Assembly (NCBI RefSeq): GCF_002736205.1
Contig: NZ_CP024091.1
Coordinates: 4,957,555-5,021,554, forward strand
Source: Pedobacter ginsengisoli
GTDB taxonomy: Bacteria > Bacteroidota > Bacteroidia > Sphingobacteriales > Sphingobacteriaceae
DNA length: 64,000 bases
Direction: 5' to 3'
How positions within the stretch are numbered: the first letter of the stretch is position 1; each line of letters starts with the position of its first letter. Below the pieces are notes generated by a model that did not search any database, had not been told where the DNA came from, and was given only the letters and a program-made list of their open reading frames with translations. The translations under genes and the position numbers were made by a program. This document shows, one piece after another, positions 1 through 64,000 of the stretch.

Positions 1-75
1 CTTATCTTGTGAAACTTTTTCACCATTCATTTTTTTTGTGGCGTATCGCCAGTTTAAGGCTTCTATTAAGCTCAT
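1..75 (-). CDS. Nitroreductase-family NAD(P)H-dependent oxidoreductase, N-terminal fragment
   Basis: A reading frame enters from the left edge on the minus strand and starts at ATG 75-73. Only 25 residues are visible, beginning MSLIEALNWRYATKKMNGEK. The opening pattern (M-S-L-I-E-A-L-x-W-R-Y-A-T-K-K) is characteristic of small FMN-dependent NAD(P)H oxidoreductases of the nitroreductase family (NfsB-like), which reduce quinones and nitroaromatics in the cytoplasm. The catalytic part lies outside the window, so the substrate cannot be judged. The gene diverges from the beta-barrel gene at 269. The call rests on a short N-terminus only. Confidence 0.65.
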   Translation of the reverse strand, partial: MSLIEALNWRYATKKMNGEKVSQDK

Positions 76-223
76 ATTGAATTTTTTTTAGTTTTTATGT
101 TTATCTGTCTTTTTGCTCTAACACAAGTTTTAAAAATAACAGTGTTAGCAAATGTAGTCACGTTAAGTAAAACAAAAAAAAATACGGGAGCTTATGACTT
201 TAAAATGATAACAAACTTTTTCC

Positions 224-231
224 TGACTTTG
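224..231 (+). promoter_or_regulatory. Possible -7 element for the beta-barrel gene
   Basis: TGACTTTG resembles the Bacteroidota -7 consensus TAnnTTTG with one mismatch and lies 37 bases before the ATG at 269. No convincing TTTG -33 partner is visible, so this is a weak call. Confidence 0.3.
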
Positions 232-268
232 CGCGTTAAATACTATGCATGCATAAATTTAATCAAAT

Positions 269-1252
269 ATGAAAAACTTAATTTTATCAGTAGTATTACT
301 CGCCGCAGCCTCTTTATCATCATCAGCACAAGAAAAGGGCTTTTACATTAAACCAACAGGTAGTTATTTTATGAAAGTAACCCCTGTTGAATTTCCAGCA
401 ATAAATGGTCAGTTGGCCAGAGACAAAACAACAACAATTACAGGAACTGGTGCAAGCGCTACCACTTCAACATCTGAAACCGCATTAACGGGCTCATTTG
501 GACAAGGTTTTAGGGTAGGCTTAGTTGGGGGGTACCAGTTTAATAAAATTATCGGTTTAGAAGTCGGGCTTAATTACTTTAAAAGCGAAGAGCAGGACAT
601 GCTAAAACAGACGGTAATAAATAACGGAACAAATGTGTTAAGTCTGCATGCCGTAGGGCAGGTGCGTGCATTCGATATAGCACCAGCATTAGTATTTCGA
701 ATTCCAAATACAGGAAAAATCCAGCCTTACAGTAAAATTGGTGTAATAGTTCCGGTTGGAGGTTATCTGCAAATCAATACATCAGTTAATGATCAAACTG
801 GTCAGATTGCTGCATCCCAAGGTACCGTATCGCCTCCCGGAACGAGAACAACTCTTGTTTTGGCTCGTGAAGAGCGTATTAACCCAAGACCGACGATTGG
901 ATTTCAAAGTGCTTTAGGCTTTGATTACGCAATTGGGAATAAAATAAGCTTATTCTCGGAAATTGAGTATCGTAATGTTTCTGTAGGAGGGAAAGACAAA
1001 GAGCTTAGAAAGTACAATGGAACAGCAACCGTAGTTGTTAATGCGACCAATACTCCGGCAGGATCAAAGCAACTCACTCTTGGAGATCAGCCAATAGGAG
1101 ATAGAGAAGTTAACTACCATAAAACAATTAATTCTACAATGAATGTTAAAGGGCAACCTAATTATGATTCTGGAAAACCCTCGGATGACCTGCGCTCATA
1201 TATTAATATTGGAGGTTTGGGGTTAAATGTTGGGGTTAAAATTGGGATATAA
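269..1252 (+). CDS. Outer-membrane beta-barrel protein
   Basis: 327 residues. A signal peptide (residues 1-20, K-N at the N-terminus, hydrophobic core, cleavage after S-S-A) is followed by alternating polar/hydrophobic strands with Gly-rich turns (for example GQGFRVGLVGGYQF and IIGLEVGLNYF) and a final strand ending NVGVKIGI. This is the pattern of the porin/OmpA-type beta-barrel families common in Bacteroidota. The long Thr/Ser/Ala-rich stretch near residues 50-72 probably forms an external loop. No transport substrate can be inferred. The gene stands alone and ends at a strong bidirectional terminator shared with the convergent lipoprotein gene. Confidence 0.75.
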   Translation: MKNLILSVVLLAAASLSSSAQEKGFYIKPTGSYFMKVTPVEFPAINGQLARDKTTTITGTGASATTSTSETALTGSFGQGFRVGLVGGYQFNKIIGLEVGLNYFKSEEQDMLKQTVINNGTNVLSLHAVGQVRAFDIAPALVFRIPNTGKIQPYSKIGVIVPVGGYLQINTSVNDQTGQIAASQGTVSPPGTRTTLVLAREERINPRPTIGFQSALGFDYAIGNKISLFSEIEYRNVSVGGKDKELRKYNGTATVVVNATNTPAGSKQLTLGDQPIGDREVNYHKTINSTMNVKGQPNYDSGKPSDDLRSYINIGGLGLNVGVKIGI

Positions 1253-1256
1253 TGTT

Positions 1257-1308
1257 AAGGGTGTTCAAAGAGATGTATTTATTTGATCACATCTTTTTGA
1301 ACACCCTT
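1257..1308. terminator. Bidirectional terminator between convergent genes
   Basis: A 20-bp stem (1257-1276 with 1289-1308, one wobble pair) closes a 12-base loop. It has A-rich and T-rich flanks suited to termination in both directions. It separates the beta-barrel gene from the NlpE-like gene. Confidence 0.85.
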
Positions 1309-1318
1309 CGGATCTTTT

Positions 1319-1768
1319 TTATTTTTTCAGGATATAATTCTCTGCCAATGCTCCTGTAATTTTTTTCCCTTCCAGATCCAACTGGGTTAAAGTATTTTCT
1401 CCAACAAAAAATTGGTTGGGCCTGTCTTTAAGGCCTTCAAGCATAACTATTGATCCTGTCTGATCCCATTTAAAGATGCCTTTTTCTTCAAATACCTCGT
1501 CGCTTTTGCCTTTATATTTTGTTTTTACTATAAAAGTCATGTCTTTATTTAAAGTAACTTCTGTTTCTATACCCTCACAGTCTGCACATGGGGTAATCCC
1601 TTTGTATGTTCCGTTCCAATCAAGGGATGTTTGAGCATGGTGTGTGGTGTCAACAGCTTCTATCGTATCTATTAAGGAGGCATCTGTGTTTGTTTTCGGT
1701 TTTTTTTCATTACTGCAGCTCCAAAGCAGCATTGAAACAATAGCCATCGATAAGATTTGTTTTTTCAT
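1319..1768 (-). CDS. NlpE N-terminal-domain lipoprotein
   Basis: 149 residues from ATG 1768. A longer frame begins ten codons upstream, but the signal peptide MKKQILSMAIVSMLLWSC fits the internal ATG. A lipobox-like L-W-S-C is followed by Ser-Asn and a Lys-rich linker. The mature part contains G-T-Y-K-G-I-T-P-C-A-D-C-E-G-I, the CxxC hallmark of the NlpE/copper-homeostasis family, and then a small beta-barrel-like domain. In enterobacteria NlpE senses envelope stress and copper. In Bacteroidota such one-domain versions are common and mostly uncharacterised, so the family is clear and the role is inferred. Its convergent neighbour is the beta-barrel gene, and msrA lies upstream on the same strand with its own terminator between them. 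Confidence 0.8.
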   Translation of the reverse strand: MKKQILSMAIVSMLLWSCSNEKKPKTNTDASLIDTIEAVDTTHHAQTSLDWNGTYKGITPCADCEGIETEVTLNKDMTFIVKTKYKGKSDEVFEEKGIFKWDQTGSIVMLEGLKDRPNQFFVGENTLTQLDLEGKKITGALAENYILKK

Positions 1769-1813
1769 ATGGGGGATAATTTGTTCTGACTGCATCAAAT
1801 ATTAAACCAATAA

Positions 1814-1844
1814 AAAGGGTTTATACTTTTGATATAAACCCTTT
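1814..1844 (-). terminator. Terminator downstream of msrA
   Basis: A perfect 12-bp stem (1814-1825 with 1833-1844) encloses a 7-base loop. On the minus strand it is followed by a T-rich run. It lies directly after the msrA stop codon. Confidence 0.8.
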
Positions 1845-1864
1845 AATTGTTGGTAACGCTTATT

Positions 1865-2464
1865 TTAATGTTTTAGTTTTGCTTTAAATATCTTTTCAAG
1901 TTTTTCTACTTTAGGCAAAATTACAAGACGACAGTATGGCTTGTCTCCATTTTTGTTGAAGTAATCCTGGTGATATCCTTCTGCAACATAAAATGGAGCT
2001 GCTTTGGTTATGGCAGTTACAACTGGTTTGCCAAAGGCCTTGGTGTCATTTAATTCCTTTTTATATTTTTCTGCGAGTGCTTTTTGCTCCTCATTATGAT
2101 AGAAAATTACTGAGCGATACTGGGTGCCCACATCTGCACCCTGACGATTCAGCGTTGTTGGGTCGTGGCTTTTCCAAAATACTTCAAGAAGCTCATCGTA
2201 TTTTATTTTGGTCGGGTCATAAGTAACTTCAATAACTTCTGCGTGCCCGGTAGCACCGGTACAAACATCTTCGTATGAAGGATTGGCTACAGTGCCGCCT
2301 TCAAAACCTGATCGGACATTTGTAACCCCATTTAGACGTTGAAAAAGCGCTTCAGAACACCAAAAGCATCCCATGCCAAAAGTTGCCTTTTGTGAATTTT
2401 TAGACTGTGCATTGGCACCCCCAACTGATAATAGGATTAACGTGATAATTAATATACTTCTCAT
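1865..2464 (-). CDS. msrA: Exported peptide-methionine (S)-S-oxide reductase MsrA
   Basis: 199 residues. Residues 1-19 form a signal peptide (hydrophobic core, ending G-A-N-A), so this MsrA should act in the periplasm or at the envelope. The catalytic motif GMGCFWCSE sits near residues 30-38, with nucleophilic Cys about 33. Further family blocks are GTVANPSYEDVCTGATGHAE and DVGTQYRSVIFYH. A C-terminal Cys near residue 179 could be the resolving cysteine. The enzyme reduces methionine-S-sulfoxide in oxidised proteins. There is no fused MsrB and no adjacent redox partner. The gene diverges from the oxygenase gene at 2709, with 244 bp between them. Confidence 0.93.
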   Translation of the reverse strand: MRSILIITLILLSVGGANAQSKNSQKATFGMGCFWCSEALFQRLNGVTNVRSGFEGGTVANPSYEDVCTGATGHAEVIEVTYDPTKIKYDELLEVFWKSHDPTTLNRQGADVGTQYRSVIFYHNEEQKALAEKYKKELNDTKAFGKPVVTAITKAAPFYVAEGYHQDYFNKNGDKPYCRLVILPKVEKLEKIFKAKLKH

Positions 2465-2708
2465 AATCTATACAATTTTGAAAATCGTTTCTTTCGTAAA
2501 ATTACGTAGCAGAATGGGGTTTAGTTTTTAAAAAAATAAATTTCACTTTAACTTTACAATCACCTGATAATCTAATTCTGATCTGGATTTTGTGAATAAC
2601 TTAAGGTAGTTATTTGCAGGATGTTATGCGAGTTGTAGTTCGGCTTTTAATGTTTATTAACAATTGTTTCTTAAATTAGATTGTTATTACTCATAAAAAT
2701 AAATCACT

Positions 2709-3671
2709 ATGTCAACACCTTATATTCCATGTCTGGACCTTGGTTCATACATCAATGGAACTGAAGAACAGCGAAAAAAATTCTCTGACGAATTGGGCAG
2801 GGCATTTAATGATTCTGGTTTTGTAACTATCACTAATCATGGTGTAAGTCAGGAATTAATAAATAAGCTTTACAAAAACATACAATCGATGTTTAGCCTT
2901 TCGTCTGAAGAGAAAAGAAAGTACGAAAGAGTAGAACTTGCAGGACAGCGTGGTTATACCAGCGCTGGCAAGGAGACAGCAAAGGGAGCTAAAACGGCTG
3001 ATTTAAAAGAATTTTGGCAAATCGGGCAGGAAGTTATGGACGGGGATCCTATTAAAGCCCAATATCCGGATAATGAGTATCTGGAAGAGATTCCAGAATT
3101 TAATGAGGTAACAAGAGAGATTTATCAACGCTTAGAGGGCAACGGCAAGCACCTGCTGCGTGCAATAGCTACTTACCTTGGGCTACCAATAGATTATTTT
3201 GATAAGCATGTTCATAATGGCAATTCAATTTTAAGGGGGATCCATTATTTCCCTATTGAGGATCCGGATGCATTGCCGGATGATGCTGTTCGGGCAGGTG
3301 CGCATGAAGATATTAATCTCATCACTTTACTTATAGGGGCAAGTGCAGATGGTTTAGAAGTGTTAACACGTAGCGATGAATGGTTGCCAATTAAAGCGGG
3401 GCATACGGATATTGTTGTAAATGTTGGAGACATGTTGCAAAGATTAACAAACAATAAACTTCGTTCAACAACACATAGGGTAGTAAACCCGCCGAGAGAG
3501 TTGATGAAAACTTCGCGCTTTTCGGTTCCTTTCTTTTTACATCCCCGCTCAGATATGGATTTAACAAGTCTTGAATCTTGTATAGATTCTGAACATCCTA
3601 AGGTTTACGATGACATGACTGCAGGTGAGTATCTTGATGAAAGGCTGAGAGAGATAGGCCTAAAGAAATAA
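2709..3671 (+). CDS. Isopenicillin-N-synthase-type Fe(II)/2-oxoglutarate oxygenase
   Basis: 320 residues, no signal peptide. The N-terminal DIOX_N region (residues 5-120; GFVTITNHGVS near 37-47) is followed by the 2OG-Fe(II) oxygenase fold. The iron triad is visible as His199-x-Asp201 (AHEDINL) and His256 (STTHRVVNP). An R-x-S pair, Arg270/Ser272, would hold 2-oxoglutarate. All catalytic residues are present. Plant and fungal relatives oxidise amino-acid-derived or hormone substrates. Bacterial homologues are mostly uncharacterised and the monocistronic context gives no substrate. The gene ends at a terminator shared with the convergent DUF1579 gene. Confidence 0.85.
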   Translation: MSTPYIPCLDLGSYINGTEEQRKKFSDELGRAFNDSGFVTITNHGVSQELINKLYKNIQSMFSLSSEEKRKYERVELAGQRGYTSAGKETAKGAKTADLKEFWQIGQEVMDGDPIKAQYPDNEYLEEIPEFNEVTREIYQRLEGNGKHLLRAIATYLGLPIDYFDKHVHNGNSILRGIHYFPIEDPDALPDDAVRAGAHEDINLITLLIGASADGLEVLTRSDEWLPIKAGHTDIVVNVGDMLQRLTNNKLRSTTHRVVNPPRELMKTSRFSVPFFLHPRSDMDLTSLESCIDSEHPKVYDDMTAGEYLDERLREIGLKK

Positions 3672-3675
3672 AAAT

Positions 3676-3710
3676 AAGGCCCGGTTTTGCATTTATACAA
3701 ATCGGGCCTT
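3676..3710. terminator. Bidirectional terminator
   Basis: A 12-bp GC-rich stem (AAGGCCCG... with ...CGGGCCTT, one wobble pair; arms 3676-3687 and 3699-3710) lies between convergent genes, with A/T-rich flanks on both sides. Confidence 0.8.
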
Positions 3711-3731
3711 AAAAATTAACGCGACTGGGTC

Positions 3732-4298
3732 TTATTTTCTGGTGAATTTGATCTCCATGGTTTTCATTTCCTTGCCATCATTGGTCATATACATTTCCAT
3801 TAGCTGGGTTTTGTTGTCAACCATTTTATGTACTTCTCGAACATCCATGTCTTTACCGGTCATCGGATCTACAGTTTTACCTTTAAGGGTAATAGATTTA
3901 GTAGCGTCATCCCATGTGCCCTCCATATTCATAATACCTGTACCCATGTTATCAATCCAGGAACTTATAAACATTTTTTTTGCGTTATCGTACCCCATAA
4001 TCCCCATCCCCTCAAAAGGTTTCCCCATCATGGTTCCTTTAAATGACGATTGCTGATAACGTCCGCCCATGACCATGGTGTGTATGCATGAGCCTTTGCT
4101 TTTTGTCGGCGGGGCATCCGGACTCATCCACATCGTTACCTCAGCGTTCCAGGAGCCATTATCATTGGCCATCATTTTATGTACATCACCAGGTGTCATG
4201 TAAGCTTCCCAGGCTTTCATCATGGCATCGTCTTGAGCCTGAATCCTGCATACTGCGACAAGCATAAGCAAGACCACAATAATTGATACTTTTTTCAT
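3732..4298 (-). CDS. Exported DUF1579 protein, methionine-rich
   Basis: 188 residues with a clear signal peptide (residues 1-21, ending I-Q-A-Q). The body carries the DUF1579 pattern, for example GSWNAEVTMWMS, the M-G-Y-D-N-A-K-K block and WIDNMGTGI. I count 27 methionines, about one residue in seven, many of them in pairs. DUF1579 proteins are predicted lipocalin-like beta-barrels of unknown function. The gene is alone between terminators. The exported MsrA gene 1.3 kb away could repair such a protein after oxidation, but that link is speculative. Confidence 0.75.
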   Translation of the reverse strand: MKKVSIIVVLLMLVAVCRIQAQDDAMMKAWEAYMTPGDVHKMMANDNGSWNAEVTMWMSPDAPPTKSKGSCIHTMVMGGRYQQSSFKGTMMGKPFEGMGIMGYDNAKKMFISSWIDNMGTGIMNMEGTWDDATKSITLKGKTVDPMTGKDMDVREVHKMVDNKTQLMEMYMTNDGKEMKTMEIKFTRK

Positions 4299-4397
4299 AA
4301 TTATATGATTTTAGGTTATATCTAATTTACGAAAAAAATACCTCTGTATAGGCTGTAGCTATTAAATGTATAAAGTTGTGTAGCAATTTTCACAAGG

Positions 4398-6215
4398 TTA
4401 TTTTACCCCTTTGTCAATCGCTTTATTTATCGCGTCTTCAATTCTTCCTCTAATTTTCATGGTACTTAGTTTATCTGTAACGGAAGGGTTAACTCTGTTC
4501 GATAGAAATACATATACCAAGCCTCTCGATGGGTCTACCCACACACAGGTCCCTGTGTAGCCGGTATGCCCATATGTTTGTGAAGAAGCGAGTTCAGAAG
4601 GATATTTTTTGGTCAGATCCGGATCCCATCTATCAAATCCTAAACCACGTCTGCTAACTGCCGATTGTCTTTGCGTAAACATATCCACAGTTTCCGGCTT
4701 AAAATATTGCTGGCCCCCATACGTTCCTTTGTTTAATAGCATTTGGTATATGATAGCCAAATCATTTGAACTGGCAAATAGACCGGCATGACCCGATACA
4801 CCTCCTACTAATGCTGCTCCCTGATCATGAACATATCCTACTAATAGGGTTTTTCTGAAATAGGTATCGTTTTCTGTAGGTATGATTTGATTTTTGCTGA
4901 ACCTGTTTCTAGGTAAAAAGCCCGCGGTCTGCATGCCAAGAGGTTGATAGAAATTTTCGCTAACATACTGGTTTAAAGGCTCTCCGCTGATACGTTCTAC
5001 AATATCTTTCATTACATACATGCTAATGTCGCTGTATACATATTTTCCCCTGGTTCTGATGGGGGCGTTCAGCATCTTAGGCCACATTACATCTTTAAAA
5101 TAGTCTTTTCTTACATAATATCCATCAGCCACTTTTGTTGGATATGCCTCAGAAGAATCCGCACTATGATCTGTTGGTTTAATGGCATCGTGAAATGGGA
5201 TATAAGGGATGAAACCTGCCTGATGCAACATAACCTCGCGAACCTGAATGTTGTTCATCGGAGTTGTTCTTGCTTTAGGAATATATGCGCCAATGTTTGT
5301 ATCCAGTTTAAGTTTTTTCTCTTCAAACAAACGCATTACCGTTGGAGTTGTTGCAGTAACTTTGGTTACTGAGGCCAGGTCAAATATGTCGTTCACTTTA
5401 TCGGGGCTTCTATCGTCATATGTGTGCGTACCGTAGCCTTTATTGAAAATCACTTTTCCATTTTTAGCAACTAATACTACAAGTCCTGGTGTAGCCCGGG
5501 CATTAATAGCTTCATTGGCAATATTGTCGATTTCTCTTAAATTATCAGCATTTACGCCAGCATCTTCAGGTAGTGTATATTTTAAGCGGATAGGGAGTGT
5601 AGTGAAGCCTGAGTTTGCTGTGTATTTGGCCGAGAAGTTGGTGGTCAGTTTTTTGTTTACCCCAATTCCTCCAAAAATTACCTGTGGTATAATCGCTGCC
5701 GCCAAAGGCGTGTTTTGATCAGTCCATATAATTGGAGCTTTAATGGCATCAAATGAAGATAGTGTTCTTCCATCTCCAAATAAGGAAATAATAACCTGTT
5801 TGTTGCTGCTTAAACTTTGAATAAAATTGATATTACGGGCATCGTTGGCCGATGTTGCCGGCAAGGCTATGATAACAGTATTAAAATATTTAAGATCATC
5901 CTCCAAATCGTTCAATGCAGCTGAATTTTGGTAATTAGCAGAAGAGAAAGAGGTGATTTTGGTATACTTATTTAGCAAACTGTCAAATACGATTTGACTG
6001 GCAAACCCCAAATTAACTGAAGCAATATTCTTTTTGTCGAGATTTAAAAGGGGGACTATATTTTCATGATTATTTAGGAGGATCGTATTACTCTCAATAT
6101 TAGTTAAAACAGCGAGTGTTTGTTCGTTTTGTTTATGATCCTGAGCGCAGGCTGTGAATGTAAATAGGGCAAGGAAGCTAATGGTGACAATGCCTGCCAG
6201 GTTATTTTTTCTCAT
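4398..6215 (-). CDS. Lipoprotein serine hydrolase (beta-lactamase/DD-peptidase fold) with a GH3_C-like N-terminal domain
   Basis: 605 residues. The leader ends F-T-A-C at Cys23, a probable lipidation site. Residues 35-215 begin with a block (NTILLNNHENIVPL) like the start of the C-terminal domain of GH3 beta-N-acetylglucosaminidases. The catalytic GH3 barrel that normally precedes it is absent. Residues 220-600 are a class C beta-lactamase/transpeptidase domain: SVTK (Ser282, Lys285), YSD (Tyr394) and HTG (550-552). Bacteroidota carry longer proteins of about 1000 residues joining GH3 to this hydrolase, and this looks like one that has lost the GH3 catalytic half. A role in cell-wall peptide or ester cleavage is plausible. 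It diverges from mutL. Confidence 0.8.
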   Translation of the reverse strand: MRKNNLAGIVTISFLALFTFTACAQDHKQNEQTLAVLTNIESNTILLNNHENIVPLLNLDKKNIASVNLGFASQIVFDSLLNKYTKITSFSSANYQNSAALNDLEDDLKYFNTVIIALPATSANDARNINFIQSLSSNKQVIISLFGDGRTLSSFDAIKAPIIWTDQNTPLAAAIIPQVIFGGIGVNKKLTTNFSAKYTANSGFTTLPIRLKYTLPEDAGVNADNLREIDNIANEAINARATPGLVVLVAKNGKVIFNKGYGTHTYDDRSPDKVNDIFDLASVTKVTATTPTVMRLFEEKKLKLDTNIGAYIPKARTTPMNNIQVREVMLHQAGFIPYIPFHDAIKPTDHSADSSEAYPTKVADGYYVRKDYFKDVMWPKMLNAPIRTRGKYVYSDISMYVMKDIVERISGEPLNQYVSENFYQPLGMQTAGFLPRNRFSKNQIIPTENDTYFRKTLLVGYVHDQGAALVGGVSGHAGLFASSNDLAIIYQMLLNKGTYGGQQYFKPETVDMFTQRQSAVSRRGLGFDRWDPDLTKKYPSELASSQTYGHTGYTGTCVWVDPSRGLVYVFLSNRVNPSVTDKLSTMKIRGRIEDAINKAIDKGVK

Positions 6216-6407
6216 ATGTGTATTTCTCCCCGATGTTGGTTTTTATTCTTACAAACGTAATTTTTAACTTTTTGATGCGCGGACAGCGATGTAAATATAA
6301 TGGTAATTTTATGGTAATATCTGGCTAATGCCTATCAAATATCTGAAAAGAAGAGTCAATATGAGGCTTATTTTACATAAATTAGCAACCTTTACCAAGG
6401 AATATAA

Positions 6408-8288
6408 ATGTCAGATATTATAAAACTTTTACCCGATAGTGTAGCCAATCAAATTGCTGCAGGAGAGGTGGTGCAGCGCCCGGCATCGGCAGTAAAAGAA
6501 CTGTTAGAGAATGCGATAGACGCGGGGGCCAATAAGATACAGTTGATTGTTAAGGATGCTGGAAAGGCATTGATACAAGTTATAGATAACGGGTGTGGTA
6601 TGAGTATTACTGATGCACGTATGTGCTTCGAACGACATGCTACCTCAAAGGTTCGTAAGGCAGAAGATTTGTTCGCAATCCGGACAATGGGCTTCAGAGG
6701 TGAGGCTATGGCTTCTATTGCTGCCATTGCACAAGTAGAACTGAAGACACGCCGACATGAAGATGAAATAGGAACCCTGATTGAGATTGAGGGAGCCACT
6801 TTTGTAAAGCAAGAACCGGTGGCTGCGGCCGAAGGGACTGGCATCAGCATAAAAAACCTTTTTTTTAATACGCCAGCCAGAAGAACCTTTTTAAAAAGTA
6901 ATCCTGCAGAAATGCGTCATATAATTGATGAGTTTCAGCGGGTGGCAATGGCAAATCCAGGTATTGCATTTAGTCTTCATCATGATGGAGTGGAAATTTA
7001 CAGGTTACCGGCATCTGCTTTAAAACAGCGGATAGTTCATTTATTTGGTAACAATTACAATGAGCGATTAATTCCGGTTGAAGAAGAAACATCTATAATT
7101 AACCTTAAGGGTTTTATAGGTAAGCCCGAGTTCGCTAAAAAGACACGTGGAGAGCAATTCTTTTTTGTAAATAACCGATTTATTAAAGATGCATATCTTA
7201 ATCATGCGGTGAACCGGGCATATGAAGAGTTATTGCCCGATGATAACTTTCCGTTATATGTACTGTTTATAGAAATTGATCCGGCAAAGATTGACGTAAA
7301 TGTTCACCCTACCAAAACAGAAATTAAGTACCTTGATGAAAAGTCTATATATGCAATTCTTCACTCTGCTGTAAAAAGATCATTAGGGAAGTTCAATATT
7401 AGTCCAACGATAGATTTCGATCAGGAAACCGGATTTAGCAGTATGATAACCCACAAGGCACCTGAAGAGATAGTGCCACCAAGCATTAGCTTTAACCCGG
7501 ATTTTAATCCTTTTGCTGCCGATAAGCCAGCACCAAGGGATAACTCTTACAGCCAGGATTCATCGTACGCAAGCTTTCCTAAAAGCTATGGGTCGGGTAA
7601 GATGCCTGTTAGTACAAAAAACTGGGGCTCACTTTATGAGATAGCGAATCATAATCCAGCCCAGCAATCGTCTCTTGATTTACCTGGTGTGGAGGCCGAT
7701 GACCAGTTTGTTCCCGTGCAGAAGCAGCTGATGCAGCTTCACAACCGTTACATTATCTCGCAGATTAAATCTGGTCTGATGTTGATAGACCAGCAATCGG
7801 CGCATGAAAGGGTTTTGTATGAACGTTTTATTCTGCATCTTGAGGATAGGAAAGGGGCTTCACAGCAAAGTTTATTCCCGCAAACGGTTACCTTAACCCC
7901 AGGTGATTATGAGTTGGCTAAAAGCTTACTGGACGATATAAAAAGTTTAGGCTTTGAGGTAAGAGAATTTGGTAAAAATACGTTAGTAATTGAGGGGATT
8001 CCTGTTGATCTGGGAAGCAATAATATAAATGAAACCCAATTGTTTGAGCATCTGATAGAAGGGTTTAAAAATTCCCAGCAGGAATTGAAACTGGATAAAA
8101 GGGATGCATTGGCGAGAAGTATGGCAAGAAATAGCGCCATTAAAAGTGGTACAGTATTGGGACAGGCAGAAATGAATATGCTTATTGAACAGCTTTTTGC
8201 CTGTAAAACTCCTAACTTTAGCATAAGCGGAAAACCGGTTATTCAAACAATTGGATTAACAGAACTTGATAAAAAATTTGATAAATAA
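6408..8288 (+). CDS. mutL: DNA mismatch repair protein MutL
   Basis: 626 residues. The N-terminal GHKL ATPase has the expected motifs in order: ELLENAIDAGA (about 31-41), DNGCGM (about 63-68), GFRGEAMASI (about 95-104) and GTGISIKNLFFNTPARR. A variable linker spans about 345-440. The C-terminal dimerisation domain holds DQQSAHERVLYE, matching the metal-binding endonuclease pattern DQHA-x2-E-x4-E except for H-to-Q and A-to-S, with both glutamates kept. The protein couples MutS mismatch recognition to strand incision. It is the first gene of a cluster with two rhomboid genes, six bases before the next start. MutS is not in the window. Confidence 0.97.
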   Translation: MSDIIKLLPDSVANQIAAGEVVQRPASAVKELLENAIDAGANKIQLIVKDAGKALIQVIDNGCGMSITDARMCFERHATSKVRKAEDLFAIRTMGFRGEAMASIAAIAQVELKTRRHEDEIGTLIEIEGATFVKQEPVAAAEGTGISIKNLFFNTPARRTFLKSNPAEMRHIIDEFQRVAMANPGIAFSLHHDGVEIYRLPASALKQRIVHLFGNNYNERLIPVEEETSIINLKGFIGKPEFAKKTRGEQFFFVNNRFIKDAYLNHAVNRAYEELLPDDNFPLYVLFIEIDPAKIDVNVHPTKTEIKYLDEKSIYAILHSAVKRSLGKFNISPTIDFDQETGFSSMITHKAPEEIVPPSISFNPDFNPFAADKPAPRDNSYSQDSSYASFPKSYGSGKMPVSTKNWGSLYEIANHNPAQQSSLDLPGVEADDQFVPVQKQLMQLHNRYIISQIKSGLMLIDQQSAHERVLYERFILHLEDRKGASQQSLFPQTVTLTPGDYELAKSLLDDIKSLGFEVREFGKNTLVIEGIPVDLGSNNINETQLFEHLIEGFKNSQQELKLDKRDALARSMARNSAIKSGTVLGQAEMNMLIEQLFACKTPNFSISGKPVIQTIGLTELDKKFDK

Positions 8289-8294
8289 TAAAGA

Positions 8295-9038
8295 ATGAAT
8301 AACATCCATATACCTCCTGTTGTAAAGAACCTGTTGATTATAAATATAATTTTCTTTGCAGCTAAGTATATTTTAACTTCCATTAATCTAACCTACTTGT
8401 TTGGGGCTTTCTATTTTGACTCAGAGTTATTCAGGGGCTGGCAGTTAATTACCTATATGTTTATGCATGGCGATTTTATGCATATTTTCTTTAACATGTT
8501 TGCCCTGTTCACCTTTGGTGGCGTTATAGAAAACAGATGGGGAGCAAAACGTTTTATTAATTTTTACCTTATAACAGCGCTTGGTGCAGTAGCACTGCAA
8601 ATGGCTGTTCAGGCTTATGAAGTGTATCAAATTACGGGTTCAGTAATGAACAACCCGATTACTGATCTAAGTATAAATGGGGGATACCTGCAAGGAAATA
8701 TTAACATCCCTGGATTGACCGAACAGCAAGCTAATACACTTTTGGGCATATACGGCGGGCCAATGGTAGGCGCTTCGGGTGCTATCTTTGGGCTTCTGGT
8801 TGCCTTTGGCATGTTGTATCCAAATACTGAACTTTATATTATGTTTATCCCTGTTCCAATAAAGGCAAAATACATTATTCCCATTTACATTATAATGGAG
8901 TTGTCTCTTGGAGTAGCAAAAATACCGGGCGACTCGATAGCTCACTATGCACATTTGGGGGGTGCATTATTAGGTTTTATTTTAGTTAGGCTTTGGAAAG
9001 ATAAGGACAATAATAGATTCTATAGATATTATGAATAA
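8295..9038 (+). CDS. Rhomboid-family intramembrane serine protease (first of a tandem pair)
   Basis: 247 residues with about six membrane segments. Rhomboid signatures are present: HGDFMHIFFNMFALFTFG (loop L1/TM2), GASGAIFGLL with catalytic Ser161, and HYAHLGGALLGF with catalytic His220. The protein cleaves membrane-protein substrates inside the bilayer, but the substrates are unknown. An insertion of about 40 residues (about 110-150) between TM3 and the GASG motif is longer than in GlpG. It follows mutL by six bases and overlaps the next rhomboid gene by eight, so the two are probably co-transcribed and translationally coupled. Confidence 0.92.
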   Translation: MNNIHIPPVVKNLLIINIIFFAAKYILTSINLTYLFGAFYFDSELFRGWQLITYMFMHGDFMHIFFNMFALFTFGGVIENRWGAKRFINFYLITALGAVALQMAVQAYEVYQITGSVMNNPITDLSINGGYLQGNINIPGLTEQQANTLLGIYGGPMVGASGAIFGLLVAFGMLYPNTELYIMFIPVPIKAKYIIPIYIIMELSLGVAKIPGDSIAHYAHLGGALLGFILVRLWKDKDNNRFYRYYE

Positions 9039-9891
9039 CAGTATAATACAGGATTTAAAGAATAAGGTATTTCACTCGGGCAATCCGTCGTATTTATACA
9101 TAGGTATAAATACGTTTATTTTTGTATTTGTAGCGCTAATAAATGTGCCCTTTTTCCTATCTGGGAAAGGCATTGATTTCAATGCGATAGTAAGAGAGTA
9201 TTTAGGCTTTCCCGCATTATTGGAAAGACTTCCGGTAAGGTTTTATACTATTCTTACCTATCAGTTTTTTCATGAGGGTTTTCTGCATTTGCTGTTTAAC
9301 ATGTTATGGCTTTATTGGGTAGGCAGAATTTTTTTAGATTTTTTGAAGCCTCGTCAGTTCCATTTTGTATATCTGGCAGGTGGCTTTGCAGGGGCCATAT
9401 TGTTTGCATTGGCCTTTAATATTTTTCCAGTATTTATCAGCAGCATTTCCGGAGCCAGTGTTATTGGTTCATCGGCAGCAGTTATGGCCATTATAGTGGC
9501 TACGGCAACTTTAGTGCCCGACTATAGTATAAGGCTACTATTACTAGGGGATGTTAAATTAAAATACCTTGCTATAGCTTATATTATATTAGATTTGATA
9601 GGAACTGCTTCAACAAATGCTGGAGGTAGTTTTGCGCACATTGGAGGGGCAATTGTAGGGTTTACTTATATAAAGGTACTTCAGAATGGAACAGATTGGA
9701 GTAATCTTTTTAAGAAAAAGCCTAAGCTAAAGGTGGTTAAAAATAACGAAGCTAAACCTGGGGTAAAGAAGAAAGAGCCGTCCGTTGATCAAAAAGAAAT
9801 CGATTCAATTTTGGACAAAATTTCTAAATCGGGATATGATAAACTGACAAAAGAGGAAAAAGAAACCCTGTTTAAGGCAAGTAAGCATTAA
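9031..9891 (+). CDS. Rhomboid-family intramembrane serine protease with cytoplasmic tail (second of the pair)
   Basis: 286 residues. Membrane segments carry FFHEGFLHLLFNMLWLYWVG, VIGSSAAVMA with likely catalytic Ser148, and FAHIGGAIVGF with His203, so the Ser/His dyad is intact. After residue 230 there is a Lys-rich linker and a short conserved-looking tail (about 250-286, DQKEIDSILDKISKSGYD) of the kind appended to many Bacteroidota rhomboids. It starts inside the end of the first rhomboid gene (8-bp overlap). The two paralogues are only distantly similar, so they may have different substrates or work as a pair. Confidence 0.9.
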   Translation: MNNSIIQDLKNKVFHSGNPSYLYIGINTFIFVFVALINVPFFLSGKGIDFNAIVREYLGFPALLERLPVRFYTILTYQFFHEGFLHLLFNMLWLYWVGRIFLDFLKPRQFHFVYLAGGFAGAILFALAFNIFPVFISSISGASVIGSSAAVMAIIVATATLVPDYSIRLLLLGDVKLKYLAIAYIILDLIGTASTNAGGSFAHIGGAIVGFTYIKVLQNGTDWSNLFKKKPKLKVVKNNEAKPGVKKKEPSVDQKEIDSILDKISKSGYDKLTKEEKETLFKASKH

Positions 9892-9924
9892 GTATCCTAC
9901 ATGGAAGCTAATGGATAGAAACTA

Positions 9925-11037
9925 ATGAAGAAAACTAAACCAACATTTATAGATAAAGTTGTTCGCCTTGCAGCACTAGTATTGGCAATTACTTTGGTAC
10001 TTGGTTTTTTAGCTGGCAGGTTTGATCCGCGTGAATACAAATACATTCCCTTCTTTGGTCTGGCCTATCCTTTTATCCTGCTATTTAATGTACTAATGAT
10101 AATTTGGTGGTGCATCAGGCGACGGTGGACATTTGCCATTGGCACAGTTATCTTAATTTTTTCGGGCTGGGGAGCTTTAACTGCTACTATTGGAATATTT
10201 GGAGAATCAGGTAAGCAAGTCAAAGAACATCCTGAGCATGTACGAATGATGACTTATAATGTTCATAGTTTTAAACCTTATGGGTTCGAAAATATTGAGT
10301 CGGTGAAACAACAGATGCTGGAACTTATAAAAAATGAAAACCCGGACATTATTTGTTTTCAGGAGTATTTTACCCGTCGTAAAGGCCCCTATGATATTAC
10401 TGATAGCTTAAAACTAATATTAAAAACACCCTATTATTACTTTGTACCTTCTTCTGAAAACGACTATGAGGCAACAGGCCTGGCTATTTTCTCAAAGTAT
10501 CCTATAAAAGATAAAGGCATAATTGCATTTGGAGAGAATTTCGGCGGAAACGCAAGTATTTTTGTAGATATAATGATTAAGAAGCAGAAATTACGGGTTT
10601 ACAATGTCCATTTGCAATCCATCTCATTCGATAAACAGGATTACAGTTATATTGATAAGGTTACTAAAAAGATGGATGCTGATCTTGTTCCTTCAAAACG
10701 AATTATAACGCTTCTTAAAAATGCCTTTGTGAAGCGGAGCGGTCAGGTTGATATTATGAAGAATCACATGGAAACATGTAAAACACCTTTTCTGATTGCG
10801 GGAGATTTTAATGATACCCCGGCATCTTATGCAGTAACGCAGCTTACCAAGTCGTTAAATAATACCTTTAAGGAACAGGGCACAGGCCTTGGAAGAACAT
10901 ATAATGGTAAATTTCCTAATTTTCAGATTGACTATATTGCTACAACCAAGGATATAAAAGTGATCAATTATCGAATTATTGATGCTAAATTATCTGATCA
11001 CTTTCCGGTCCGCAGCGATTTGAGATTAAATCCCTAA
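9925..11037 (+). CDS. Membrane-anchored endonuclease/exonuclease/phosphatase-family protein
   Basis: 370 residues. Three hydrophobic segments occupy about residues 12-90. A catalytic EEP domain follows from about 105, with MTYNVHSF (Asn), CFQEYF (Glu), YNVHLQS (His), AGDFNDTP (Asp/Asn) and LSDHFPV (Asp-His), the complete set of active-site motifs. The family includes DNase I, sphingomyelinases and inositol phosphatases, so the substrate may be a nucleic acid or a phospholipid. The membrane anchor favours an envelope substrate, which is an inference. It follows the rhomboid pair by 33 bases, a probable mutL-rhomboid-rhomboid-EEP unit. Confidence 0.85.
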   Translation: MKKTKPTFIDKVVRLAALVLAITLVLGFLAGRFDPREYKYIPFFGLAYPFILLFNVLMIIWWCIRRRWTFAIGTVILIFSGWGALTATIGIFGESGKQVKEHPEHVRMMTYNVHSFKPYGFENIESVKQQMLELIKNENPDIICFQEYFTRRKGPYDITDSLKLILKTPYYYFVPSSENDYEATGLAIFSKYPIKDKGIIAFGENFGGNASIFVDIMIKKQKLRVYNVHLQSISFDKQDYSYIDKVTKKMDADLVPSKRIITLLKNAFVKRSGQVDIMKNHMETCKTPFLIAGDFNDTPASYAVTQLTKSLNNTFKEQGTGLGRTYNGKFPNFQIDYIATTKDIKVINYRIIDAKLSDHFPVRSDLRLNP

Positions 11038-11051
11038 AATTTTTACATTTG
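11019..11051 (+). promoter_or_regulatory. Bacteroidota-type promoter of cysS
   Basis: TTTG (11019-11022), a 21-base spacer and TACATTTG (11044-11051), an exact TAnnTTTG, lie inside and just after the end of the preceding gene. Only four bases separate the -7 element from the cysS ATG at 11056, so the transcript would be leaderless or nearly so. Confidence 0.7.
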
Positions 11052-11055
11052 CAAA

Positions 11056-12516
11056 ATGAATACAGGCTTACAGCTCTACAATACCCTAACACGTAAGAAA
11101 GAACTTTTTGAACCGCTTAATGCTCCTAATGTAGGAATGTATGTTTGCGGCCCCACCGTTTACAGTGATGTTCATTTGGGTAACTGTCGTACTTTCATAT
11201 CGTTCGACCTTATATTCAGGTATCTAAAATATACTGGTTATAAGGTGCGCTACGTTCGGAATATTACCGATGCAGGCCATTTGGAGGGTGATAGGGATGA
11301 GGGAGATGATAAATTTGCTAAAAGAGCTAAACTTGAACAGTTAGAACCTATGGAGATTGTTCAGAAGTATACTCTGGGTTTCCATGAGGTATTAAGAATG
11401 TTTAATACACTGCCTCCAAGTATTGAACCGACTGCTACAGGACATATTATTGAGCAAATTGAAATGATTAAAGAGATCATTAAGAATGGTTATGCTTATG
11501 AGATAAACGGAACAGTTTATTTTGATGTAGAAAAATATAGTGAGAAATATAATTATACCATATTAACCAATAGGAATCTTGAGGATCTGCTTGCCAATAC
11601 AAGGGAATTAGGTGGGCAGGATGAAAAGCATGGAAGATTGGATTTTGCATTATGGATTAAAGCCAAACCTGAAACGCTGATGCGCTGGGCATCTCCCTGG
11701 GGAGTTGGATTTCCTGGCTGGCATATAGAATGTTCTGCGATGAGTGCCAAATATCTTGGTGAAGAATTTGATATTCATGGCGGAGGTATGGACCTTGCAG
11801 CAACACATCATACTAACGAAATTGCACAGTCGGAAGCCTGCAGCCATAAGCAACCCGCAAAATATTGGATGCATACCAATATGCTTACCGTAAATGGAAC
11901 GCGGATGTCTAAGAGCGCAGGTAATGGATTCTTACCCGAAGAGTTATTCACCGGAAATCATCCTTTACTTGAAAGAGGATTTAGCCCCATGACTGTTAAG
12001 TTTTTTATGCTGCAGGCGCATTACAGAAGTACTTTAGATTTTTCTAATGAGGCTTTGGATGCATCTGAAAAAGGTTTCAGAAGACTTATGAATGCGGTAA
12101 ACTTAATAGAAAAGTTAACGCCTTCGGCTAATAGCGATTTTGAAATTGAACCTATTGCCAATAATTGCGTAAAAGCAATGAATGATGATTTTAATAGCCC
12201 GGTTGTAATTGCCGAATTATTTGAAGCAGTCCGGATTATTAACACAATTCATGATGGAAAGGGCAGTATATCTGAAGTGGAGCTTGAGAGATTAAAAAAA
12301 CTCATGAATGACTTCGTATTTGATGTTTTTGGGTTAAAGGATGAAGAGACTTCAAATACTGAATTAAACTCAGTGCTTGATCTGGTTATAGACATAAGAA
12401 AAGGAGCTAAAGAGAATAAAGATTATGCCACCTCAGATAAAATAAGATTGGGTTTACAAAGCATGGGTATTCAGCTGAAAGACAGCAAAGATGGCACAAC
12501 CTGGAATAAAATCTAA
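11056..12516 (+). CDS. cysS: Cysteinyl-tRNA synthetase
   Basis: 486 residues, normal length. Class I synthetase motifs: [13 protein letters not shown] with zinc ligand Cys31 and HIGH-like HLGN (40-43), the zinc-site blocks HIECSAMS and [11 protein letters not shown], and the KMSKS loop as RMSKSAGN. The C-terminal helical anticodon-binding domain is complete (ends [11 protein letters not shown]). The enzyme charges tRNA-Cys with cysteine in the cytoplasm. It has its own promoter directly upstream, so it is probably not part of the mutL transcript. The very short leader leaves no room for a T-box. Confidence 0.98.
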
Positions 12517-12594
12517 TTATGTGTAATTGTTAATTACTTTTTAAAGGAAAAAATTACTCAACCCTTATCTTAGCGCAGAAACTATTTAAAAACA

Positions 12595-13452
12595 ATGATG
12601 AATAAATTTCTTTATACAATTGCTGTTGCATCTATGACGATTGGTGCTTACGCTCAAAAATCAGATGGAAGCACTAAATCACTTGTTAAAGCGGAGAAAG
12701 ATTTTGCTGCGAACCTGGCAAAAAATGGTGCCAAAACTGCATTTACTACCTATTCGGCAGCTGATGGTTTAGTTTTTAGACCAAACCCAGTTAACGCCAA
12801 AACATTTTATGCGACTGAAGACGATACTAAAGATTTAAGTTGGACTCCGGTATATGCAAAAGTATCAAGAAGCGGAGATTGGGGATTTACTACCGGGCCT
12901 TATACTTTAGGGGGCAATGAAACTCATTACGGACAGTACCTTTCTGTATGGAAGGCAGTTAATGGTAAATGGGAGCTTGCATTAGACCTTGGTACATCAC
13001 ATAATAAGCCATTAAATAAAGTAAAAGAAGAGTTTATAGAACCAAAGGATTTTCATAAACCTAAGTTTTTAAATGATAAGGAACGTGCAACGGGTGCTAA
13101 TATAATTGCTACTACAGAAAAAACTTTAAATGCTACCCTTAAATCTTATGGGGTTCCGGCGTTTGCAGGGTTTTTAAACCCTGATGCAAGAGTATTATTT
13201 CCAGGGTACGAGCCTATTATTGGCAAGGATAAAGCAATAGCCTTTATAAATGGCATGATGAGTAAGGTATCTTTAAAGACCACCAAAGTAGACAAAGCGG
13301 ATGGTGGTGATTTGGCCTATACTTATGGTGTTGCAACTGTAGACTATAAAGCTGATCTGAGAGAGAGTTTTAATTATGTGTTTATTTATGAACGCCAACC
13401 TGATTTTAACTGGAACCTTATTGCATTAGTATTTGCACCCGCAGAACGTTAA
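12595..13452 (+). CDS. Exported protein with two NTF2-like (DUF4440/SnoaL-type) domains
   Basis: 285 residues from the first of two adjacent ATGs, with a signal peptide ending A-Y-A-Q at about residue 20. Two related halves are visible. Residues 30-145 contain K-A-E-K-D-F-A, a late Y-G-Q-Y-L-S-V-W-K strand and NGKWELALDLG. Residues 160-285 contain TEKTLNATLKSYG, FPGYEPIIGKDKA and F-N-W-N-L-I-A-L-V-F. Both follow the cone-shaped NTF2/DUF4440 layout: helix, a variable pocket, and final strands ending in W-x-L. Function unknown; such proteins often bind small ligands in the periplasm. It is followed by a terminator, so it is monocistronic. Confidence 0.65.
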   Translation: MMNKFLYTIAVASMTIGAYAQKSDGSTKSLVKAEKDFAANLAKNGAKTAFTTYSAADGLVFRPNPVNAKTFYATEDDTKDLSWTPVYAKVSRSGDWGFTTGPYTLGGNETHYGQYLSVWKAVNGKWELALDLGTSHNKPLNKVKEEFIEPKDFHKPKFLNDKERATGANIIATTEKTLNATLKSYGVPAFAGFLNPDARVLFPGYEPIIGKDKAIAFINGMMSKVSLKTTKVDKADGGDLAYTYGVATVDYKADLRESFNYVFIYERQPDFNWNLIALVFAPAER

Positions 13453-13499
13453 CAACATGTAGGGCCAGAAAGCGTTATTTTATAAATCATATTATTATG

Positions 13500-13536
13500 A
13501 AGGGGTTTCTTAAAGAGTTGATTTAAGAACCCCTTT
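13500..13536 (+). terminator. Rho-independent terminator
   Basis: The stem AAGGGG...CCCCTT spans 13500-13514 and 13522-13536 with a one-base bulge and a T-rich tail. It lies between the NTF2-like gene and the GDPD-like gene. Confidence 0.75.
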
Positions 13537-13555
13537 CTTTTATACAGTAAAGCAA

Positions 13556-14440
13556 ATGAGAAAAATTATACTTACAGCAGCAATATTTATTACCACCCTT
13601 CAATCAATTGCACAGAAATTCGATCTGCAAGGAAATCGTGGTGCTCGTGGAATAATGCCTGAAAACACAATTCCAGGGATGCTTAGAGCACTGGATCTGG
13701 GCGTAAATACACTAAACATGAATGCTGTAATTTCTAAAGATAAACGGGTTGTACTCTCACAAGAGCCTTACTTTAATTTTGAGATTAGTATTGCTCCCGA
13801 TGGCAAACCCATAACGCTTAAAAATCAAAAGAACTATAATATGTATAAAATGGATTATGCTGACATCAGGAAATTTGATGTGGGTAGCAAGGTTCATAGC
13901 AGGTTCCCTTATCAGGAAAAGATAGAAACATATAAGCCGCTTTTGGAAGAGACAATAGATTCTGTAGAGAACTATGTTAAAAGAAGAAAATTACCAAAAC
14001 CAAATTACAGCATTGAAACAAAAACTATCCCCAAAGGAGATAACGAATTCCATCCGGAACCTGCTGAGTTTGTTGATCTGATTATGGAAATTGTGATTCG
14101 GAAAAAGCTTACCAAACGAGTAACTATACAGTCATTCGATGTAAGAACTTTGCAATACCTGCACGAAAACTATCCAAAAATAAAGACGGCTTTGCTTATT
14201 GATGAGAAGATCGATTTTGAGGTAAATATTGCTGATCTTGGTTTCAAACCAACAGTTTATAGTCCTTATTCAGTTCTGGTTGGTAAAGGATTGGTAGAGC
14301 GTTGCCACGAAGCAGGCGTTAAGATTATACCGTGGACAGTAAACTCAATTAAAGATATGAAGTACCTGATAGGTTTGGGCGTTGATGGTGTAGTTACAGA
14401 TTACCCTAATATTTACAAAAAGGTTATGGATGACAATTAA
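13556..14440 (+). CDS. Glycerophosphodiester phosphodiesterase-like protein lacking catalytic residues (probable pseudoenzyme)
   Basis: 294 residues with a signal peptide (1-19, ending S-I-A-Q). The fold is clearly GDPD: G-A-R-G-I-M-P-E-N-T, Y-S-I-E-T-K, QSFDVRTL, PWTVNS and GVDGVVTDYPN are all present and align with the active-looking homologue at 59163. The catalytic positions are changed. The H-R-G histidine is Asn27 (GNRG). The metal-binding L-E-M-D is L-N-M-N (Asn54, Asn56). The second histidine of T-H-D is Gln69 (LSQE). The third metal ligand, Glu154, remains. Such a protein could bind a glycerophosphodiester or polyol phosphate without cleaving it. It stands alone and ends one base before the convergent moxR stop codon. 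The open frame argues against a decaying pseudogene. Confidence 0.88.
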   Translation: MRKIILTAAIFITTLQSIAQKFDLQGNRGARGIMPENTIPGMLRALDLGVNTLNMNAVISKDKRVVLSQEPYFNFEISIAPDGKPITLKNQKNYNMYKMDYADIRKFDVGSKVHSRFPYQEKIETYKPLLEETIDSVENYVKRRKLPKPNYSIETKTIPKGDNEFHPEPAEFVDLIMEIVIRKKLTKRVTIQSFDVRTLQYLHENYPKIKTALLIDEKIDFEVNIADLGFKPTVYSPYSVLVGKGLVERCHEAGVKIIPWTVNSIKDMKYLIGLGVDGVVTDYPNIYKKVMDDN

Positions 14441-14441
14441 T

Positions 14442-15410
14442 TTAGAACAGGTTTTTAATGATCTGTTCAATCGATAATCCTTCAGCCTCAGCTCTGTAAT
14501 TTCGAACAATACGGTGGCGTAAAATCGCTTCGGCAACAGCTTGAACATCTTCTATATCCGGTGAATACTTTCCTGATATAGCTGCATGACATTTTGCACC
14601 AATAACAAGGAACTGAGAAGCCCTTGGTCCGGCACCCCAGCTTATATACTTATTAATATCTTCGGTAGCTAACGGGGTATGGGGGCGGGTTTTGCTTGCC
14701 AGCTTAACAGCATATTCAATCACATTGTCGGCAACAGGAATATTGCGTACCAATTTCTGAAAATACTGAATCTGCTTAGCATCTATTATTTTTTTAAGCT
14801 TAACCTCATTGTTGCTGGTTGTGCTTTTTACTATTTCAAGCTCATCAGCAAAAGTAGGATAACTTAGCAGCACATTAAACATAAACCTATCCAATTGTGC
14901 TTCAGGCAATGGATATGTCCCTTCTTGTTCAATAGGATTCTGAGTGGCCAGTACAAAGAAAGGATTTGGTAATGCATGTCTTTGTCCAGCAGCTGTTACT
15001 GCCTTTTCCTGCATTGCTTCAAGTAATGCAGCCTGAGTTTTAGGAGGCGTTCTATTGATCTCATCTGCAAGAACAATGTTCGAGAAAATTGGACCGGTTA
15101 TAAATTTAAATGTTCTGTCTTCTCCTAAGATCTCAGCCCCGATAATATCGCTTGGCATTAGATCAGGGGTAAACTGGATCCTGTTAAAGTTAAGATCCAT
15201 TACATCTGCAATAGTTTGAACAAGCAGTGTTTTTGCAAGACCAGGAACACCAACCAATAAGCAGTGCCCATTACTGAAGATGGAGATTAAAACAGATTTT
15301 ACTACCTCTTCCTGACCAATAACAACTTTCCCTATTTCGGCTTTAATGTTATTATATGCCTGATGCAATGCATCCACTGCTTTTATATCATTTTCAAACT
15401 GCATTAGCAT
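14442..15410 (-). CDS. MoxR-family AAA+ ATPase
   Basis: 322 residues. Walker A is GVPGLAKT (54-61) and Walker B/DEXX is IVLADEINR (about 111-119). These are followed by the MoxR block PPKTQAALLEAMQE, sensor 1 in FFVLATQNPIEQEGTYPLPEAQLDRF, and a C-terminal lid. MoxR ATPases act as chaperones, often with von Willebrand (DUF58/VWA) partners that insert metal or assemble envelope complexes. No such partner follows here, since the downstream gene is convergent. The start overlaps the surA stop codon as TAATG, so translation is probably coupled to surA, which may hint at an envelope-biogenesis role. Confidence 0.93.
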   Translation of the reverse strand: MLMQFENDIKAVDALHQAYNNIKAEIGKVVIGQEEVVKSVLISIFSNGHCLLVGVPGLAKTLLVQTIADVMDLNFNRIQFTPDLMPSDIIGAEILGEDRTFKFITGPIFSNIVLADEINRTPPKTQAALLEAMQEKAVTAAGQRHALPNPFFVLATQNPIEQEGTYPLPEAQLDRFMFNVLLSYPTFADELEIVKSTTSNNEVKLKKIIDAKQIQYFQKLVRNIPVADNVIEYAVKLASKTRPHTPLATEDINKYISWGAGPRASQFLVIGAKCHAAISGKYSPDIEDVQAVAEAILRHRIVRNYRAEAEGLSIEQIIKNLF

Positions 15411-16789
15411 TATTTTTTAGCAGTTGTACCTTTAGTCCATATTTTTAATTCATCACAAGTATCATAATCTTCATCAATCCTGATATAAGTGTTTTCCCTT
15501 CTTTTTTCGAACCACTCGCTCAGCATTCTATCAATTTTATTCTGTTGTGCTTTCTCTTTGAATTTTGCGTAATCCTGATCCAGGTTTCCTTTGTGCGGAG
15601 GGATTTTAGATTTCAAATAAAGAATCTTATATCCTTGTTTTCCATCAGGATCTGTAAAAGCAACAGGCTGAGAGATCTCGCCCACCTTCATGGTATCCAC
15701 AACAATAAATACTTTTGGATCAAGTTTATCAGCAGGTATAAATGTAGTTCTGGCGGTAACATTGTCGGCATATAAAATCATTCCGCCATTGTACTGCGAC
15801 TCTTTGTTGTCTGAGTACAATGAAGCTGCGGTTGAGAAAGGAAGTTTTTTAGATAAAATGTTCCTGTAAATAGTATCAGCCTGTAATTTAGTTCTTTCTA
15901 AACTGGCTGGCGTAGTTTCCGGACGTATAAGGATATGACGTGCCTGAACCTGCTCTCCGCGACGTTCAATAACCTGAAGAATATGAAAGCCATGTTCTGT
16001 TTCAAAAACTGGCGACATCTCTCCTGGTTTTAATTTAAAAGCCCATGCTGTAAATTCTTTTACCATTCTGGTACGATCAAAGAATCCAAGATCACCGCCA
16101 TCAGGGGCAGAACCAGAGTCCTCAGAGTAAGATTTTGCAAGGAAAGCAAAATCTTCACCGCTTTTCACTCTTAATCTAAGTGCATCAATTTTATCATAGA
16201 ATTTTTGCTTTTCTGCCTTTGTAAGTTTCGGATGCAATACAATTTCTCCAACTTCAAACTCAGTAGGAATATCGGGAAGACTATCTTTTTGGTAAGAATC
16301 GAAATAACGTTTAACTTCAATAGGTGTAATGTTTACATCCTGTGTTATTTTTTGCTGCATTTTATTAGAAATCAGCTGCTCTTTAATGTCTGGTCTGATT
16401 TCATCTTTGTATTGAAGTACTGAACGATTTAAAAACTGCTCAAGTCTTTCTTGTCCGCCTGCACGCTGAATCTGATAACGCATACGTTTTTCAACCTCTT
16501 CATCAACCTGTGCTTCTTCAACTACAACAGAGTCAATCTCTGCCTGTTGTTTAAGTAGCTTCTGGGCAAGCATTTGTTGTAATATATAGCACTTTACTTT
16601 TTCATCATCAGGATTACCTGAATTTAAGTATTGCGCATATTGCTGATTTAAGTCTGATAATAAAATGATGTTATTACCCAATACAGCAACAACTTTATCT
16701 ATATTTTTCTTTTGAGCCTTTACGTTAAAAAACAAGCAAATTAATGCGCTTGCTGTTACTAAAAATTTCCTCATCCTATGGTTGTTCAA
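15410..16789 (-). CDS. surA: SurA-type periplasmic peptidylprolyl isomerase/chaperone
   Basis: 459 residues from ATG 16789; ATG 16774 (MRKFLVTAS) is an equally good start for the signal peptide, which ends N-V-K-A-Q. A SurA N-terminal chaperone region (about 25-170, beginning KVVAVLGNNIILLSDLN) is followed by two parvulin domains. The first (about 180-280) contains FLAKSYSEDSGSAPDGGDLGF. The second (about 285-390) begins ARHILIRP. The protein guides unfolded outer-membrane proteins across the periplasm. It precedes moxR with a one-base overlap and follows a smaller SurA-like gene, from which it is separated by 51 bases holding its own -7 element. Confidence 0.93.
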   Translation of the reverse strand: MNNHRMRKFLVTASALICLFFNVKAQKKNIDKVVAVLGNNIILLSDLNQQYAQYLNSGNPDDEKVKCYILQQMLAQKLLKQQAEIDSVVVEEAQVDEEVEKRMRYQIQRAGGQERLEQFLNRSVLQYKDEIRPDIKEQLISNKMQQKITQDVNITPIEVKRYFDSYQKDSLPDIPTEFEVGEIVLHPKLTKAEKQKFYDKIDALRLRVKSGEDFAFLAKSYSEDSGSAPDGGDLGFFDRTRMVKEFTAWAFKLKPGEMSPVFETEHGFHILQVIERRGEQVQARHILIRPETTPASLERTKLQADTIYRNILSKKLPFSTAASLYSDNKESQYNGGMILYADNVTARTTFIPADKLDPKVFIVVDTMKVGEISQPVAFTDPDGKQGYKILYLKSKIPPHKGNLDQDYAKFKEKAQQNKIDRMLSEWFEKRRENTYIRIDEDYDTCDELKIWTKGTTAKK

Positions 16790-16805
16790 TTATATTCTTT
16801 TTGTG

Positions 16806-16813
16806 CAAATCTA
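16806..16813 (-). promoter_or_regulatory. -7 promoter element of surA
   Basis: On the minus strand this reads TAGATTTG, an exact TAnnTTTG, 16 bases before the surA ATG at 16789. No clear -33 TTTG was found. Confidence 0.5.
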
Positions 16814-16840
16814 ATATTATCTATGCTATTGGCTTACGGT

Positions 16841-17431
16841 CTATAACCTCGCCAACTTTCTTATCTCATCCTGATTAATCTTTACAGGGTATTTATTTCT
16901 TAATGCTTTTATCCATTCATTCTCCAGTTCCTGCTGGTAATCGGTTACTACCTGCCCTCTAACCTCGTCAAAAGAACTTTGCAAATAAACGCTTTTGTTT
17001 TTATCATAAAAAATGCGGAGCTGATTTTCATCATTCTGCGCCTGGTTCCAAACTTTAATTTCAGAGATATTGAACATTAAAACCGCTTCTTTATACTCGT
17101 TCATTATGAAAACATATTCAGGCTTTGTTTTCGATATTCTCTTTTGCGTACGCAATGCATGTTCATAATTTTTTACTTCGGCAAGGTAGGCTGTGTCTTT
17201 ATCCAAACCCATCTCTTTCGCCTCAAGCACCTTAAGTTTGAAATTAATATACAGTGATAAATATGCTTCTAAATCCTCAGGTGTTACATTTCTATAGCTA
17301 GAGTGGTTTTTTTTATAGACCCACATAAACTCTTTATTGGTTATTGGTTTTCCATTAACAACAGCCACATTTTGAGCAAATGCACCGGTAATAAAAAGAC
17401 TGATGATAATGGCACAGTAAACTTTTCTCAC
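16841..17431 (-). CDS. SurA-like periplasmic protein without a parvulin domain
   Basis: 196 residues with a signal peptide (1-19, ending G-A-F-A-Q). The start NVAVVNGKPITNKEFMWVYKKN and the helical segment YINFKLKVLEAKEMGLDKDTAY match the N-terminal region of the large peptidylprolyl isomerases of Bacteroidota (about 650-700 residues). The later part (NEYKEAVLMFNISEIKVWNQAQ and DYQQELENEWIKALRNKYPVKIN) matches their region after the isomerase domain. The parvulin domain that should lie between them is missing, with a join around residues 95-105. It is probably a periplasmic chaperone without isomerase activity. It stands directly upstream of surA in the same orientation. Confidence 0.75.
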   Translation of the reverse strand: MRKVYCAIIISLFITGAFAQNVAVVNGKPITNKEFMWVYKKNHSSYRNVTPEDLEAYLSLYINFKLKVLEAKEMGLDKDTAYLAEVKNYEHALRTQKRISKTKPEYVFIMNEYKEAVLMFNISEIKVWNQAQNDENQLRIFYDKNKSVYLQSSFDEVRGQVVTDYQQELENEWIKALRNKYPVKINQDEIRKLARL

Positions 17432-17542
17432 AAAAGACTTAAGGTATATAATTTTAAGGCATAAAAGTAATAAATAAAGGTACTATAATGAGATATTTAA
17501 CTAATTTTAACAGAAAAAAGATTTTCAATAAAATTATCATTA

Positions 17543-18115
17543 ATGGTTAGCCAACTTACAACAACAGAAGAAGGTCTGCGTTTATTTTTTACAGATGATG
17601 TTTACCTGGTAAATGAGCCTGAAAGGGTGGTAAACGCAAATGTTGAAGCTTATGTTAAAGACGATGTCCCATCAATTGCACCACCTTCAACTGTTGCTGA
17701 ACCAATAATTACATTAGTTAAAGAGCAACCTGAGTTTAAATTTCTGGGAAATAATAATCGCAATATTCTGATTTTAGTATACGATGATCAGAATGATGTA
17801 AGTGATGAAAAAGGGAGAGAGCTGCTAAGAAAAATCGTAAAATCAATAAATCTTACAGCTAATGATTTCGCTCTGCTAAATTATGCTAAATATAAACAAA
17901 CTAGCTATGAGCAATTGAAAGCCCGATTTTCGAGTGTTATTGTATTTGCCTTTGGCGTTTCACCTGAACAACTAGGGTTAAAACACCAGGGTCAAAACAC
18001 AGTTGTAAATGAAGGTACTGTAAAACTTATCTTCTCGTCTACTTTGCAGCAACTAGATGAAGATCCTAATGGGAAAAAGATTCTGTGGGGCAGCTTGAAA
18101 CAACTTGGATTATGA
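17543..18115 (+). CDS. Conserved-looking protein of unknown function, upstream of rdgB
   Basis: 190 residues, no signal peptide and no membrane segment. I do not recognise the family. The N-terminal third is acidic and Val/Pro-rich, probably flexible. Residues 80-175 look like a compact alpha/beta domain (NILILVYDDQNDV, ELLRKIVKSINLTANDFALLNYAK, SSVIVFAFGVSPEQLGL). Its stop codon overlaps the rdgB start as ATGA, so the two are translationally coupled. Pairing with a nucleotide-pool house-cleaning enzyme might suggest a nucleic-acid role, but nothing in the sequence proves that. The gene diverges from the small SurA-like gene across 111 bases. Confidence 0.7.
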   Translation: MVSQLTTTEEGLRLFFTDDVYLVNEPERVVNANVEAYVKDDVPSIAPPSTVAEPIITLVKEQPEFKFLGNNNRNILILVYDDQNDVSDEKGRELLRKIVKSINLTANDFALLNYAKYKQTSYEQLKARFSSVIVFAFGVSPEQLGLKHQGQNTVVNEGTVKLIFSSTLQQLDEDPNGKKILWGSLKQLGL

Positions 18116-18696
18116 TGTTACCTGAATTGGTATTTGCTACCAACAATAAGCATAAAACAGAAGAAATAGGTAATCTTCTTGTTAATCAGTACAAAGTTTT
18201 AAACCTTAAAGATATTGGCTGCGATGTAGATATCCCTGAAACAGGAGACTCTTTTGCTGAAAATGCAAAGCTTAAAACCAGTTATGTGACGGATAACTTT
18301 GACCTGGATTGTTTCGCTGATGATAGTGGTTTAGAGATTGAAGCATTAAATAATGAGCCTGGTATCTATTCGGCAAGATATTCAGGAGTTAGGGATGATC
18401 TGAAAAACCTTAATCTGGTATTAAAAAAAATGGAAGGGGAAACAAACAGAAAGGCTCATTTTAAAACAGTCATTTCTTTAAATAAGGGCAATAAAAATTA
18501 CCTTTTTGAGGGGATTGTTTATGGCAATATTATTCAAGCTCCAATTGGACAGGATGGATTTGGTTATGATCCGATTTTTATGCCGCTTGGTTACGACAGG
18601 ACATTTGCGCAAATGAGCATGGCCGAAAAGAACGAGATCAGTCACAGGGCTATTGCTATGAAAAAGCTTATTGCTTTTTTAAAGGAACAGGTATAG
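18112..18696 (+). CDS. rdgB: dITP/XTP pyrophosphatase (RdgB/HAM1 family)
   Basis: 194 residues starting at ATG 18112 (or 18115). A GTG-initiated extension upstream lies inside the previous gene and is unlikely. Family motifs: PELVFATNNKHKTEE (substrate binding), TGDSFAENAKLK, FADDSGLEIEALNNEPGIYSARYSG (catalytic Asp-Asp-Ser), GQDGFGYDPIF and MAEKNEISHRAIA. The enzyme hydrolyses dITP, XTP and similar non-canonical nucleoside triphosphates to keep them out of DNA. It is coupled to the upstream gene by an ATGA overlap. Its 3' end overlaps the convergent ostA gene by 29 bases. Confidence 0.95.
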   Translation: MMLPELVFATNNKHKTEEIGNLLVNQYKVLNLKDIGCDVDIPETGDSFAENAKLKTSYVTDNFDLDCFADDSGLEIEALNNEPGIYSARYSGVRDDLKNLNLVLKKMEGETNRKAHFKTVISLNKGNKNYLFEGIVYGNIIQAPIGQDGFGYDPIFMPLGYDRTFAQMSMAEKNEISHRAIAMKKLIAFLKEQV

Positions 18697-20974
18697 TTTT
18701 TTTACTCGTATCAGGTTTTAAAGGTAAGTTTTTAACAGGCGCTATCAGTGCTTTTGCAGAATCTATTGCCGCTGAGTCAATTTTAGATGCGACCTTTGTA
18801 ATTTCTTTTGCGGCTTCCTTTATTAGTCCTTTTTTGTTTACATCCGCTTTATTAGTTATTTTGCCCTTCGGACCTGCAGTTTTTTTTGCAGCCACAGTAG
18901 ATTTTTTAGGTGTGACAGCTTTTGCTTTAGGTTTTCCATTAATCACCTCCTTTTTAGAAAGTGGTCTTTGTTCGGGTTTCCAGGTAAATCCTGTTAATAA
19001 AACATCCTCCTTTAATTCAGCAATAGGTACCCTTATACCTTCTGGTTCTTTAACGGTGAGTATATGACGTATCTCCTTGTTTTGAAATATAATTTTTATC
19101 CTGCTGCTTACAGTTTGGTTCATGTCGGTGTATGCACTATCGTTCCCTCTGTTATAGTACACGCTTTCCGCATTCCCGTCCACAAACATGGTGCTTAATT
19201 CTCCATCTTTAAAGAAAGCTGTAATGAGTTTTCCTTTTATCTGATTAAACTTTGCAGAGTCCGCATTCACATTAACCTGAAATGCATTGTCAATTACCTG
19301 CAGCGTATTAAGCTTATTGTTTTTTAATCGCAGATAAATGGTATCTCCCGTTTGCTGAGAGTTCTGAGACCATAAAATAGGATTTCCATACCATCTTAAA
19401 GTCGAATCGGCACTTGTATAGAACAGAGAGTCTGCCTTAGCCTGCATATTAGACTTGTAAACTCTCACATTATGGTAAGCTTTAATGGACCGTGTTTTTA
19501 CCGTGTCTAAAGGGTTAACAGGTAATGAGTCCTTTGCATTTTTCTTTAATAAACTATCTGTAGTTTTAACGGCTGCATCAATCTTTTTTACCACATTTCC
19601 CGGTTTAACCAGACTATCTGCTTTTTTACTTAAGCTATCTGGTTTTTTACCTGCTATTTCCGTTTTTATCGCTTTAACAGGGTCTTTGGTTACTTTTAAA
19701 GAGTCCTTAATTAAAGGGATATCGGGTTTCTTTTGAAGAATGGTATCCTTAGCAAGGCTGTCTTTAGGCAAAGTAACCTTTGTTAGCAAACTATCCTTTG
19801 CAACCTTCAGTGCTGTTGAATCAATAGGAAGCACATTTTTATTGCCTTTTTTCTCCGGTTTTGCCTTGCCTTTAGGATCTATTTTTTCCGGCTTCTTTGT
19901 TATACCAATTTCTTCTGCTGTCATGCCGGGTACTTGCGCGCCATTATTCTTTTGTGGTTTTTCAGGGTCGCCCAGTTCATTATTCTTTTTGAGTACCGGC
20001 GATTCAATTAACTTCAGCGTTTTTTGAAGCACCATTTGTGTTTCCAAAGTATCAGAACCTAGCCATAAAGTATCTGGCTGCAACTTTTTGTTAACTGTTA
20101 TAGAATCTTTTGTACCCATTCCCACATATGCATTTTTGGTTACAACGGCGCGTTCATCAATTTTGTAATAATAACCTAATTGTCCATAAAGAACAGTTTT
20201 ATCTGCAGTATCTTTAAAAATGATATTCCTAACAGCTTTACCATATCCTGCAATACCATCATAATATAAGCTGTCACCCTTTAAAGATTTGGTCCCGTTG
20301 GTATATAGATTTTTCTTTCCAAAATAGGCATATTCAGTTTTGGTATTGTATGCGCCATTTTCGGTGTACAAATTATCTTCTTTGCCTTTAATATTTGTAG
20401 GACCATAAAAATATGCCCAGTTGGTAAGGGTGTTATATCTTAGAGTGTCTGATTTAATGGTGGTTTGCGGCGTTACCACTACTACATTGTAACGGAAGTA
20501 CGAATCGCGACTGTTAGAAAAGTAGTATCCATTTTTACTGGTTAAGGTTACATCTTTATTAACAATTTTACCTCCTTCTACATAAGTTCCAACTTTGGTG
20601 GCCATATTATAATCCAATGTATTGGTAGTGAGGACAGATTCCTTGTCAACCATGCGCACATTACTAGTTAAATGCGCAATTTTAGTATTTCCATTATAAG
20701 TTAGGTGGTCAGAATAAATATTTATGGTGTCACCCTGATTGATGTGAACATTCTTAAATGCTTCAAAAACATTGTCGTTTTGATAAAAAACTGCACTGTC
20801 GCAAGTTAAGGTGGCATTTTCATGACTAAATACCGGAAATTTCAGATAGGAGATGTTTTTTTTCCCATCTGTATTTCCTACTCTGGCATCCTTCAAAATA
20901 ATCTTTGTCCTCTGTTGCGCTAGCAAAGAGAAAGGAAACATGAAAAAGATAATGAAAAAGCGTATTTTCTGCAC
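18668..20974 (-). CDS. OstA-like LPS-transport protein with Lys/Asp-rich repeats
   Basis: 768 residues from a GTG start (20974), with a signal peptide ending S-L-L-A-Q. Residues 20-300 are an OstA/LptA-like beta-jellyroll built from repeated strands such as A-T-L-T-C-D-S-A-V-F-Y-Q, N-I-Y-S-D-H-L-T-Y-N-G and T-S-K-N-G-Y-Y-F-S. Residues about 330-490 are low complexity, with many D-S-L or K-D-S units. A further OstA-like stretch (about 495-660, KAYHNVRVYKSNMQAKADSL) and a Lys/Ala/Pro-rich tail follow. OstA proteins bind lipid A during lipopolysaccharide transport. No other lpt gene is nearby. An exact -7 element lies four bases before the GTG, supporting this start. Confidence 0.8.
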   Translation of the reverse strand: MQKIRFFIIFFMFPFSLLAQQRTKIILKDARVGNTDGKKNISYLKFPVFSHENATLTCDSAVFYQNDNVFEAFKNVHINQGDTINIYSDHLTYNGNTKIAHLTSNVRMVDKESVLTTNTLDYNMATKVGTYVEGGKIVNKDVTLTSKNGYYFSNSRDSYFRYNVVVVTPQTTIKSDTLRYNTLTNWAYFYGPTNIKGKEDNLYTENGAYNTKTEYAYFGKKNLYTNGTKSLKGDSLYYDGIAGYGKAVRNIIFKDTADKTVLYGQLGYYYKIDERAVVTKNAYVGMGTKDSITVNKKLQPDTLWLGSDTLETQMVLQKTLKLIESPVLKKNNELGDPEKPQKNNGAQVPGMTAEEIGITKKPEKIDPKGKAKPEKKGNKNVLPIDSTALKVAKDSLLTKVTLPKDSLAKDTILQKKPDIPLIKDSLKVTKDPVKAIKTEIAGKKPDSLSKKADSLVKPGNVVKKIDAAVKTTDSLLKKNAKDSLPVNPLDTVKTRSIKAYHNVRVYKSNMQAKADSLFYTSADSTLRWYGNPILWSQNSQQTGDTIYLRLKNNKLNTLQVIDNAFQVNVNADSAKFNQIKGKLITAFFKDGELSTMFVDGNAESVYYNRGNDSAYTDMNQTVSSRIKIIFQNKEIRHILTVKEPEGIRVPIAELKEDVLLTGFTWKPEQRPLSKKEVINGKPKAKAVTPKKSTVAAKKTAGPKGKITNKADVNKKGLIKEAAKEITKVASKIDSAAIDSAKALIAPVKNLPLKPDTSKKTIPVPLKKQ

Positions 20975-20978
20975 TTTA

Positions 20979-20986
20979 CAAAGTTA
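20979..20986 (-). promoter_or_regulatory. -7 element of the OstA-like gene
   Basis: On the minus strand this is TAACTTTG, four bases before the GTG start at 20974, implying a leaderless mRNA. It is packed into the same 50-base divergent gap as the tilS promoter. Confidence 0.6.
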
Positions 20987-20990
20987 GTTT

Positions 20991-21020
20991 TTTGCTTACC
21001 ATTTTAATTAAATATTTTTG
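20991..21020 (+). promoter_or_regulatory. Promoter of tilS
   Basis: TTTG (20991-20994), an 18-base spacer and TATTTTTG (21013-21020) match the Bacteroidota TTTG/TAnnTTTG promoter. The ATG at 21025 begins four bases after the -7 element, so a leaderless transcript is expected. Confidence 0.72.
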
Positions 21021-21024
21021 AAAG

Positions 21025-22350
21025 ATGTTGCCCATTCAAAACTTTAAAGATTTTATCAACCATAATTCACTCTTTGCTCAAAGCAACAAAATATTACTTG
21101 CCGTAAGCGGAGGGAAGGATTCTGTTTTAATGGTTCACTTCTTTAAACTCGCAGGTTTTGATTTTGGTATAGCACACTGCAATTTTAATTTACGGGCTGA
21201 TGAATCTCAGAGAGACGAAAACTTTGTCAGAATGCTAGCCAATTCCCTTGAAGTTCCGTTTTATGTAACGCATTTTAAAACTAAAAGTTATGCAGCAATT
21301 CATAAAATATCCACCCAAATGGCTGCAAGAGATTTGCGATACAATTGGTTCGAGGAAATTCGGCAATCTGAAAACTATGATTTCATTGCCCTTGCTCAGC
21401 ATCAGGATGATGCTATGGAAACCATATTATTAAATTTAACAAGAGGTACCGGAATAGCCGGCTTACATGGTATTTTACCTAAAAGAGATAAACTTATCAG
21501 GCCACTTCTATTTCTTTCACGTGAACAAATCAATGAACTGATAGTAAAGAATGATATTGACTTTGTAGAAGACAGCTCGAATTTATCTGTCGATTATGCC
21601 CGAAATAAAATCCGGTTAAAGGTAATCCCTCACCTTAAAGAGATTAACCCCAATCTGGAGCAAACATTTGAACAAAATATTCAGCGGTTTTCTGAAACCG
21701 AGCTTGTGTTGCAGAATGTGGTGTCGGAATTAAGGGGGCACCTGATAACTGAAAAGCAGAATAATCTGTACTTGGAAGTAGCTAAAGTAAAGACCTTAAA
21801 ACCACAAAGACTGTTGATGTTTGAATTGCTTAGGCCTTATGGGTTTTCGGAACTTGTGGTTATAGAGTTGTTGCAGGCCTTGGATAAACAAAGCGGTACA
21901 TCTTTTTACAGTAATTCTCACAGAATTACCATTGATAGAAAGAATTTGATATTAAGTCCTGTGGTAACAGAAAACCAGCAATTGGCATTTATCCATATTA
22001 ATGATCAAACTGTAAACATATTACAGCATAAATTATCGATGTCTTTTACAGATGAACCATATTTCGAAAGAGGGAGCGAACGAGCATTTGTAGATGCAGA
22101 CAAGCTTATATTTCCTTTGGTGTTAAGAACCTGGCAGTCGGGCGATAAGTTTATCCCATTGGGCATGAAGTTCTTTAAAAAGCTAAGTGATTTTTTTATT
22201 GATAATAAAATACCCCTTGTAGAAAAAGGAAGTGTCCCTATTCTTATAAATGGAAATGGCGAAGTAATTTGGCTGGGCGGAATGAGGCAAGATGAAAGAT
22301 ATAAGGTAACGCCTTCCACAAAAAAGGTGGCCATATTCAGTCTAAAATAA
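21025..22350 (+). CDS. tilS: tRNA(Ile)-lysidine synthase
   Basis: 441 residues. The N-type PP-loop motif is SGGKDS (28-33). It is followed by HCNFNLRADESQRDENFV, MAARDLRYNWFEEI, AQHQDDAMETILLNLTRGTGIAGLHG and DSSNLSVDYARNKIR, all typical of TilS. The C-terminal substrate-binding domain contains LRTWQSGDKFIPLGMKFFKKLSDFF and IWLGGMRQDERYKV. The enzyme attaches lysine to C34 of the AUA-reading tRNA-Ile, an essential modification. It is divergent from ostA and has its own promoter. No hpt or ftsH partner is adjacent. Confidence 0.96.
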   Translation: MLPIQNFKDFINHNSLFAQSNKILLAVSGGKDSVLMVHFFKLAGFDFGIAHCNFNLRADESQRDENFVRMLANSLEVPFYVTHFKTKSYAAIHKISTQMAARDLRYNWFEEIRQSENYDFIALAQHQDDAMETILLNLTRGTGIAGLHGILPKRDKLIRPLLFLSREQINELIVKNDIDFVEDSSNLSVDYARNKIRLKVIPHLKEINPNLEQTFEQNIQRFSETELVLQNVVSELRGHLITEKQNNLYLEVAKVKTLKPQRLLMFELLRPYGFSELVVIELLQALDKQSGTSFYSNSHRITIDRKNLILSPVVTENQQLAFIHINDQTVNILQHKLSMSFTDEPYFERGSERAFVDADKLIFPLVLRTWQSGDKFIPLGMKFFKKLSDFFIDNKIPLVEKGSVPILINGNGEVIWLGGMRQDERYKVTPSTKKVAIFSLK

Positions 22351-22435
22351 TCATATTACATTTTTTAAACAATCTTAACATAGATAGGGATACTCAAGAG
22401 ATAAAAAAAAAGTAACTTTATTGAAATTTACACAA

Positions 22436-22918
22436 ATGAGCAACCGCTACGCTTTTTTTGAAAAACAATACATAGGACGAGACTATATCAGGATCTGTAT
22501 AAGACTTGTTATGGCTGCGTTTTGCTTTGCGGCCTATGTATATGAGCGAGACAGAGACAATACCCAGGATCTGTTTCTTGTAGTTGGATTTGGTATCATA
22601 GGGGTTTCAATAGCTTTACTTTTTCTGATTCAGTACAAAACTATTATTGATAATAAAAAGATCGTAATAGATGGATTGTGGTCGGCTAAAAGAGTAGAAA
22701 TAGACCTTAATTCAATTGTAAAAGTAAGAAAGGACACTTATAGCAATTACTTGTTCAATAATCCGGTATATAACCTTCACCGTAAGGGAAGCATAAGGTT
22801 TTATTCATCCGGGAAAGATGCTGTTGTACTTACAGATACTGACGGATTTGAATATTACATTGGTACACAAAGGCCTAATGAAATGTATCTGGTGATACAG
22901 GCAGAGATGAAATCTTAA
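22436..22918 (+). CDS. Small membrane protein with a PH-like domain
   Basis: 160 residues from ATG 22436; a TTG-initiated extension upstream has no support. Two hydrophobic segments (about 24-41 and 50-70) are joined by a short charged loop. A beta-rich soluble domain of about 85 residues follows (KTIIDNKKIVIDGLWSAKRVEIDL, KGSIRFYSSGKDAVVLTDTDG, FEYYIGTQRPNE). The layout is that of bacterial PH-like YdbS-type proteins, whose function is mostly unknown. No operon partner is closer than 66 bases. The call is architectural rather than a family match. Confidence 0.55.
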   Translation: MSNRYAFFEKQYIGRDYIRICIRLVMAAFCFAAYVYERDRDNTQDLFLVVGFGIIGVSIALLFLIQYKTIIDNKKIVIDGLWSAKRVEIDLNSIVKVRKDTYSNYLFNNPVYNLHRKGSIRFYSSGKDAVVLTDTDGFEYYIGTQRPNEMYLVIQAEMKS

Positions 22919-22984
22919 ATAATTGCAATTGTTTAACACAAAGCTCAATTTAAGTAGTGTACTTTGCAACGTAAAAAAATATTC

Positions 22985-24130
22985 ATGAAAATAGGTATTG
23001 TTTGTTACCCGACTTTTGGAGGTAGTGGAGTAGTTGCCACTGAATTAGGTAAGGCACTTGCCGACGAAGGTCACCAGGTACATTTCATCACATATAGTCA
23101 GCCTGCAAGGCTAGATTTTTTCTCTGAAAACTTATTCTATCACGAAGTATCAGTAAGAGATTATCCATTATTTGATTATGCCCCTTACGAATCTGCGCTA
23201 GCCAGTAAGCTGGTAGATGTGGTACGTTTTGAGAAACTGGATATTTTGCATGTTCATTATGCAATACCACATGCTTCTGCAGCATTTATGGCGAAGCAGA
23301 TTCTTGAAACTTATGGTATCAATATACCATTTGTAACCACATTGCATGGTACAGATATTACATTGGTTGGTAAAGATCCAACCTATAAACCGGTAGTTAC
23401 TTTTTCTATTAACAAATCGGATGGTGTTACGACTGTTTCTCAAAGTCTAAAAGACGATACAGAGAAACATTTCGAAATTACCAATGAGATTCAGGTTATT
23501 CCGAACTTTATTGATTTTTCGAGATTTAGCTTAAAGCCAAAAGATCATTTTAAAAAGGCTATTGCGCCAAATAATGAGCGGATATTAATTCATACCTCAA
23601 ACTTTAGAAAAGTAAAGCGTACTGCCGATGTAATCAGGATGTTTCAAAAGATTCAGGCAAAAATCCCATCTAAATTACTAATGGTTGGTGATGGTCCGGA
23701 ACGCGCATATGATGAGCAACTTTGCAGAAGCCTGGGCATTTGTGAGCACGTTCGTTTCTTGGGGAAACAAGACGCAATAGAAGAAATTTTATCAGTATCT
23801 GATTTGTTTTTAATGCCATCAGAGTCTGAGAGCTTTGGTTTGGCAGCTCTTGAGGCAATGGCATGTAAAGTGCCGGCTATTACCTCAAATGCCGGTGGAT
23901 TGCCTGAATTAAATGTTGACGGCTTTTGTGGATATATGAGTAATGTTGGCGATGTTGATGACATGGCTGCAAAAGCAATTCATATTCTTGAAAATGATGC
24001 CATATTAAAGCAGTTTAAAGAGAATGCCTTAACAAGAGCAAAAGACTTTGACCTCAAGAAAATATTACCATTCTATATTAATTATTATAACAAGGTTATT
24101 GAAGCACAGCATAAGTTAAAAGCTGTATAA
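22985..24130 (+). CDS. bshA: N-acetyl-alpha-D-glucosaminyl L-malate synthase BshA
   Basis: 381 residues from ATG 22985. An upstream TTG frame adds seven residues but lacks support, and the family start is MKIGIVCYPTFGGSGVVATE. This is a GT4-fold retaining glycosyltransferase. The N-terminal Rossmann domain has HFITYSQPARL, DILHVHYAIPHASAAF and TLHGTDITLVG. The C-terminal donor domain has SNFRKVKRT, KLLMVGDGPE and the E-x7-E region ESESFGLAALEAMACKVP. BshA joins UDP-GlcNAc and L-malate, the first step of bacillithiol synthesis. The later genes bshB and bshC are not in the window, but the bacillithiol-linked ytxJ is at 35434. It ends at a very strong terminator. Confidence 0.96.
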   Translation: MKIGIVCYPTFGGSGVVATELGKALADEGHQVHFITYSQPARLDFFSENLFYHEVSVRDYPLFDYAPYESALASKLVDVVRFEKLDILHVHYAIPHASAAFMAKQILETYGINIPFVTTLHGTDITLVGKDPTYKPVVTFSINKSDGVTTVSQSLKDDTEKHFEITNEIQVIPNFIDFSRFSLKPKDHFKKAIAPNNERILIHTSNFRKVKRTADVIRMFQKIQAKIPSKLLMVGDGPERAYDEQLCRSLGICEHVRFLGKQDAIEEILSVSDLFLMPSESESFGLAALEAMACKVPAITSNAGGLPELNVDGFCGYMSNVGDVDDMAAKAIHILENDAILKQFKENALTRAKDFDLKKILPFYINYYNKVIEAQHKLKAV

Positions 24131-24133
24131 ACG

Positions 24134-24179
24134 ATCATAAAAAAGGCTTGTATCCATAGATACAAGCCTTTTTTATGAT
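24134..24179. terminator. Strong bidirectional terminator
   Basis: A perfect 21-bp stem (24134-24154 with 24159-24179) has a four-base loop, with A-run and T-run arms flanking a GC core. It separates bshA from the convergent lactonase gene. Confidence 0.9.
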
Positions 24180-24192
24180 TCCTTATTTCCTG

Positions 24193-25305
24193 TTATTTCT
24201 TAGGGGCAAAAAGAAGGCAAACAGGAGCTCCTACTTCAATTCTTTTGCCTGTATCCTTTAACTCGCCGGTTTGTGTATCACGTTCAAATACCACCACATC
24301 ATTTGTGTACTGATGGGCAACCAACAGATACTTCCCGCTAGGATCAATTGCAAAATTTCTTGGTCCTTTACCTAATGTGCTGATCTGGCCTCTTTTACTA
24401 AGCAAGCCTCCTTTTTCAATAGCAAAGAAAGTGATGTTGTTTTCGCTTCCTCTGTTAGTGGCATATAAGAACTTGCCATCAGGAGAAATATGAATGTCTG
24501 CTGCACCGTTCTCTCCTTTAAATCCGTCTGCAGTAATTTTAGTTTCCTGTATTTTTTCTAATGAACCATTTGAATAGCTAAAAACCGTTATCCCACCGTC
24601 CATTTCATGAATCAGATAAGCATATTTACCATCTTTACTAAAGGTAATGTGTCTTGGTCCTGCGCCAGGTGTTACAGCAACACTATCGTGAGGTGTAAGT
24701 ACATCATTACTTCCATTAGGATTGTAATTATACAAGTAAACTTTATCTGTCCCAAGATCATTAATGATCAGATATTTGTGGTCTGGTGTAAAAAACACCA
24801 TGTGCACATGAGGTTCATTTTGCCTGTCTTTATTTACACTTTTCCCATAATGCTGAACAACTTGTTTTAATGCGCCTACAGATCCATTGCCTTCTATGCC
24901 AAAAACTGAAGCATTCCCTCCCGAATAATTGGCAGAAATAACATTTTTCTCATCAGCAATCACATAGCAAGGGTCATCACCATTTGTAGCTTGCTTGTTC
25001 AGGAACTTAAGCTCACCTTTTGCAGCATGAAATTCAAATGCACTTACAGAACTGGTTTTGCCAGTTTCATTTACAGCATATACAAATTTATTGTCGGGGC
25101 TTAAAGTAACATAACTTGGGTTCTCTACACCTTTTGCAACGCTTAATTGTTTAGAATCACCATTATTGGCATCAAAACTATAAGTGTAAATCCCTTCACT
25201 TTTACCCGTATTAGTATATGTTCCTATAATTAAATTATAATCATTTTTCTGTGCACAACTTTGCATTGCTAGAAGGATAATTGGGAAAAGGAAGGATTTT
25301 TTCAT
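24193..25305 (-). CDS. Exported lactonase-family protein (7-bladed beta-propeller, Pgl-like)
   Basis: 370 residues. The leader MKKSFLFPIILLAMQSCAQK ends with a lipobox-like M-Q-S-C, so it is probably a lipoprotein. The rest is a repeated beta-propeller, with blades marked by PSYVTLSPDNKFVYAVNE, GPRHITFSKDGKYAYLIHE, DIHISPDGKFLYATNRG and GPRNFAIDPSGKYLLVAHQ. The block NEPHVHMVFFTPDHKYLIINDLG is typical of the 6-phosphogluconolactonase (YbhE) family. Cytoplasmic members hydrolyse 6-phosphogluconolactone; a secreted member more likely acts on other sugar lactones. It lies eight bases downstream of the pseudouridine-synthase gene on the same strand. Confidence 0.85.
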   Translation of the reverse strand: MKKSFLFPIILLAMQSCAQKNDYNLIIGTYTNTGKSEGIYTYSFDANNGDSKQLSVAKGVENPSYVTLSPDNKFVYAVNETGKTSSVSAFEFHAAKGELKFLNKQATNGDDPCYVIADEKNVISANYSGGNASVFGIEGNGSVGALKQVVQHYGKSVNKDRQNEPHVHMVFFTPDHKYLIINDLGTDKVYLYNYNPNGSNDVLTPHDSVAVTPGAGPRHITFSKDGKYAYLIHEMDGGITVFSYSNGSLEKIQETKITADGFKGENGAADIHISPDGKFLYATNRGSENNITFFAIEKGGLLSKRGQISTLGKGPRNFAIDPSGKYLLVAHQYTNDVVVFERDTQTGELKDTGKRIEVGAPVCLLFAPKK

Positions 25306-25313
25306 GTTTAAAA

Positions 25314-26645
25314 TTATTTAATCAGATGTTTGATCTGTATTAATTCGTGCTCTTCAAGGAATCGCCATTTACCTCTTGGAAGATCTTTTTTAGTTAAATT
25401 GCCATACACTACTCTGTCAAGCTTAACTACATCATAACCCAGATGCTCAAAAATCCTACGCACAATCCTGTTTTTACCACTATGGATCTGGATACCTACC
25501 TCACGCTTGGTACCACCGGTAACGTAAGATACTGAATCTGGTTTAATTATACCATCTTCAAGTTCAAGACCAAACTGAATTTTATTCAAATCACCCTGGG
25601 TTAAACTTCTGCTTAATTCAACATGATAGATCTTTGTAATTCCGTTTTTAGGGTGAGATAATTTGTCGGCCAAATCACCATCATTCGTCATCAATAGCAA
25701 ACCAGTAGTGTTACGGTCTAATCTTCCAACAGGGTAAATACGTTCTCTGCTTGCTTTTTCAACAAGCTGCATAACAGTCTTACGCTCTTGTGGATCATCA
25801 GTAGTAGTGATATAATCTTTAGGTTTGTTTAACAGAACATAAATCTTTTTCTCACGTTTTAACAATTCACCGTTATAACGGATTTCATCTTTTGCAGGGT
25901 CAACTTTCTGTCCCAATTCAGAAACAATCACTCCATTAACAGACACAACACCTGCTGTAATTAGCTCGTCGGCTTTACGGCGAGAGCAAATTCCTGAATT
26001 TGCAATATATCTGTTTAAACGAATTAGTCCGTCATCTTTAACAACAGGGTTTTTCCTGCTACGCATCACAGGTTCTTTCTCAAAACGTTCGTTGCGTCCG
26101 CCGCGTGCTCCACGATCAGGGCGGGATTGAAAATCAGGTCTCTGTGTGTCTCCCTCTCTTTTTCTGAAAGGTCTGTTGTCAGTACTTCTTGCGTTCTGAC
26201 CTTTTTTATCATCGAATTTCCTGAAAGGCTTGTCGCCTGATTGGCTAAAATGGTCTTTCTTTATATAGCTGCGGGTTTTTTCGCCTGGAGGAGTCTCTCT
26301 TGAGCTACCTTCTTTATAAGCTCTTGGCTTGTATTCTTTATTGAAGTCCCCATCCCTTGGTGTCCTTGGTTTAAAGTCTTTGCCAGCTGAACCTCTTGGG
26401 CTAAAGCCTTTTGAATCACCATCTCTGCCTCCCTTGGATTTGAAATCCTTTTTGTCACCCTCACGTGGGGTTCTTGGCTTAAAGTCTTTGGATGCACCAA
26501 ATTTATTATCTTTTCCTTCTTTATCGTCAAACTTGCTTTTTCCTTTGTAAGAACTCTCTGTTCCACTTGGCCTTCTGCCAGTTGTGCTTCGGTTTCCCGG
26601 TTTGGACTTGTCATCCCGACTGTTCCTGTTGTTGTTTTTTATCAT
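25314..26645 (-). CDS. RsuA/RluB-family pseudouridine synthase with a long basic N-terminal extension
   Basis: 443 residues. Residues 1-205 are low complexity, rich in Lys, Arg, Gly, Asp and Ser, with repeated K-D-F-K-P-R-T-P-R-(E/D)-G-D units. They are probably disordered and RNA-binding. An S4 domain follows (RLNRYIANSGICSRRKADELI, about 208-265), then the catalytic domain with KPKDYITTTDD, GRLDRNTTGLLLMTNDGDLA (catalytic Asp) and GKNRIVRRIFEHLGYDV. The C-terminus ends LPRGKWRFLEEHELIQI. The family converts a uridine of 23S or 16S rRNA to pseudouridine; RluB (23S U2605) is the likeliest. The long basic extension is common in Bacteroidota homologues. Confidence 0.9.
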   Translation of the reverse strand: MIKNNNRNSRDDKSKPGNRSTTGRRPSGTESSYKGKSKFDDKEGKDNKFGASKDFKPRTPREGDKKDFKSKGGRDGDSKGFSPRGSAGKDFKPRTPRDGDFNKEYKPRAYKEGSSRETPPGEKTRSYIKKDHFSQSGDKPFRKFDDKKGQNARSTDNRPFRKREGDTQRPDFQSRPDRGARGGRNERFEKEPVMRSRKNPVVKDDGLIRLNRYIANSGICSRRKADELITAGVVSVNGVIVSELGQKVDPAKDEIRYNGELLKREKKIYVLLNKPKDYITTTDDPQERKTVMQLVEKASRERIYPVGRLDRNTTGLLLMTNDGDLADKLSHPKNGITKIYHVELSRSLTQGDLNKIQFGLELEDGIIKPDSVSYVTGGTKREVGIQIHSGKNRIVRRIFEHLGYDVVKLDRVVYGNLTKKDLPRGKWRFLEEHELIQIKHLIK

Positions 26646-26963
26646 GATACGCTTTTAACCGCATAATTTATGCGGGTGCAAACTTACTTAAAATTGCTCT
26701 AATTCACAATTTTAAGTGTAGATAAAGCGTAATTTCTATGTGCTTTCAATGGGAGCATTTTGTGACTTTTAAAGAGGAGATTTATTGTTAAAAACACTTG
26801 ATTTGAGGTGCTTATTTTTTTGTTGGGCCACAAGTAAAAAAATCAGTCCTCAGATACCTTTAAACGTTGATTTTGGAAGTGTTTTTTGTAAAAGCTTGAT
26901 AATTAGGTTAATATATCGTATGTTTGCAGGCGTTTTATATTATTCACCAAAAAAAGGAGGAAA
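26646..26963. other. Intergenic region between divergent rluB-type and transglycosylase genes
   Basis: 318 bases, strongly AT-rich. I see no open frame that looks real, no RNA gene and no terminator. The right part holds a good promoter for the transglycosylase (26896-26926), and AAAAAAGGAGG-like purines (about 26951-26961) stand just before the ATG at 26964, an unusually strong Shine-Dalgarno-like stretch for this phylum. The left part must carry the promoter of the pseudouridine-synthase gene, but I could not pick it out. Confidence 0.6.
26896..26926 (+). promoter_or_regulatory. Promoter of the lytic transglycosylase gene
   Basis: TTG (26896-26898), a 20-base spacer and TATGTTTG (26919-26926) form a complete Bacteroidota promoter, giving a leader of about 30 bases before ATG 26964. 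Confidence 0.7.
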
Positions 26964-27752
26964 ATGATAAAGAAACACATAATAACATGTACGGTAATAA
27001 TTTCATTACTGGTTATGGCAAAAGTGTTTGCTTACCACATGCCCCAAGCATCAAAAAGTCTTTTAAAAGAAGAAAAAACAACAAAAAAAGATACAACAGT
27101 AACACCAGTTGAAAAGCCATTATCTCAGATGGCTAAATTGAGTTTCGCAGAAGAAACACTACCACTAGGGGATGCCAAAGTGGAACGTAAAATGAAGAGA
27201 ATTCTTGCTGAATTCAGCTTCAATAATTTACAAACCAATCGCCTGCATAAAAAAGCGGCAGAATGGTTTCCTGTGATAGAACCAATCCTTGCCGCTTACG
27301 GTATTCCAGAGGATTTTAAGTATGTTCCATTAGTAGAATCAGGATTAAAAGCGGGTGTATCACCAAAAGGTGCTGCAGGGTTTTGGCAATTTATGCCTGC
27401 AACTGCCCGTACATATGGTTTAAAAGTCAATTCAAAAGTAGATGAGCGTAAGAATTTACGTAAATCAACAATAGCTGCCGCTAAATACATTAAAGAACTT
27501 TACGGTATTTTTGATAGCTGGACGCTAGTTGCCGCCGCCTATAATGTAGGTGATGGACATATGAGGAGACAGATAGACAGACAAAATCAGGACAATTATT
27601 TCAAAATGAAACTAAATCGCGAAACAGGTGGTTATGTTTACAAATTGATTTCCATGAAAGAGATAGTGGAAGATCCTGTTCGTCATGGTTATACTGCTCC
27701 TAGAGCATTATTAGCTTGGAACGCGGGTAATGCCCAAAGTTCTATAAATTAG
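26964..27752 (+). CDS. Lytic transglycosylase (SLT/MltD-like), exported
   Basis: 262 residues. A signal sequence or membrane anchor (about 1-22) is followed by a charged linker and an SLT domain (about 100-250): KYVPLVESGLKAGVSPKGAAGFWQF with catalytic Glu in V-E-S, then MPATARTYGL, ERKNLRKSTIAAAKYIKELY, WTLVAAAYNVGDGHM and ALLAWNAG. It cleaves the glycan strand of peptidoglycan, leaving 1,6-anhydro-MurNAc ends. MltD-type proteins usually carry LysM repeats after the catalytic domain and this one has none. It is monocistronic, with its own promoter and terminator. Confidence 0.9.
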   Translation: MIKKHIITCTVIISLLVMAKVFAYHMPQASKSLLKEEKTTKKDTTVTPVEKPLSQMAKLSFAEETLPLGDAKVERKMKRILAEFSFNNLQTNRLHKKAAEWFPVIEPILAAYGIPEDFKYVPLVESGLKAGVSPKGAAGFWQFMPATARTYGLKVNSKVDERKNLRKSTIAAAKYIKELYGIFDSWTLVAAAYNVGDGHMRRQIDRQNQDNYFKMKLNRETGGYVYKLISMKEIVEDPVRHGYTAPRALLAWNAGNAQSSIN

Positions 27753-27779
27753 AAAGAAAAGACACGTGCAAATGGGGGG

Positions 27780-27805
27780 AGCCGTTCCAAATTATTGGAA
27801 CGGCT
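27780..27805 (+). terminator. Rho-independent terminator
   Basis: An 11-bp perfect GC-rich stem (27780-27790 with 27795-27805) has a four-base loop and then TTTTTG. It ends the transglycosylase transcript. Confidence 0.88.
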
Positions 27806-27841
27806 TTTTGTTTTATTTGAAAATTACTAATTTACTGCCCT

Positions 27842-28897
27842 ATGATGGGACTGATGAAACTGCGTATACAAGATATGAAGTACGGCTCGGGAGAAATACT
27901 TGTTCTCATATTTGATGTTTTGGATGAACCGAAACCAAATTACCAGGCCGGCCAATTTTTAACATTAGTATTTGATATTCAAGGAAGAGAACTTAGAAGG
28001 TCATATTCTTTATGCAGTTCTCCCGATGTTGATGAGCCGCTTGCTATTGCTATAAAACGGGTCGAAAATGGCGAAATATCCAGACTGCTGCATCATAGAA
28101 CCGCAATAGGTGATATTATGTATGCCCTGCAGCCCAATGGTTTGTTTACCTACCCGCCACAGTCAGATCTAAAAAGAACTGTTTTTCTTTTTGGTGCAGG
28201 CGTAGGCATTACCCCTCTTTTCTCTATTATTAAAACAGCGTTGGTAAGAGAAAGCCAATCAAAAATCATACTTGTATACAGTGTCCGCTCACCAACAGAA
28301 GCACTTTTCAATGATGAGCTTAATGAACTCCAGAAAAACCACCCTGATAGATTTAAGATCATCTATGTATCCAGCCAGTCGCAAAATCTATTAATGGCCA
28401 GGTTAAATGTGTTCCTTATAGAAAAAATAGTTAAGGACTACTTGGAGTTCGATAAAAATGATGCCTTGTTCTATACGTGCGGACCTATTGATTATATGGT
28501 TACCTGCCGAATAACCCTACTTAATTTAGGGTTCGATATAATGCAGATCAAAAGGGAGACTTTTGTAATGCCTGAGGACGAGGTTGACGAGGATGATACT
28601 ACTGAAAAAGAAGTAAAAGATACCAATACTTATTCTGTAGTACTAAAGCTACGGGGGCAGCAGTACCGGCTTTCTGTTCCATATAATAAAACTATTCTTA
28701 ATGCGGCCCTTGAGCAGCATATTGATGTTCCGTATAGCTGTAAGGCTGGAATTTGCAGTACCTGTACTGCAAATTGTGTTAAGGGTGGCGTGCGGATGGA
28801 CTATAATGAAATCCTGATGGATGATGAAATTGCAGCCGGTCGTGTGCTGGTTTGTACAGGTCATCCTACAGAAAATGACACAACCATAGTTTGGTAA
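27842..28897 (+). CDS. Ferredoxin-NAD(P)H reductase fused to a plant-type 2Fe-2S ferredoxin (PaaE-like)
   Basis: 351 residues. The FAD domain (about 5-105) contains RRSYSLCSSP. The NAD(P)H domain (about 110-230) contains VFLFGAGVGITPLFSIIK and FYTCGPIDYMV. An acidic linker (PEDEVDEDDTTEKEV) leads to a C-terminal ferredoxin domain with CKAGICSTCTANC and a late VLVCTGHP, giving four cluster cysteines. The order FAD-NAD-2Fe2S is that of the PaaE reductase of phenylacetyl-CoA epoxidase and of related electron-transfer proteins for oxygenases or desaturases. No oxygenase gene is adjacent, so its acceptor is unknown. Alternative starts at the second and fifth codons exist. Confidence 0.9.
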   Translation: MMGLMKLRIQDMKYGSGEILVLIFDVLDEPKPNYQAGQFLTLVFDIQGRELRRSYSLCSSPDVDEPLAIAIKRVENGEISRLLHHRTAIGDIMYALQPNGLFTYPPQSDLKRTVFLFGAGVGITPLFSIIKTALVRESQSKIILVYSVRSPTEALFNDELNELQKNHPDRFKIIYVSSQSQNLLMARLNVFLIEKIVKDYLEFDKNDALFYTCGPIDYMVTCRITLLNLGFDIMQIKRETFVMPEDEVDEDDTTEKEVKDTNTYSVVLKLRGQQYRLSVPYNKTILNAALEQHIDVPYSCKAGICSTCTANCVKGGVRMDYNEILMDDEIAAGRVLVCTGHPTENDTTIVW

Positions 28898-28923
28898 ATA
28901 GATAATCTTTCCTTATTATGGCG

Positions 28924-28931
28924 TACCTTTG
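28924..28931 (+). promoter_or_regulatory. -7 element of uvrA
   Basis: TACCTTTG is an exact TAnnTTTG, 56 bases before the uvrA ATG. No -33 TTTG was found at the usual spacing. Confidence 0.45.
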
Positions 28932-28987
28932 TGCCTTTAAAATTGTTATCTTAATTATCAGATATCCATATTGTTTTTAATATATAT

Positions 28988-31831
28988 ATGAGCAAAAATA
29001 CCATCGACCTTGGAGAGCAAAAAGATGTAGAAGTGTATGGGGCAAGGGTGCATAACCTAAAAAATATAGACGTTTCCTTTCCCAGAAATAAGCTTGTTGT
29101 AATTACAGGTTTAAGCGGAAGTGGTAAATCGTCTCTTGCTTTTGATACCATTTATGCCGAGGGACAGCGCAGGTATATGGAAACTTTTAGTGCCTATTCG
29201 CGTCAGTTTATGGGCGGAATGGAAAGGCCTGATGTAGATAAAGTTTCGGGCTTAAGCCCGGTTATTGCAATAGAACAAAAAACAACCAGTAAAAATCCAA
29301 GATCAACCGTAGGAACAATTACCGAGATCTACGATTTTATGCGCTTACTTTATGCCCGTGCTGCTGATGCCTTTTCTTACAACACAGGTGAGAAAATGGA
29401 GCGTATGAGCGAAGACCAGATTCTTAATAATATATTTAACAAGTTTGGTGATATGCCGGTAAACATACTGGCACCTGTAGTTAAAGGCCGTAAAGGTCAT
29501 TATCGTGAGCTTTTTGAGCAAATTCGTAAACAAGGGTATGTAAAAGTGCGTATTGATGGTGATATACAGGATATCACACCTAAAATGCAGGTAGACCGGT
29601 ACAAAATTCATGACATTGAAATTGTTGTTGATAGACTTGTAATAGATAGAAAAGACATAAAACGGCTTCAAGATTCACTCCAAACCGCAATGCGTTTAGG
29701 TAAGGGAATTATTAAAATAAGTGATAAGGCAAATAATGTATCGCACTTTAGCCGGTTTTTAATGTGCCCTACAACGGGTATCTCTTACGACGAGCCGCAG
29801 CCAAACAGTTTTTCTTTTAACTCGCCATACGGAGCTTGCGAGAACTGCGATGGCTTGGGTTACATCTTTGTAATCGACAGGGAGTCAGTAATCCCGAATC
29901 CTAAACTTAGTATCCTTAATGGAGGATTGGCCCCCTTAGGCGAATATCGTGAAGTATGGGTATTTCAGGTTTTAAAAGCACTTGCAAAAAAATATAACTT
30001 TTCACTTTCAACCCCGCTCGAAAAACTGGGAGAGGATAATATTAATATCATTCTTAATGGTACTCATGAATTATTAAGTGTAGCTGTTGAGTATAATAAG
30101 TGGAACGTTCAGAACTATCAGATTACGTTCGACGGAATTATTAAACTACTTGAAGAGCAACAGGAGCGCAAAGGCGAAGGAGCCGTTGATGATATGGAGA
30201 GCTTCCGTAAGCTTAAAACCTGTCCGGTATGTAATGGCGCTCGTTTAAAGAAAGAAAGCCTGAATTTTAAAATAGATGGCAAGAATATATTTGAACTTGC
30301 CGAGATGGACATCATCAGTCTTAAAAACTGGTATGTAGATGTAGAGAGCAGACTTAGTGAGCGTCAAAATATTATTGCCAAAGAAATTCTTAAAGAGATC
30401 CGTGCCAGATTGGGCTTCCTTACCGATGTTGGTTTAAATTACCTGTCACTAGATCGTACTGCACGTACTCTTTCTGGTGGCGAGGCTCAAAGGATAAGGC
30501 TGGCTACCCAGATCGGGTCGCAGCTTATGAACGTAATGTATATTCTGGATGAGCCGAGCATTGGTTTACATCAGCGCGACAATGAACGTTTAATAGGAGC
30601 CCTTAAAAATCTTAGGGATTTAGGTAATACGGTGCTTGTTGTTGAACACGATAAGGACATGATACTGGAAGCAGATCACGTTATTGATGTAGGGCCTGCT
30701 GCAGGTGCCCATGGCGGAGAAATTGTAGCTCAGGGTAATCCAGCTCAGATCCTAAAATCAGATACCTTAACCGCTGCATATCTTAATGGCAAAAAAGGCA
30801 TAGAAATACCTGCCAAACGTAGAAAAGGGAATGGGCATAAACTTTCAATAATTAAAGCTAGCGGCCATAACTTAAAGGATGTTTCGGTTGATTTCCCATT
30901 AGGCAAGTTTATTGCCGTTACCGGAGTTTCGGGCAGTGGTAAATCAAGCTTAATTACCGAAACGCTTTACCCTATATTGAATCATCATTTCTTTAGGGCC
31001 AAAAAACATCCGCTTCCGTACGAAAAGATCAATGGCTTAAAAGAAATAGATAAAGTAATTGAAATAGATCAGGCACCAATTGGCCGTACACCAAGGTCTA
31101 ATCCATCTACTTATACCGGTGTATTTTCAGATATCCGGAACTTATACGTACAGCTGCCCGAAGCAAAGATAAGAGGCTATAAGCCAGGGCGCTTCTCCTT
31201 TAATGTAAAGGGAGGCCGCTGCGAAACCTGTCAGGGTGGAGGAATGAAGGTAATTGAAATGAATTTCCTGCCGGATGTACAGGTGCCTTGTGAAGAGTGT
31301 GGTGGAAAAAGGTATAACCGGGAAACCCTGGAGGTACGTTATAGAAGTAAATCGATTAGTGATGTGCTTGACATGAGTATAGAAGAAGCGTGTGATTTCT
31401 TTGAAAATATGCCTGCCATCTATCGTAAAATAAAGACACTTAAAGATGTTGGGCTTGGGTATATCACCTTAGGTCAATCATCAACAACCTTATCGGGTGG
31501 AGAAGCGCAGCGCGTAAAACTGGCTACTGAACTTTCTAAAAAGGATACAGGAAGAACTTTTTATATTCTGGATGAACCAACTACAGGTTTGCATTTTGAA
31601 GATATAAATGTATTGCTTGGGGTATTAAATGAATTGGTTGAAAAAGGGAATACTGTGCTGGTTATTGAGCATAACCTTGATGTGGTAAAAGTTGCTGATT
31701 GGATTATTGATCTTGGTGAAGAAGGCGGTGCAGGAGGGGGCAGGATTATCTTTGAAGGTACACCAGAGGGTCTAATTCAAAATCCAATAAGCCTTACAGG
31801 TAAGTTTTTGAAAAAAGAAATGGGACTTTAA
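28988..31831 (+). CDS. uvrA: Excinuclease ABC subunit A
   Basis: 947 residues, full length. Two ABC ATPase halves are present, with Walker A GLSGSGKSS (about 41-49) and GVSGSGKSS (about 640-648), and ABC signatures LSGGEAQRIRLATQ and LSGGEAQRVKLATE. Zinc-binding modules include CENCDGLG, CPVCNGARL, CETCQGGG and CEECGGKRYN. UvrA finds bulky DNA lesions and loads UvrB in nucleotide-excision repair. uvrB and uvrC are not nearby. The NAD(P)HX dehydratase gene follows after three bases, so the two are probably co-transcribed. Confidence 0.98.
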   Translation: MSKNTIDLGEQKDVEVYGARVHNLKNIDVSFPRNKLVVITGLSGSGKSSLAFDTIYAEGQRRYMETFSAYSRQFMGGMERPDVDKVSGLSPVIAIEQKTTSKNPRSTVGTITEIYDFMRLLYARAADAFSYNTGEKMERMSEDQILNNIFNKFGDMPVNILAPVVKGRKGHYRELFEQIRKQGYVKVRIDGDIQDITPKMQVDRYKIHDIEIVVDRLVIDRKDIKRLQDSLQTAMRLGKGIIKISDKANNVSHFSRFLMCPTTGISYDEPQPNSFSFNSPYGACENCDGLGYIFVIDRESVIPNPKLSILNGGLAPLGEYREVWVFQVLKALAKKYNFSLSTPLEKLGEDNINIILNGTHELLSVAVEYNKWNVQNYQITFDGIIKLLEEQQERKGEGAVDDMESFRKLKTCPVCNGARLKKESLNFKIDGKNIFELAEMDIISLKNWYVDVESRLSERQNIIAKEILKEIRARLGFLTDVGLNYLSLDRTARTLSGGEAQRIRLATQIGSQLMNVMYILDEPSIGLHQRDNERLIGALKNLRDLGNTVLVVEHDKDMILEADHVIDVGPAAGAHGGEIVAQGNPAQILKSDTLTAAYLNGKKGIEIPAKRRKGNGHKLSIIKASGHNLKDVSVDFPLGKFIAVTGVSGSGKSSLITETLYPILNHHFFRAKKHPLPYEKINGLKEIDKVIEIDQAPIGRTPRSNPSTYTGVFSDIRNLYVQLPEAKIRGYKPGRFSFNVKGGRCETCQGGGMKVIEMNFLPDVQVPCEECGGKRYNRETLEVRYRSKSISDVLDMSIEEACDFFENMPAIYRKIKTLKDVGLGYITLGQSSTTLSGGEAQRVKLATELSKKDTGRTFYILDEPTTGLHFEDINVLLGVLNELVEKGNTVLVIEHNLDVVKVADWIIDLGEEGGAGGGRIIFEGTPEGLIQNPISLTGKFLKKEMGL

Positions 31832-31834
31832 TAT

Positions 31835-32770
31835 ATGACAGCTTTTTTAAATTCTTTTATTCCGGATTCAGATCCGTACAGCAAAGTACAGGTTGTAGGG
31901 AAAGGTTTGGGTAAGCAGAATACTAAAGAAGAAGAAACATCCCCATATCGGCTCATAGAATCTGAGGATATCAAAAAACTGTTTAAAACAAGGACTGCTT
32001 TTTCTTATAAAGGCACTTATGGTCATGCATTAATTATAGCAGGTGCCCCGCAAACTATGGGAGCCGCATTGCTGGCTTCTAAAGGTTGTCTTTATGCCGG
32101 AGCAGGATTAACTACCACTTCAATGCCCGAAAGCGGTCTGGTGGCTTTGAACACATCCCTGCCCGAAGTAATGTTCGTAAAAAGGAAGGCGCTTTTAAAA
32201 AGCGATGCATTAACTAAATATAATGCCATATCAATAGGCCCGGGTTTGGGCAAAGGAGCAAAAGCTGAGCAAACCTTAGCGCAGTTGTTTGCCTTAAAAA
32301 GAGACTTTATTGCAGATGCAGATGCATTAAATATACTGGCATCAAGACCAGACCTGCTGGCGGTAATTGAAAAACATTCTATAATAACACCCCATGTAAA
32401 AGAATTTGATAATTTGTTTGGCAAGCATACAAATTGGTGGGACAGGTTGCAGACTGCACGAAAAAAGGCCATACAACTTGGAATAGTCATTGTCCTTAAA
32501 AATCAATATACGTTTATTGTAAGCCAACGCGGAGAGGTGCTTATCAATTCTACGGGCAATCCGGCCATGGCACAGGGGGGGATGGGCGATGTGCTTACGG
32601 GTATAATTACTGCTTATGTTGCCCAGGGTTATCCCGCAAAGGATGCTTCAATATTAGGTTGTTATTTTCATGGCAAGGCTGGTGATGATTTGGCCAACAG
32701 CTTTTTTAATGTTACTGCATCTCAGGTTGCTATGCAGATTCCAAAAACTGTAAAAGATTTTCTGGGTTAG
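31835..32770 (+). CDS. nnrD: ADP-dependent NAD(P)H-hydrate dehydratase (NnrD), epimerase domain missing
   Basis: 311 residues. Residues 45-311 are the ribokinase-like dehydratase domain: KGTYGHALIIAGAPQTMGAAL, ISIGPGLGKG, FIADADALN, ITPHVKEFDNLFG and the nucleotide-binding NPAMAQGGMGDVLTGI. It repairs hydrated NAD(P)H. In many bacteria the enzyme is fused behind a YjeF_N epimerase domain (about 500 residues total). Here only a short N-terminal stretch precedes it. That stretch (VQVVGKGLGKQN...YRLIESEDI) resembles the tail and linker of such a fusion, suggesting the epimerase part was deleted. It starts three bases after uvrA and ends six bases before the convergent anti-sigma gene. Confidence 0.9.
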   Translation: MTAFLNSFIPDSDPYSKVQVVGKGLGKQNTKEEETSPYRLIESEDIKKLFKTRTAFSYKGTYGHALIIAGAPQTMGAALLASKGCLYAGAGLTTTSMPESGLVALNTSLPEVMFVKRKALLKSDALTKYNAISIGPGLGKGAKAEQTLAQLFALKRDFIADADALNILASRPDLLAVIEKHSIITPHVKEFDNLFGKHTNWWDRLQTARKKAIQLGIVIVLKNQYTFIVSQRGEVLINSTGNPAMAQGGMGDVLTGIITAYVAQGYPAKDASILGCYFHGKAGDDLANSFFNVTASQVAMQIPKTVKDFLG

Positions 32771-32776
32771 AGATTA

Positions 32777-33655
32777 TTAGATAGAAACGTTCCCCATCAC
32801 GATCATTTGATTCATGGTAGGGCTTGCACTGCCACCTTTTTTCTCCAGAGTTACCGCAAATGCTGCAGCAGAGCCAATTTCTTTCATAGCTACAAGAATA
32901 TGCGTAGAGTCGGCTTTAACATCAAATACCCCTAAATCAACAGGCTTGCCATTTACAATAGCCCAAAGCTGATATTGATGTTGCTGATCATTGGCGGGTA
33001 AATCCATTTTTGAATTGTCTACCATCACATGTTTACCTTTTGCGTGCCAATATACCGTCATTTTGGCGTTAGGATCCATCACAGTTCCTGCTAGTTTCAC
33101 AGTTTTCCAATCCGGATCATTGTTCATGTCAATAATCTTTTGCAGGTCGGCATTGCTTTGCTTCATGAAATTAACCGTACTTGTAAACTTCTCGTTATTA
33201 AGGTTTAGAGCGGCAATCTGCTCTTTTGCATCACCTAGTTGATTGTGCGCAGAATAAAGCGCAACAATACTCATTACCAGAAGTGCAATACATGCTACCA
33301 GCGCAATTCGCAACGATTTTATTTTGGATTCGTAAGGTGCCGTATTCAAAGGTACAATTACTGTTTCCTTAACACGTTCACTTGCTTTAATTGGCTCAGC
33401 TACCGGGATGGTTTCTTCACGACTTTCAGTAGCACCTATTTTATCAAGAATTTTGCGTTCCAGGTCAGCAGAAGGTTGTATGGCATTTTGTAACGCATAC
33501 TGTTCCATAGCAATTTCAATAGCTTCAATTTCCTGTTTTATTTCAGGATATTTTGATGCCATTGCTTCAACTTCAGCATGTTCCTGAGCATTCAATTGCC
33601 CCAGAACGTAAAGTTCAAGTATGCCTGATTCAATATATGCTTTTACTTCTTCCAC
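32777..33655 (-). CDS. Anti-sigma factor, RskA-like
   Basis: 292 residues from a GTG start (33655) one base after the sigma-factor stop codon (TGA-A-GTG). The N-terminal cytoplasmic part (1-105) has the anti-sigma layout (YIESGILELYVLGQLNAQEHAEVEAMASKYPEI). One membrane segment (about 112-130, ALVACIALLVMSIVALY) is followed by a coiled-coil-like stretch. The C-terminal extracytoplasmic RskA domain is about 180-292 (AKMTVYWHAKGKHVMVDN, HQYQLWAIVNGKPVDLGVF, FAVTLEKKGGSASPT). It should hold the paired ECF sigma factor at the membrane until a signal releases it. The signal is not evident. Confidence 0.9.
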   Translation of the reverse strand: MEEVKAYIESGILELYVLGQLNAQEHAEVEAMASKYPEIKQEIEAIEIAMEQYALQNAIQPSADLERKILDKIGATESREETIPVAEPIKASERVKETVIVPLNTAPYESKIKSLRIALVACIALLVMSIVALYSAHNQLGDAKEQIAALNLNNEKFTSTVNFMKQSNADLQKIIDMNNDPDWKTVKLAGTVMDPNAKMTVYWHAKGKHVMVDNSKMDLPANDQQHQYQLWAIVNGKPVDLGVFDVKADSTHILVAMKEIGSAAAFAVTLEKKGGSASPTMNQMIVMGNVSI

Positions 33656-33656
33656 T

Positions 33657-34208
33657 TCAGTTAAAATGCTTTCTTAATTCCATAATAGCCATTCTGATAC
33701 GTGTTTTTACAGTACCTAATGGTAAATTTAATTCTTCTGCCGTTTCTATATGTGTATATCCCTTAAAATACACCATGTTTAATACTTCATTAAATTCTGG
33801 CTTAAGCGCGGTAACCATATCTTTAATTCCCAGAATATCCGCATTAAAGGTAACTTCTTTTTGTGCGTCAATGAAATCTACGTTATTTTCTATATCTTGG
33901 TTTTTACCTGCATTTTTAAAATCTTTTGAGCGTAACTTGTCTATAGAAAGGTTACGTGCAATGTTCATCATCCAGGTAAATAGTCGGCCTTTTGAACTGT
34001 CATAGCTGCCTGCAGAGTTCCATATTTTTACAAAGGTTTCTTGTAACAGATCTTCGGCAACTTCAGTTTGTTGAATAATTCTTGAGATAACACCTAGCAG
34101 TGCACCAGAGTACATATCATATAATGCCTGAATAGCTATAGTATCCTGACTTTTCAGTTTACTAACAAGATCTTCTTCAGATAGCGATATTTTCTTTATA
34201 GTTCCCAA
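33657..34208 (-). CDS. ECF RNA polymerase sigma factor, SigK-like
   Basis: 183 residues. Region 2 (about 28-95) contains ALYDMYSGALLGVISRII, EDLLQETFVKIWNSAGSYD and LFTWMMNIARNLSIDKLRS. A linker leads to region 4 (about 130-180, FNEVLNMVYFKGYTHIETAEEL, LPLGTVKTRIRMAIMELR). It directs RNA polymerase to a stress or envelope regulon and is probably sequestered by the RskA-like protein encoded one base downstream. Translational coupling through the adjacent GTG would balance the pair. Target genes cannot be read from the window. Confidence 0.95.
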   Translation of the reverse strand: MGTIKKISLSEEDLVSKLKSQDTIAIQALYDMYSGALLGVISRIIQQTEVAEDLLQETFVKIWNSAGSYDSSKGRLFTWMMNIARNLSIDKLRSKDFKNAGKNQDIENNVDFIDAQKEVTFNADILGIKDMVTALKPEFNEVLNMVYFKGYTHIETAEELNLPLGTVKTRIRMAIMELRKHFN

Positions 34209-34274
34209 GGGTTTGGCTAATATACAGAAACTACAACAAGAACAAAGGAGAATTTGTTTTTTATTAACCGAAGG

Positions 34275-35153
34275 TTAAAAATCAAACAAGTGTTTCTCGG
34301 CATGATAAGATGAGCGTACCAACGGACCGCTTTCTACATACCTCAATCCTTTTGCTAATCCTATTTCCTTGTATTTTGCAAACTGATCAGGATGAATCCA
34401 GTCTACCACAGGGTGATGGTTGCGTGTAGGCTGCAAGTACTGGCCAAGTGTTAATATATGAACCCCATTAGCTACCAGGTCATCCATTGCCTCCAAAACA
34501 TCATCTTCTGTTTCGCCTAAGCCAAGCATAATACCTGTTTTAGTTCTTAAGCCAAATTCTGAAATGCGTTTTAAACACTCTAAACTTCTGTCGTATTTTG
34601 CCTGGATACGTACTTGTTTGGTTAAACGTTTAACCGTTTCAACATTGTGTGACATCACTTCAGGTCTTTCTTCCAGCACTCGGTATAAGTTATCCCATAC
34701 ACCTCTGAAATCAGGAATAAGTGTTTCAAGAGTAGTTTCAGGGCTTTCTCTTCTGATGGCCTGTAATGTTTCTGCCCAGATAATTGAGCCACCATCCTTT
34801 AAATCATCTCTGTCTACCGAAGTAATAACACAATGCTTTACCTGCATTAGCTTAACAGAATTAGCTACCCTGTTTGGTTCATCCAAATCAACAGCTAAAG
34901 GCCTGCCTGTAGCTACTGCGCAGAAAGAGCATGAGCGTGTACAGATATTTCCCAGAATCATGAAGGTAGCTGTACCTGCTCCCCAGCATTCGCCCATATT
35001 AGGGCAATTGCCGCTTTCGCATATGGTATGAAGTTTATGAGTATCTACAAGACTGCGGACTTGTGCATATTCTTTACCAACAGGAAGCTTTACTCTAAGC
35101 CAATCTGGTTTACGTTGTACTGGGTTTTCTGAAACAACCGGAAGTGCGATCAT
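34275..35153 (-). CDS. lipA: Lipoyl synthase
   Basis: 292 residues. The radical-SAM cluster motif is CTRSCSFC. The LipA-specific auxiliary cluster is [13 protein letters not shown]. Other blocks are [44 protein letters not shown] and [16 protein letters not shown]. The C-terminus has the family R-S-S-Y element (VRSSYHAEK). LipA inserts two sulfurs into octanoyl groups on lipoate-dependent dehydrogenases. lipB is not adjacent. The upstream region (35154-35433) is rich in repeats that may be regulatory. Confidence 0.97.
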
Positions 35154-35267
35154 GGCACAAAGTTAAGCAATAGGTTTGAATTGTTATAAAAATGAAATGT
35201 TTACCTGATGTAATGTTATTTTTTACCCCCTTGTAAGTTACTGATAATGAGTTATGTATTGGGGTTT

Positions 35268-35348
35268 ATACAATGTTTAAACAATGATCATACAATCGTT
35301 AAACAATGCTTACGCAATTAAATACTGTGTGAACATTGCTTAATGTTC
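35268..35348. repeat. Direct repeats and a palindrome upstream of lipA
   Basis: In the 280-base gap between lipA and ytxJ, two 19-base direct repeats (35268-35286 and 35290-35308, two mismatches, 22-base period) each end AAACAATG. They are followed by a palindrome GAACATT-GCTT-AATGTTC (35331-35348). The spacing of two helical turns suits a DNA-binding protein. No coding frame lies here. The rest of the gap shows only an imperfect hairpin (about 35376-35396). Confidence 0.5.
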
Positions 35349-35433
35349 TGGTAAACAGCGCATAACGATAGTTTAGGGCACGCGTTTAGCGCACCCTGAC
35401 AAAGGATTTCTTTTAACTTTTAAGGTAGATTTG

Positions 35434-35766
35434 CTAATTGTTGATCACTTCTGCAACTTCATCTGCAGAGATGTCGCTATGAGAAGCGTCCAGGATACAA
35501 TCGCCGTCTTTAATCAAAAGGATTTGAGGAGATTCATGGTGAACCTGAAAAATTTCAGCTATTTCTGCAGAGATGTCGCGATAGCTGATCAGATCCAGAA
35601 AATATAATGAAGTATCGGCTGGTAATACTTCCCAGTCTAATTCGAAACGTCTTTTAGCCATAGAGCTAACAGAACATCTGGTACTGTGTTTAAAGATTAA
35701 ACTGTAACCTTCTTTTTGTTTTATTTCGCTGATTTGAGTTAAATCAGTAATGTTTTTCCACTGCAT
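35434..35766 (-). CDS. ytxJ: Bacillithiol-system redox protein YtxJ (BrxC-like)
   Basis: 110 residues with a thioredoxin-like fold. The motif KHSTRCSVSSMAKRRFE is diagnostic of YtxJ, with a single cysteine in R-C-S-V-S replacing the thioredoxin C-x-x-C. The family is thought to remove bacillithiol from S-bacillithiolated proteins. Its presence with bshA elsewhere in the window supports a bacillithiol-using organism. There is no signal peptide, so it is cytoplasmic. It follows a tiny lipoprotein gene by 31 bases on the same strand. Confidence 0.9.
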   Translation of the reverse strand: MQWKNITDLTQISEIKQKEGYSLIFKHSTRCSVSSMAKRRFELDWEVLPADTSLYFLDLISYRDISAEIAEIFQVHHESPQILLIKDGDCILDASHSDISADEVAEVINN

Positions 35767-35797
35767 CTAATATCTTTCTAAAGTTTAGCCTTAGTTA

Positions 35798-35917
35798 TCA
35801 TCTTCTTCTTTTGCCTTCCGGATAGGAATTGTAGGCCGGGCAAATCCTGTTAGAACATGCTTCTAAAACAGATATGGCAAAAAATACGCCGAGTAATAAA
35901 ATAGCTACTTTCTTCAT
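35798..35917 (-). CDS. Tiny lipoprotein, 39 residues
   Basis: ATG at 35917 and TGA at 35798. The protein begins MKKVAILLLGVFFAISVLEA, a full lipoprotein signal ending in Cys21, and leaves a mature peptide of 19 residues containing C-S-N-R-I-C-P-A-Y and a basic end (GKRRR). The N-R-I-C-P-A-Y core resembles short uncharacterised Bacteroidota lipoproteins with a C-P-x-Y motif. It lies between ribH and ytxJ in the same direction. The intact signal sequence supports a real gene. Function unknown. Confidence 0.65.
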   Translation of the reverse strand: MKKVAILLLGVFFAISVLEACSNRICPAYNSYPEGKRRR

Positions 35918-35984
35918 CTGTGTAAGTCTTTAATTGATATATTCTTCTAATCTACATCTTTTAGAAGAAAGTATCAAAGTAATT

Positions 35985-36476
35985 TTAGACTGTTGCCTTA
36001 AGCTCAGCCATTTTTAAAGCGGTAATTGCCGCCTCATCACCTTTATTCCCGTGTTTACCTCCTGCTCTGTCTATTGCTTGCTGCTGGTTGTTGGTAGTTA
36101 ACACACCAAATATTACAGGTTTACTGTGTTTAACACTTACCTGGGTAATGCCATTTGCAACCGCATCGCAAATGAAATCAAAGTGTTTGGTGTCGCCTTG
36201 AATTACACAACCAAGGCAGATAACTGCATCAAGATCCTGATGTTTTTGTAAAAGCAGATCAGCTGCGGATGTTAACTCAAAGCTACCCGGAACTGCAATA
36301 GAAAGGATATTCTCTTGAGCAACACCATATTTGGTTAATGTTTCAAGAGCGCCATTGTATAGGCTTCCGGTAATTTCGGCATTCCATTCTGCTACTGCAA
36401 TTGCTATTTTATAAGCACTTCCGTTTGGTACTGTTGTATGAGAAAAATCAGAGAGGTTCTTTAATTGTGTTGCCAT
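35985..36476 (-). CDS. ribH: 6,7-dimethyl-8-ribityllumazine synthase
   Basis: 163 residues, usual length. Motifs: AVAEWNAEITGSLYNGA (substrate binding), VPGSFELTSAADLL, ICLGCVIQGDTKHFDFICDAVANG (with the proton-donor His in K-H-F-D), PVIFGVLTTNNQQQAIDRAGG and GNKGDEAAITALKM. It catalyses the penultimate step of riboflavin synthesis and normally forms icosahedral or pentameric assemblies. No other rib gene is in the window. An exact -7 element lies four bases before the ATG, so there is no leader and no FMN riboswitch. Confidence 0.97.
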   Translation of the reverse strand: MATQLKNLSDFSHTTVPNGSAYKIAIAVAEWNAEITGSLYNGALETLTKYGVAQENILSIAVPGSFELTSAADLLLQKHQDLDAVICLGCVIQGDTKHFDFICDAVANGITQVSVKHSKPVIFGVLTTNNQQQAIDRAGGKHGNKGDEAAITALKMAELKATV

Positions 36477-36480
36477 GGGG

Positions 36481-36488
36481 CAAAGCTA
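36481..36488 (-). promoter_or_regulatory. -7 element of ribH
   Basis: On the minus strand this is TAGCTTTG, separated from the ribH ATG by CCCC only. A leaderless transcript is predicted. No -33 TTTG was found. Confidence 0.55.
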
Positions 36489-36540
36489 TGGAAAAATCGT
36501 AAAAGTTTTTTAATTGAAAAGTAAGGAAGTGTTTAAACAA

Positions 36541-36570
36541 AAAAGGCAAGTACATATGCACTTGCCTTTT
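36541..36570 (-). terminator. Terminator downstream of the TPR gene
   Basis: The stem AAAAGGCAAGT (36541-36551) pairs with ACTTGCCTTTT (36560-36570) around an eight-base loop. On the minus strand a T-rich run follows. Confidence 0.82.
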
Positions 36571-36591
36571 CTACTATAATGTTGTAATAAC

Positions 36592-37260
36592 TTATTTTAC
36601 TTGTGCTTCGGCACGAGCAATGTATTCGTCTATCATTTGAGCTTCCTGACTTTGAGGATACTGAGTTTTGATTTTATTATAAGCATCAGCAGCATCTTTG
36701 TAGTCTTTCTGAGACTCGTAAACTAAACCTAGTTTTTTAAGAAACAATGGAGATGTGAATTTGTTGCTTGCTTTATCAGCGGCTTTTTTATAATATGTAA
36801 TAGCTTGTTTGTAATCTTTCAACTCACTGTAAGCATCACCTAATAAACCTAAAGCCAAAGGATCTGCAACCGGGCTTCCAGTATCAGAGTATTTTCCTAA
36901 CGACTCGATTGCTTTTTTGTACTCACCTTTACGCAAGTAGATCCCACCTAAATAAAGATTGGCAAGGTTAGCTGATTTAGTGTTTGCATATTCATCAGCA
37001 ATTTTTTCAAATCCAGGATAACCACCTTCACCGTTTATCGCTTTATTAGCCAATGAGTCTACACCAAGAAATTGCTCTGCTTTATACATTTTAGCAGAAG
37101 CCTCTTCAGCTCTGTTTTTTAAATAAACATTCTGATACCAGATGTAAATTCCAATTAGCACAATAATAGCACCTGCAATGAACAAAAGGCTTTTTGAGTT
37201 TTCTTGTAAAAAAGAACCCTTTCTTACCTGTTGATTTATTTCTTTTTCTGTTGTGGACAT
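36592..37260 (-). CDS. Membrane-anchored tetratricopeptide-repeat protein (YfgM-like)
   Basis: 222 residues from ATG 37260; a nine-residue upstream extension is possible but unsupported. A charged cytoplasmic N-terminus (about 1-27) precedes one membrane segment (about 25-45, SLLFIAGAIIVLIGIYIWY). The remainder is a periplasmic helical domain with TPR units: ANLYLGGIYLRKGEYKKAIESL, GLLGDAYSELKDYKQAITYYKKA and KLGLVYESQKDYKDAADAYNKI. The layout matches YfgM, which assists chaperones at the Sec translocon. In Bacteroidota the exact role is not established. It diverges from recF across about 240 bases. Confidence 0.88.
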   Translation of the reverse strand: MSTTEKEINQQVRKGSFLQENSKSLLFIAGAIIVLIGIYIWYQNVYLKNRAEEASAKMYKAEQFLGVDSLANKAINGEGGYPGFEKIADEYANTKSANLANLYLGGIYLRKGEYKKAIESLGKYSDTGSPVADPLALGLLGDAYSELKDYKQAITYYKKAADKASNKFTSPLFLKKLGLVYESQKDYKDAADAYNKIKTQYPQSQEAQMIDEYIARAEAQVK

Positions 37261-37478
37261 TTTATTTAAAAAAATTAAGGACTGCAAAAATACATTTTTA
37301 CATTAAAGTATCAACCCCTTTTTTTAGTATTTAAATAAAGTTTAATGAACTGAGCGTTAATTAGAACCGACCAATGGTTTAATATTTTGCCAATGCTTGT
37401 TAAACTGTAGCCAAAATAGGGAAAGTTTGGTGGTAAATAAATAGGTGTATACCGGCCTGATTTAACAAAGCTAAACGG

Positions 37479-37486
37479 TAACTTTG
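37479..37486 (+). promoter_or_regulatory. -7 element of recF
   Basis: TAACTTTG is an exact TAnnTTTG, 12 bases before the recF ATG at 37499. Confidence 0.5.
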
Positions 37487-37498
37487 GCTTCAGATAAT

Positions 37499-38602
37499 AT
37501 GTGGTTAAAAAATATTACACTCCTCAATTTTAAGAACTACGCAGATGCTAGTATTAGTTTTTCAAAAACGGTAAATGCGTTTGTGGGAAACAATGGTGCC
37601 GGTAAAACTAATTTGCTGGATGCAATACACTATTTATGTTTGTGTAAGGGGTATTTTAATCCGATAGATAGTCAGCAGATTAAAACTGCCGAGGATCTTT
37701 TTTTAATACAAGGTGATTTTGATCGTAAGGAAAAAAATGAAAAAATAACCTGCGGGGTTAAAAGAAACCAGAAGAAACAGTTTAAAAGAAACAAGAAAGA
37801 GTATGATAAGTTAGCTGATCATATTGGGCTGTTTCCATTGGTGATGATTTCTCCTTATGATACCAATATTATTATTGATGGGAGCGAGGAGCGCAGGCGT
37901 TTTATGGATAATGTGATTTCGCAAACAGACACTCATTATCTGGATGAACTTATTCTTTATAACCGTCACCTGCTAAACCGTAACGCTTTATTTAAGCAGA
38001 TAGCCATAACGAGAAGCTATGACCCTACGTTGCTTGAAATTTATAACGAACAGCTGGTTCAGTCGGGCGAAAAGATTTTTGCTAAGCGGAAACAATTTAT
38101 GTTGGATTTTATCCCTCTGTTTGATAAGTATTATCAGTTTTTGACTGATGACAATGAGCAAGTAAGTTTACAATACCAGAGTCAGCTAAGCGATACTCCT
38201 TTTGAACAGCTACTTACCCAGTCTATAGAAAAGGACAAGATTTTAGAAAGAACAACTACAGGAATTCATAAAGACGATCTGATATTTACCATTACAGAAA
38301 TGCCTTTAAAGAAGTTCGGCTCACAAGGACAGCAAAAATCGTTTTTAATTGCATTAAAATTGGCGCAATATGCTTATCTTCAGAAGTATAAAGGATTTAA
38401 GCCCTTGCTGCTGTTAGACGATATTTTTGATAAACTTGATGATAACAGAATGCATAAACTGATGGAGATGGTGTCTCATCATGACTTTGGACAGATTTTT
38501 ATAACGGATACAGGAAGAGAAAGAGTTTTGGCATTGTTTAATAAAATAAATGTGCCGGTAACATTATTTGAAGTAAATAACGGATCAGTAAATCATGCGT
38601 AA
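37499..38602 (+). CDS. recF: DNA replication/repair protein RecF
   Basis: 367 residues from ATG 37499; a TTG start five codons earlier overlaps the promoter and is unlikely. Walker A is GNNGAGKTNLLDAI (about 31-44). Other RecF motifs are SPYDTNIIIDGSEERRRFMD, GSQGQQKSFLIALKLAQ (signature) and LLLLDDIFDKLDDNRMHKLM (Walker B). It loads RecA at gapped DNA together with RecO and RecR. dciA follows with an 8-bp overlap. dnaA and dnaN, common neighbours elsewhere, are absent. Confidence 0.96.
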   Translation: MWLKNITLLNFKNYADASISFSKTVNAFVGNNGAGKTNLLDAIHYLCLCKGYFNPIDSQQIKTAEDLFLIQGDFDRKEKNEKITCGVKRNQKKQFKRNKKEYDKLADHIGLFPLVMISPYDTNIIIDGSEERRRFMDNVISQTDTHYLDELILYNRHLLNRNALFKQIAITRSYDPTLLEIYNEQLVQSGEKIFAKRKQFMLDFIPLFDKYYQFLTDDNEQVSLQYQSQLSDTPFEQLLTQSIEKDKILERTTTGIHKDDLIFTITEMPLKKFGSQGQQKSFLIALKLAQYAYLQKYKGFKPLLLLDDIFDKLDDNRMHKLMEMVSHHDFGQIFITDTGRERVLALFNKINVPVTLFEVNNGSVNHA

Positions 38603-38885
38603 ACCTAATGATATAACCTTAAAGGAAGGTATTGGTAAATTACTGAATGTATACAGGCTAAAAGGGCGGTTTGATGAAACGTCTGTTGTTGCTTTTTGGC
38701 CCGAATTAATGGGTAAGGCTGTTGCAAACAGGACTACTCAAATCTACATTGCGCACAAGAAATTGTTTGTAAGGCTTGAATCGTCGGTAGTTAAAAATGA
38801 ATTGCTGATGGTTAGAGCCGGCATTATTCAAAAGATAAATGAACATGCCGGCACTGAAGTGATTACAGATATTGTGTTCCTGTAG
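38595..38885 (+). CDS. DciA-family protein (DUF721)
   Basis: 96 residues. The DUF721 pattern is present: LKEGIGKLLNVYRLKGRFDE, VVAFWPELMGKAVANRTTQIYI, LFVRLESSVVKNELLMVRAGII and a final V-I-T-D-I-V-F-L. DciA is the ancestral loader or regulator of the replicative helicase DnaB in bacteria lacking DnaC/DnaI. The start overlaps the recF stop region (ATG at 38595, recF ends 38602), so the two are translationally coupled, joining a repair factor and a helicase-loading factor in one unit. Confidence 0.9.
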   Translation: MRKPNDITLKEGIGKLLNVYRLKGRFDETSVVAFWPELMGKAVANRTTQIYIAHKKLFVRLESSVVKNELLMVRAGIIQKINEHAGTEVITDIVFL

Positions 38886-38899
38886 TGATTTTTACTTAT

Positions 38900-39067
38900 T
38901 TAAAATATCTTGCTGATCAACCAAATAATTAGCGCCAGTACCAGTACTACAACGATTACTCCGGTCCAAACTCCTGCTTTAAAAATTCCTTGAATTAAGT
39001 CGCAACTGGCTAATGTGGTTGATAGAAATGCAATAATTGCAAGCGGGAAAAATCTTTTGGTTATCAT
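38900..39067 (-). CDS. Small lipoprotein with one membrane segment, 55 residues
   Basis: ATG 39067, TAA 38900. The N-terminal signal MITKRFFPLAIIAFLSTTLA ends S-C (lipobox L-A-S-C, Cys22). After D-L-I-Q-G-I-F-K-A-G-V-W comes a strongly hydrophobic helix (VIVVVLVLALIIWLI) and a basic end. This matches the layout of abundant tiny Bacteroidota membrane proteins of unknown function with the S-C-x-L-I-x-G-I-F-K-A-G core. It is convergent with dciA (14-base gap). Confidence 0.7.
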   Translation of the reverse strand: MITKRFFPLAIIAFLSTTLASCDLIQGIFKAGVWTGVIVVVLVLALIIWLISKIF

Positions 39068-39120
39068 AAGCTTTGTGTTTTAATGTACCTAACAAAATCT
39101 TACGACAAATAGTTTTAGAT

Positions 39121-39861
39121 TTACTGTCCGTTTACTTTAAGTAGTTCAATTTCAAATATTAGTGTGCTGTAAGGAGGGATGTCCTGACCAGCGCCACGCT
39201 CGCCATAGGCAAGGTTGTATGGTATAAAGAATTTATACTTTGAACCTGCAGGCATTAGTTGTACTCCTTCTGTCCATCCAGGAATAACATTGCTAAGCGG
39301 GAACGATATAGGTTCATTTCTATCATACGAGCTATCAAACTGTTTGCCGTTTAGCAGCGTTCCTTTATAATGTACAAGTACTGAATCGGTAGCTTTGGGC
39401 ATAGCGCCTGTGCCTTTTGTAATTACCTGATATTGCAAACCGCTTGCAGTAACCTGAACTCCGGGTTGTTTTTTGTTGTTTTCCAGGAATGCAGTCCCTT
39501 CTGCAATAGCCGGCCCGAACTTCTTTTTGCTAAGGGTTACGAATAGATTATTGATGGCTGATTGTGATGCTTGTGTTGTTAAGGCAAAAGGCTTTTCGTT
39601 AAAAGCATCTTTCATGCCTTGCATCATTAAGTCGTAATTGATAGCATTTAAACCATCTTTTTTCATGTTGCTGGCCATTGTTATTCCGAACGAATAACTT
39701 GCCGAGTCTAACGTAGATTTAAATACAGGCTTGGCGATTGGTTTTTGTACGCTTTTAGTAGCGGTTGTTTTTTTAGGGGTAGTGGTAGGCTTTTTACTTG
39801 TCTGTGCAATTGCTGCAACTGAGCATAGTGGTAATAAAAGTGCGATAGCGATCTTCTTCAT
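39121..39861 (-). CDS. Periplasmic FKBP-type peptidylprolyl isomerase (FkpA/Mip-like)
   Basis: 246 residues with a signal peptide (1-19, ending A-I-A-Q) and a Thr/Lys/Pro-rich linker. An N-terminal dimerisation domain (about 48-130, DSASYSFGITMASNMKKDGL, FLENNKKQPG) precedes the FKBP domain (about 135-246): VLVHYKGTLLNGKQFDSSYDR, VIPGWTEGVQLMPAGSKYKFFIP, LAYGERGAGQDIPPYSTLIFEIEL. Active-site aromatic residues are retained. It speeds prolyl isomerisation and chaperones periplasmic proteins. An exact -7 element (39887-39894) lies 25 bases upstream. Confidence 0.94.
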   Translation of the reverse strand: MKKIAIALLLPLCSVAAIAQTSKKPTTTPKKTTATKSVQKPIAKPVFKSTLDSASYSFGITMASNMKKDGLNAINYDLMMQGMKDAFNEKPFALTTQASQSAINNLFVTLSKKKFGPAIAEGTAFLENNKKQPGVQVTASGLQYQVITKGTGAMPKATDSVLVHYKGTLLNGKQFDSSYDRNEPISFPLSNVIPGWTEGVQLMPAGSKYKFFIPYNLAYGERGAGQDIPPYSTLIFEIELLKVNGQ

Positions 39862-39886
39862 TTTAATAAATTTGTTCCGAAAGGTA

Positions 39887-39894
39887 CAAACTTA
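39887..39894 (-). promoter_or_regulatory. -7 element of the FKBP gene at 39121
   Basis: On the minus strand this reads TAAGTTTG, 25 bases before the ATG at 39861. Confidence 0.45.
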
Positions 39895-39900
39895 TGATAA

Positions 39901-39940
39901 TTACCCTGCATGTTATTAAAATTTTGAGCATGCAGGGTAA
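39901..39940. terminator. Inverted repeat between ndk and the FKBP gene
   Basis: TTACCCTGCATG (39901-39912) pairs perfectly with CATGCAGGGTAA (39929-39940) around a 16-base AT-rich loop. It lies downstream of ndk and immediately upstream of the FKBP -7 element. It lacks a strong T-run, so it may be a weak ndk terminator or an operator for the FKBP gene. Confidence 0.5.
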
Positions 39941-39953
39941 TTAGGAGTTTTTT

Positions 39954-40373
39954 CTAGAAACGCTCAGCAGCGGTAAAGAAGAAATCGCCTTCAATAGCAG
40001 CGTTTTCGTTTGAGTCTGAACCGTGAACAGCATTTGCATCGATAGATTTTGCATACTTTCTGCGGATAGTACCTTCAGCTGCTTCTGCAGGGTTGGTAGC
40101 ACCAATAAGAGTCCTGAAATCTTCAATTGCATTATCTTTTTCTAAAATAGCAGCAATGATAGGTCCTGAAGACATAAAGCTTACTAAATCAGCGTAAAAA
40201 GGACGTTCTTTATGTACTTCGTAAAATTTACCAGCAGTTTCAGGCGTTAATTGAGTGTATTTTAATGCGATGATTTTAAAGCCAGCTGCAGTTATATCAT
40301 TAATAATTGCACCAATATGCCCATTTGCAACAGCATCAGGCTTAATCATGGTAAAAGTTCTGTTCGTTGTCAT
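39954..40373 (-). CDS. ndk: Nucleoside diphosphate kinase
   Basis: 139 residues, standard length. Motifs: [54 protein letters not shown] and the active-site histidine in [12 protein letters not shown]. It equalises NTP and dNTP pools by phosphate transfer through a phospho-histidine. An exact -7 element (TAATTTTG on the minus strand, 40391-40398) stands 17 bases upstream. It diverges from the DHH phosphoesterase gene. Confidence 0.98.
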
Positions 40374-40390
40374 TTATTTCAAATTTTTTG

Positions 40391-40398
40391 CAAAATTA
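40391..40398 (-). promoter_or_regulatory. -7 element of ndk
   Basis: TAATTTTG on the minus strand, with TTTA 19 bases further upstream as a possible weak -33 element. The ATG is 17 bases downstream. Confidence 0.5.
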
Positions 40399-40547
40399 CA
40401 TTTAATACTGTTAATATTAAAGTTTGAAATTTATATATAATTGCCGCTGTGTAAAAGAAATTAAGTCGCTCGGGACTCTGTTTTCAAAATTAATTGGATT
40501 ATAGAGGAAATATAATAGGTTCAATTAATCATTAAATATTAATTCGT

Positions 40548-40555
40548 TAGCTTTG
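40548..40555 (+). promoter_or_regulatory. -7 element of the DHH phosphoesterase gene
   Basis: TAGCTTTG is an exact TAnnTTTG, 12 bases before ATG 40568. Confidence 0.5.
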
Positions 40556-40567
40556 CGACCGAAAATT

Positions 40568-41578
40568 ATGTTATCTATTTCAGAAATAAAATCATTGCTG
40601 GCTACGCCGCAAAAAATAGTGATCACTACTCATCATAAACCTGATGGGGATGCAATGGGCTCTTCTTTGGGCTTATATGCTTATTTGATTCAATTGGGGC
40701 ATCATGTTAAGGTGATAACACCAACAGATTATCCGTATTTTTTGCATTGGCTGCCTAATAATTCTGATGTAATTATTTATACAGAACAACCTGAGCAATC
40801 GGCTGCATTGGTTGCCGAGGCTGCAATGATCTTTTGTCTTGACTTTAATAGCCTTGTTAGAATTAACGAACTTGGCGAGTTGGTAAGGGCATCTGGAGCT
40901 TATAAATTAATGATCGACCATCATCTGGAGCCTGAAGATTTTGATGATTATCGCCACTGGAGTATTAATGCCTGTGCTGCGGCTCAGTTAGTTTATGATT
41001 TTATTGTAAATGAACTTGGCGATGGAGCAAAAATGAATAAAGATATTGCTGCCTGTCTTTATACAGGTATAATGACTGATTCGGGTAATTTCAGGTTTCC
41101 ATCAGCTACTTCAGAAGTATACCGCATTGCGGCCGATCTGATTGATCTTGGTGCAGAGCACTGGAGGATTCATCAGTTGGTATATGATAATGCTACTGAA
41201 AACAGGTTGAGATTTTTAGGACATTGCATAAGTAACAAGTTAGAGATACTAAGGGAGTTTAATACGGCAATTATTTCTGTTACTAAAGAAGAATTAAAGC
41301 AGTATAATATAGTTACAGGTGATACGGAGGGGATAGTAAATTATGCTTTATCTGTAAATGGAATAAGGCTTGCTGCATTTATTATTGAAAGAACTGATAA
41401 AGTTAAATTATCTTTGCGCTCTACCGGCGATTTCCCTGCTAATGAGATTTGTAAGAAATACTTTAATGGAGGAGGGCACAGGAATGCGGCAGGAGGATTT
41501 TCGGATAAGAATTTAGAGGATACGATTGAGCAATTTAAATCGGTATTGATAGAATATAAAACACAATTATTACAATAA
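40568..41578 (+). CDS. DHH/DHHA1 phosphoesterase (NrnA-like oligoribonuclease/pAp phosphatase)
   Basis: 336 residues from ATG 40568; a TTG-initiated extension overlaps the promoter element. DHH domain: THHKPDGDAMGSSLGL, CLDFNSLVRI, LMIDHHLEP (the DHH motif) and TGIMTDSGNFRFPSAT. The DHHA1 domain ends with the GGGHRNAAGGF substrate-binding motif. NrnA-type enzymes degrade short RNA and 3'-phosphoadenosine-5'-phosphate; some relatives cleave cyclic dinucleotides or pGpG. The FKBP lipoprotein gene follows by 32 bases in the same direction. Confidence 0.93.
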   Translation: MLSISEIKSLLATPQKIVITTHHKPDGDAMGSSLGLYAYLIQLGHHVKVITPTDYPYFLHWLPNNSDVIIYTEQPEQSAALVAEAAMIFCLDFNSLVRINELGELVRASGAYKLMIDHHLEPEDFDDYRHWSINACAAAQLVYDFIVNELGDGAKMNKDIAACLYTGIMTDSGNFRFPSATSEVYRIAADLIDLGAEHWRIHQLVYDNATENRLRFLGHCISNKLEILREFNTAIISVTKEELKQYNIVTGDTEGIVNYALSVNGIRLAAFIIERTDKVKLSLRSTGDFPANEICKKYFNGGGHRNAAGGFSDKNLEDTIEQFKSVLIEYKTQLLQ

Positions 41579-41610
41579 ATAAAAAACCAAAATAATTTAT
41601 AAACAACCAC

Positions 41611-42603
41611 ATGAAGAAAGGTATAGTAATTCTTTTCGCAGCAACACTTGGGTTAGCTGCTTGTAACAACTACAAAAAAGGACCGGGAGGTTTGATGTAT
41701 CAGATACACAAATCGGGAGGAAACGAAAAAATTAAAGAAGGTGATATCGTTAAGATTAACTTTATCCAAAAAACTGAAAAAGATTCAACAATTGTAAGCA
41801 CGTTTGATTTAGGTCAGCCACAAGTATTTCCTGTTGGGAAAAAAGCTTATGATGGCGATATGAACGATGTACTTTACTTATTTGGCGAAGGTGATAGTGC
41901 AACATTTAAGTTAAACCTTGATACTATGGCTAAGCACTCTGGCCAGCCAAAACCACCAGCAAACGCAAAAGATACCTATATGGTGTTTACTGTTAAAATT
42001 GAAAAAGTATTGAAAAAAGCTGCTGGCGAAGCAGATACAACTTTCCAGAAAAAAGCTCAGGAGTTTTTCCAAAAAGATTACCAGGCTACTATTGCTAAAT
42101 TAAAAGATTCTGAAGCTGGAAAAATCAAGAAATTTGTTGAAGACAATAACCTTAAAACCCAAACTACTGCATCTGGTTTACAGTATGTAATTAATACTCC
42201 AGGTAGTGCACAAAAGCCAGTTGCGGGTGATACAATTATGTTGAACTATACCGGTAAATTGCTTCCTAAAAAAGCTAACGGTAAAGACAATATTTTTGAT
42301 ACTTCAATAGAATCTGTTGCTAAAGAAGCAGGAAAATATAATGCTATGGCAAAATATGCTCCACGTCCGTTTACTATCGGTGCAGCAATCCCTGGATTTG
42401 ATGAGGCTTATCAATTAATCGGTAAAGGTGGAAAAATCACTGTAATCATTCCTTCGGCATTAGGTTACGGAGAAGGTGGTCAGCCACAAGCTGGAATCAG
42501 TCCTTTCTCTCCTCTTTGCTTTGAAATTGAGGTTGTAGATATTAAAAAACCAACAGCTGGTGCAACTATTGCTCCAATTACCCCAACAGCTCCAGTAAAA
42601 TAA
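41611..42603 (+). CDS. Lipoprotein with two FKBP domains (peptidylprolyl isomerase)
   Basis: 330 residues. The lipobox L-A-A-C is at Cys18. The first FKBP-like domain (about 38-145, GDIVKINFIQKTEKDSTIVSTF) seems degenerate. A helical linker (about 150-185) leads to a second domain (about 190-312) with DTIMLNYTGKLL, PFTIGAAIPGFDEAYQLIGKGGKITVIIP and SALGYGEGGQPQAGISPFSPLCFEIEV, which keeps the catalytic pattern. The tail is Thr/Pro/Ala-rich. It should act as a chaperone/isomerase at the periplasmic face of a membrane. Similar FKBP lipoproteins accompany gliding-related genes in Bacteroidota, but none is visible here. It ends at a terminator. Confidence 0.92.
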   Translation: MKKGIVILFAATLGLAACNNYKKGPGGLMYQIHKSGGNEKIKEGDIVKINFIQKTEKDSTIVSTFDLGQPQVFPVGKKAYDGDMNDVLYLFGEGDSATFKLNLDTMAKHSGQPKPPANAKDTYMVFTVKIEKVLKKAAGEADTTFQKKAQEFFQKDYQATIAKLKDSEAGKIKKFVEDNNLKTQTTASGLQYVINTPGSAQKPVAGDTIMLNYTGKLLPKKANGKDNIFDTSIESVAKEAGKYNAMAKYAPRPFTIGAAIPGFDEAYQLIGKGGKITVIIPSALGYGEGGQPQAGISPFSPLCFEIEVVDIKKPTAGATIAPITPTAPVK

Positions 42604-42635
42604 TATAGCTTATTAGCTGTACACACAGCTTGAAT

Positions 42636-42669
42636 AAAAGGGAGTGATCATTCTAGATCGCTCCCTTTT
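42636..42669 (+). terminator. Rho-independent terminator
   Basis: A 14-bp stem (42636-42649 with 42656-42669, one wobble pair) has a six-base loop and a T-run. It separates the FKBP lipoprotein gene from tatD, which has its own -7 element. Confidence 0.88.
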
Positions 42670-42700
42670 TTGTTATTATCGGCTTACCATGGTTTTTTGT

Positions 42701-42708
42701 TAACTTTG
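42701..42708 (+). promoter_or_regulatory. -7 element of tatD
   Basis: TAACTTTG is an exact TAnnTTTG, followed by CTC and then the ATG at 42712. The transcript would be leaderless. Confidence 0.6.
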
Positions 42709-42711
42709 CTC

Positions 42712-43479
42712 ATGCTTTTAACAGATACCCACACACACCTGTATTACGAAACGGACGAGGAAAAACAAACATTGCTGATGCAGCGTTGCTTTGATAATAA
42801 TGTAGAGCGACTGTTTTTGCCTAATGTTGATATTGCATCCATCGCCAGCATAGATGCGATGCTGAAGAAATACCCTAAAAATTGTTTTGCTATGGCAGGC
42901 CTTCATCCTTGCGAGGTTAAGGAGGGCTATGAGCTGGTACTGGATGAGATTTGCGAGAGTATTGTAGATAGGGAAATTTATGCTATTGGAGAGATAGGTA
43001 TTGATTTGTACTGGGACAAGGCGACTTTGGAAATTCAGAAAACAGCTTTTATAGAACAGATTAACTGGGCTAAAGATCTTGATTTGCCTATTGTGATTCA
43101 CTGTAGAGAAGCCTTTGATGAGGTTTTTGAGGTTTTGGAACAGGAGAAGGACGAAAAGCTGAGAGGGATTTTTCACTGTTTTACAGGTAACCTTGAACAA
43201 GCCAGACAAGCCATAAACCTTGGGTTTTATTTAGGCATTGGTGGTGTGGTTACTTATAAAAAAGCCGGATTGGATGAGGTATTAAAAGAAATCCCTTTGG
43301 CAAATATTGTTTTGGAAACAGATTCTCCTTATCTGGCACCGGTTCCTTTTAGGGGAAAGCCTAATGAAAGCAGTTACCTTGTTCATATTGCAGAGAAAGT
43401 AGCTGAGATATACAATACAAGTATAGAAGAGGTTGCTTTAGTTACAACAGCAAATTCCAGGAGTATTTTTAAAATTTAA
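42712..43479 (+). CDS. tatD: TatD-family metal-dependent hydrolase
   Basis: 255 residues from ATG 42712; an upstream TTG frame runs through the terminator and promoter and is rejected. Metal-binding motifs: TDTHTH (His7, His9), GEIGID (Glu), IHCREAF and HCFTG (His) and ETDSPYL (Asp). TatD proteins are 3'-5' exonucleases or D-aminoacyl-tRNA deacylase-like hydrolases. The gene is followed after two bases by ansA, so the two form an operon. Confidence 0.94.
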   Translation: MLLTDTHTHLYYETDEEKQTLLMQRCFDNNVERLFLPNVDIASIASIDAMLKKYPKNCFAMAGLHPCEVKEGYELVLDEICESIVDREIYAIGEIGIDLYWDKATLEIQKTAFIEQINWAKDLDLPIVIHCREAFDEVFEVLEQEKDEKLRGIFHCFTGNLEQARQAINLGFYLGIGGVVTYKKAGLDEVLKEIPLANIVLETDSPYLAPVPFRGKPNESSYLVHIAEKVAEIYNTSIEEVALVTTANSRSIFKI

Positions 43480-43481
43480 TA

Positions 43482-44498
43482 ATGACCAAGATACTTATTA
43501 TATACACTGGCGGTACAATAGGGATGGTTAACGACCCTGGAACGGGGGCTTTAATTCCTTTTGATTTTAAGCAAATTCAGCAAAATGTACCTGAATTGAA
43601 GCGGTTGAATTACGATCTTGATGTGTATTCTTTTGATCCTATACTCGATTCGTCGAATATGACGCCTGAGATCTGGGCTGATATTGCTCAACTGATCTAC
43701 AATAAATATGAAGAGTTTGATGGTTTTGTAATTTTGCATGGATCAGATACGATGGCTTTTACGGCTTCGGCCTTAAGTTTTATGCTCGAAAACCTTGGGA
43801 AGCCGGTAGTACTTACGGGTTCCCAGCTCCCGATAGGTGAAATTAGAACGGATGCTAAGGAGAATTTAATTACTGCCCTGGAAATAGCCGCTACTAAAAC
43901 TGATGGGACGGCAATGATTCCGGAAGTATGTATTTATTTTGATTACCAGTTGTTTAGAGGAAACAGGTCAATAAAATACAATGCCGAAAAGTTTGAAGCT
44001 TTTAGGTCGCCAAATTACCCTATTCTGGCAGAGGCGGGGGTAACACTTTCTTTTTTTAAGAATTATATTTTGCCTCAGCCAGGGAAGGCGTTAAAGCTGA
44101 ATTTGAAATTTAACTCTAATATTGGCGTGTTAAAATTATATCCGGGGATTTCGCCTCAGGCCGTTAAGGCCATAACAGACTCACCAGTAGACGCTATTAT
44201 CTTAGAAACCTTTGGCTCTGGAAATACAACTACGGCGCAATGGTTTATTGATTGTTTGCAAAAGGCAATTAATAAAGGTAAGGTGATAGTAGATATTACT
44301 CAGTGCCAACGTGGCTCAGTAGAGCTTGGGATGTATCAGACCAGTAAAAAGCTTCAGCAAATGGGTGTGGTTAGCGGGTATGATATGACATTTGAAGCCA
44401 CAACTACTAAAATGATGTATTTGATGGGACAGGGGTTAGATAGAAATGAACTGGTGCGTTTAATAGAACTGCCTCTAAGAGGCGAATTAACTGTTTAA
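43482..44498 (+). CDS. ansA: Type I L-asparaginase
   Basis: 338 residues, no signal peptide, cytoplasmic. The first active-site threonine is in YTGGTIGM (about 9-16). The second is in the HGSDTMAFTASALSFML block. TGSQLPIGEIRTDAKENL and a C-terminal LETFGSGNTTT follow. It hydrolyses asparagine to aspartate and ammonia. It starts two bases after tatD; this pairing is probably simple co-transcription rather than a shared pathway. Residues around the second half are complete, so activity is expected. Confidence 0.95.
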   Translation: MTKILIIYTGGTIGMVNDPGTGALIPFDFKQIQQNVPELKRLNYDLDVYSFDPILDSSNMTPEIWADIAQLIYNKYEEFDGFVILHGSDTMAFTASALSFMLENLGKPVVLTGSQLPIGEIRTDAKENLITALEIAATKTDGTAMIPEVCIYFDYQLFRGNRSIKYNAEKFEAFRSPNYPILAEAGVTLSFFKNYILPQPGKALKLNLKFNSNIGVLKLYPGISPQAVKAITDSPVDAIILETFGSGNTTTAQWFIDCLQKAINKGKVIVDITQCQRGSVELGMYQTSKKLQQMGVVSGYDMTFEATTTKMMYLMGQGLDRNELVRLIELPLRGELTV

Positions 44499-44541
44499 AG
44501 TAAATTTGCAGTGTAGGTTTTATGCTGGACGATTTTAATCT

Positions 44542-44549
44542 TAAATTTG
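44542..44549 (+). promoter_or_regulatory. -7 element of the MBL-rhodanese gene
   Basis: TAAATTTG is an exact TAnnTTTG, three bases before ATG 44553 and nine before the preferred ATG 44559. A second TAAATTTG occurs at 44501-44508, just after the ansA stop. Confidence 0.5.
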
Positions 44550-44558
44550 TATATGGGA

Positions 44559-45974
44559 ATGAATATTGAGCAGATTTATACAGGTTGTTTAGCAGAAGCA
44601 GCTTATTATATTGAAAGTAATGGCGAAGCTGCTATAATAGATCCTTTACGCGAAGTTGAGCCTTATTTAAAAAAGGCAGTGAAGGACAAAGCTAAGATTA
44701 AGTATATTTTTGAAACACATTTTCATGCTGATTTTGTATCCGGACATATTGATTTAGCTGAGAAATCGGGAGCTGATATTGTATATGGGCCAACAGCTGC
44801 AACCTCATTTAAATCGCATATTGCTAAAGATGGGGAGCAATTTAAAGTTGGTGATTTAACAATTACTACATTGCACACACCGGGGCATACTCCCGAATCT
44901 ACAACTTATTTACTAGCAGACAAAGATGGTAAGGCCTATTGTATTTTTACCGGTGATACCTTATTTATTGGTGATGTGGGCAGGCCAGACCTGGCTCAGC
45001 AGGGTTCTTTAACTGTTGAGGATATGGCGGGTACTTTGTATGACTCTTTGCAGAATAAGATATTAACATTGCCGGATGATGTACTTGTGTACCCTGCACA
45101 TGGGGCAGGTTCTGCCTGTGGTAAGAACATGAGTAAGGAGACTTTTGATACTTTAGGTCATCAAAAGGAAGTAAACTATGCACTTAAGGCAAAAACAAAA
45201 GAACAGTTTATAAAAGAAGTAACTGATGGTATTTTGCCACCTCCGCAGTATTTTGCAAAGAATGCTGCAATGAATAAAGAGGGCTATGAGAGTTTTGATG
45301 ATGTTTATGAGAAGGGACTAAATCCTTTGTCGCCAGATGAATTTGAGGCTACAGCGAATCATTCGGGAGCAGTGATTGTGGATACGAGGGATCCACAGGT
45401 GTTTGCTAAAGGTTTCATCCCATCGTCGGTAAATATTGGACTTAACGGACAATTTGCACCTTGGGTAGGAGCTTTAATTACTGATTTGAAGCAAGCTTTA
45501 TTGCTGATTGTTGAGGAAGGAAAAGAGGAAGAAGCCATTACACGCTTATCGCGCGTGGGTTATGATAATACCATTGGATATCTGGATGGCGGAATTGATG
45601 CCTGGAAAGCAAGCGGTAAAGATATTGACACGATTACTTCTATTTCTGCTGAGGCATTTGAAGATATAGTAAATGAGAATCCTGATGTAAATGCTCTTGA
45701 TGTAAGAAAGCCCGGAGAATATGAAGCGGAGCATTTAGCAAATACCTTAACCCGTCCTTTGGATTATATTAATGACTGGACAAAGGAGATTGATACTAAG
45801 CAAACTTATTATATTCATTGCGCCGGCGGTTACAGATCTATGATAGCAGCTTCTATACTTAAAGCGAGGGGGGTAGATCATGTAATTGATATTGCGGGTG
45901 GTTATGGTGCTATTAAATCAACCGGTTTAAAACGGACAGATTTTGCATGCCCATCTAAAGCAATGAAAAGTTAA
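44559..45974 (+). CDS. CstB-like persulfide dioxygenase-rhodanese fusion
   Basis: 471 residues from ATG 44559 (MNIEQIYTGCLAEAAYYIES, the usual family start). Residues 1-250 are a metallo-beta-lactamase persulfide dioxygenase: THFHADFVSGH, LHTPGHTPEST, FTGDTLFIGDVGRPDL and YPAHGAGSACG. Residues 255-360 are a rhodanese-like domain without an active-site cysteine. Residues 370-470 are a true rhodanese with HCAGGYRS (Cys in C-A-G-G-Y-R). The order MBL, pseudo-rhodanese, rhodanese is that of staphylococcal CstB, which oxidises low-molecular-weight persulfides to thiosulfate. In a bacillithiol organism the natural substrate would be bacillithiol persulfide (inference). The stop is four bases from the convergent hydrolase gene. 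Confidence 0.9.
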   Translation: MNIEQIYTGCLAEAAYYIESNGEAAIIDPLREVEPYLKKAVKDKAKIKYIFETHFHADFVSGHIDLAEKSGADIVYGPTAATSFKSHIAKDGEQFKVGDLTITTLHTPGHTPESTTYLLADKDGKAYCIFTGDTLFIGDVGRPDLAQQGSLTVEDMAGTLYDSLQNKILTLPDDVLVYPAHGAGSACGKNMSKETFDTLGHQKEVNYALKAKTKEQFIKEVTDGILPPPQYFAKNAAMNKEGYESFDDVYEKGLNPLSPDEFEATANHSGAVIVDTRDPQVFAKGFIPSSVNIGLNGQFAPWVGALITDLKQALLLIVEEGKEEEAITRLSRVGYDNTIGYLDGGIDAWKASGKDIDTITSISAEAFEDIVNENPDVNALDVRKPGEYEAEHLANTLTRPLDYINDWTKEIDTKQTYYIHCAGGYRSMIAASILKARGVDHVIDIAGGYGAIKSTGLKRTDFACPSKAMKS

Positions 45975-45978
45975 AGAG

Positions 45979-46971
45979 TTAGTTTTCTTTGATCTTTAAG
46001 GTGCCGGTGATAAAGTTGTCGATTGCCTTTTGAACACCCTCGATATCTTTGGATGTAATGTGAGAGCCAAGAACATGACTGCCGCCGTTTGGTATAGCAA
46101 CCTTTGCTTTTAAATCTGAGGGTGTTCCCAGTTCATCGTACATTTTTAACATGGCATCAACCCTGACAACGGGATCTTGTTCCTGTTCATTTTTGTAATA
46201 GTATAAAAGTAGTAATGGTTGCTTGATCTTGTTAAAGGTCTCTTTGAGCATGGTTGTTTCAACCAGTTCTTCGAGTTGTACTACTGATTCAAGACGATAT
46301 TTGGTGTACCAGTATTTTTTATATTCTTCAGTTTTACCTTCTACTATTCTTTCTTTCCCTCCAGATACTAGCCGCGACATTTGCAGACCCCATGGATTGT
46401 TAGCTAGAAAGGCAAGTTTATCGTTAATGGCCACGTTAGGTGAGATTAGAATAACGCTGTATACATCTGGATAGGTGGCTGCAAGTTTTAATGCCAGCGT
46501 GCCTCCTGTAGAAGTGCCGATCAGAATAACTTTTTTGCCTAATCTTTTTCCTATTTCAAGAGCCTGTTTGGCACTTTCCCATAATCGATCGGCAGTAGAA
46601 TATTCCATTGCTGAAGCTGTGTCTACACCATGATCTGCCAGTCGGGATAGATAGAGGTTGGCTTTTATCTTTCTGGCGAGGTTTATATGGACAGGATTGC
46701 CCTCTTCTTTAGATGCTGAGTAGCCATGTAAATAGACTATGGCATAGTTTGTTTGCTGTTTAGTGGTGTCCGCCCAAACAATTTCGGCCTCATTATCTGG
46801 TTTTATTTTATGTCGGTTTTCTATACTTTTTATATAACCTTCGAGTTTATTTATTGCGGGAACATGGGGTAGAGCTGTCGCGTAGAGCGGGTGCTGAGGT
46901 TTTGGGCCTAACAGATAGACCACAATTGCGAGGGCAAGCACAGCAGATAGTACTATTAATGTTATTTTCAC
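45979..46971 (-). CDS. Membrane-anchored alpha/beta hydrolase
   Basis: 330 residues. One N-terminal membrane segment (about 3-20) precedes an alpha/beta-hydrolase domain: YAIVYLHGYSASKEEGNP (oxyanion HG), VILIGTSTGGTLALKLAA (nucleophile Ser in G-T-S-T-G), ILISPNVAIN, and a C-terminal histidine in PNGGSHVLGSH. The fold resembles carboxylesterases and acylglycerol lipases. Without a lipid-binding signature the substrate remains open. The N-terminal anchor suggests a periplasmic location. It converges on the persulfide dioxygenase gene and diverges from the polyprenyl synthase gene. Confidence 0.85.
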   Translation of the reverse strand: MKITLIVLSAVLALAIVVYLLGPKPQHPLYATALPHVPAINKLEGYIKSIENRHKIKPDNEAEIVWADTTKQQTNYAIVYLHGYSASKEEGNPVHINLARKIKANLYLSRLADHGVDTASAMEYSTADRLWESAKQALEIGKRLGKKVILIGTSTGGTLALKLAATYPDVYSVILISPNVAINDKLAFLANNPWGLQMSRLVSGGKERIVEGKTEEYKKYWYTKYRLESVVQLEELVETTMLKETFNKIKQPLLLLYYYKNEQEQDPVVRVDAMLKMYDELGTPSDLKAKVAIPNGGSHVLGSHITSKDIEGVQKAIDNFITGTLKIKEN

Positions 46972-47014
46972 CTTAAACTTTTTACTAAAAGTACAGTTTT
47001 AAAGGAATTTAATT

Positions 47015-47022
47015 TATGTTTG
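47015..47022 (+). promoter_or_regulatory. -7 element of the polyprenyl synthase gene
   Basis: TATGTTTG is an exact TAnnTTTG, 20 bases before ATG 47043. Confidence 0.5.
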
Positions 47023-47042
47023 CACACACATTTTTTACCTGA

Positions 47043-48014
47043 ATGCCTGGAATAGATCAGATAAAATTACCAATAGCAAAAGATATTGATGCCTTTGAAG
47101 AAAAATTCAAAGCCTCGATGCATAGCGATGCCCCATTGTTAGATCGTATTACCCATTATATTGTAAAAAGAAAGGGTAAGCAAATCCGTCCGATGTTTGT
47201 TTTTTTTGCTGCAAAGCTATGTGGCGGTATTATTGAATCAACACATCGTGGTGCTGCTTTGGTAGAGTTACTACATACTGCTACGCTTGTTCATGATGAT
47301 GTGGTTGATAATGCTTATGAAAGAAGAGGGTTCTTTTCTATTAATGCATTATGGAAAAATAAGATAGCTGTTTTAGTGGGTGATTATTTGCTTGCTAAAG
47401 GTTTACTGTTATCAGTAAATAATAATGAGTTCCGATTACTTCAGATCGTTTCGGAGGCGGTAAAACAGATGAGTGAAGGTGAGCTGCTGCAAATTGAGAA
47501 GGTAAGGCGGATGGATATTAGTGAGACCTTGTATTTTGATGTTATCAGGCAGAAGACGGCATCGCTAATTGCTTCATGCTGTGCATGTGGGGCTGCATCT
47601 GCTGGTGCCGATGATGAAACGATAGAGAAGATGAGGTTGTTTGGTGAGAAGGTAGGAATCGCTTTTCAGATTAAGGATGATACTTTTGATTTTGGAACTG
47701 ATGATGTTGGAAAACCGTTAGGGATAGATATTAAGGAGAAAAAAGTTACACTACCTTTAATTTATGCCCTAAACCGGGCCGAAAAAGCAGAGAAAAAAAG
47801 GATCGTAAGTCTTGTAAAAAACCATCAGGATGACCCTGTGAAAATACAGGAGATTATTGATTTTGTAAACGCAAAAGATGGCGTACATTATGCCAATCAG
47901 AAAATGATACAGTATCAGCAGGAAGCTTTTGATATTCTGCATAGCTTTGAGCCGGGCGAAGCAAGAACCGGACTGGAACAACTGGTAAGATATACTACCG
48001 AACGGAAAAAATAA
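47043..48014 (+). CDS. Trans-isoprenyl diphosphate synthase (polyprenyl synthetase)
   Basis: 323 residues. The first Asp-rich motif is LVHDDVVDNAYERRG (D-D-x-x-D) near residues 80-95. The second, QIKDDTFDF, is near 215-223. GKQIRPMFVFFAAKLCGG and KEKKVTLPLIYALNRA complete the family pattern. The enzyme condenses isopentenyl diphosphate onto an allylic primer to make the long polyprenyl chain of menaquinone (IspB/HepT type). Product length cannot be read with certainty. The M28 peptidase gene follows in the same direction by 43 bases. Confidence 0.93.
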   Translation: MPGIDQIKLPIAKDIDAFEEKFKASMHSDAPLLDRITHYIVKRKGKQIRPMFVFFAAKLCGGIIESTHRGAALVELLHTATLVHDDVVDNAYERRGFFSINALWKNKIAVLVGDYLLAKGLLLSVNNNEFRLLQIVSEAVKQMSEGELLQIEKVRRMDISETLYFDVIRQKTASLIASCCACGAASAGADDETIEKMRLFGEKVGIAFQIKDDTFDFGTDDVGKPLGIDIKEKKVTLPLIYALNRAEKAEKKRIVSLVKNHQDDPVKIQEIIDFVNAKDGVHYANQKMIQYQQEAFDILHSFEPGEARTGLEQLVRYTTERKK

Positions 48015-48057
48015 TATTCGTTTTTATCTGTTATCATATAATCAGAAACTATAAAAT

Positions 48058-49506
48058 ATGTTTATGAGGATTTTTCTTTTTTTATTTATTTTTTGCACGA
48101 TTAAAGTTCAGGCACAAGATGATTTCAGTGCTGCTTTTAAAAAAATTAATACTGAAGTACAGACAGGATCTAAAGCATATGTTAATTTAAAGAACGTGAC
48201 CGAATCAATTGGTCATAGGTTAACAGGATCTGCCAATGGTGCAAAAGCAGAAGAGTATGCATTTAAGTTACTTAGATCGTATGGTTATGATGTTAAATTT
48301 CAGCCTTTTGAAGTGGAAAGCTGGAGTAGGTTGACTAATGAGACCAGGATTGGTGATTCGGAAGATAGCCTGGCTAAAATTACCTCGGTAACGCTTGCGC
48401 ATTCTCCTGTAAAGGCAAATGTAAAGGCAGAGTTAGTAGACTTAGGTAATGGGCTTGAAAATGATTATAAGCTGGATTCGGGAAAGGTAAAGGGAAAAAT
48501 AGCATTGGTGTTTTTGGGGGTTCTTCCAGGGTCACCTGAGGGTACTCCTGCGTTACATCGTTCAGAAAAAACAGCAATAGCTACAAAATACGGTGCCGCA
48601 GGCATAATTATTATTAACGGGGTAAAAGGTGGTGTGCTGCTTACCGGCACTGCATCAGTAACAGGAAAATTAATTCCGATACCGGCTGTTTGTATTGGCC
48701 TGGAAAATGGAATGCTAATTAAGGAAAAGTTAAAGACCAGGAAGCAGTTTGCAAGTTTAAATATGACAAATTTCTCGGGTCTGATTAAAGCAAGGAATGT
48801 AATTGCCACCACGAAAGGTACAGATACACTAGGTGATAAAATTGTTGTAGGAGGACATTTGGATAGTTGGGATTTGGCAACGGGAGCAATTGATAATGGT
48901 ATCGGATCGTTTGCAGTAATAGATATGGCAAGAACCTATAAGGCATTGAATCTTGAAAATAAAAGGACAATTGAGTTTGTGCTATTTATGGGAGAGGAAC
49001 AAGGTTTATTAGGCTCAAAAGCTTATGTAGAGGTGGCAAAGCATTTAAATGCTCTGGATCAGATTAAGTTTATGTTAAACTATGACATGACTAATGACCC
49101 TAAGGGTTTTTCGACAAGCAGGGCTGAGATGAAGGATCTGTTTGGTATATGGGGCAGTCAGATAGCTAAAATAGATACCGGGTTTAAAAATATATTCTAT
49201 TCTGGAGCTTGGTTGCATAGTGATCATCAACCTTTTATGTTACAGGGAATTCCAATTGGCGGAGGAACTGGTGGGGATTTACCAAATAACTCGGGCCCAT
49301 TCTATCATTCTGATGGAGATGTTTTTAAATTGGTTGACGAGCAGGGACTGAAAAATACGGTGCGCTTTAGTACTATGCTTGTGTATGGGCTTGCAAATAC
49401 CCCTGCTTTACCGGTTAAAAGACAAGGCGACGATGAGCTGAAAGAGTTTTTAAAACAGAATAATCTTGAAGTTCCTTTGAAGATTGCGGGTGAATGGAGA
49501 TGGTAG
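48058..49506 (+). CDS. Exported M28-family metallopeptidase (carboxypeptidase Q-like)
   Basis: 482 residues; the start may be ATG 48058 or 48064. A signal peptide ends K-V-Q-A-Q. A PA domain (about 125-230) sits within the peptidase fold. The two-zinc site is visible: VVGGHLDSWD (His, Asp), AIDNGIG (Asp), LFMGEEQGLLGS (catalytic Glu-Glu), NYDMTNDP (Asp) and SDHQPF (His). It should remove amino acids or dipeptides from peptides outside the cytoplasm. It ends 11 bases before the convergent DUF47 gene. Confidence 0.93.
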   Translation: MFMRIFLFLFIFCTIKVQAQDDFSAAFKKINTEVQTGSKAYVNLKNVTESIGHRLTGSANGAKAEEYAFKLLRSYGYDVKFQPFEVESWSRLTNETRIGDSEDSLAKITSVTLAHSPVKANVKAELVDLGNGLENDYKLDSGKVKGKIALVFLGVLPGSPEGTPALHRSEKTAIATKYGAAGIIIINGVKGGVLLTGTASVTGKLIPIPAVCIGLENGMLIKEKLKTRKQFASLNMTNFSGLIKARNVIATTKGTDTLGDKIVVGGHLDSWDLATGAIDNGIGSFAVIDMARTYKALNLENKRTIEFVLFMGEEQGLLGSKAYVEVAKHLNALDQIKFMLNYDMTNDPKGFSTSRAEMKDLFGIWGSQIAKIDTGFKNIFYSGAWLHSDHQPFMLQGIPIGGGTGGDLPNNSGPFYHSDGDVFKLVDEQGLKNTVRFSTMLVYGLANTPALPVKRQGDDELKEFLKQNNLEVPLKIAGEWRW

Positions 49507-49517
49507 AACGAGGTTGA

Positions 49518-50159
49518 TCAAGAGTTTTTTACCAGTATAGCTTCCAGGGCATTGGCTGCATCGTCACACCTGTCGGTAGCCATTTCTAATGTCTGCAGAA
49601 GTTCTTTCTGTTTAATAAGTTCGATTGGATTTAATTCGGTTTTAAAGAGACCGGCAACGGCATGATTACATAGTTTATCTGCTTTGCTTTCACCTTTGTA
49701 TATTCTGAGACAAACATCAGATATAACGGTTTTATTTTTGAAACTCCTAAGCTCCTTAAGTGCACTATCCAGATCTTTACACATTTCTGTGAGTAAGTTT
49801 GCTAGCTTGATCATGGTTTTATCGAGCTGAAGGATGTTATACATTTCAATGCTGATAGCTGCGGCCCTTATATAATCGGAAATATCGTAAACCGCACTAA
49901 TAAGGGTATGGATATCTTCCCGGCTAAAGGGGGTGATGATACTTTTGCTTAATCCAAGGAAAACTGCATGTCTTATTTTATTTACATTACGTTCCAGCTG
50001 CTCTATCTTTTTTATATGTTTATTTCTCTGATCGAGATCATTTGTGCTTAGGGCAAGTAATAACGTTTCGGATATGCTGATCAGATTTTTTCCAGATTGT
50101 TCAAATAGAGGCTGGAATTTTTTGTCGGGCGGAATGAAAAATTTGAGGACGTTGTTCAT
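49518..50159 (-). CDS. DUF47 (PhoU-like) phosphate-transport regulator
   Basis: 213 residues, all helical. The DUF47 pattern is visible: FFIPPDKKFQPLFEQSGKNL, IKKIEQLERNVNKIRHAVFLGL, PFSREDIHTLISAVYDISDYI, and a C-terminal TDRCDDAANALEAILV. Such proteins usually sit next to a low-affinity PiT phosphate transporter and are thought to regulate it. No transporter gene is adjacent here. The upstream gene, 67 bases away on the same strand, is the DeoR-type regulator of the glycerophosphate locus, so a link to phosphate released there is possible but unproven. Confidence 0.88.
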   Translation of the reverse strand: MNNVLKFFIPPDKKFQPLFEQSGKNLISISETLLLALSTNDLDQRNKHIKKIEQLERNVNKIRHAVFLGLSKSIITPFSREDIHTLISAVYDISDYIRAAAISIEMYNILQLDKTMIKLANLLTEMCKDLDSALKELRSFKNKTVISDVCLRIYKGESKADKLCNHAVAGLFKTELNPIELIKQKELLQTLEMATDRCDDAANALEAILVKNS

Positions 50160-50226
50160 ATGACGGATGTATATAGTAAATGTACATCAGCTATATTAAC
50201 CTATTGTGAACTTTAAATTAGATATT

Positions 50227-50991
50227 TTAAATTATAGATATTTTTATTCCCATACTCTCAAGATGTTTTACTGTATGTTCGGAAATACCGCTGTCGGTAA
50301 TGATATGGTCTACTTCTTCGATACCGCATATTCTGCCGAAACCACGTTTGCCAAATTTAGTTGAATCGGCCAGGACAATTATTTTTTGAGATGAATCTAT
50401 CATTTGTCGGTTTAGGTGGGCTTCAAAGGCATTTGTTGTGGTGAGGCCAAATTCAAGGTCTATTCCATCTACCCCTAAAAATAGTTTGCTGCAAAATACA
50501 TTTCCCAATACATTGTCTGAATAGGGGCCGGTAACAGATGATGAGCTTTTTCTTAGCAATCCGCCTAGCTGAATTACTTCTATGTTAGAATGGTGTACAA
50601 GTTCAAGGGCAACATTTAATGCCGATGTAATTACTGTTAAAGCTCCTTTTGGCTTAATACATCTTGCCAGTGCCAGAACAGTAGTTCCGGATGCTATAAT
50701 GATAGAATCATTGTCTTCTATCAGTTCTGCAGCAAGGGTTCCAATTCTTACTTTTTCTGCAGATTGAAGGTGTTCTTTTTCATTAACAGGCTTGTCTACT
50801 GTGTACGGATTGTTTAAAGTTGCCCCTCCATGTGTTCTAAACAGCAGGTTTTTATCTTCGAGGAGTTTCAGATCCTTCCGTATTGTAACAGATGAAACGT
50901 CGAGTTCTTTGCACAGGCTTTGAACATCGAGCGATCCGTTAACCTGAATCTTATTTAAAATATATTGGTGTCTTTCCGCAATGTTAATCAT
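50227..50991 (-). CDS. DeoR-family transcriptional regulator, GlpR-like
   Basis: 254 residues from ATG 50991; a 15-residue upstream extension has no family support. N-terminal DeoR helix-turn-helix (about 4-58): RHQYILNKIQVNGSLDVQSL, ELDVSSVTIRKDLKLLEDK, FRTHGGA. The C-terminal sensor domain (about 75-250, RIGTLAAELIEDNDSIIIASGTT, VITSALNVALEL, KIIVLADSTKFGKRGFG) binds phosphorylated ligands in this family. GlpR of enterobacteria responds to glycerol 3-phosphate. Here the gene diverges from glpD. The shared motif AAACGAAATG upstream of glpD and susC is a candidate operator. Confidence 0.9.
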   Translation of the reverse strand: MINIAERHQYILNKIQVNGSLDVQSLCKELDVSSVTIRKDLKLLEDKNLLFRTHGGATLNNPYTVDKPVNEKEHLQSAEKVRIGTLAAELIEDNDSIIIASGTTVLALARCIKPKGALTVITSALNVALELVHHSNIEVIQLGGLLRKSSSSVTGPYSDNVLGNVFCSKLFLGVDGIDLEFGLTTTNAFEAHLNRQMIDSSQKIIVLADSTKFGKRGFGRICGIEEVDHIITDSGISEHTVKHLESMGIKISII

Positions 50992-51117
50992 TAGAGCTAA
51001 AATATTAAGATCTATTAATATAATGATATTTTTCAACTGTAAAGTTAGCGAAGCAATAAGAATTGTTGTTTAAATTTTTTAATGATTTTGTTTTTATTAT
51101 ATAATAATTATGTTTAG

Positions 51118-51151
51118 TTTCGTTTTATTGCTTTTATTGTTGTAAACGAAA
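51118..51151. promoter_or_regulatory. Candidate operator in the deoR-type/glpD intergenic region
   Basis: TTTCGTTT (51118-51125) and AAACGAAA (51144-51151) form an 8-bp inverted repeat, centres 26 bases apart, between the divergent regulator and glpD genes. A third AAACGAAA overlaps the glpD start. TTTCGTTT-type elements are known targets of several DeoR-family proteins (for example AgaR). Assignment to this regulator is inferred. Confidence 0.6.
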
Positions 51152-51185
51152 GTTTATGAAATAATAATGGCTTAAAATGGTAAAT

Positions 51186-51195
51186 AAACGAAATG
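51186..51195 (+). promoter_or_regulatory. AAACGAAATG element overlapping the glpD start codon
   Basis: The 10-mer AAACGAAATG includes the glpD ATG (51193-51195). The identical 10-mer occurs twice before susC at 52832-52851. A repressor bound here would block glpD transcription or initiation. Confidence 0.55.
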
Positions 51196-52755
51196 ATATT
51201 TAATAGAACAGCATTTATTGAACGGATTGATAAGAAAAGTGATTGGGATGTTATAATTATAGGTGGAGGCGCAACGGGATTAGGTACAGCTGTGGATGCT
51301 GCATCCCGAGGGTATAGCACTCTGCTTTTGGAACAGTCTGATTTTGCAAAGGGGACTTCGAGCAGAAGTACGAAGCTTGTTCATGGAGGAGTAAGGTACT
51401 TGGCTCAGGGTGATATTGCTCTGGTTTATGAGGCTTTGCATGAGCGTGGATTGTTGCTTAAAAACGCAGCGCATTTGGTGAAGGATCAGGATTTTATTAT
51501 ACCGTGCTATTCGTGGTTTTCCAAATACAAGTATTTAATAGGGCTAAAATTTTATGATTTACTGGCTGGGAAAAGTGGGTTTAAAAAATCGTCTTTTTTA
51601 TCTGTTGATAAGGTTTTACAAGCAATTCCAGGTTTAAAACGTGATGGATTGATTGGTGGGATTAGTTATAGCGATGGTCAATTTGATGATGCGAGGTTAG
51701 CATTAAACTTAGCTCAGACTACTGCAGAGTATGGTGGTGTAACGCTTAATTATATGAAGGTGACCGGCCTTAATAAAGAAGGAGGACAGGTTAATGGTGT
51801 TTCGTTTACTGATCTGGAGAGCGGGAAATTGTATTCGTTAAAAGCGAAGGTGGTTGTGAATGCTACAGGCGTATTTGTGGATGAGATTTTAAAGATGGAT
51901 TTGCCTTCTGGCAAGCAAATAGTGCGGCCAAGTCAAGGTGCGCATGTGGTACTTGATAAGTCGTTTTTACAAGGTAATAGTGCCTTAATGATTCCAAAAA
52001 CGTCCGATGGGCGAGTTCTGTTTGCTGTTCCATGGCATGGAAAAGTACTTGTGGGCACAACAGATACTCCACTAGATGAGCACAGTTTGGAGCCAAAACC
52101 ATTGGATGAGGAGATTGATTTTATATTAAGTACGGCAGGTAAATATTTAACTAAAGTACCATCGCGATCTGATGTGCTGGCAACATTCGCCGGTCTACGC
52201 CCGTTAGCCGCGCCCGGTAAAGATACCAATAGCACTAAAGAGATTTCAAGAAGTCATAAGCTGTTAACCAGCAAGTCAGGACTCATTACCATAACCGGTG
52301 GTAAATGGACTACTTATCGCAGAATGGCTATGGATGTGGTGGACAAGGCTATTGAACTTGGTAAGTTGCCTGCTGCCAGTTGTATTACTGAAAACGTTAA
52401 GATTCATGGATATACTCCAGGGATAGATGAAAGCCCGCTGGGGATTTATGGTGCAGATGCACAAGGAATAAGAAGGTTGATGGTTGAGGAGCCTGAATTG
52501 AATGCTTCTGTATACCCGGGCTATGATTATTTAAAGGCAGAGGTGGTTTGGATGGTAAGGAATGAGATGGCCCGCTCCATAGAAGATGTGCTTTCTCGTA
52601 GAATGCGATTGTTGTTTCTTGACGCAAAAGGAGCTTTATTGCTTGCTCCGGAGGTAGCGAGTATGATGGCTGATGAATTGGAGAAGGATGCTAAATGGGT
52701 AGAAAGCCAGATTGAAGAATTCAAAAACCTGGTGAAACAATATTTATTGAGCTAG
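51193..52755 (+). CDS. glpD: Aerobic glycerol-3-phosphate dehydrogenase
   Basis: 520 residues. N-terminal FAD-binding: DVIIIGGGATGLGTAVDAAS (about 20-39), followed by SDFAKGTSSRSTKLVHGGVRYL, the GlpD signature. Further blocks are GGISYSDGQFDDARLALNLAQ, GKVLVGTTDTP, FAGLRPLAAPG and TITGGKWTTYRRMA. The C-terminal DAO_C domain is complete. It oxidises glycerol 3-phosphate to dihydroxyacetone phosphate at the inner membrane and passes electrons to quinone. It is divergent from the GlpR-like regulator and directly upstream of susC. glpK and glpF are not in the window, so glycerol phosphate itself may be the main input (inference). Confidence 0.97.
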   Translation: MIFNRTAFIERIDKKSDWDVIIIGGGATGLGTAVDAASRGYSTLLLEQSDFAKGTSSRSTKLVHGGVRYLAQGDIALVYEALHERGLLLKNAAHLVKDQDFIIPCYSWFSKYKYLIGLKFYDLLAGKSGFKKSSFLSVDKVLQAIPGLKRDGLIGGISYSDGQFDDARLALNLAQTTAEYGGVTLNYMKVTGLNKEGGQVNGVSFTDLESGKLYSLKAKVVVNATGVFVDEILKMDLPSGKQIVRPSQGAHVVLDKSFLQGNSALMIPKTSDGRVLFAVPWHGKVLVGTTDTPLDEHSLEPKPLDEEIDFILSTAGKYLTKVPSRSDVLATFAGLRPLAAPGKDTNSTKEISRSHKLLTSKSGLITITGGKWTTYRRMAMDVVDKAIELGKLPAASCITENVKIHGYTPGIDESPLGIYGADAQGIRRLMVEEPELNASVYPGYDYLKAEVVWMVRNEMARSIEDVLSRRMRLLFLDAKGALLLAPEVASMMADELEKDAKWVESQIEEFKNLVKQYLLS

Positions 52756-52781
52756 TGTGATGGGCGTGAACTTAATATAGT

Positions 52782-52793
52782 GTTAATATTAAC
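52782..52793. promoter_or_regulatory. Perfect palindrome in the susC promoter region
   Basis: GTTAATATTAAC is a perfect 12-bp palindrome placed where the -33 region of the susC promoter would be. It could be a second regulatory site. Confidence 0.4.
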
Positions 52794-52809
52794 TTAAAAC
52801 TACAACTGG

Positions 52810-52851
52810 CATCTTTGCAGCAAAAAGAAAAAAACGAAATGAAACGAAATG
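52810..52851 (+). promoter_or_regulatory. susC promoter with tandem AAACGAAATG operator
   Basis: CATCTTTG (52810-52817) differs from TAnnTTTG only at the first base. It is followed by two head-to-tail copies of AAACGAAATG at 52832-52841 and 52842-52851. The copies fall about 10-30 bases after the expected transcription start, a typical repressor position. The leader to ATG 52892 is about 70 bases. Confidence 0.6.
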
Positions 52852-52891
52852 TTGCAAAAAAAGAAAAGAAAACCAAATAACAAACCCAAGT

Positions 52892-55800
52892 ATGATGAAT
52901 AAAACTTTTACAAATCAAATGCGATTACGAAAAGTTTCAAAGTGTGTGCTTTTTGCATTCTTTGTTACTTTTATGAATCCGCTTCAAATGCTTGCAGCTG
53001 CGCCTATTGCAGTTTCGGGCAAAATGTCTCAGCAGGAGACTATCACAGTTAAAGGAAAGGTAAAGGATGCTGCCGATGGCCAGTTGATGCCAGGGGTAAC
53101 AATAACTGATAATCAAAAGAAAGTTCTGGGTGTTACGAATGGAGAAGGAGCTTTTACTATAACGGTTAATAAAGGTACTGAAGTGTCTTTTAATATGCTT
53201 GGGTATGTTGCTGCTAAAATGATTTTCTCTGAAAATCAGTCAAATGTAGAGGTTAAATTGGCTTCTTCAAGCAGTGAACTTAATGAAGTTGTTGTTACCG
53301 CATTGGGTATAAAACGTGAGGCTAATTCTTTAGGTTTTGGAGCCACAAAAATTGGAGGTAAGGAAATTTCAGATGCTCCTTCTAATAACTGGTCTGACGC
53401 TTTGAAAGGAAAAGTTCCGGGTTTAACGCTTACACAAACTGGTTCCGGGCCTATAAATAGCACCAGAATAAATTTGAGAGGGGATAGATCTTTAAGTGGA
53501 AATAATGAGGCATTAATAGTTGTAGACGGAGTTCCGTTAATAACCCGAGCTGCAAGTTCCGGTGTTAATGATGCTTACGGAGCAGGTTCATCTGGTGCGG
53601 ATAAAGATATTCCGGTAGATTTTGGAAATGGAATTTCGGATATAAATCCTGACGACATAGAATCTATAACTGTATTAAAAGGAGCTGCTGCTGCGGCACT
53701 TTACGGAAGTAGGGCTCAAAATGGCGCTTTTATTATCACTACAAAATCAGGAAGCAAAAGAGACAAGGGAATTGGTGTTACTGTTAACTCAAACAGTAGT
53801 TTTAACGATGTGTTGCGCTGGCCAGATTATCAATATGAGTATGGGCAAGGTAACTTGAACAAGAATAAGGCAGGAGAGCTTTATTATTCTTATTCAGCTT
53901 CGGCGGATGGACCAAACACGGGATCGACATCAAGTGCGTGGGGGCCTAAATTTGATGGCCAAAGTTATTTTCAATATGATCCGAATGTAGAAGGACAAGG
54001 TGCTACAAGAACTCCGTGGGTTCCTTATAAGGATAATATTAAAGGATTTTGGAGGACAGGATATACATTGCAAAATAGCGTGGCACTAGATGGTGGTACG
54101 GATGTGTTTACCGCAAGGGCATCAATTACACATACTAAGAATGAGTGGATAATGCCTAATACGGGTTTTGAAAGAATTGTCGGGTCATTAAATACGAGTT
54201 TGCAACTTTCAAAGAAGCTTAAGCTGAATGGTAAATTTAACTATACAAATAAAACCAGTGATAATTTGCCTGGTACAGGATATAATGGGCAGTCTATTGC
54301 TTACTTTATGATTTTTCAAAATCCAAACGTTGACCTCAATTGGTATGCTCCAAGATGGAAAAAAGGTCAGGAGCAATTGAAACAGATTCACCCATATAGT
54401 TCTTTTATTGAGAATCCTTTTCTGATTGCCAATGAGATGACAAACAGTTTGAATAGCACTAATCTTGATGGGAATTTACAGGGAGTTTATACTTTTAATG
54501 ACAGGTGGGAATTAATGTTTAGATCGGGCATTAACATGCGTGTAGATGCAAGAGAACAGCGCCGGACTTTTGATACAGCTAATTTCCCGCTAGGGTACTA
54601 TAAGCAGCAAGATGTTAATTTCATGGAGTCCAATACGGATGCATTGTTAAGTTATAACAATGAGATTTTGCCAAAATTAGAGTTTCGGGCCTCTATTGGA
54701 GGAAATTTGATGAACAGGGACGAGAAACAAATTAATTCAATTGCAAGAGGGTTACTGCTTCCAGGTGTGTACAAACTTTCAAATGCTTTAACTTCAGCAG
54801 TTGCGGAAAATGGTATATATAAGAGAAAAACGCATAGTGTTTTTGGATTAATGAACTTCTCGTGGGATAAAAAGATTTATCTGGATATTACAGGCCGCAA
54901 TGACTGGTCTTCTACTTTGCCTGAAAATAATAATTCTTATTTCTACCCTTCAGTAAGTTCAAGTTATATTCTGAGTGAGATTTTTAAATTGCCAGAAGTG
55001 ATTTCATTTGCAAAACTTAGGCTTTCATGGGCTCAGATAGGATCTGATACTGAACCATACAGAACTATTAAATATTACGGAGTTTCGGCATTCCCTGGTT
55101 CTTCGGAAGCTCCGAGCACTTTGCAAAATGCAGATCTTAAACCTGAAATGTCAAGATCATGGGAAACTGGAGCTAACATATCTTTATTTAAGAACCGTAT
55201 AAATGCCGATGTGAACTTGTATTTAACAAATACTACAAATCAGGTATTATCTGTTCCTTTAGATATAACTACCGGATTTAGCAGTGCCTTTATAAATGGT
55301 GGAAAAATTAGGAATAAAGGTATTGAAGTAATGCTGAGTGGAAAGCCTGTTGCCACAACGGATTTTACGTGGACATCAACAGTTACCTGGGCAAAGAATA
55401 AGAATACAATTCTGGAATTAAGTAAAGATGTACTTGCTTCGCAACAGGTTATTGCACAGAGTGGTGCTGGTGCAGCGTCGATAATTGCCACAGTTGGAGG
55501 TTCTACAGGTGATTTGTGGGGTTATGGATTGGTAAGAAACGATAAAGGCCAGGTTATTTTTGATAAAGCTACAGGCCTTGCAACCCGCCCTAGCGATATA
55601 CAAAAAATTGGGAATGCTTATGCAGACTGGAGAGGTGGATTTCAGAATGAATTCAGATATAAAGATTTTACACTTAGCGTGCTAATTGATGGACAATATG
55701 GAGGGATAGTTTATTCGCAAACGCATCATAAAATGACAGAGCAAGGTAAATTAAAACATACTTTGGTGGGTCGTGAAGAAGGTGGGGTTATAGGTGATGG

Positions 55801-56158
55801 TGTTGTACAAAATGCTGATGGAACTTTTTCTCCGAATACTACAAGAGTACCGGTTAACACATGGTATGCTGATTATTATCGTCGCGCAAATTTGGAAACC
55901 AATAGCTTTGATGCATCATTTTTAAAGTTAAGGGAGGCTCGTATTGAATATCGCTTGCCTAAATCAGTGATAAATAGATTAAAGGTATCGGGAATTACGG
56001 TGGCACTTTACGGAAGAGACCTTGCGATGATTTCGAAGTTCCCTGCTTTTGATCCTGAAACGGCTGCGTTGAACGGATCAACCATTATGCCGGGTGTGGA
56101 AATGGGCCAATTGCCAAGTACAAGGACCTTTGGATTAAATCTTCGCCTGCAACTGTAA
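52892..56158 (+). CDS. SusC/RagA-type TonB-dependent outer-membrane transporter
   Basis: 1088 residues. A long signal sequence (to about residue 37, ending M-L-A-A-A) precedes a carboxypeptidase-regulatory-like beta-sandwich (about 48-130, ITVKGKVKDAADGQLMPGVT). A TonB-box region with ELNEVVVTALGIKREANSLGF and a plug domain (about 130-280, NEALIVVDGVPLI, ITVLKGAAAAALYGSRAQNG, the SusC signature) follow. The 22-strand barrel continues to the end (STRTFGLNLRLQL). There is no STN domain, so it is not an anti-sigma-coupled type. It imports a substrate captured by the SusD partner encoded 53 bases downstream. The neighbours suggest a glycerophosphate-type substrate rather than a polysaccharide. 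Confidence 0.97.
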   Translation: MMNKTFTNQMRLRKVSKCVLFAFFVTFMNPLQMLAAAPIAVSGKMSQQETITVKGKVKDAADGQLMPGVTITDNQKKVLGVTNGEGAFTITVNKGTEVSFNMLGYVAAKMIFSENQSNVEVKLASSSSELNEVVVTALGIKREANSLGFGATKIGGKEISDAPSNNWSDALKGKVPGLTLTQTGSGPINSTRINLRGDRSLSGNNEALIVVDGVPLITRAASSGVNDAYGAGSSGADKDIPVDFGNGISDINPDDIESITVLKGAAAAALYGSRAQNGAFIITTKSGSKRDKGIGVTVNSNSSFNDVLRWPDYQYEYGQGNLNKNKAGELYYSYSASADGPNTGSTSSAWGPKFDGQSYFQYDPNVEGQGATRTPWVPYKDNIKGFWRTGYTLQNSVALDGGTDVFTARASITHTKNEWIMPNTGFERIVGSLNTSLQLSKKLKLNGKFNYTNKTSDNLPGTGYNGQSIAYFMIFQNPNVDLNWYAPRWKKGQEQLKQIHPYSSFIENPFLIANEMTNSLNSTNLDGNLQGVYTFNDRWELMFRSGINMRVDAREQRRTFDTANFPLGYYKQQDVNFMESNTDALLSYNNEILPKLEFRASIGGNLMNRDEKQINSIARGLLLPGVYKLSNALTSAVAENGIYKRKTHSVFGLMNFSWDKKIYLDITGRNDWSSTLPENNNSYFYPSVSSSYILSEIFKLPEVISFAKLRLSWAQIGSDTEPYRTIKYYGVSAFPGSSEAPSTLQNADLKPEMSRSWETGANISLFKNRINADVNLYLTNTTNQVLSVPLDITTGFSSAFINGGKIRNKGIEVMLSGKPVATTDFTWTSTVTWAKNKNTILELSKDVLASQQVIAQSGAGAASIIATVGGSTGDLWGYGLVRNDKGQVIFDKATGLATRPSDIQKIGNAYADWRGGFQNEFRYKDFTLSVLIDGQYGGIVYSQTHHKMTEQGKLKHTLVGREEGGVIGDGVVQNADGTFSPNTTRVPVNTWYADYYRRANLETNSFDASFLKLREARIEYRLPKSVINRLKVSGITVALYGRDLAMISKFPAFDPETAALNGSTIMPGVEMGQLPSTRTFGLNLRLQL

Positions 56159-56211
56159 TTGGTTTCAGATAAAATATTGATAATAAGGCTTTGGCCAAAA
56201 AAGAAATAAAG

Positions 56212-57669
56212 ATGAAAAAAAAGATAATCGCCATTTTTACCTTAGTTAGTCTGATGGCAGCCTCTTCATGTACTAAAAACTTTGAAGAACTAAATGTTGA
56301 TCCTAACCGAATAGATAAAGTAACGCCGGGAAGTTTAATTACTCCAACCATTTATGGAATGAGTACTTATTTTACAGTTAGGAGTTATGATTTTACCTGG
56401 CAACTGATGCAGGTAGGAATCCCGAATCCAAGCGTTGCTCTTGGAATACACCGTTATGACGTTCAGGAAGGTGCCGGAAACGGAACCTGGAACAATTGTT
56501 ACAAATATTTACGGAATGTTAGAGAGATGGAGGCTGCATCAGTAACATATAATCAGCCGGCTTATAAAGCTGTGGCCATTACCTTGCGTGCTTACATTAC
56601 AGGGATTTTGACCGATAGTTTTGGTGATATTCCGTTTTCGGAAGCATTGCAGGCAGAAGATAAGATCACACAACCTAAGTTTGACACTCAGGAAGAAATT
56701 TATACTTCTTTAATAAAACAATTAGAGGAGGCAAATACCATTTATAGTGGAACTGAGGTGATGTCAGGAAATGATCTCTTGTATAATAACGTAAAAGCCA
56801 ACTGGCGTAAGTTTAATAACTCACTTTTGATGCGCATGATCTTGCGTCTTTCAAAAAAAGCTGAGTTTAAGAGTTATGAGAAATTGGCGGCAATAATTGC
56901 TGATCCTGTTAAATACCCCGTATTTACTAGCAATACTGAGGCAGCAATTGTAAAAGTTAACGGTGTAGCACCTTATGATTATGCATGGGGCCGCCGTCAG
57001 GACTATGTTAACTTTACCGCTATGGGCTCATTCTTTGTTGATATGTTGAATGACCTGGAAGATCCAAGAAGAGCTTTATTTATGACAAAGGCTTCAAGAA
57101 TTGTAAACGATAAATCAGAAAGTATAGGATATAAGGGATTTACTGCAGGTCACTCTGGTGATATTACTCAATTTGATTTTAATCCAAGTACTCCAAATGG
57201 CGATTTGATGTATCCAAGTGCTGTAGGGACATTTATTAATGAAATTATAATGAGTTATGCTGAGGTAGAATTTATTAAAGCTGAGGTTGCATTGAAAACC
57301 GGTGATTTGGCTGCGGCAAAAGTTGCGTATGAAAAGGGAGTTACGGCCGCAGTAACCCAATGGCCAAATGGTGTAATGCCTGCAAATTATTTTGTAAACC
57401 AAAAGGCTGCTTTTAATGGGACATTTGAGCAGATTATGAACCAAAAATATCTAGCCTTATTCTTTTGTGATTATCAGCAATGGTTTGAATATCGCAGAAC
57501 CGGCTTCCCTGTTTTGCCTAAAACGGAATTTATGCTTCATAATGGAGAAATGCCAACCCGTTTTATGTACCATAATGATGTACGCAGATTTAATCCTGCT
57601 AATTATAAAATCGCAGCTGATCGTATTGGAGGCGATAATGTGATGACCAAAGTATGGTGGGAAAAGTAA
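56212..57669 (+). CDS. SusD/RagB-type substrate-binding lipoprotein (SusD-like_2 group)
   Basis: 485 residues from ATG 56212; an upstream TTG start adds seven residues and is unlikely. The signal ends A-A-S-S-C (lipidated Cys about 20). The mature protein begins TKNFEELNVDPNRIDKVTPG, typical of the SusD-like_2 group (PF12771-type). TPR-like helices follow: YLRNVREMEAASV, AITLRAYITGILTDSFGDIPFSEAL, EEIYTSLIKQLEEA, FNNSLLMRMILRLSKKA. The C-terminal part contains FINEIIMSYAEVEFIKAEVAL and QKYLALFFCDYQQWFEYRRTG. It forms the lid of the SusC pore. A terminator-like hairpin follows before the phosphoesterase gene. Confidence 0.95.
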   Translation: MKKKIIAIFTLVSLMAASSCTKNFEELNVDPNRIDKVTPGSLITPTIYGMSTYFTVRSYDFTWQLMQVGIPNPSVALGIHRYDVQEGAGNGTWNNCYKYLRNVREMEAASVTYNQPAYKAVAITLRAYITGILTDSFGDIPFSEALQAEDKITQPKFDTQEEIYTSLIKQLEEANTIYSGTEVMSGNDLLYNNVKANWRKFNNSLLMRMILRLSKKAEFKSYEKLAAIIADPVKYPVFTSNTEAAIVKVNGVAPYDYAWGRRQDYVNFTAMGSFFVDMLNDLEDPRRALFMTKASRIVNDKSESIGYKGFTAGHSGDITQFDFNPSTPNGDLMYPSAVGTFINEIIMSYAEVEFIKAEVALKTGDLAAAKVAYEKGVTAAVTQWPNGVMPANYFVNQKAAFNGTFEQIMNQKYLALFFCDYQQWFEYRRTGFPVLPKTEFMLHNGEMPTRFMYHNDVRRFNPANYKIAADRIGGDNVMTKVWWEK

Positions 57670-57683
57670 TTTGACCAAGAAAG

Positions 57684-57706
57684 GCTTGCAGTTAGTTTCT
57701 GCAAGC
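57684..57706 (+). terminator. Terminator or attenuator after susD
   Basis: GCTTGCAG (57684-57691) pairs with CTGCAAGC (57699-57706) around a seven-base loop, followed by seven T residues. It lies inside the cluster, 22 bases before the phosphoesterase start. Partial termination would keep SusCD levels above the enzyme levels. Confidence 0.75.
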
Positions 57707-57727
57707 TTTTTTTAGATTTAAATAAGA

Positions 57728-59140
57728 ATGAATAGAAGATCATTTATACAAAGTTTTGGCTTATTTACAGGGGCCGCATTTATTAGTTTACAAACCAAAG
57801 GTTATGGTAACCTGAAGAGAGGTGATACCATTAAAGGTAAGGTAATAGCAAACAGAAAAGGTGTGGCAGGGGTAGCTATTTCTGACGGATTCTCTGTAGT
57901 AATTACAAATTCAAAAGGCGAGTATATAATAAATCCACATCAAAATGCTATTCAAATATTTATGTCGACACCTTCAGGCTATGAATTTAAAACAACTCAT
58001 AATATAGCAGAACAGTATGAAATGCTTGGAAGTAGGAATCAATATGATTTTGAGCTGATACGTTTAAAAAAGAATGATGACAAGCATAATTTTATTGTAT
58101 GGGCTGACCCGCAGGTAAAGAACAAAAAGGATGTTCAGCAAATGATGGAGACAGCTGTTCCTGATGTTAAGAAGGAGATTGCAACTATGGGGTCTGATGC
58201 TTTGGTTCATGGTATTTGTGTGGGTGATATAGTTTGGGATAATCATGCGCTTTTTCCGGACTATAATGCCGCAGTAGCTCAGATGGGGATTCCATTTTTC
58301 CAGGCATTAGGGAATCATGATATGGACTACAGGCAAGGTGGAGATGATACTTCTGACAAGACCTTTAAAGAAGTATATGGGCCAACATATTATTCTTTTA
58401 ATCGCGGAAAGGCGCATTATGTGGTTCTTGATGATGTAAGATATCTGGGTAGTGAAAGACTATATGATGGCTATATAACTGAAAACCAGTTGGAGTGGTT
58501 GGCGAAGGATTTGCAGTATGTTGATAAGGGTAAACTGATCATAATTTGTCTTCATATACCTGTTCATAATGCAGTTAAAAATAATGAAGCACTTTATGCC
58601 ACTTTGGAAGGGTTTGAGAATGTACACATTATGTCGGGGCATACCCATTATAATACTAACGTAATCAAAAATGGAGTTTACGAGCATAATCACGGAACAG
58701 TGTGCGGTGCCTGGTGGACAGGGCCAATATGTGAGGATGGAACGCCAAGGGGCTACGGTGTTTATGAGGTAGATGGAACAAAAATGAAATGGTATTACAA
58801 ATCTACAGGATTGGATAGGACAAAACAGTTGAACATTTACGTAGATAAGCTAAGTGACCAACAAAGGCTTGTGGCAAATGTTTGGAATTGGGATCCGGAA
58901 TGGAAAGTAGAATATGCCATTGATGATAAGCCTATGGGGGCACTTGAACAATTAAAGGGGTATGACCCATTGGCTGTTGAATTATACAAAGGCGATGACC
59001 TGCCAATAGGAAGAACTTTTGCTGAGCCTAGAAAAACGGAACATTTGTTTATTGCTCATTTTAATGCCTCAATAAAAAAAGTTGAAGTGAATGTGACGGA
59101 TCGTTTTGGAAATAAGTATACAGCTGTTGCTGAATCATAA
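57728..59140 (+). CDS. Exported calcineurin-like metallophosphoesterase (three-domain)
   Basis: 470 residues. The N-terminus MNRRSFIQSFGLFTGAAF has a twin-arginine-type R-R-S-F motif and hydrophobic core, so export may be by Tat. A beta-sandwich N-terminal domain (about 32-115) precedes the metallophosphatase core (about 120-330): VWADPQ, CVGDIVWDNH, LGNHDMD, CLHIPVHN and SGHTHYN, the five metal-binding motifs. The first has Gln where many relatives have His. A C-terminal beta domain (about 340-470) completes the MetallophosN-Metallophos-MetallophosC order. It probably removes phosphate from a small phosphorylated substrate such as glycerol phosphate outside the cytoplasm; the substrate is inferred from context. 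Confidence 0.9.
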   Translation: MNRRSFIQSFGLFTGAAFISLQTKGYGNLKRGDTIKGKVIANRKGVAGVAISDGFSVVITNSKGEYIINPHQNAIQIFMSTPSGYEFKTTHNIAEQYEMLGSRNQYDFELIRLKKNDDKHNFIVWADPQVKNKKDVQQMMETAVPDVKKEIATMGSDALVHGICVGDIVWDNHALFPDYNAAVAQMGIPFFQALGNHDMDYRQGGDDTSDKTFKEVYGPTYYSFNRGKAHYVVLDDVRYLGSERLYDGYITENQLEWLAKDLQYVDKGKLIIICLHIPVHNAVKNNEALYATLEGFENVHIMSGHTHYNTNVIKNGVYEHNHGTVCGAWWTGPICEDGTPRGYGVYEVDGTKMKWYYKSTGLDRTKQLNIYVDKLSDQQRLVANVWNWDPEWKVEYAIDDKPMGALEQLKGYDPLAVELYKGDDLPIGRTFAEPRKTEHLFIAHFNASIKKVEVNVTDRFGNKYTAVAES

Positions 59141-59162
59141 AACGCATTAAACAATTATAAGA

Positions 59163-60707
59163 ATGAAGAAACTGATAATTTTAGGAGTTGGGATTTTATT
59201 ATGCCTATACGCTTGTAAAACAAGTAAAAATAATGCTTTCAATTATAATTCAGGGTTTCCGTTGTTTAGTACTGAAGCGCATAGAGGGGGGAGAGGATTA
59301 ATGCCGGAGAATACAATTATTGCTATGCGTAATGCAATAGATATTGGAGTAACTACTTTGGAAATGGACACCCATATCACTAAAGATGGTAGAGTTGTGG
59401 TTACACATGATGATTATTTAAGCCCGGGGTTTATGTTAACTCCTGATGGCAAAGATATCCCAGTTGGAGATTCAAAAAGATATGCGGTTTATCAAATGAA
59501 TTACGACGTATTAAAAACGTTTGATTTGGGGTCAAAAATTAACACAGGGTTTCCTGATCAAAAGAAGGTTAAATCCTACATCCCACTTTTGGCCGATTTA
59601 ATAGATTCTGTTCAGCAATATTCAAAAGGTAAAAAACAGATGTTCTATAATATTGAAACTAAATGCAGCGTGGCAGGTGATAATATTTTGAATCCTGAAC
59701 CAGAAAAATTCGTAGAGCTATTAATGGGTGTAATAGAAAGTAAAGGTATAACCCCTTATGTAGTTATTCAATCTTTTGACAAAAGAACACTACAAATCCT
59801 CAATAAGAAGTACCCAAAAGTAAAGACATCTTTTCTGGTAGATAATAAGAAAGATGTTGAACAGAATTTAACAGACCTTGGTTTTAATCCTTTTATAATA
59901 AGTCCGGCTTTTAAAATGGTTGATGAAGCCATGGTGAAAAAGAGCCACGAAAAGCATATCAAGGTAATCCCTTGGACAGTAAATACAAAGGTGGATATCA
60001 ATAGACTAAAAAAGATGGGGGTTGATGGAATTATTTCTGACTATCCGAATTTGTTTGCAGACTCCTTTCCTATCAAGTCATCTACTGGACAGAGTATGGC
60101 CTGGGATAGTACCTACAGACCTGCTAAATATAAGGAGTTGATAGAAAAGTTTAATGCGGATAAGAAATCTGAGAAGGACTTCGTGTTTTTGGGCAATAGT
60201 ATAACGGCTGGAGGTAACTGGGCTAAGTTGCTTGATTTGCCGAATGCAAAAAATAGAGGTATCTCTGGTGATATTACATTTGGTGTTTTAGAGCGGTTAA
60301 ATGGAGTAATATCAGGGAAGCCTGCTAAAGTATTTATTTTGATAGGGATTAATGATATTTCGAGAAATATTCCTGATAGTATTATTCTTAGAAATTATAA
60401 AACGATAATCAGCAGAATTCGTAAAGGATCAAAAAGAACCAGGATTTACTTTTATACTCTTTTGCCGGTAAATAGTGAGTTTAATAAGTTTAAAAATCAT
60501 TATGCCAAGGATGAGCATATTTTATGGCTAAATGAACAGATAAGGAATTTTAAAGACAAACAGCTTACAATAATTGATCTATATCCGCAGTTTATTGATG
60601 GAGCAAATCACCTCAGGGCAGATTTAACCAAAGATGGCCTGCACCTGAATGATGCAGGATATAAGATATGGTGCGATTTTCTTAAAAATGAGGGTTATGT
60701 GAAATAG
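59163..60707 (+). CDS. Lipoprotein fusing glycerophosphodiester phosphodiesterase and SGNH esterase
   Basis: 514 residues. The signal ends L-Y-A-C (Cys18, lipidated). Residues 35-300 are a GDPD domain with catalytic residues intact: EAHRGGRG (His40), LEMD (Glu67, Asp69), VTHDD (His82), YNIETK (Glu165) and PWTVNT. Residues 340-512 are an SGNH/GDSL hydrolase: FLGNSITAG (Ser346), RGISGD (Gly), IGINDI (Asn) and KDGLHLNDAGY (Asp491, His494). One half cleaves glycerophosphodiesters to glycerol 3-phosphate plus an alcohol; the other should cleave an ester, such as an acyl or acetyl group. Together they suit stepwise breakdown of phospholipid-like or teichoic-acid-like material at the cell surface. 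It is the last gene of the cluster, 22 bases after the phosphoesterase. Confidence 0.93.
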   Translation: MKKLIILGVGILLCLYACKTSKNNAFNYNSGFPLFSTEAHRGGRGLMPENTIIAMRNAIDIGVTTLEMDTHITKDGRVVVTHDDYLSPGFMLTPDGKDIPVGDSKRYAVYQMNYDVLKTFDLGSKINTGFPDQKKVKSYIPLLADLIDSVQQYSKGKKQMFYNIETKCSVAGDNILNPEPEKFVELLMGVIESKGITPYVVIQSFDKRTLQILNKKYPKVKTSFLVDNKKDVEQNLTDLGFNPFIISPAFKMVDEAMVKKSHEKHIKVIPWTVNTKVDINRLKKMGVDGIISDYPNLFADSFPIKSSTGQSMAWDSTYRPAKYKELIEKFNADKKSEKDFVFLGNSITAGGNWAKLLDLPNAKNRGISGDITFGVLERLNGVISGKPAKVFILIGINDISRNIPDSIILRNYKTIISRIRKGSKRTRIYFYTLLPVNSEFNKFKNHYAKDEHILWLNEQIRNFKDKQLTIIDLYPQFIDGANHLRADLTKDGLHLNDAGYKIWCDFLKNEGYVK

Positions 60708-60918
60708 AAACTAGGAAAATAGTTATTGCGAGTTTAGATTTTCATCTATACTTACTGTGAATTAGTGAATCTTGATAGTTTTTGATTACAGATCCAAAGG
60801 TAATTAAGCACATAGGAACAGATTTGTAAAGATTATTTAGGCGATGAATATGTTTTGGCTTTTACAATAAAAAGGAGTTGAACAGGTAAAATAAAATACC
60901 TACTTTTACAGCCCGCTT

Positions 60919-61884
60919 ATGGAACAGATAAAAACATCATTTGATTTTGAAAAACCTTTAGCTGAGCTTGTTCAGCAAATAGAGAAGGTTAAACAGGTTG
61001 CTGATAAGACAAAAGTAGACATGTCTGCCACCTTAGCAGAGCTTGAAGAAAAATTGGAGCAAACACAGAAAACTCTTTACACCCACTTAACTGGCTGGCA
61101 AAAAGTTCAAATGTCTCGTCATCCTGAAAGACCTCAGACTTTAGATTACATTAGCATGATTTGCGATGACTTTATTGAGATGCATGGCGATAGAACGGTA
61201 GGGGATGATAAAGCTATTATTGGAGGTTTTGCTACTATTGATGGCCAAACAGTAATGGTTATTGGGCATCAGAAAGGAAAGAATACTAAAGAACGTCAAT
61301 ACCGTAATTTCGGTATGGCTAATCCTGAAGGATATAGAAAAGCCCTTCGTTTAATGAGGCTGGCTGAAAAATTTAATAAACCTGTAATTTCTTTTATAGA
61401 TACTATGGGAGCATATCCAGGACTGGAAGCTGAAGAGCGTGGTCAGGGGGAAGCGATTGCCAGAAACTTATTGGAAATGTCTGTATTAAAGGTGCCGATT
61501 CTTTGCTTTGTAGTTGGTGAAGGTGCTTCTGGTGGTGCCTTGGGTATTGGTATTGGAGATAAGGTATACATGTTGGAGCATACTTGGTATTCAGTAATTT
61601 CACCTGAGTCTTGTTCTTCAATTCTATGGAGAAGCTGGGACTATAAAGAAAAAGCAGCTGAATGTTTAAAGCTGACTTCTGACGACATGTTCAAAAACAA
61701 ACTCATTGACGGTATTATAAAAGAACCTCTTGGTGGTGCTCATCAAAATCCTGAAGAAATGGCAGGGACAATTAAAAAACAAATCCTGGATGATTTGAAA
61801 GTACTTACTAAGGAAAAAACAGAGAAAATGATTGCTGCCAGAATTGATAAATTCTGTGAAATGGGAGTTGTTGTAGAGGGATAA
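60919..61884 (+). CDS. accA: Acetyl-CoA carboxylase carboxyltransferase subunit alpha
   Basis: 321 residues. Family motifs: [19 protein letters not shown] at the N-terminus, [98 protein letters not shown], and [15 protein letters not shown] in the CoA-binding crotonase fold. With AccD it transfers the carboxyl group to acetyl-CoA, starting fatty-acid synthesis. accD is not here. The stop codon TAA (61882-61884) is the first three bases of the left arm of the 89-bp inverted repeat, so the final residues and stop may have been set by insertion of that element. Confidence 0.97.
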
Positions 61885-61970
61885 GCTCGCATTCTGTTCA
61901 TCGGCTGCATTAAATTGGCTCAGAAAAAGAGCCAAATGAACGCTAGGCCGGTTCACAGAAAACTCGCTTC
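61882..61970 (+). repeat. Left arm of an 89-bp perfect inverted repeat
   Basis: All 89 bases match the reverse complement of 62126-62214. The arm begins TAAGCTCGCATT and ends AAACTCGCTTC. It contains its own hairpin, TTGGCTC-AGAAAAA-GAGCCAA (61915-61935), nested inside GTTCAT...ATGAAC and TTCTGT...ACAGAA. Its first three bases are the accA stop codon. Confidence 0.97.
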
Positions 61971-62005
61971 CTACAACTTAAAATATCTAGAGTTAAAATC
62001 ATAAT

Positions 62006-62048
62006 AACAGAAAAAGGCCCCGAAATTTTATCGGGGCCTTTTTCTGTT
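62006..62048. terminator. Bidirectional terminator in the core of the inverted repeat
   Basis: A perfect 18-bp stem (62006-62023 with 62031-62048, GC core GGCCCCGA/TCGGGGCC) has a seven-base loop, flanked by A-run and T-run. It serves accA and the convergent DUF2723 gene. Confidence 0.88.
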
Positions 62049-62125
62049 GTACTTATATATCTTTTGACCTGCCGTTTGGCTAATTAATTCGGCCTTTTTT
62101 TCTCGCTTTTGTTTTTATTTGCTAA

Positions 62126-62214
62126 GAAGCGAGTTTTCTGTGAACCGGCCTAGCGTTCATTTGGCTCTTTTTCTGAGCCAATTTAATGCAGCCGATGAAC
62201 AGAATGCGAGCTTA
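62126..62214 (-). repeat. Right arm of the 89-bp perfect inverted repeat
   Basis: Exact reverse complement of 61882-61970. It ends four bases before the stop codon of the DUF2723 gene at 62219, so the two arms reach from one convergent stop codon to the other. Confidence 0.97.
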
Positions 62215-62218
62215 CCTA

Positions 62219-64000
62219 TTATTGCTGTGCAAAATACTGCGAAAACCGTCCTTCTAACTCATTGAACTGTTTGGTCAAACTCTGACTTAATTTCGTTTCC
62301 TTATGAGACTCAGTTATTTTAGCCATTTGATTTAAGAACGACATGCCTAGTTGTACATTCTGCCCACCAATAAATTTGTTTTTACTCTTAGATACATCAG
62401 CAAGATAAGTGAGTTCTTTTTGTATGTAATCTGCAGATTTTTCAATTAGAGTATTAGCTCTTTTGTTGTCATTTAATGTGTACAGGTTTTCAGCCATAAA
62501 ATAGGCTCCCATCATAGAACGCATGCCATAGAACTTATCAGGCATTACCTCAAAATAACGGTTTGCAACTTTTTTAGCATCTTCAATTTTTCCTTCTTTA
62601 ACAAGGCCTGTAATTGCATTGTTAAACATGCTTGTAAAAATAGAGATGTCATCCGCAGATTGTGTGTCAAGGTAGCTGGCATTCTTTACATTACCCCATT
62701 TGAATTTATTCATCAGGTTATTGTATAGAACAGGAGTGTTTACCAGGTCACTTTTTCCGGCAGCACTATCTAATTTTAAAGGCATTAAACGTATTGCCAG
62801 TCCTTCATTATATAAATAATTGTCTAAGCCATTGTATTGCTCAGAAGGAACCGTGCTTGCAAAATAAATTGGTCTTTTCCAGTTGTTGTGCACAAGGATG
62901 TCAAACATTGCTAAAGTACCTTTAGTAACATAATTCTTATTAAATTTCCACTCAATAGCAGGAACAATTTTGGCAGAATCTGCAGCACTAACTACTCCGT
63001 TTTTGATAACATCAGCGCGGTTAACTGTAAGTTTGAAGTTTTTAGTTGGAATAAAATTCTCTTTTGAACCATCATTTAAAGCAAGTTTATCTTCATCATT
63101 ATCCGAAGTTAATACCTCAAAAATCTTACTTAGTTCAATTGAACCCGCAATTTTATAATCCTGATAGTACATTACATCTCTATTGCCTTGAACGTATTGA
63201 GATTCTTTCATGCTTATCGGCAATGGCTCAGATTCATTTTGCTTACGCTTCATGCCATTTATATACCAATCGGTATCAAATAAACTAAGGTTAACCAAAC
63301 GAATATCTGGTCTTACGTTTTCAACTTCTTGTATATACCAAAGCGGATAGGTGTCATTATCTCCATAGGTAAATAGAATTGCATTTGGTGCGCAAGATTC
63401 TAAATAATCAACTGCTATATCGTGAGCTACAAGCTTTGAAGAACGATCATGATCATCCCAGCCTTGTGCAGCCATGATTACGGGAGCCGCAAATAATCCG
63501 GCAACCGTTGCCAGAACTGCTCCGGTAGCTGGGGAAACCTTCTTGAATAGCCATTCCTTTAAAGCCAATGCCCCCAGTCCAATCCATATTGCAAAAGCAT
63601 AAAAAGACCCGGCATAGGCATAGTCCCGCTCTCTTGGCTCCATAGGTTTTTGATTAAGATATAATACAATTGCGATACCAGTAAAGAAAAAAAGTAACGC
63701 TACTATACCTGCATCTTTTTGATTACGTTGGAAATGCCATATAGCACCTAATAAACCTAGTATGAGTGGTAAAAAGAAGAATCTATTGTATGCACTATTA
63801 TCAACAATAGTTGGAGGTAAATGACTTTGATCGCCTAAGCGAGCGGCGTCAATAGGTTTAATTCCGCTTAGCCATTGACCTTCGTATAAACTTCCCTGTC
63901 CCTGATCGTCATTTTGACGCCCCACAAAGTTCCACATAAAGTATCTCATGTACATCTGGCCTGTCTGATAGCCAAAAAAGAATCCAATATTATCAATAAG
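62219..64000 (-). CDS. DUF2723 membrane protein, C-terminal part (runs off the right edge)
   Basis: The frame is open to base 64000; the ATG at 63955 is internal because 15 further in-frame codons (LIDNIGFFFGYQTGQ) precede it. 593 residues are visible. Four or more membrane segments occupy the first 180 residues, with NQKPMEPRERDYAYAGSFYAFAIW. A large extracytoplasmic domain follows, with LFTYGDNDTYPLWYIQEVENVRPDIRLVN and a C-terminal helical TPR-like part (VANRYFEVMPDKFYGMRSMM). DUF2723 proteins resemble protein-mannosyltransferase-type GT-C glycosyltransferases and are widespread in Bacteroidota, possibly acting in O-glycosylation (inference). It ends TAA-TAG, four bases from the inverted repeat. 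Confidence 0.9.
   Translation of the reverse strand, partial: LIDNIGFFFGYQTGQMYMRYFMWNFVGRQNDDQGQGSLYEGQWLSGIKPIDAARLGDQSHLPPTIVDNSAYNRFFFLPLILGLLGAIWHFQRNQKDAGIVALLFFFTGIAIVLYLNQKPMEPRERDYAYAGSFYAFAIWIGLGALALKEWLFKKVSPATGAVLATVAGLFAAPVIMAAQGWDDHDRSSKLVAHDIAVDYLESCAPNAILFTYGDNDTYPLWYIQEVENVRPDIRLVNLSLFDTDWYINGMKRKQNESEPLPISMKESQYVQGNRDVMYYQDYKIAGSIELSKIFEVLTSDNDEDKLALNDGSKENFIPTKNFKLTVNRADVIKNGVVSAADSAKIVPAIEWKFNKNYVTKGTLAMFDILVHNNWKRPIYFASTVPSEQYNGLDNYLYNEGLAIRLMPLKLDSAAGKSDLVNTPVLYNNLMNKFKWGNVKNASYLDTQSADDISIFTSMFNNAITGLVKEGKIEDAKKVANRYFEVMPDKFYGMRSMMGAYFMAENLYTLNDNKRANTLIEKSADYIQKELTYLADVSKSKNKFIGGQNVQLGMSFLNQMAKITESHKETKLSQSLTKQFNELEGRFSQYFAQQ

Follow-up and report, generated by a model that had tools for sequence, protein, structure and literature searches.

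SusCD systems are almost reflexively read as glycan importers, and a Sus-type locus of Pedobacter ginsengisoli raises the question of what such a system takes up when its neighbours are phosphoesterase and glycerol genes. The window analysed here is a 64,000-nucleotide stretch of contig NZ_CP024091.1. It contains an adjacent SusC/RagA-type transporter and SusD-type lipoprotein, and the seven genes that the initial annotation had grouped are all intact at their positions (Table 1). Its claim that glycoside hydrolases and polysaccharide lyases are absent also holds: no match to such a family turned up among the nine proteins encoded in 48058-61884, so the locus lacks the CAZymes of a polysaccharide utilization locus (PUL). 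Gene content, its conservation in relatives and structural modelling make it probable that this Sus-type locus serves the uptake and catabolism of glycerophosphodiesters, the predicted substrates being glycerol-phosphate esters of lipid head groups, lysolipids or short glycerophosphate oligomers. This reading, already proposed from the sequence, is strongly supported by comparative genomics but needed correction regarding GlpT, the role of the metallophosphoesterase (MPE), the DUF47 gene and the fused lipoprotein.

Table 1. Genes and candidate operators of the locus (window positions).
Feature	Position	Strand	Matches and remarks
DUF47 (PhoU_div, PhoU-like) gene	49518-50159	-	PF01865 75 bits; adjoins locus
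DeoR-family regulator	50227-51036	-	DeoRC 165 bits, HTH_DeoR 58 bits; divergent from glpD
AAACGAAA site 1, candidate operator	51118-51125	-	deoR-glpD gap
AAACGAAA site 2, candidate operator	51144-51151	+	deoR-glpD gap
AAACGAAA site 3, candidate operator	51186-51193	+	at glpD start
glpD, FAD-dependent sn-glycerol-3-phosphate dehydrogenase	51193-52755	+	DAO 193 bits, DAO_C 74 bits
AAACGAAATGAAACGAAA, tandem candidate operator	52832-52849	+	before susC
SusC-type TonB-dependent transporter	52892-56158	+	TIGR04056 573 bits (cut-off 368)
SusD-type surface lipoprotein (SusD-like_2)	about 56212-57669	+	PF12771 374 bits; start read as ATG at 56212; lipobox ..MAASSC; homologues among PDB SusD structures
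MPE, exported; MetallophosN/Metallophos/MetallophosC domains	57728-59140	+	
GDPD + SGNH esterase (Lipase_GDSL_2) fusion lipoprotein	59163-60707	+	GDPD 123 bits, Lipase_GDSL_2 90 bits

Lack of a conserved neighbourhood in relatives had been named as a result that would refute this reading. The comparison covered 76 non-redundant MPE-centred loci, drawn from Pedobacter, Mucilaginibacter, Nubsella, Rufibacter (Hymenobacteraceae) and Pseudoflavitalea (Chitinophagaceae), and the reading withstood it. SusC/SusD genes lie beside MPE in 73 of these loci, GDPD in 63 and SGNH in 52. The set SusC-SusD-MPE-GDPD-SGNH recurs in Sphingobacteriaceae, Hymenobacteraceae and Chitinophagaceae, and since it does so in three families, the grouping is far beyond chance. 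The genes glpD, glpK, glpF and glpT join or leave this set from locus to locus (GlpT 25, GlpD 22, GlpK 13 and GlpF 8 of the 76 loci). Genome G181 (Sphingobacteriaceae) carries ten co-directional genes, glpD-glpK-glpF-GDPD-susC-susD-MPE-GDPD-glpT-SGNH, and the Pseudoflavitalea locus unites deoR, glpD, susCD, DUF5689, MPE, glpK, glpF and GDPD. Like glycan PULs of the Sus type, these loci have SusC, SusD and a local repressor or an ECF/FecR pair, with a DUF5689 lipoprotein in the SusE position in most relatives; unlike them, the window carries phosphoesterases and glycerol genes without any glycoside hydrolase or lyase. Association of a SusCD system with glycerol-phosphate catabolism in three Bacteroidota families thus offers a means to annotate 'PULs without CAZymes'.

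The catalytic residues of the enzymes are intact. In the lipoprotein, the GDPD half (residues about 35-300) retains the motif HR..EN..ExD..H, with H40, R41, E49, N50, E67, D69, H82 and E165 conserved in 64 members, and matches the GDPD structure 3ch0 (3e-62). The SGNH half (about 310-514) shows the SGNH/GDSL blocks GNSIT 344, RGISGD 365, GIND 395 and DGLHL 491, and matches lysophospholipase L1-type and PAF-acetylhydrolase structures. Identity across locus members is at least 97% at H40, E49-N50, E67, D69, H82 and E165 of GDPD and at S346, N397, D491 and H494 of SGNH. The fusion with an intact GDPD is as first described, but it was seen only in the window's genome; in the other loci examined the two enzymes are encoded by separate genes. 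It arose when about 65 bp were lost in frame.

MPE carries a twin-arginine-like leader (RRSF), and its calcineurin-like motif residues D127, G166-D167, G195-N196-H197-D198, H276, G304-H305 and H307 are invariant in 40 sequences, the first metal-binding motif being D-P-Q and not D-x-H. A profile search found no sequence relatives of MPE in the PDB. Modelling from 24 close sequences gave a poor structure (pLDDT 69), and the addition of distant homologues raised the pLDDT to 88. The solved fold nearest to the modelled catalytic domain is GpdQ, the glycerophosphodiesterase of Enterobacter aerogenes (PDB 2zo9, 3d03; Z 24.2, 2.3 Å over 216 residues), tied with Rv0805; identity to GpdQ is 18%, and MPE possesses extra N- and C-terminal domains, MetallophosN and MetallophosC. 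Since the model is nearest to the phosphodiesterases GpdQ and Rv0805, MPE may be a second phosphodiesterase of the locus beside GDPD, not the optional phosphate remover of the initial annotation, which had correctly recognized an exported metallophosphoesterase. The modelled calcineurin-like fold leaves its specificity unfixed, as purple acid phosphatases come next at Z about 22. The MetallophosN/C family gains a concrete testable function.

The same enzymes bear on a teichoic-acid interpretation, in which SusCD imports 1,3-polyglycerophosphate oligomers, MPE cuts within the chain, GDPD trims its ends as GlpQ does, with SGNH stripping off D-alanyl or acyl esters. GlpQ and PhoD are teichoic-acid recycling enzymes of Bacillus subtilis, and the activity of GlpQ on glycerophosphate polymers has been treated in published papers; a GlpQ-like GDPD together with a metallophosphoesterase and GlpT would parallel this pair, and a polymeric substrate would account for the need of a SusCD pair. 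A GH36 alpha-galactosidase in three loci and the phosphodiester glycosidase NAGPA in one would suit glycosylated chains and suggest glycosylated substrates in some species, but such genes for sugar cleavage occur rarely. Among solved structures, moreover, the SGNH half has its best relatives in lysophospholipase-type esterases, and MPE is modelled farther from PhoD (Z 18.1) than from GpdQ, which makes the teichoic-acid interpretation rather doubtful. A wider proposal, tentative and somewhat unlikely, is that a glycerophosphate polymer, or else intact lysophospholipid, enters via SusCD and is broken down by a dedicated depolymerising set made up of the GpdQ-like MPE, GDPD and SGNH. Pedobacter-type bacteria would then feed on the teichoic acids or membrane remains of other microbes by means of a Sus-like system under a glycerol-type repressor.

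For glycerophosphodiester use, we infer the substrate, the order of steps and their cellular location as follows. At the cell surface, SusCD would capture the phosphodiester for import; the SGNH domain would strip acyl (or other) esters, and cleavage of the phosphodiester to glycerol 3-phosphate (G3P) and an alcohol would fall to GDPD and the GpdQ-like MPE. In relatives with GlpT, G3P would then cross the inner membrane via this transporter and reach GlpD. GlpT is part of the locus in relatives: 60 genus genomes hold 16 full-length GlpT genes, all inside the MPE/SusCD locus, and the two that were tested both score above the curated TIGR00712 glpT cut-off. In the window's genome, no GlpT was found at E 1e-60. 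An MFS gene scoring best in a wider organophosphate-transporter model was set aside as a galactonate transporter; the genes on either side of it look like a dehydratase and a kinase of the D-galactonate type. Inner-membrane uptake had been expected to be encoded elsewhere, which is true of glpK-glpF, located outside the locus, but not of GlpT. With no GlpT, the route in this genome should therefore run via free glycerol: either MPE or a phosphatase of the PhoA type would remove the phosphate outside, and GlpF would admit the glycerol for GlpK to re-phosphorylate and GlpD to oxidise. The glpD of the locus is the sole one found in the genome; its best NCBIfam model is glycerol-3-phosphate dehydrogenase (289 bits, under the cut-off). 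GlpD is single-copy and lies at most about 13 kb from MPE in 15 of 52 genomes. In soil, such a route would be a defined, testable way to draw carbon and phosphorus from phospholipids or teichoic acids.

The glp regulons of E. coli and B. subtilis, including glpTQ, join GDPD, GlpT and GlpD (with GlpF and GlpK), and in E. coli they are under a DeoR-family repressor. The present loci share this gene set and type of repressor, but add an outer-membrane step through a TonB-dependent SusCD pair, an SGNH esterase and an exported MPE resembling GpdQ, and the window's genome lacks GlpT. The regulator had been called a GlpR-like DeoR. Its family stands, but it scores 118 bits against the enterobacterial GlpR model PRK10906 (cut-off 331), and among curated models AgaR scores highest (247 bits, cut-off 260). 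Since the GlpR score is far below the cut-off, the 'GlpR-like' label rests on the neighbouring genes. We propose this DeoR-family protein, encoded in 18 of the 76 MPE loci, as repressor of the locus. Its probable operator, predicted from sequence, is AAACGAAA, found 27 times across 17 deoR-glpD gaps (expected total well under 1) and upstream of susC in six of eight glpD-susC gaps versus none of 22 FecR-susC gaps. Within one mismatch, the only match to AAACGAAANNAAACGAAA in the 5.37-Mb genome is the tandem site before susC. AAACGAAA is absent before glpK in the window's genome (18 kb scanned, one match, away from glpK). As the deoR-glpD gap and the susC upstream region have these sites in common, binding of the repressor would control glpD and susC jointly.

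A literature search for a glycerophosphodiester or teichoic-acid Sus locus, with subscription papers largely outside its reach, returned Pus work only. The nearest known kind are the PusCD phosphate-utilisation systems of Flavobacterium johnsoniae, PUSI and PUSII, phosphate-starvation loci with a PF00149 enzyme and a PI-PLC-like enzyme in PUSI and PhoA in PUSII (PMC8115612). In both types, a SusCD pair stands beside periplasmic phosphodiesterases or phosphatases in place of CAZymes; here, the phosphodiesterase or phosphatase genes co-located with SusCD are MPE and GDPD, adjacent and conserved. Glp genes are not described within PUSI or PUSII (PMC8115612), whereas the present type has GDPD, SGNH, GlpT or GlpF/GlpK, GlpD and a DeoR-family regulator, and this glp-linked form is new. 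The locus could likewise scavenge phosphorus, phosphate being sought under starvation and glycerol a by-product: Flavobacterium PusCD loci are induced by phosphate depletion (PMC8115612), and the PhoU-like DUF47 gene adjoins the locus. We regard this as unlikely. Linkage to glpD, glpK, glpF and glpT and to a DeoR-family regulator whose candidate sites are shared points to sensing of carbon or G3P. Furthermore, DUF47, listed initially with the locus, does adjoin it but is recognised in just 3 of 40 genus loci, and is thus a neighbour, not a member of the system.

It is highly improbable that the SusCD core serves another substrate beside chance or loosely linked glp and GDPD genes, an idea favoured by core-only loci under ECF/FecR control and by the mere 40-46% identity of the window SusC to most others, but opposed by the confinement of all 16 GlpT to the locus, the frequency of GDPD and co-linear operons in two other genera. 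Several loci (e.g. L097, L098, L100, L144, L151) consist of SusC-SusD-DUF5689-MPE only, with an ECF/FecR pair and without GDPD or glp genes, so that the constant core may be suited to a wider class of phosphodiesters. Around distant MPE homologues of the phylum (at most 45% identity), no glp or GDPD neighbours were found in 17 loci, and the association is thus confined to the close MPE clade. Across this locus family, GlpT is swapped for GlpF/GlpK, DeoR for ECF/FecR, and one SusCD lineage for another. Indeed, the window SusC groups in one clade with those of genomes G002 and G181, and the same enzyme set is tied to two distinct SusC lineages.

The Sus-type arrangement proposed for glycerophosphodiester use recurs within Pedobacter. 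A full-length relative of the exported metallophosphoesterase (MPE; 60% identity or more) is present in 47 of 60 genus genomes, and a partial one in a further genome. The order of SusCD, MPE, GDPD and SGNH is shared across the 40 mapped stretches (mostly 20 kb) around genus MPE loci, the common arrangement being SusC, SusD, a DUF5689 lipoprotein, MPE, GDPD, often GlpT, and SGNH. When present, GlpT lies between GDPD and SGNH. In a genus-wide search, all 16 full-length GlpT genes of the 60 genomes were located inside an MPE locus; since a single-copy gene would fall within 12 kb by chance in about 0.4% of cases per genome, this placement is not coincidental, even allowing for shared descent. The single-copy GlpD lies at most about 13 kb from MPE in 15 of 52 genomes and mostly adjoins glpK at another site in the remaining ones. 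In the sister genome G002, all that is left of MPE between SusD and GDPD is a C-terminal piece about 113 codons long, yet SusCD, GDPD and SGNH seem intact. Upstream of the locus, many species carry a PF04116 fatty-acid-hydroxylase-family membrane protein, which might be lipid-related, acting for instance on ether lipids.

A scan of named genomes and 395 phylum genomes revealed further MPE loci in Mucilaginibacter, Nubsella, Rufibacter (Hymenobacteraceae) and Pseudoflavitalea (Chitinophagaceae). Genome G181, of another genus in the same family, carries glpD-glpK-glpF-GDPD-susC-susD-MPE-GDPD-glpT-SGNH in one direction, its GlpF being confirmed as MIP. Pseudoflavitalea has deoR divergent from glpD-susC-susD-DUF5689-MPE-glpK-glpF-GDPD, P. 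glucosidilyticus has glpD-glpK-glpF-susC-susD-DUF5689-MPE-SGNH, and G312 has deoR, glpD, glpK, glpF and MPE without SusCD. Among 76 non-redundant MPE loci (related species are among them, so the counts do not represent independent events), SusC/D and DUF5689 each occur in 73, GDPD in 63, SGNH in 52, GlpT in 25, GlpD in 22, DeoR in 18, GlpK in 13 and GlpF in 8. The gene order of L150 ('Flavobacteriaceae bacterium PS02338') is typical of Pedobacter, and this record is possibly misnamed.

Within the window, the genes named in the initial annotation are present, intact and correctly placed, and no carbohydrate-active enzyme was detected among the nine proteins of 48058-61884, consistent with the claimed lack of glycoside hydrolases and polysaccharide lyases. 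The regulator described as GlpR-like belongs to the DeoR family but, by a curated model, is not a GlpR orthologue. On reading the sequence, the SusD start is better placed at 56212, giving a lipoprotein signal, the GDPD-SGNH protein carries a lipobox LYAC, and the MPE N-terminus MNRRSF resembles a twin-arginine leader. A second GDPD gene is not fused to SGNH: it shares 46% identity with the fused GDPD, has no SusCD nearby, and has similar copies in most genus genomes.

Coordinates of the locus features and side observations
Feature	Location	Strand	Remark
MPE	window 57728-59140	+	
Unfused GDPD	window 13556-14440	+	
glpK-glpF	C1 (contig of the window), 4326502 onwards		
MPE remnant	L061 (G002), 9426-9803		
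PF04116 protein	L078, 1493-2779		with similar, 24 loci
DUF5689 lipoprotein	L062, 9247-10842		counterparts in other loci
GH36 alpha-galactosidase	L065, 12673-14823		also L071, L171
NAGPA phosphodiester glycosidase	L077, 8263-9669		one locus

The fold closest to the MPE model (pLDDT 88) is GpdQ, matched over 216 residues at 2.3 A with Z 24.2; Rv0805 ties with it, and purple acid phosphatases come next (Z about 22). Its metal-site residues are invariant over 40 homologues except in the first motif, a D-P-Q variant whose D and Q are invariant. This fold match and the metal site suggest that MPE is more likely a phosphodiesterase than the plain phosphatase initially assumed. Catalytic residues are conserved in both GDPD and SGNH. 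The solved structures nearest to the first are other GDPDs, and those nearest to the second are esterases of the lysophospholipase or PAF-acetylhydrolase-like kind. The proposed glycerophosphodiester route is supported in outline.

Inner-membrane uptake, expected elsewhere in the genome (a single contig of 5.37 Mb), was located in part: glpK-glpF is encoded, whereas GlpT is absent and no other organophosphate antiporter is recognisable. A PhoA-family phosphatase is also encoded. With no GlpT to carry it, any glycerol 3-phosphate made externally would need to be dephosphorylated outside, after which glycerol would enter and be re-phosphorylated.

The element AAACGAAA is found at three places in the deoR-glpD gap of the window and at two before susC, and its tandem form is unique in this genome, up to one mismatch. 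Seventeen deoR-glpD gaps contain 27 sites (well under one in total in shuffled sequences). It precedes SusC in six of eight glpD-SusC gaps (7 hits versus 0.15 expected) and in none of 22 FecR-SusC gaps. These candidate sites predict co-regulation of glpD and susC. In other loci an ECF/FecR pair takes the regulator's place, indicating that regulation has been swapped.

The window's SusC groups with those of G002 (96% identical) and G181 in a lineage of its own (support 95/91), distinct from the type linked to DUF5689, so that one enzyme set is tied to two SusCD lineages. DUF5689 is missing from this lineage; nearly all other loci have it in the SusE position. The GDPD-SGNH fusion was found, among the loci examined, only in the window's genome. 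GDPD and SGNH are adjacent separate genes in G002, against which the window lacks about 65 bp spanning the GDPD stop and the start of the SGNH signal peptide, with the frame kept.

The nearest published relatives of the locus are the PusCD phosphate-utilisation loci of Flavobacterium (PMC8115612); the glp-linked SusCD form was not found in the searchable literature. Reduced loci (L097, L098, L100, L144, L151) comprise ECF sigma, FecR, SusC, SusD, DUF5689 and MPE without glycerol genes, a warning that the substrates of the MPE-SusCD core may extend beyond a single phosphodiester. In the species whose loci carry GH36 or NAGPA, these enzymes possibly mark glycosylated glycerophosphates as the substrate.
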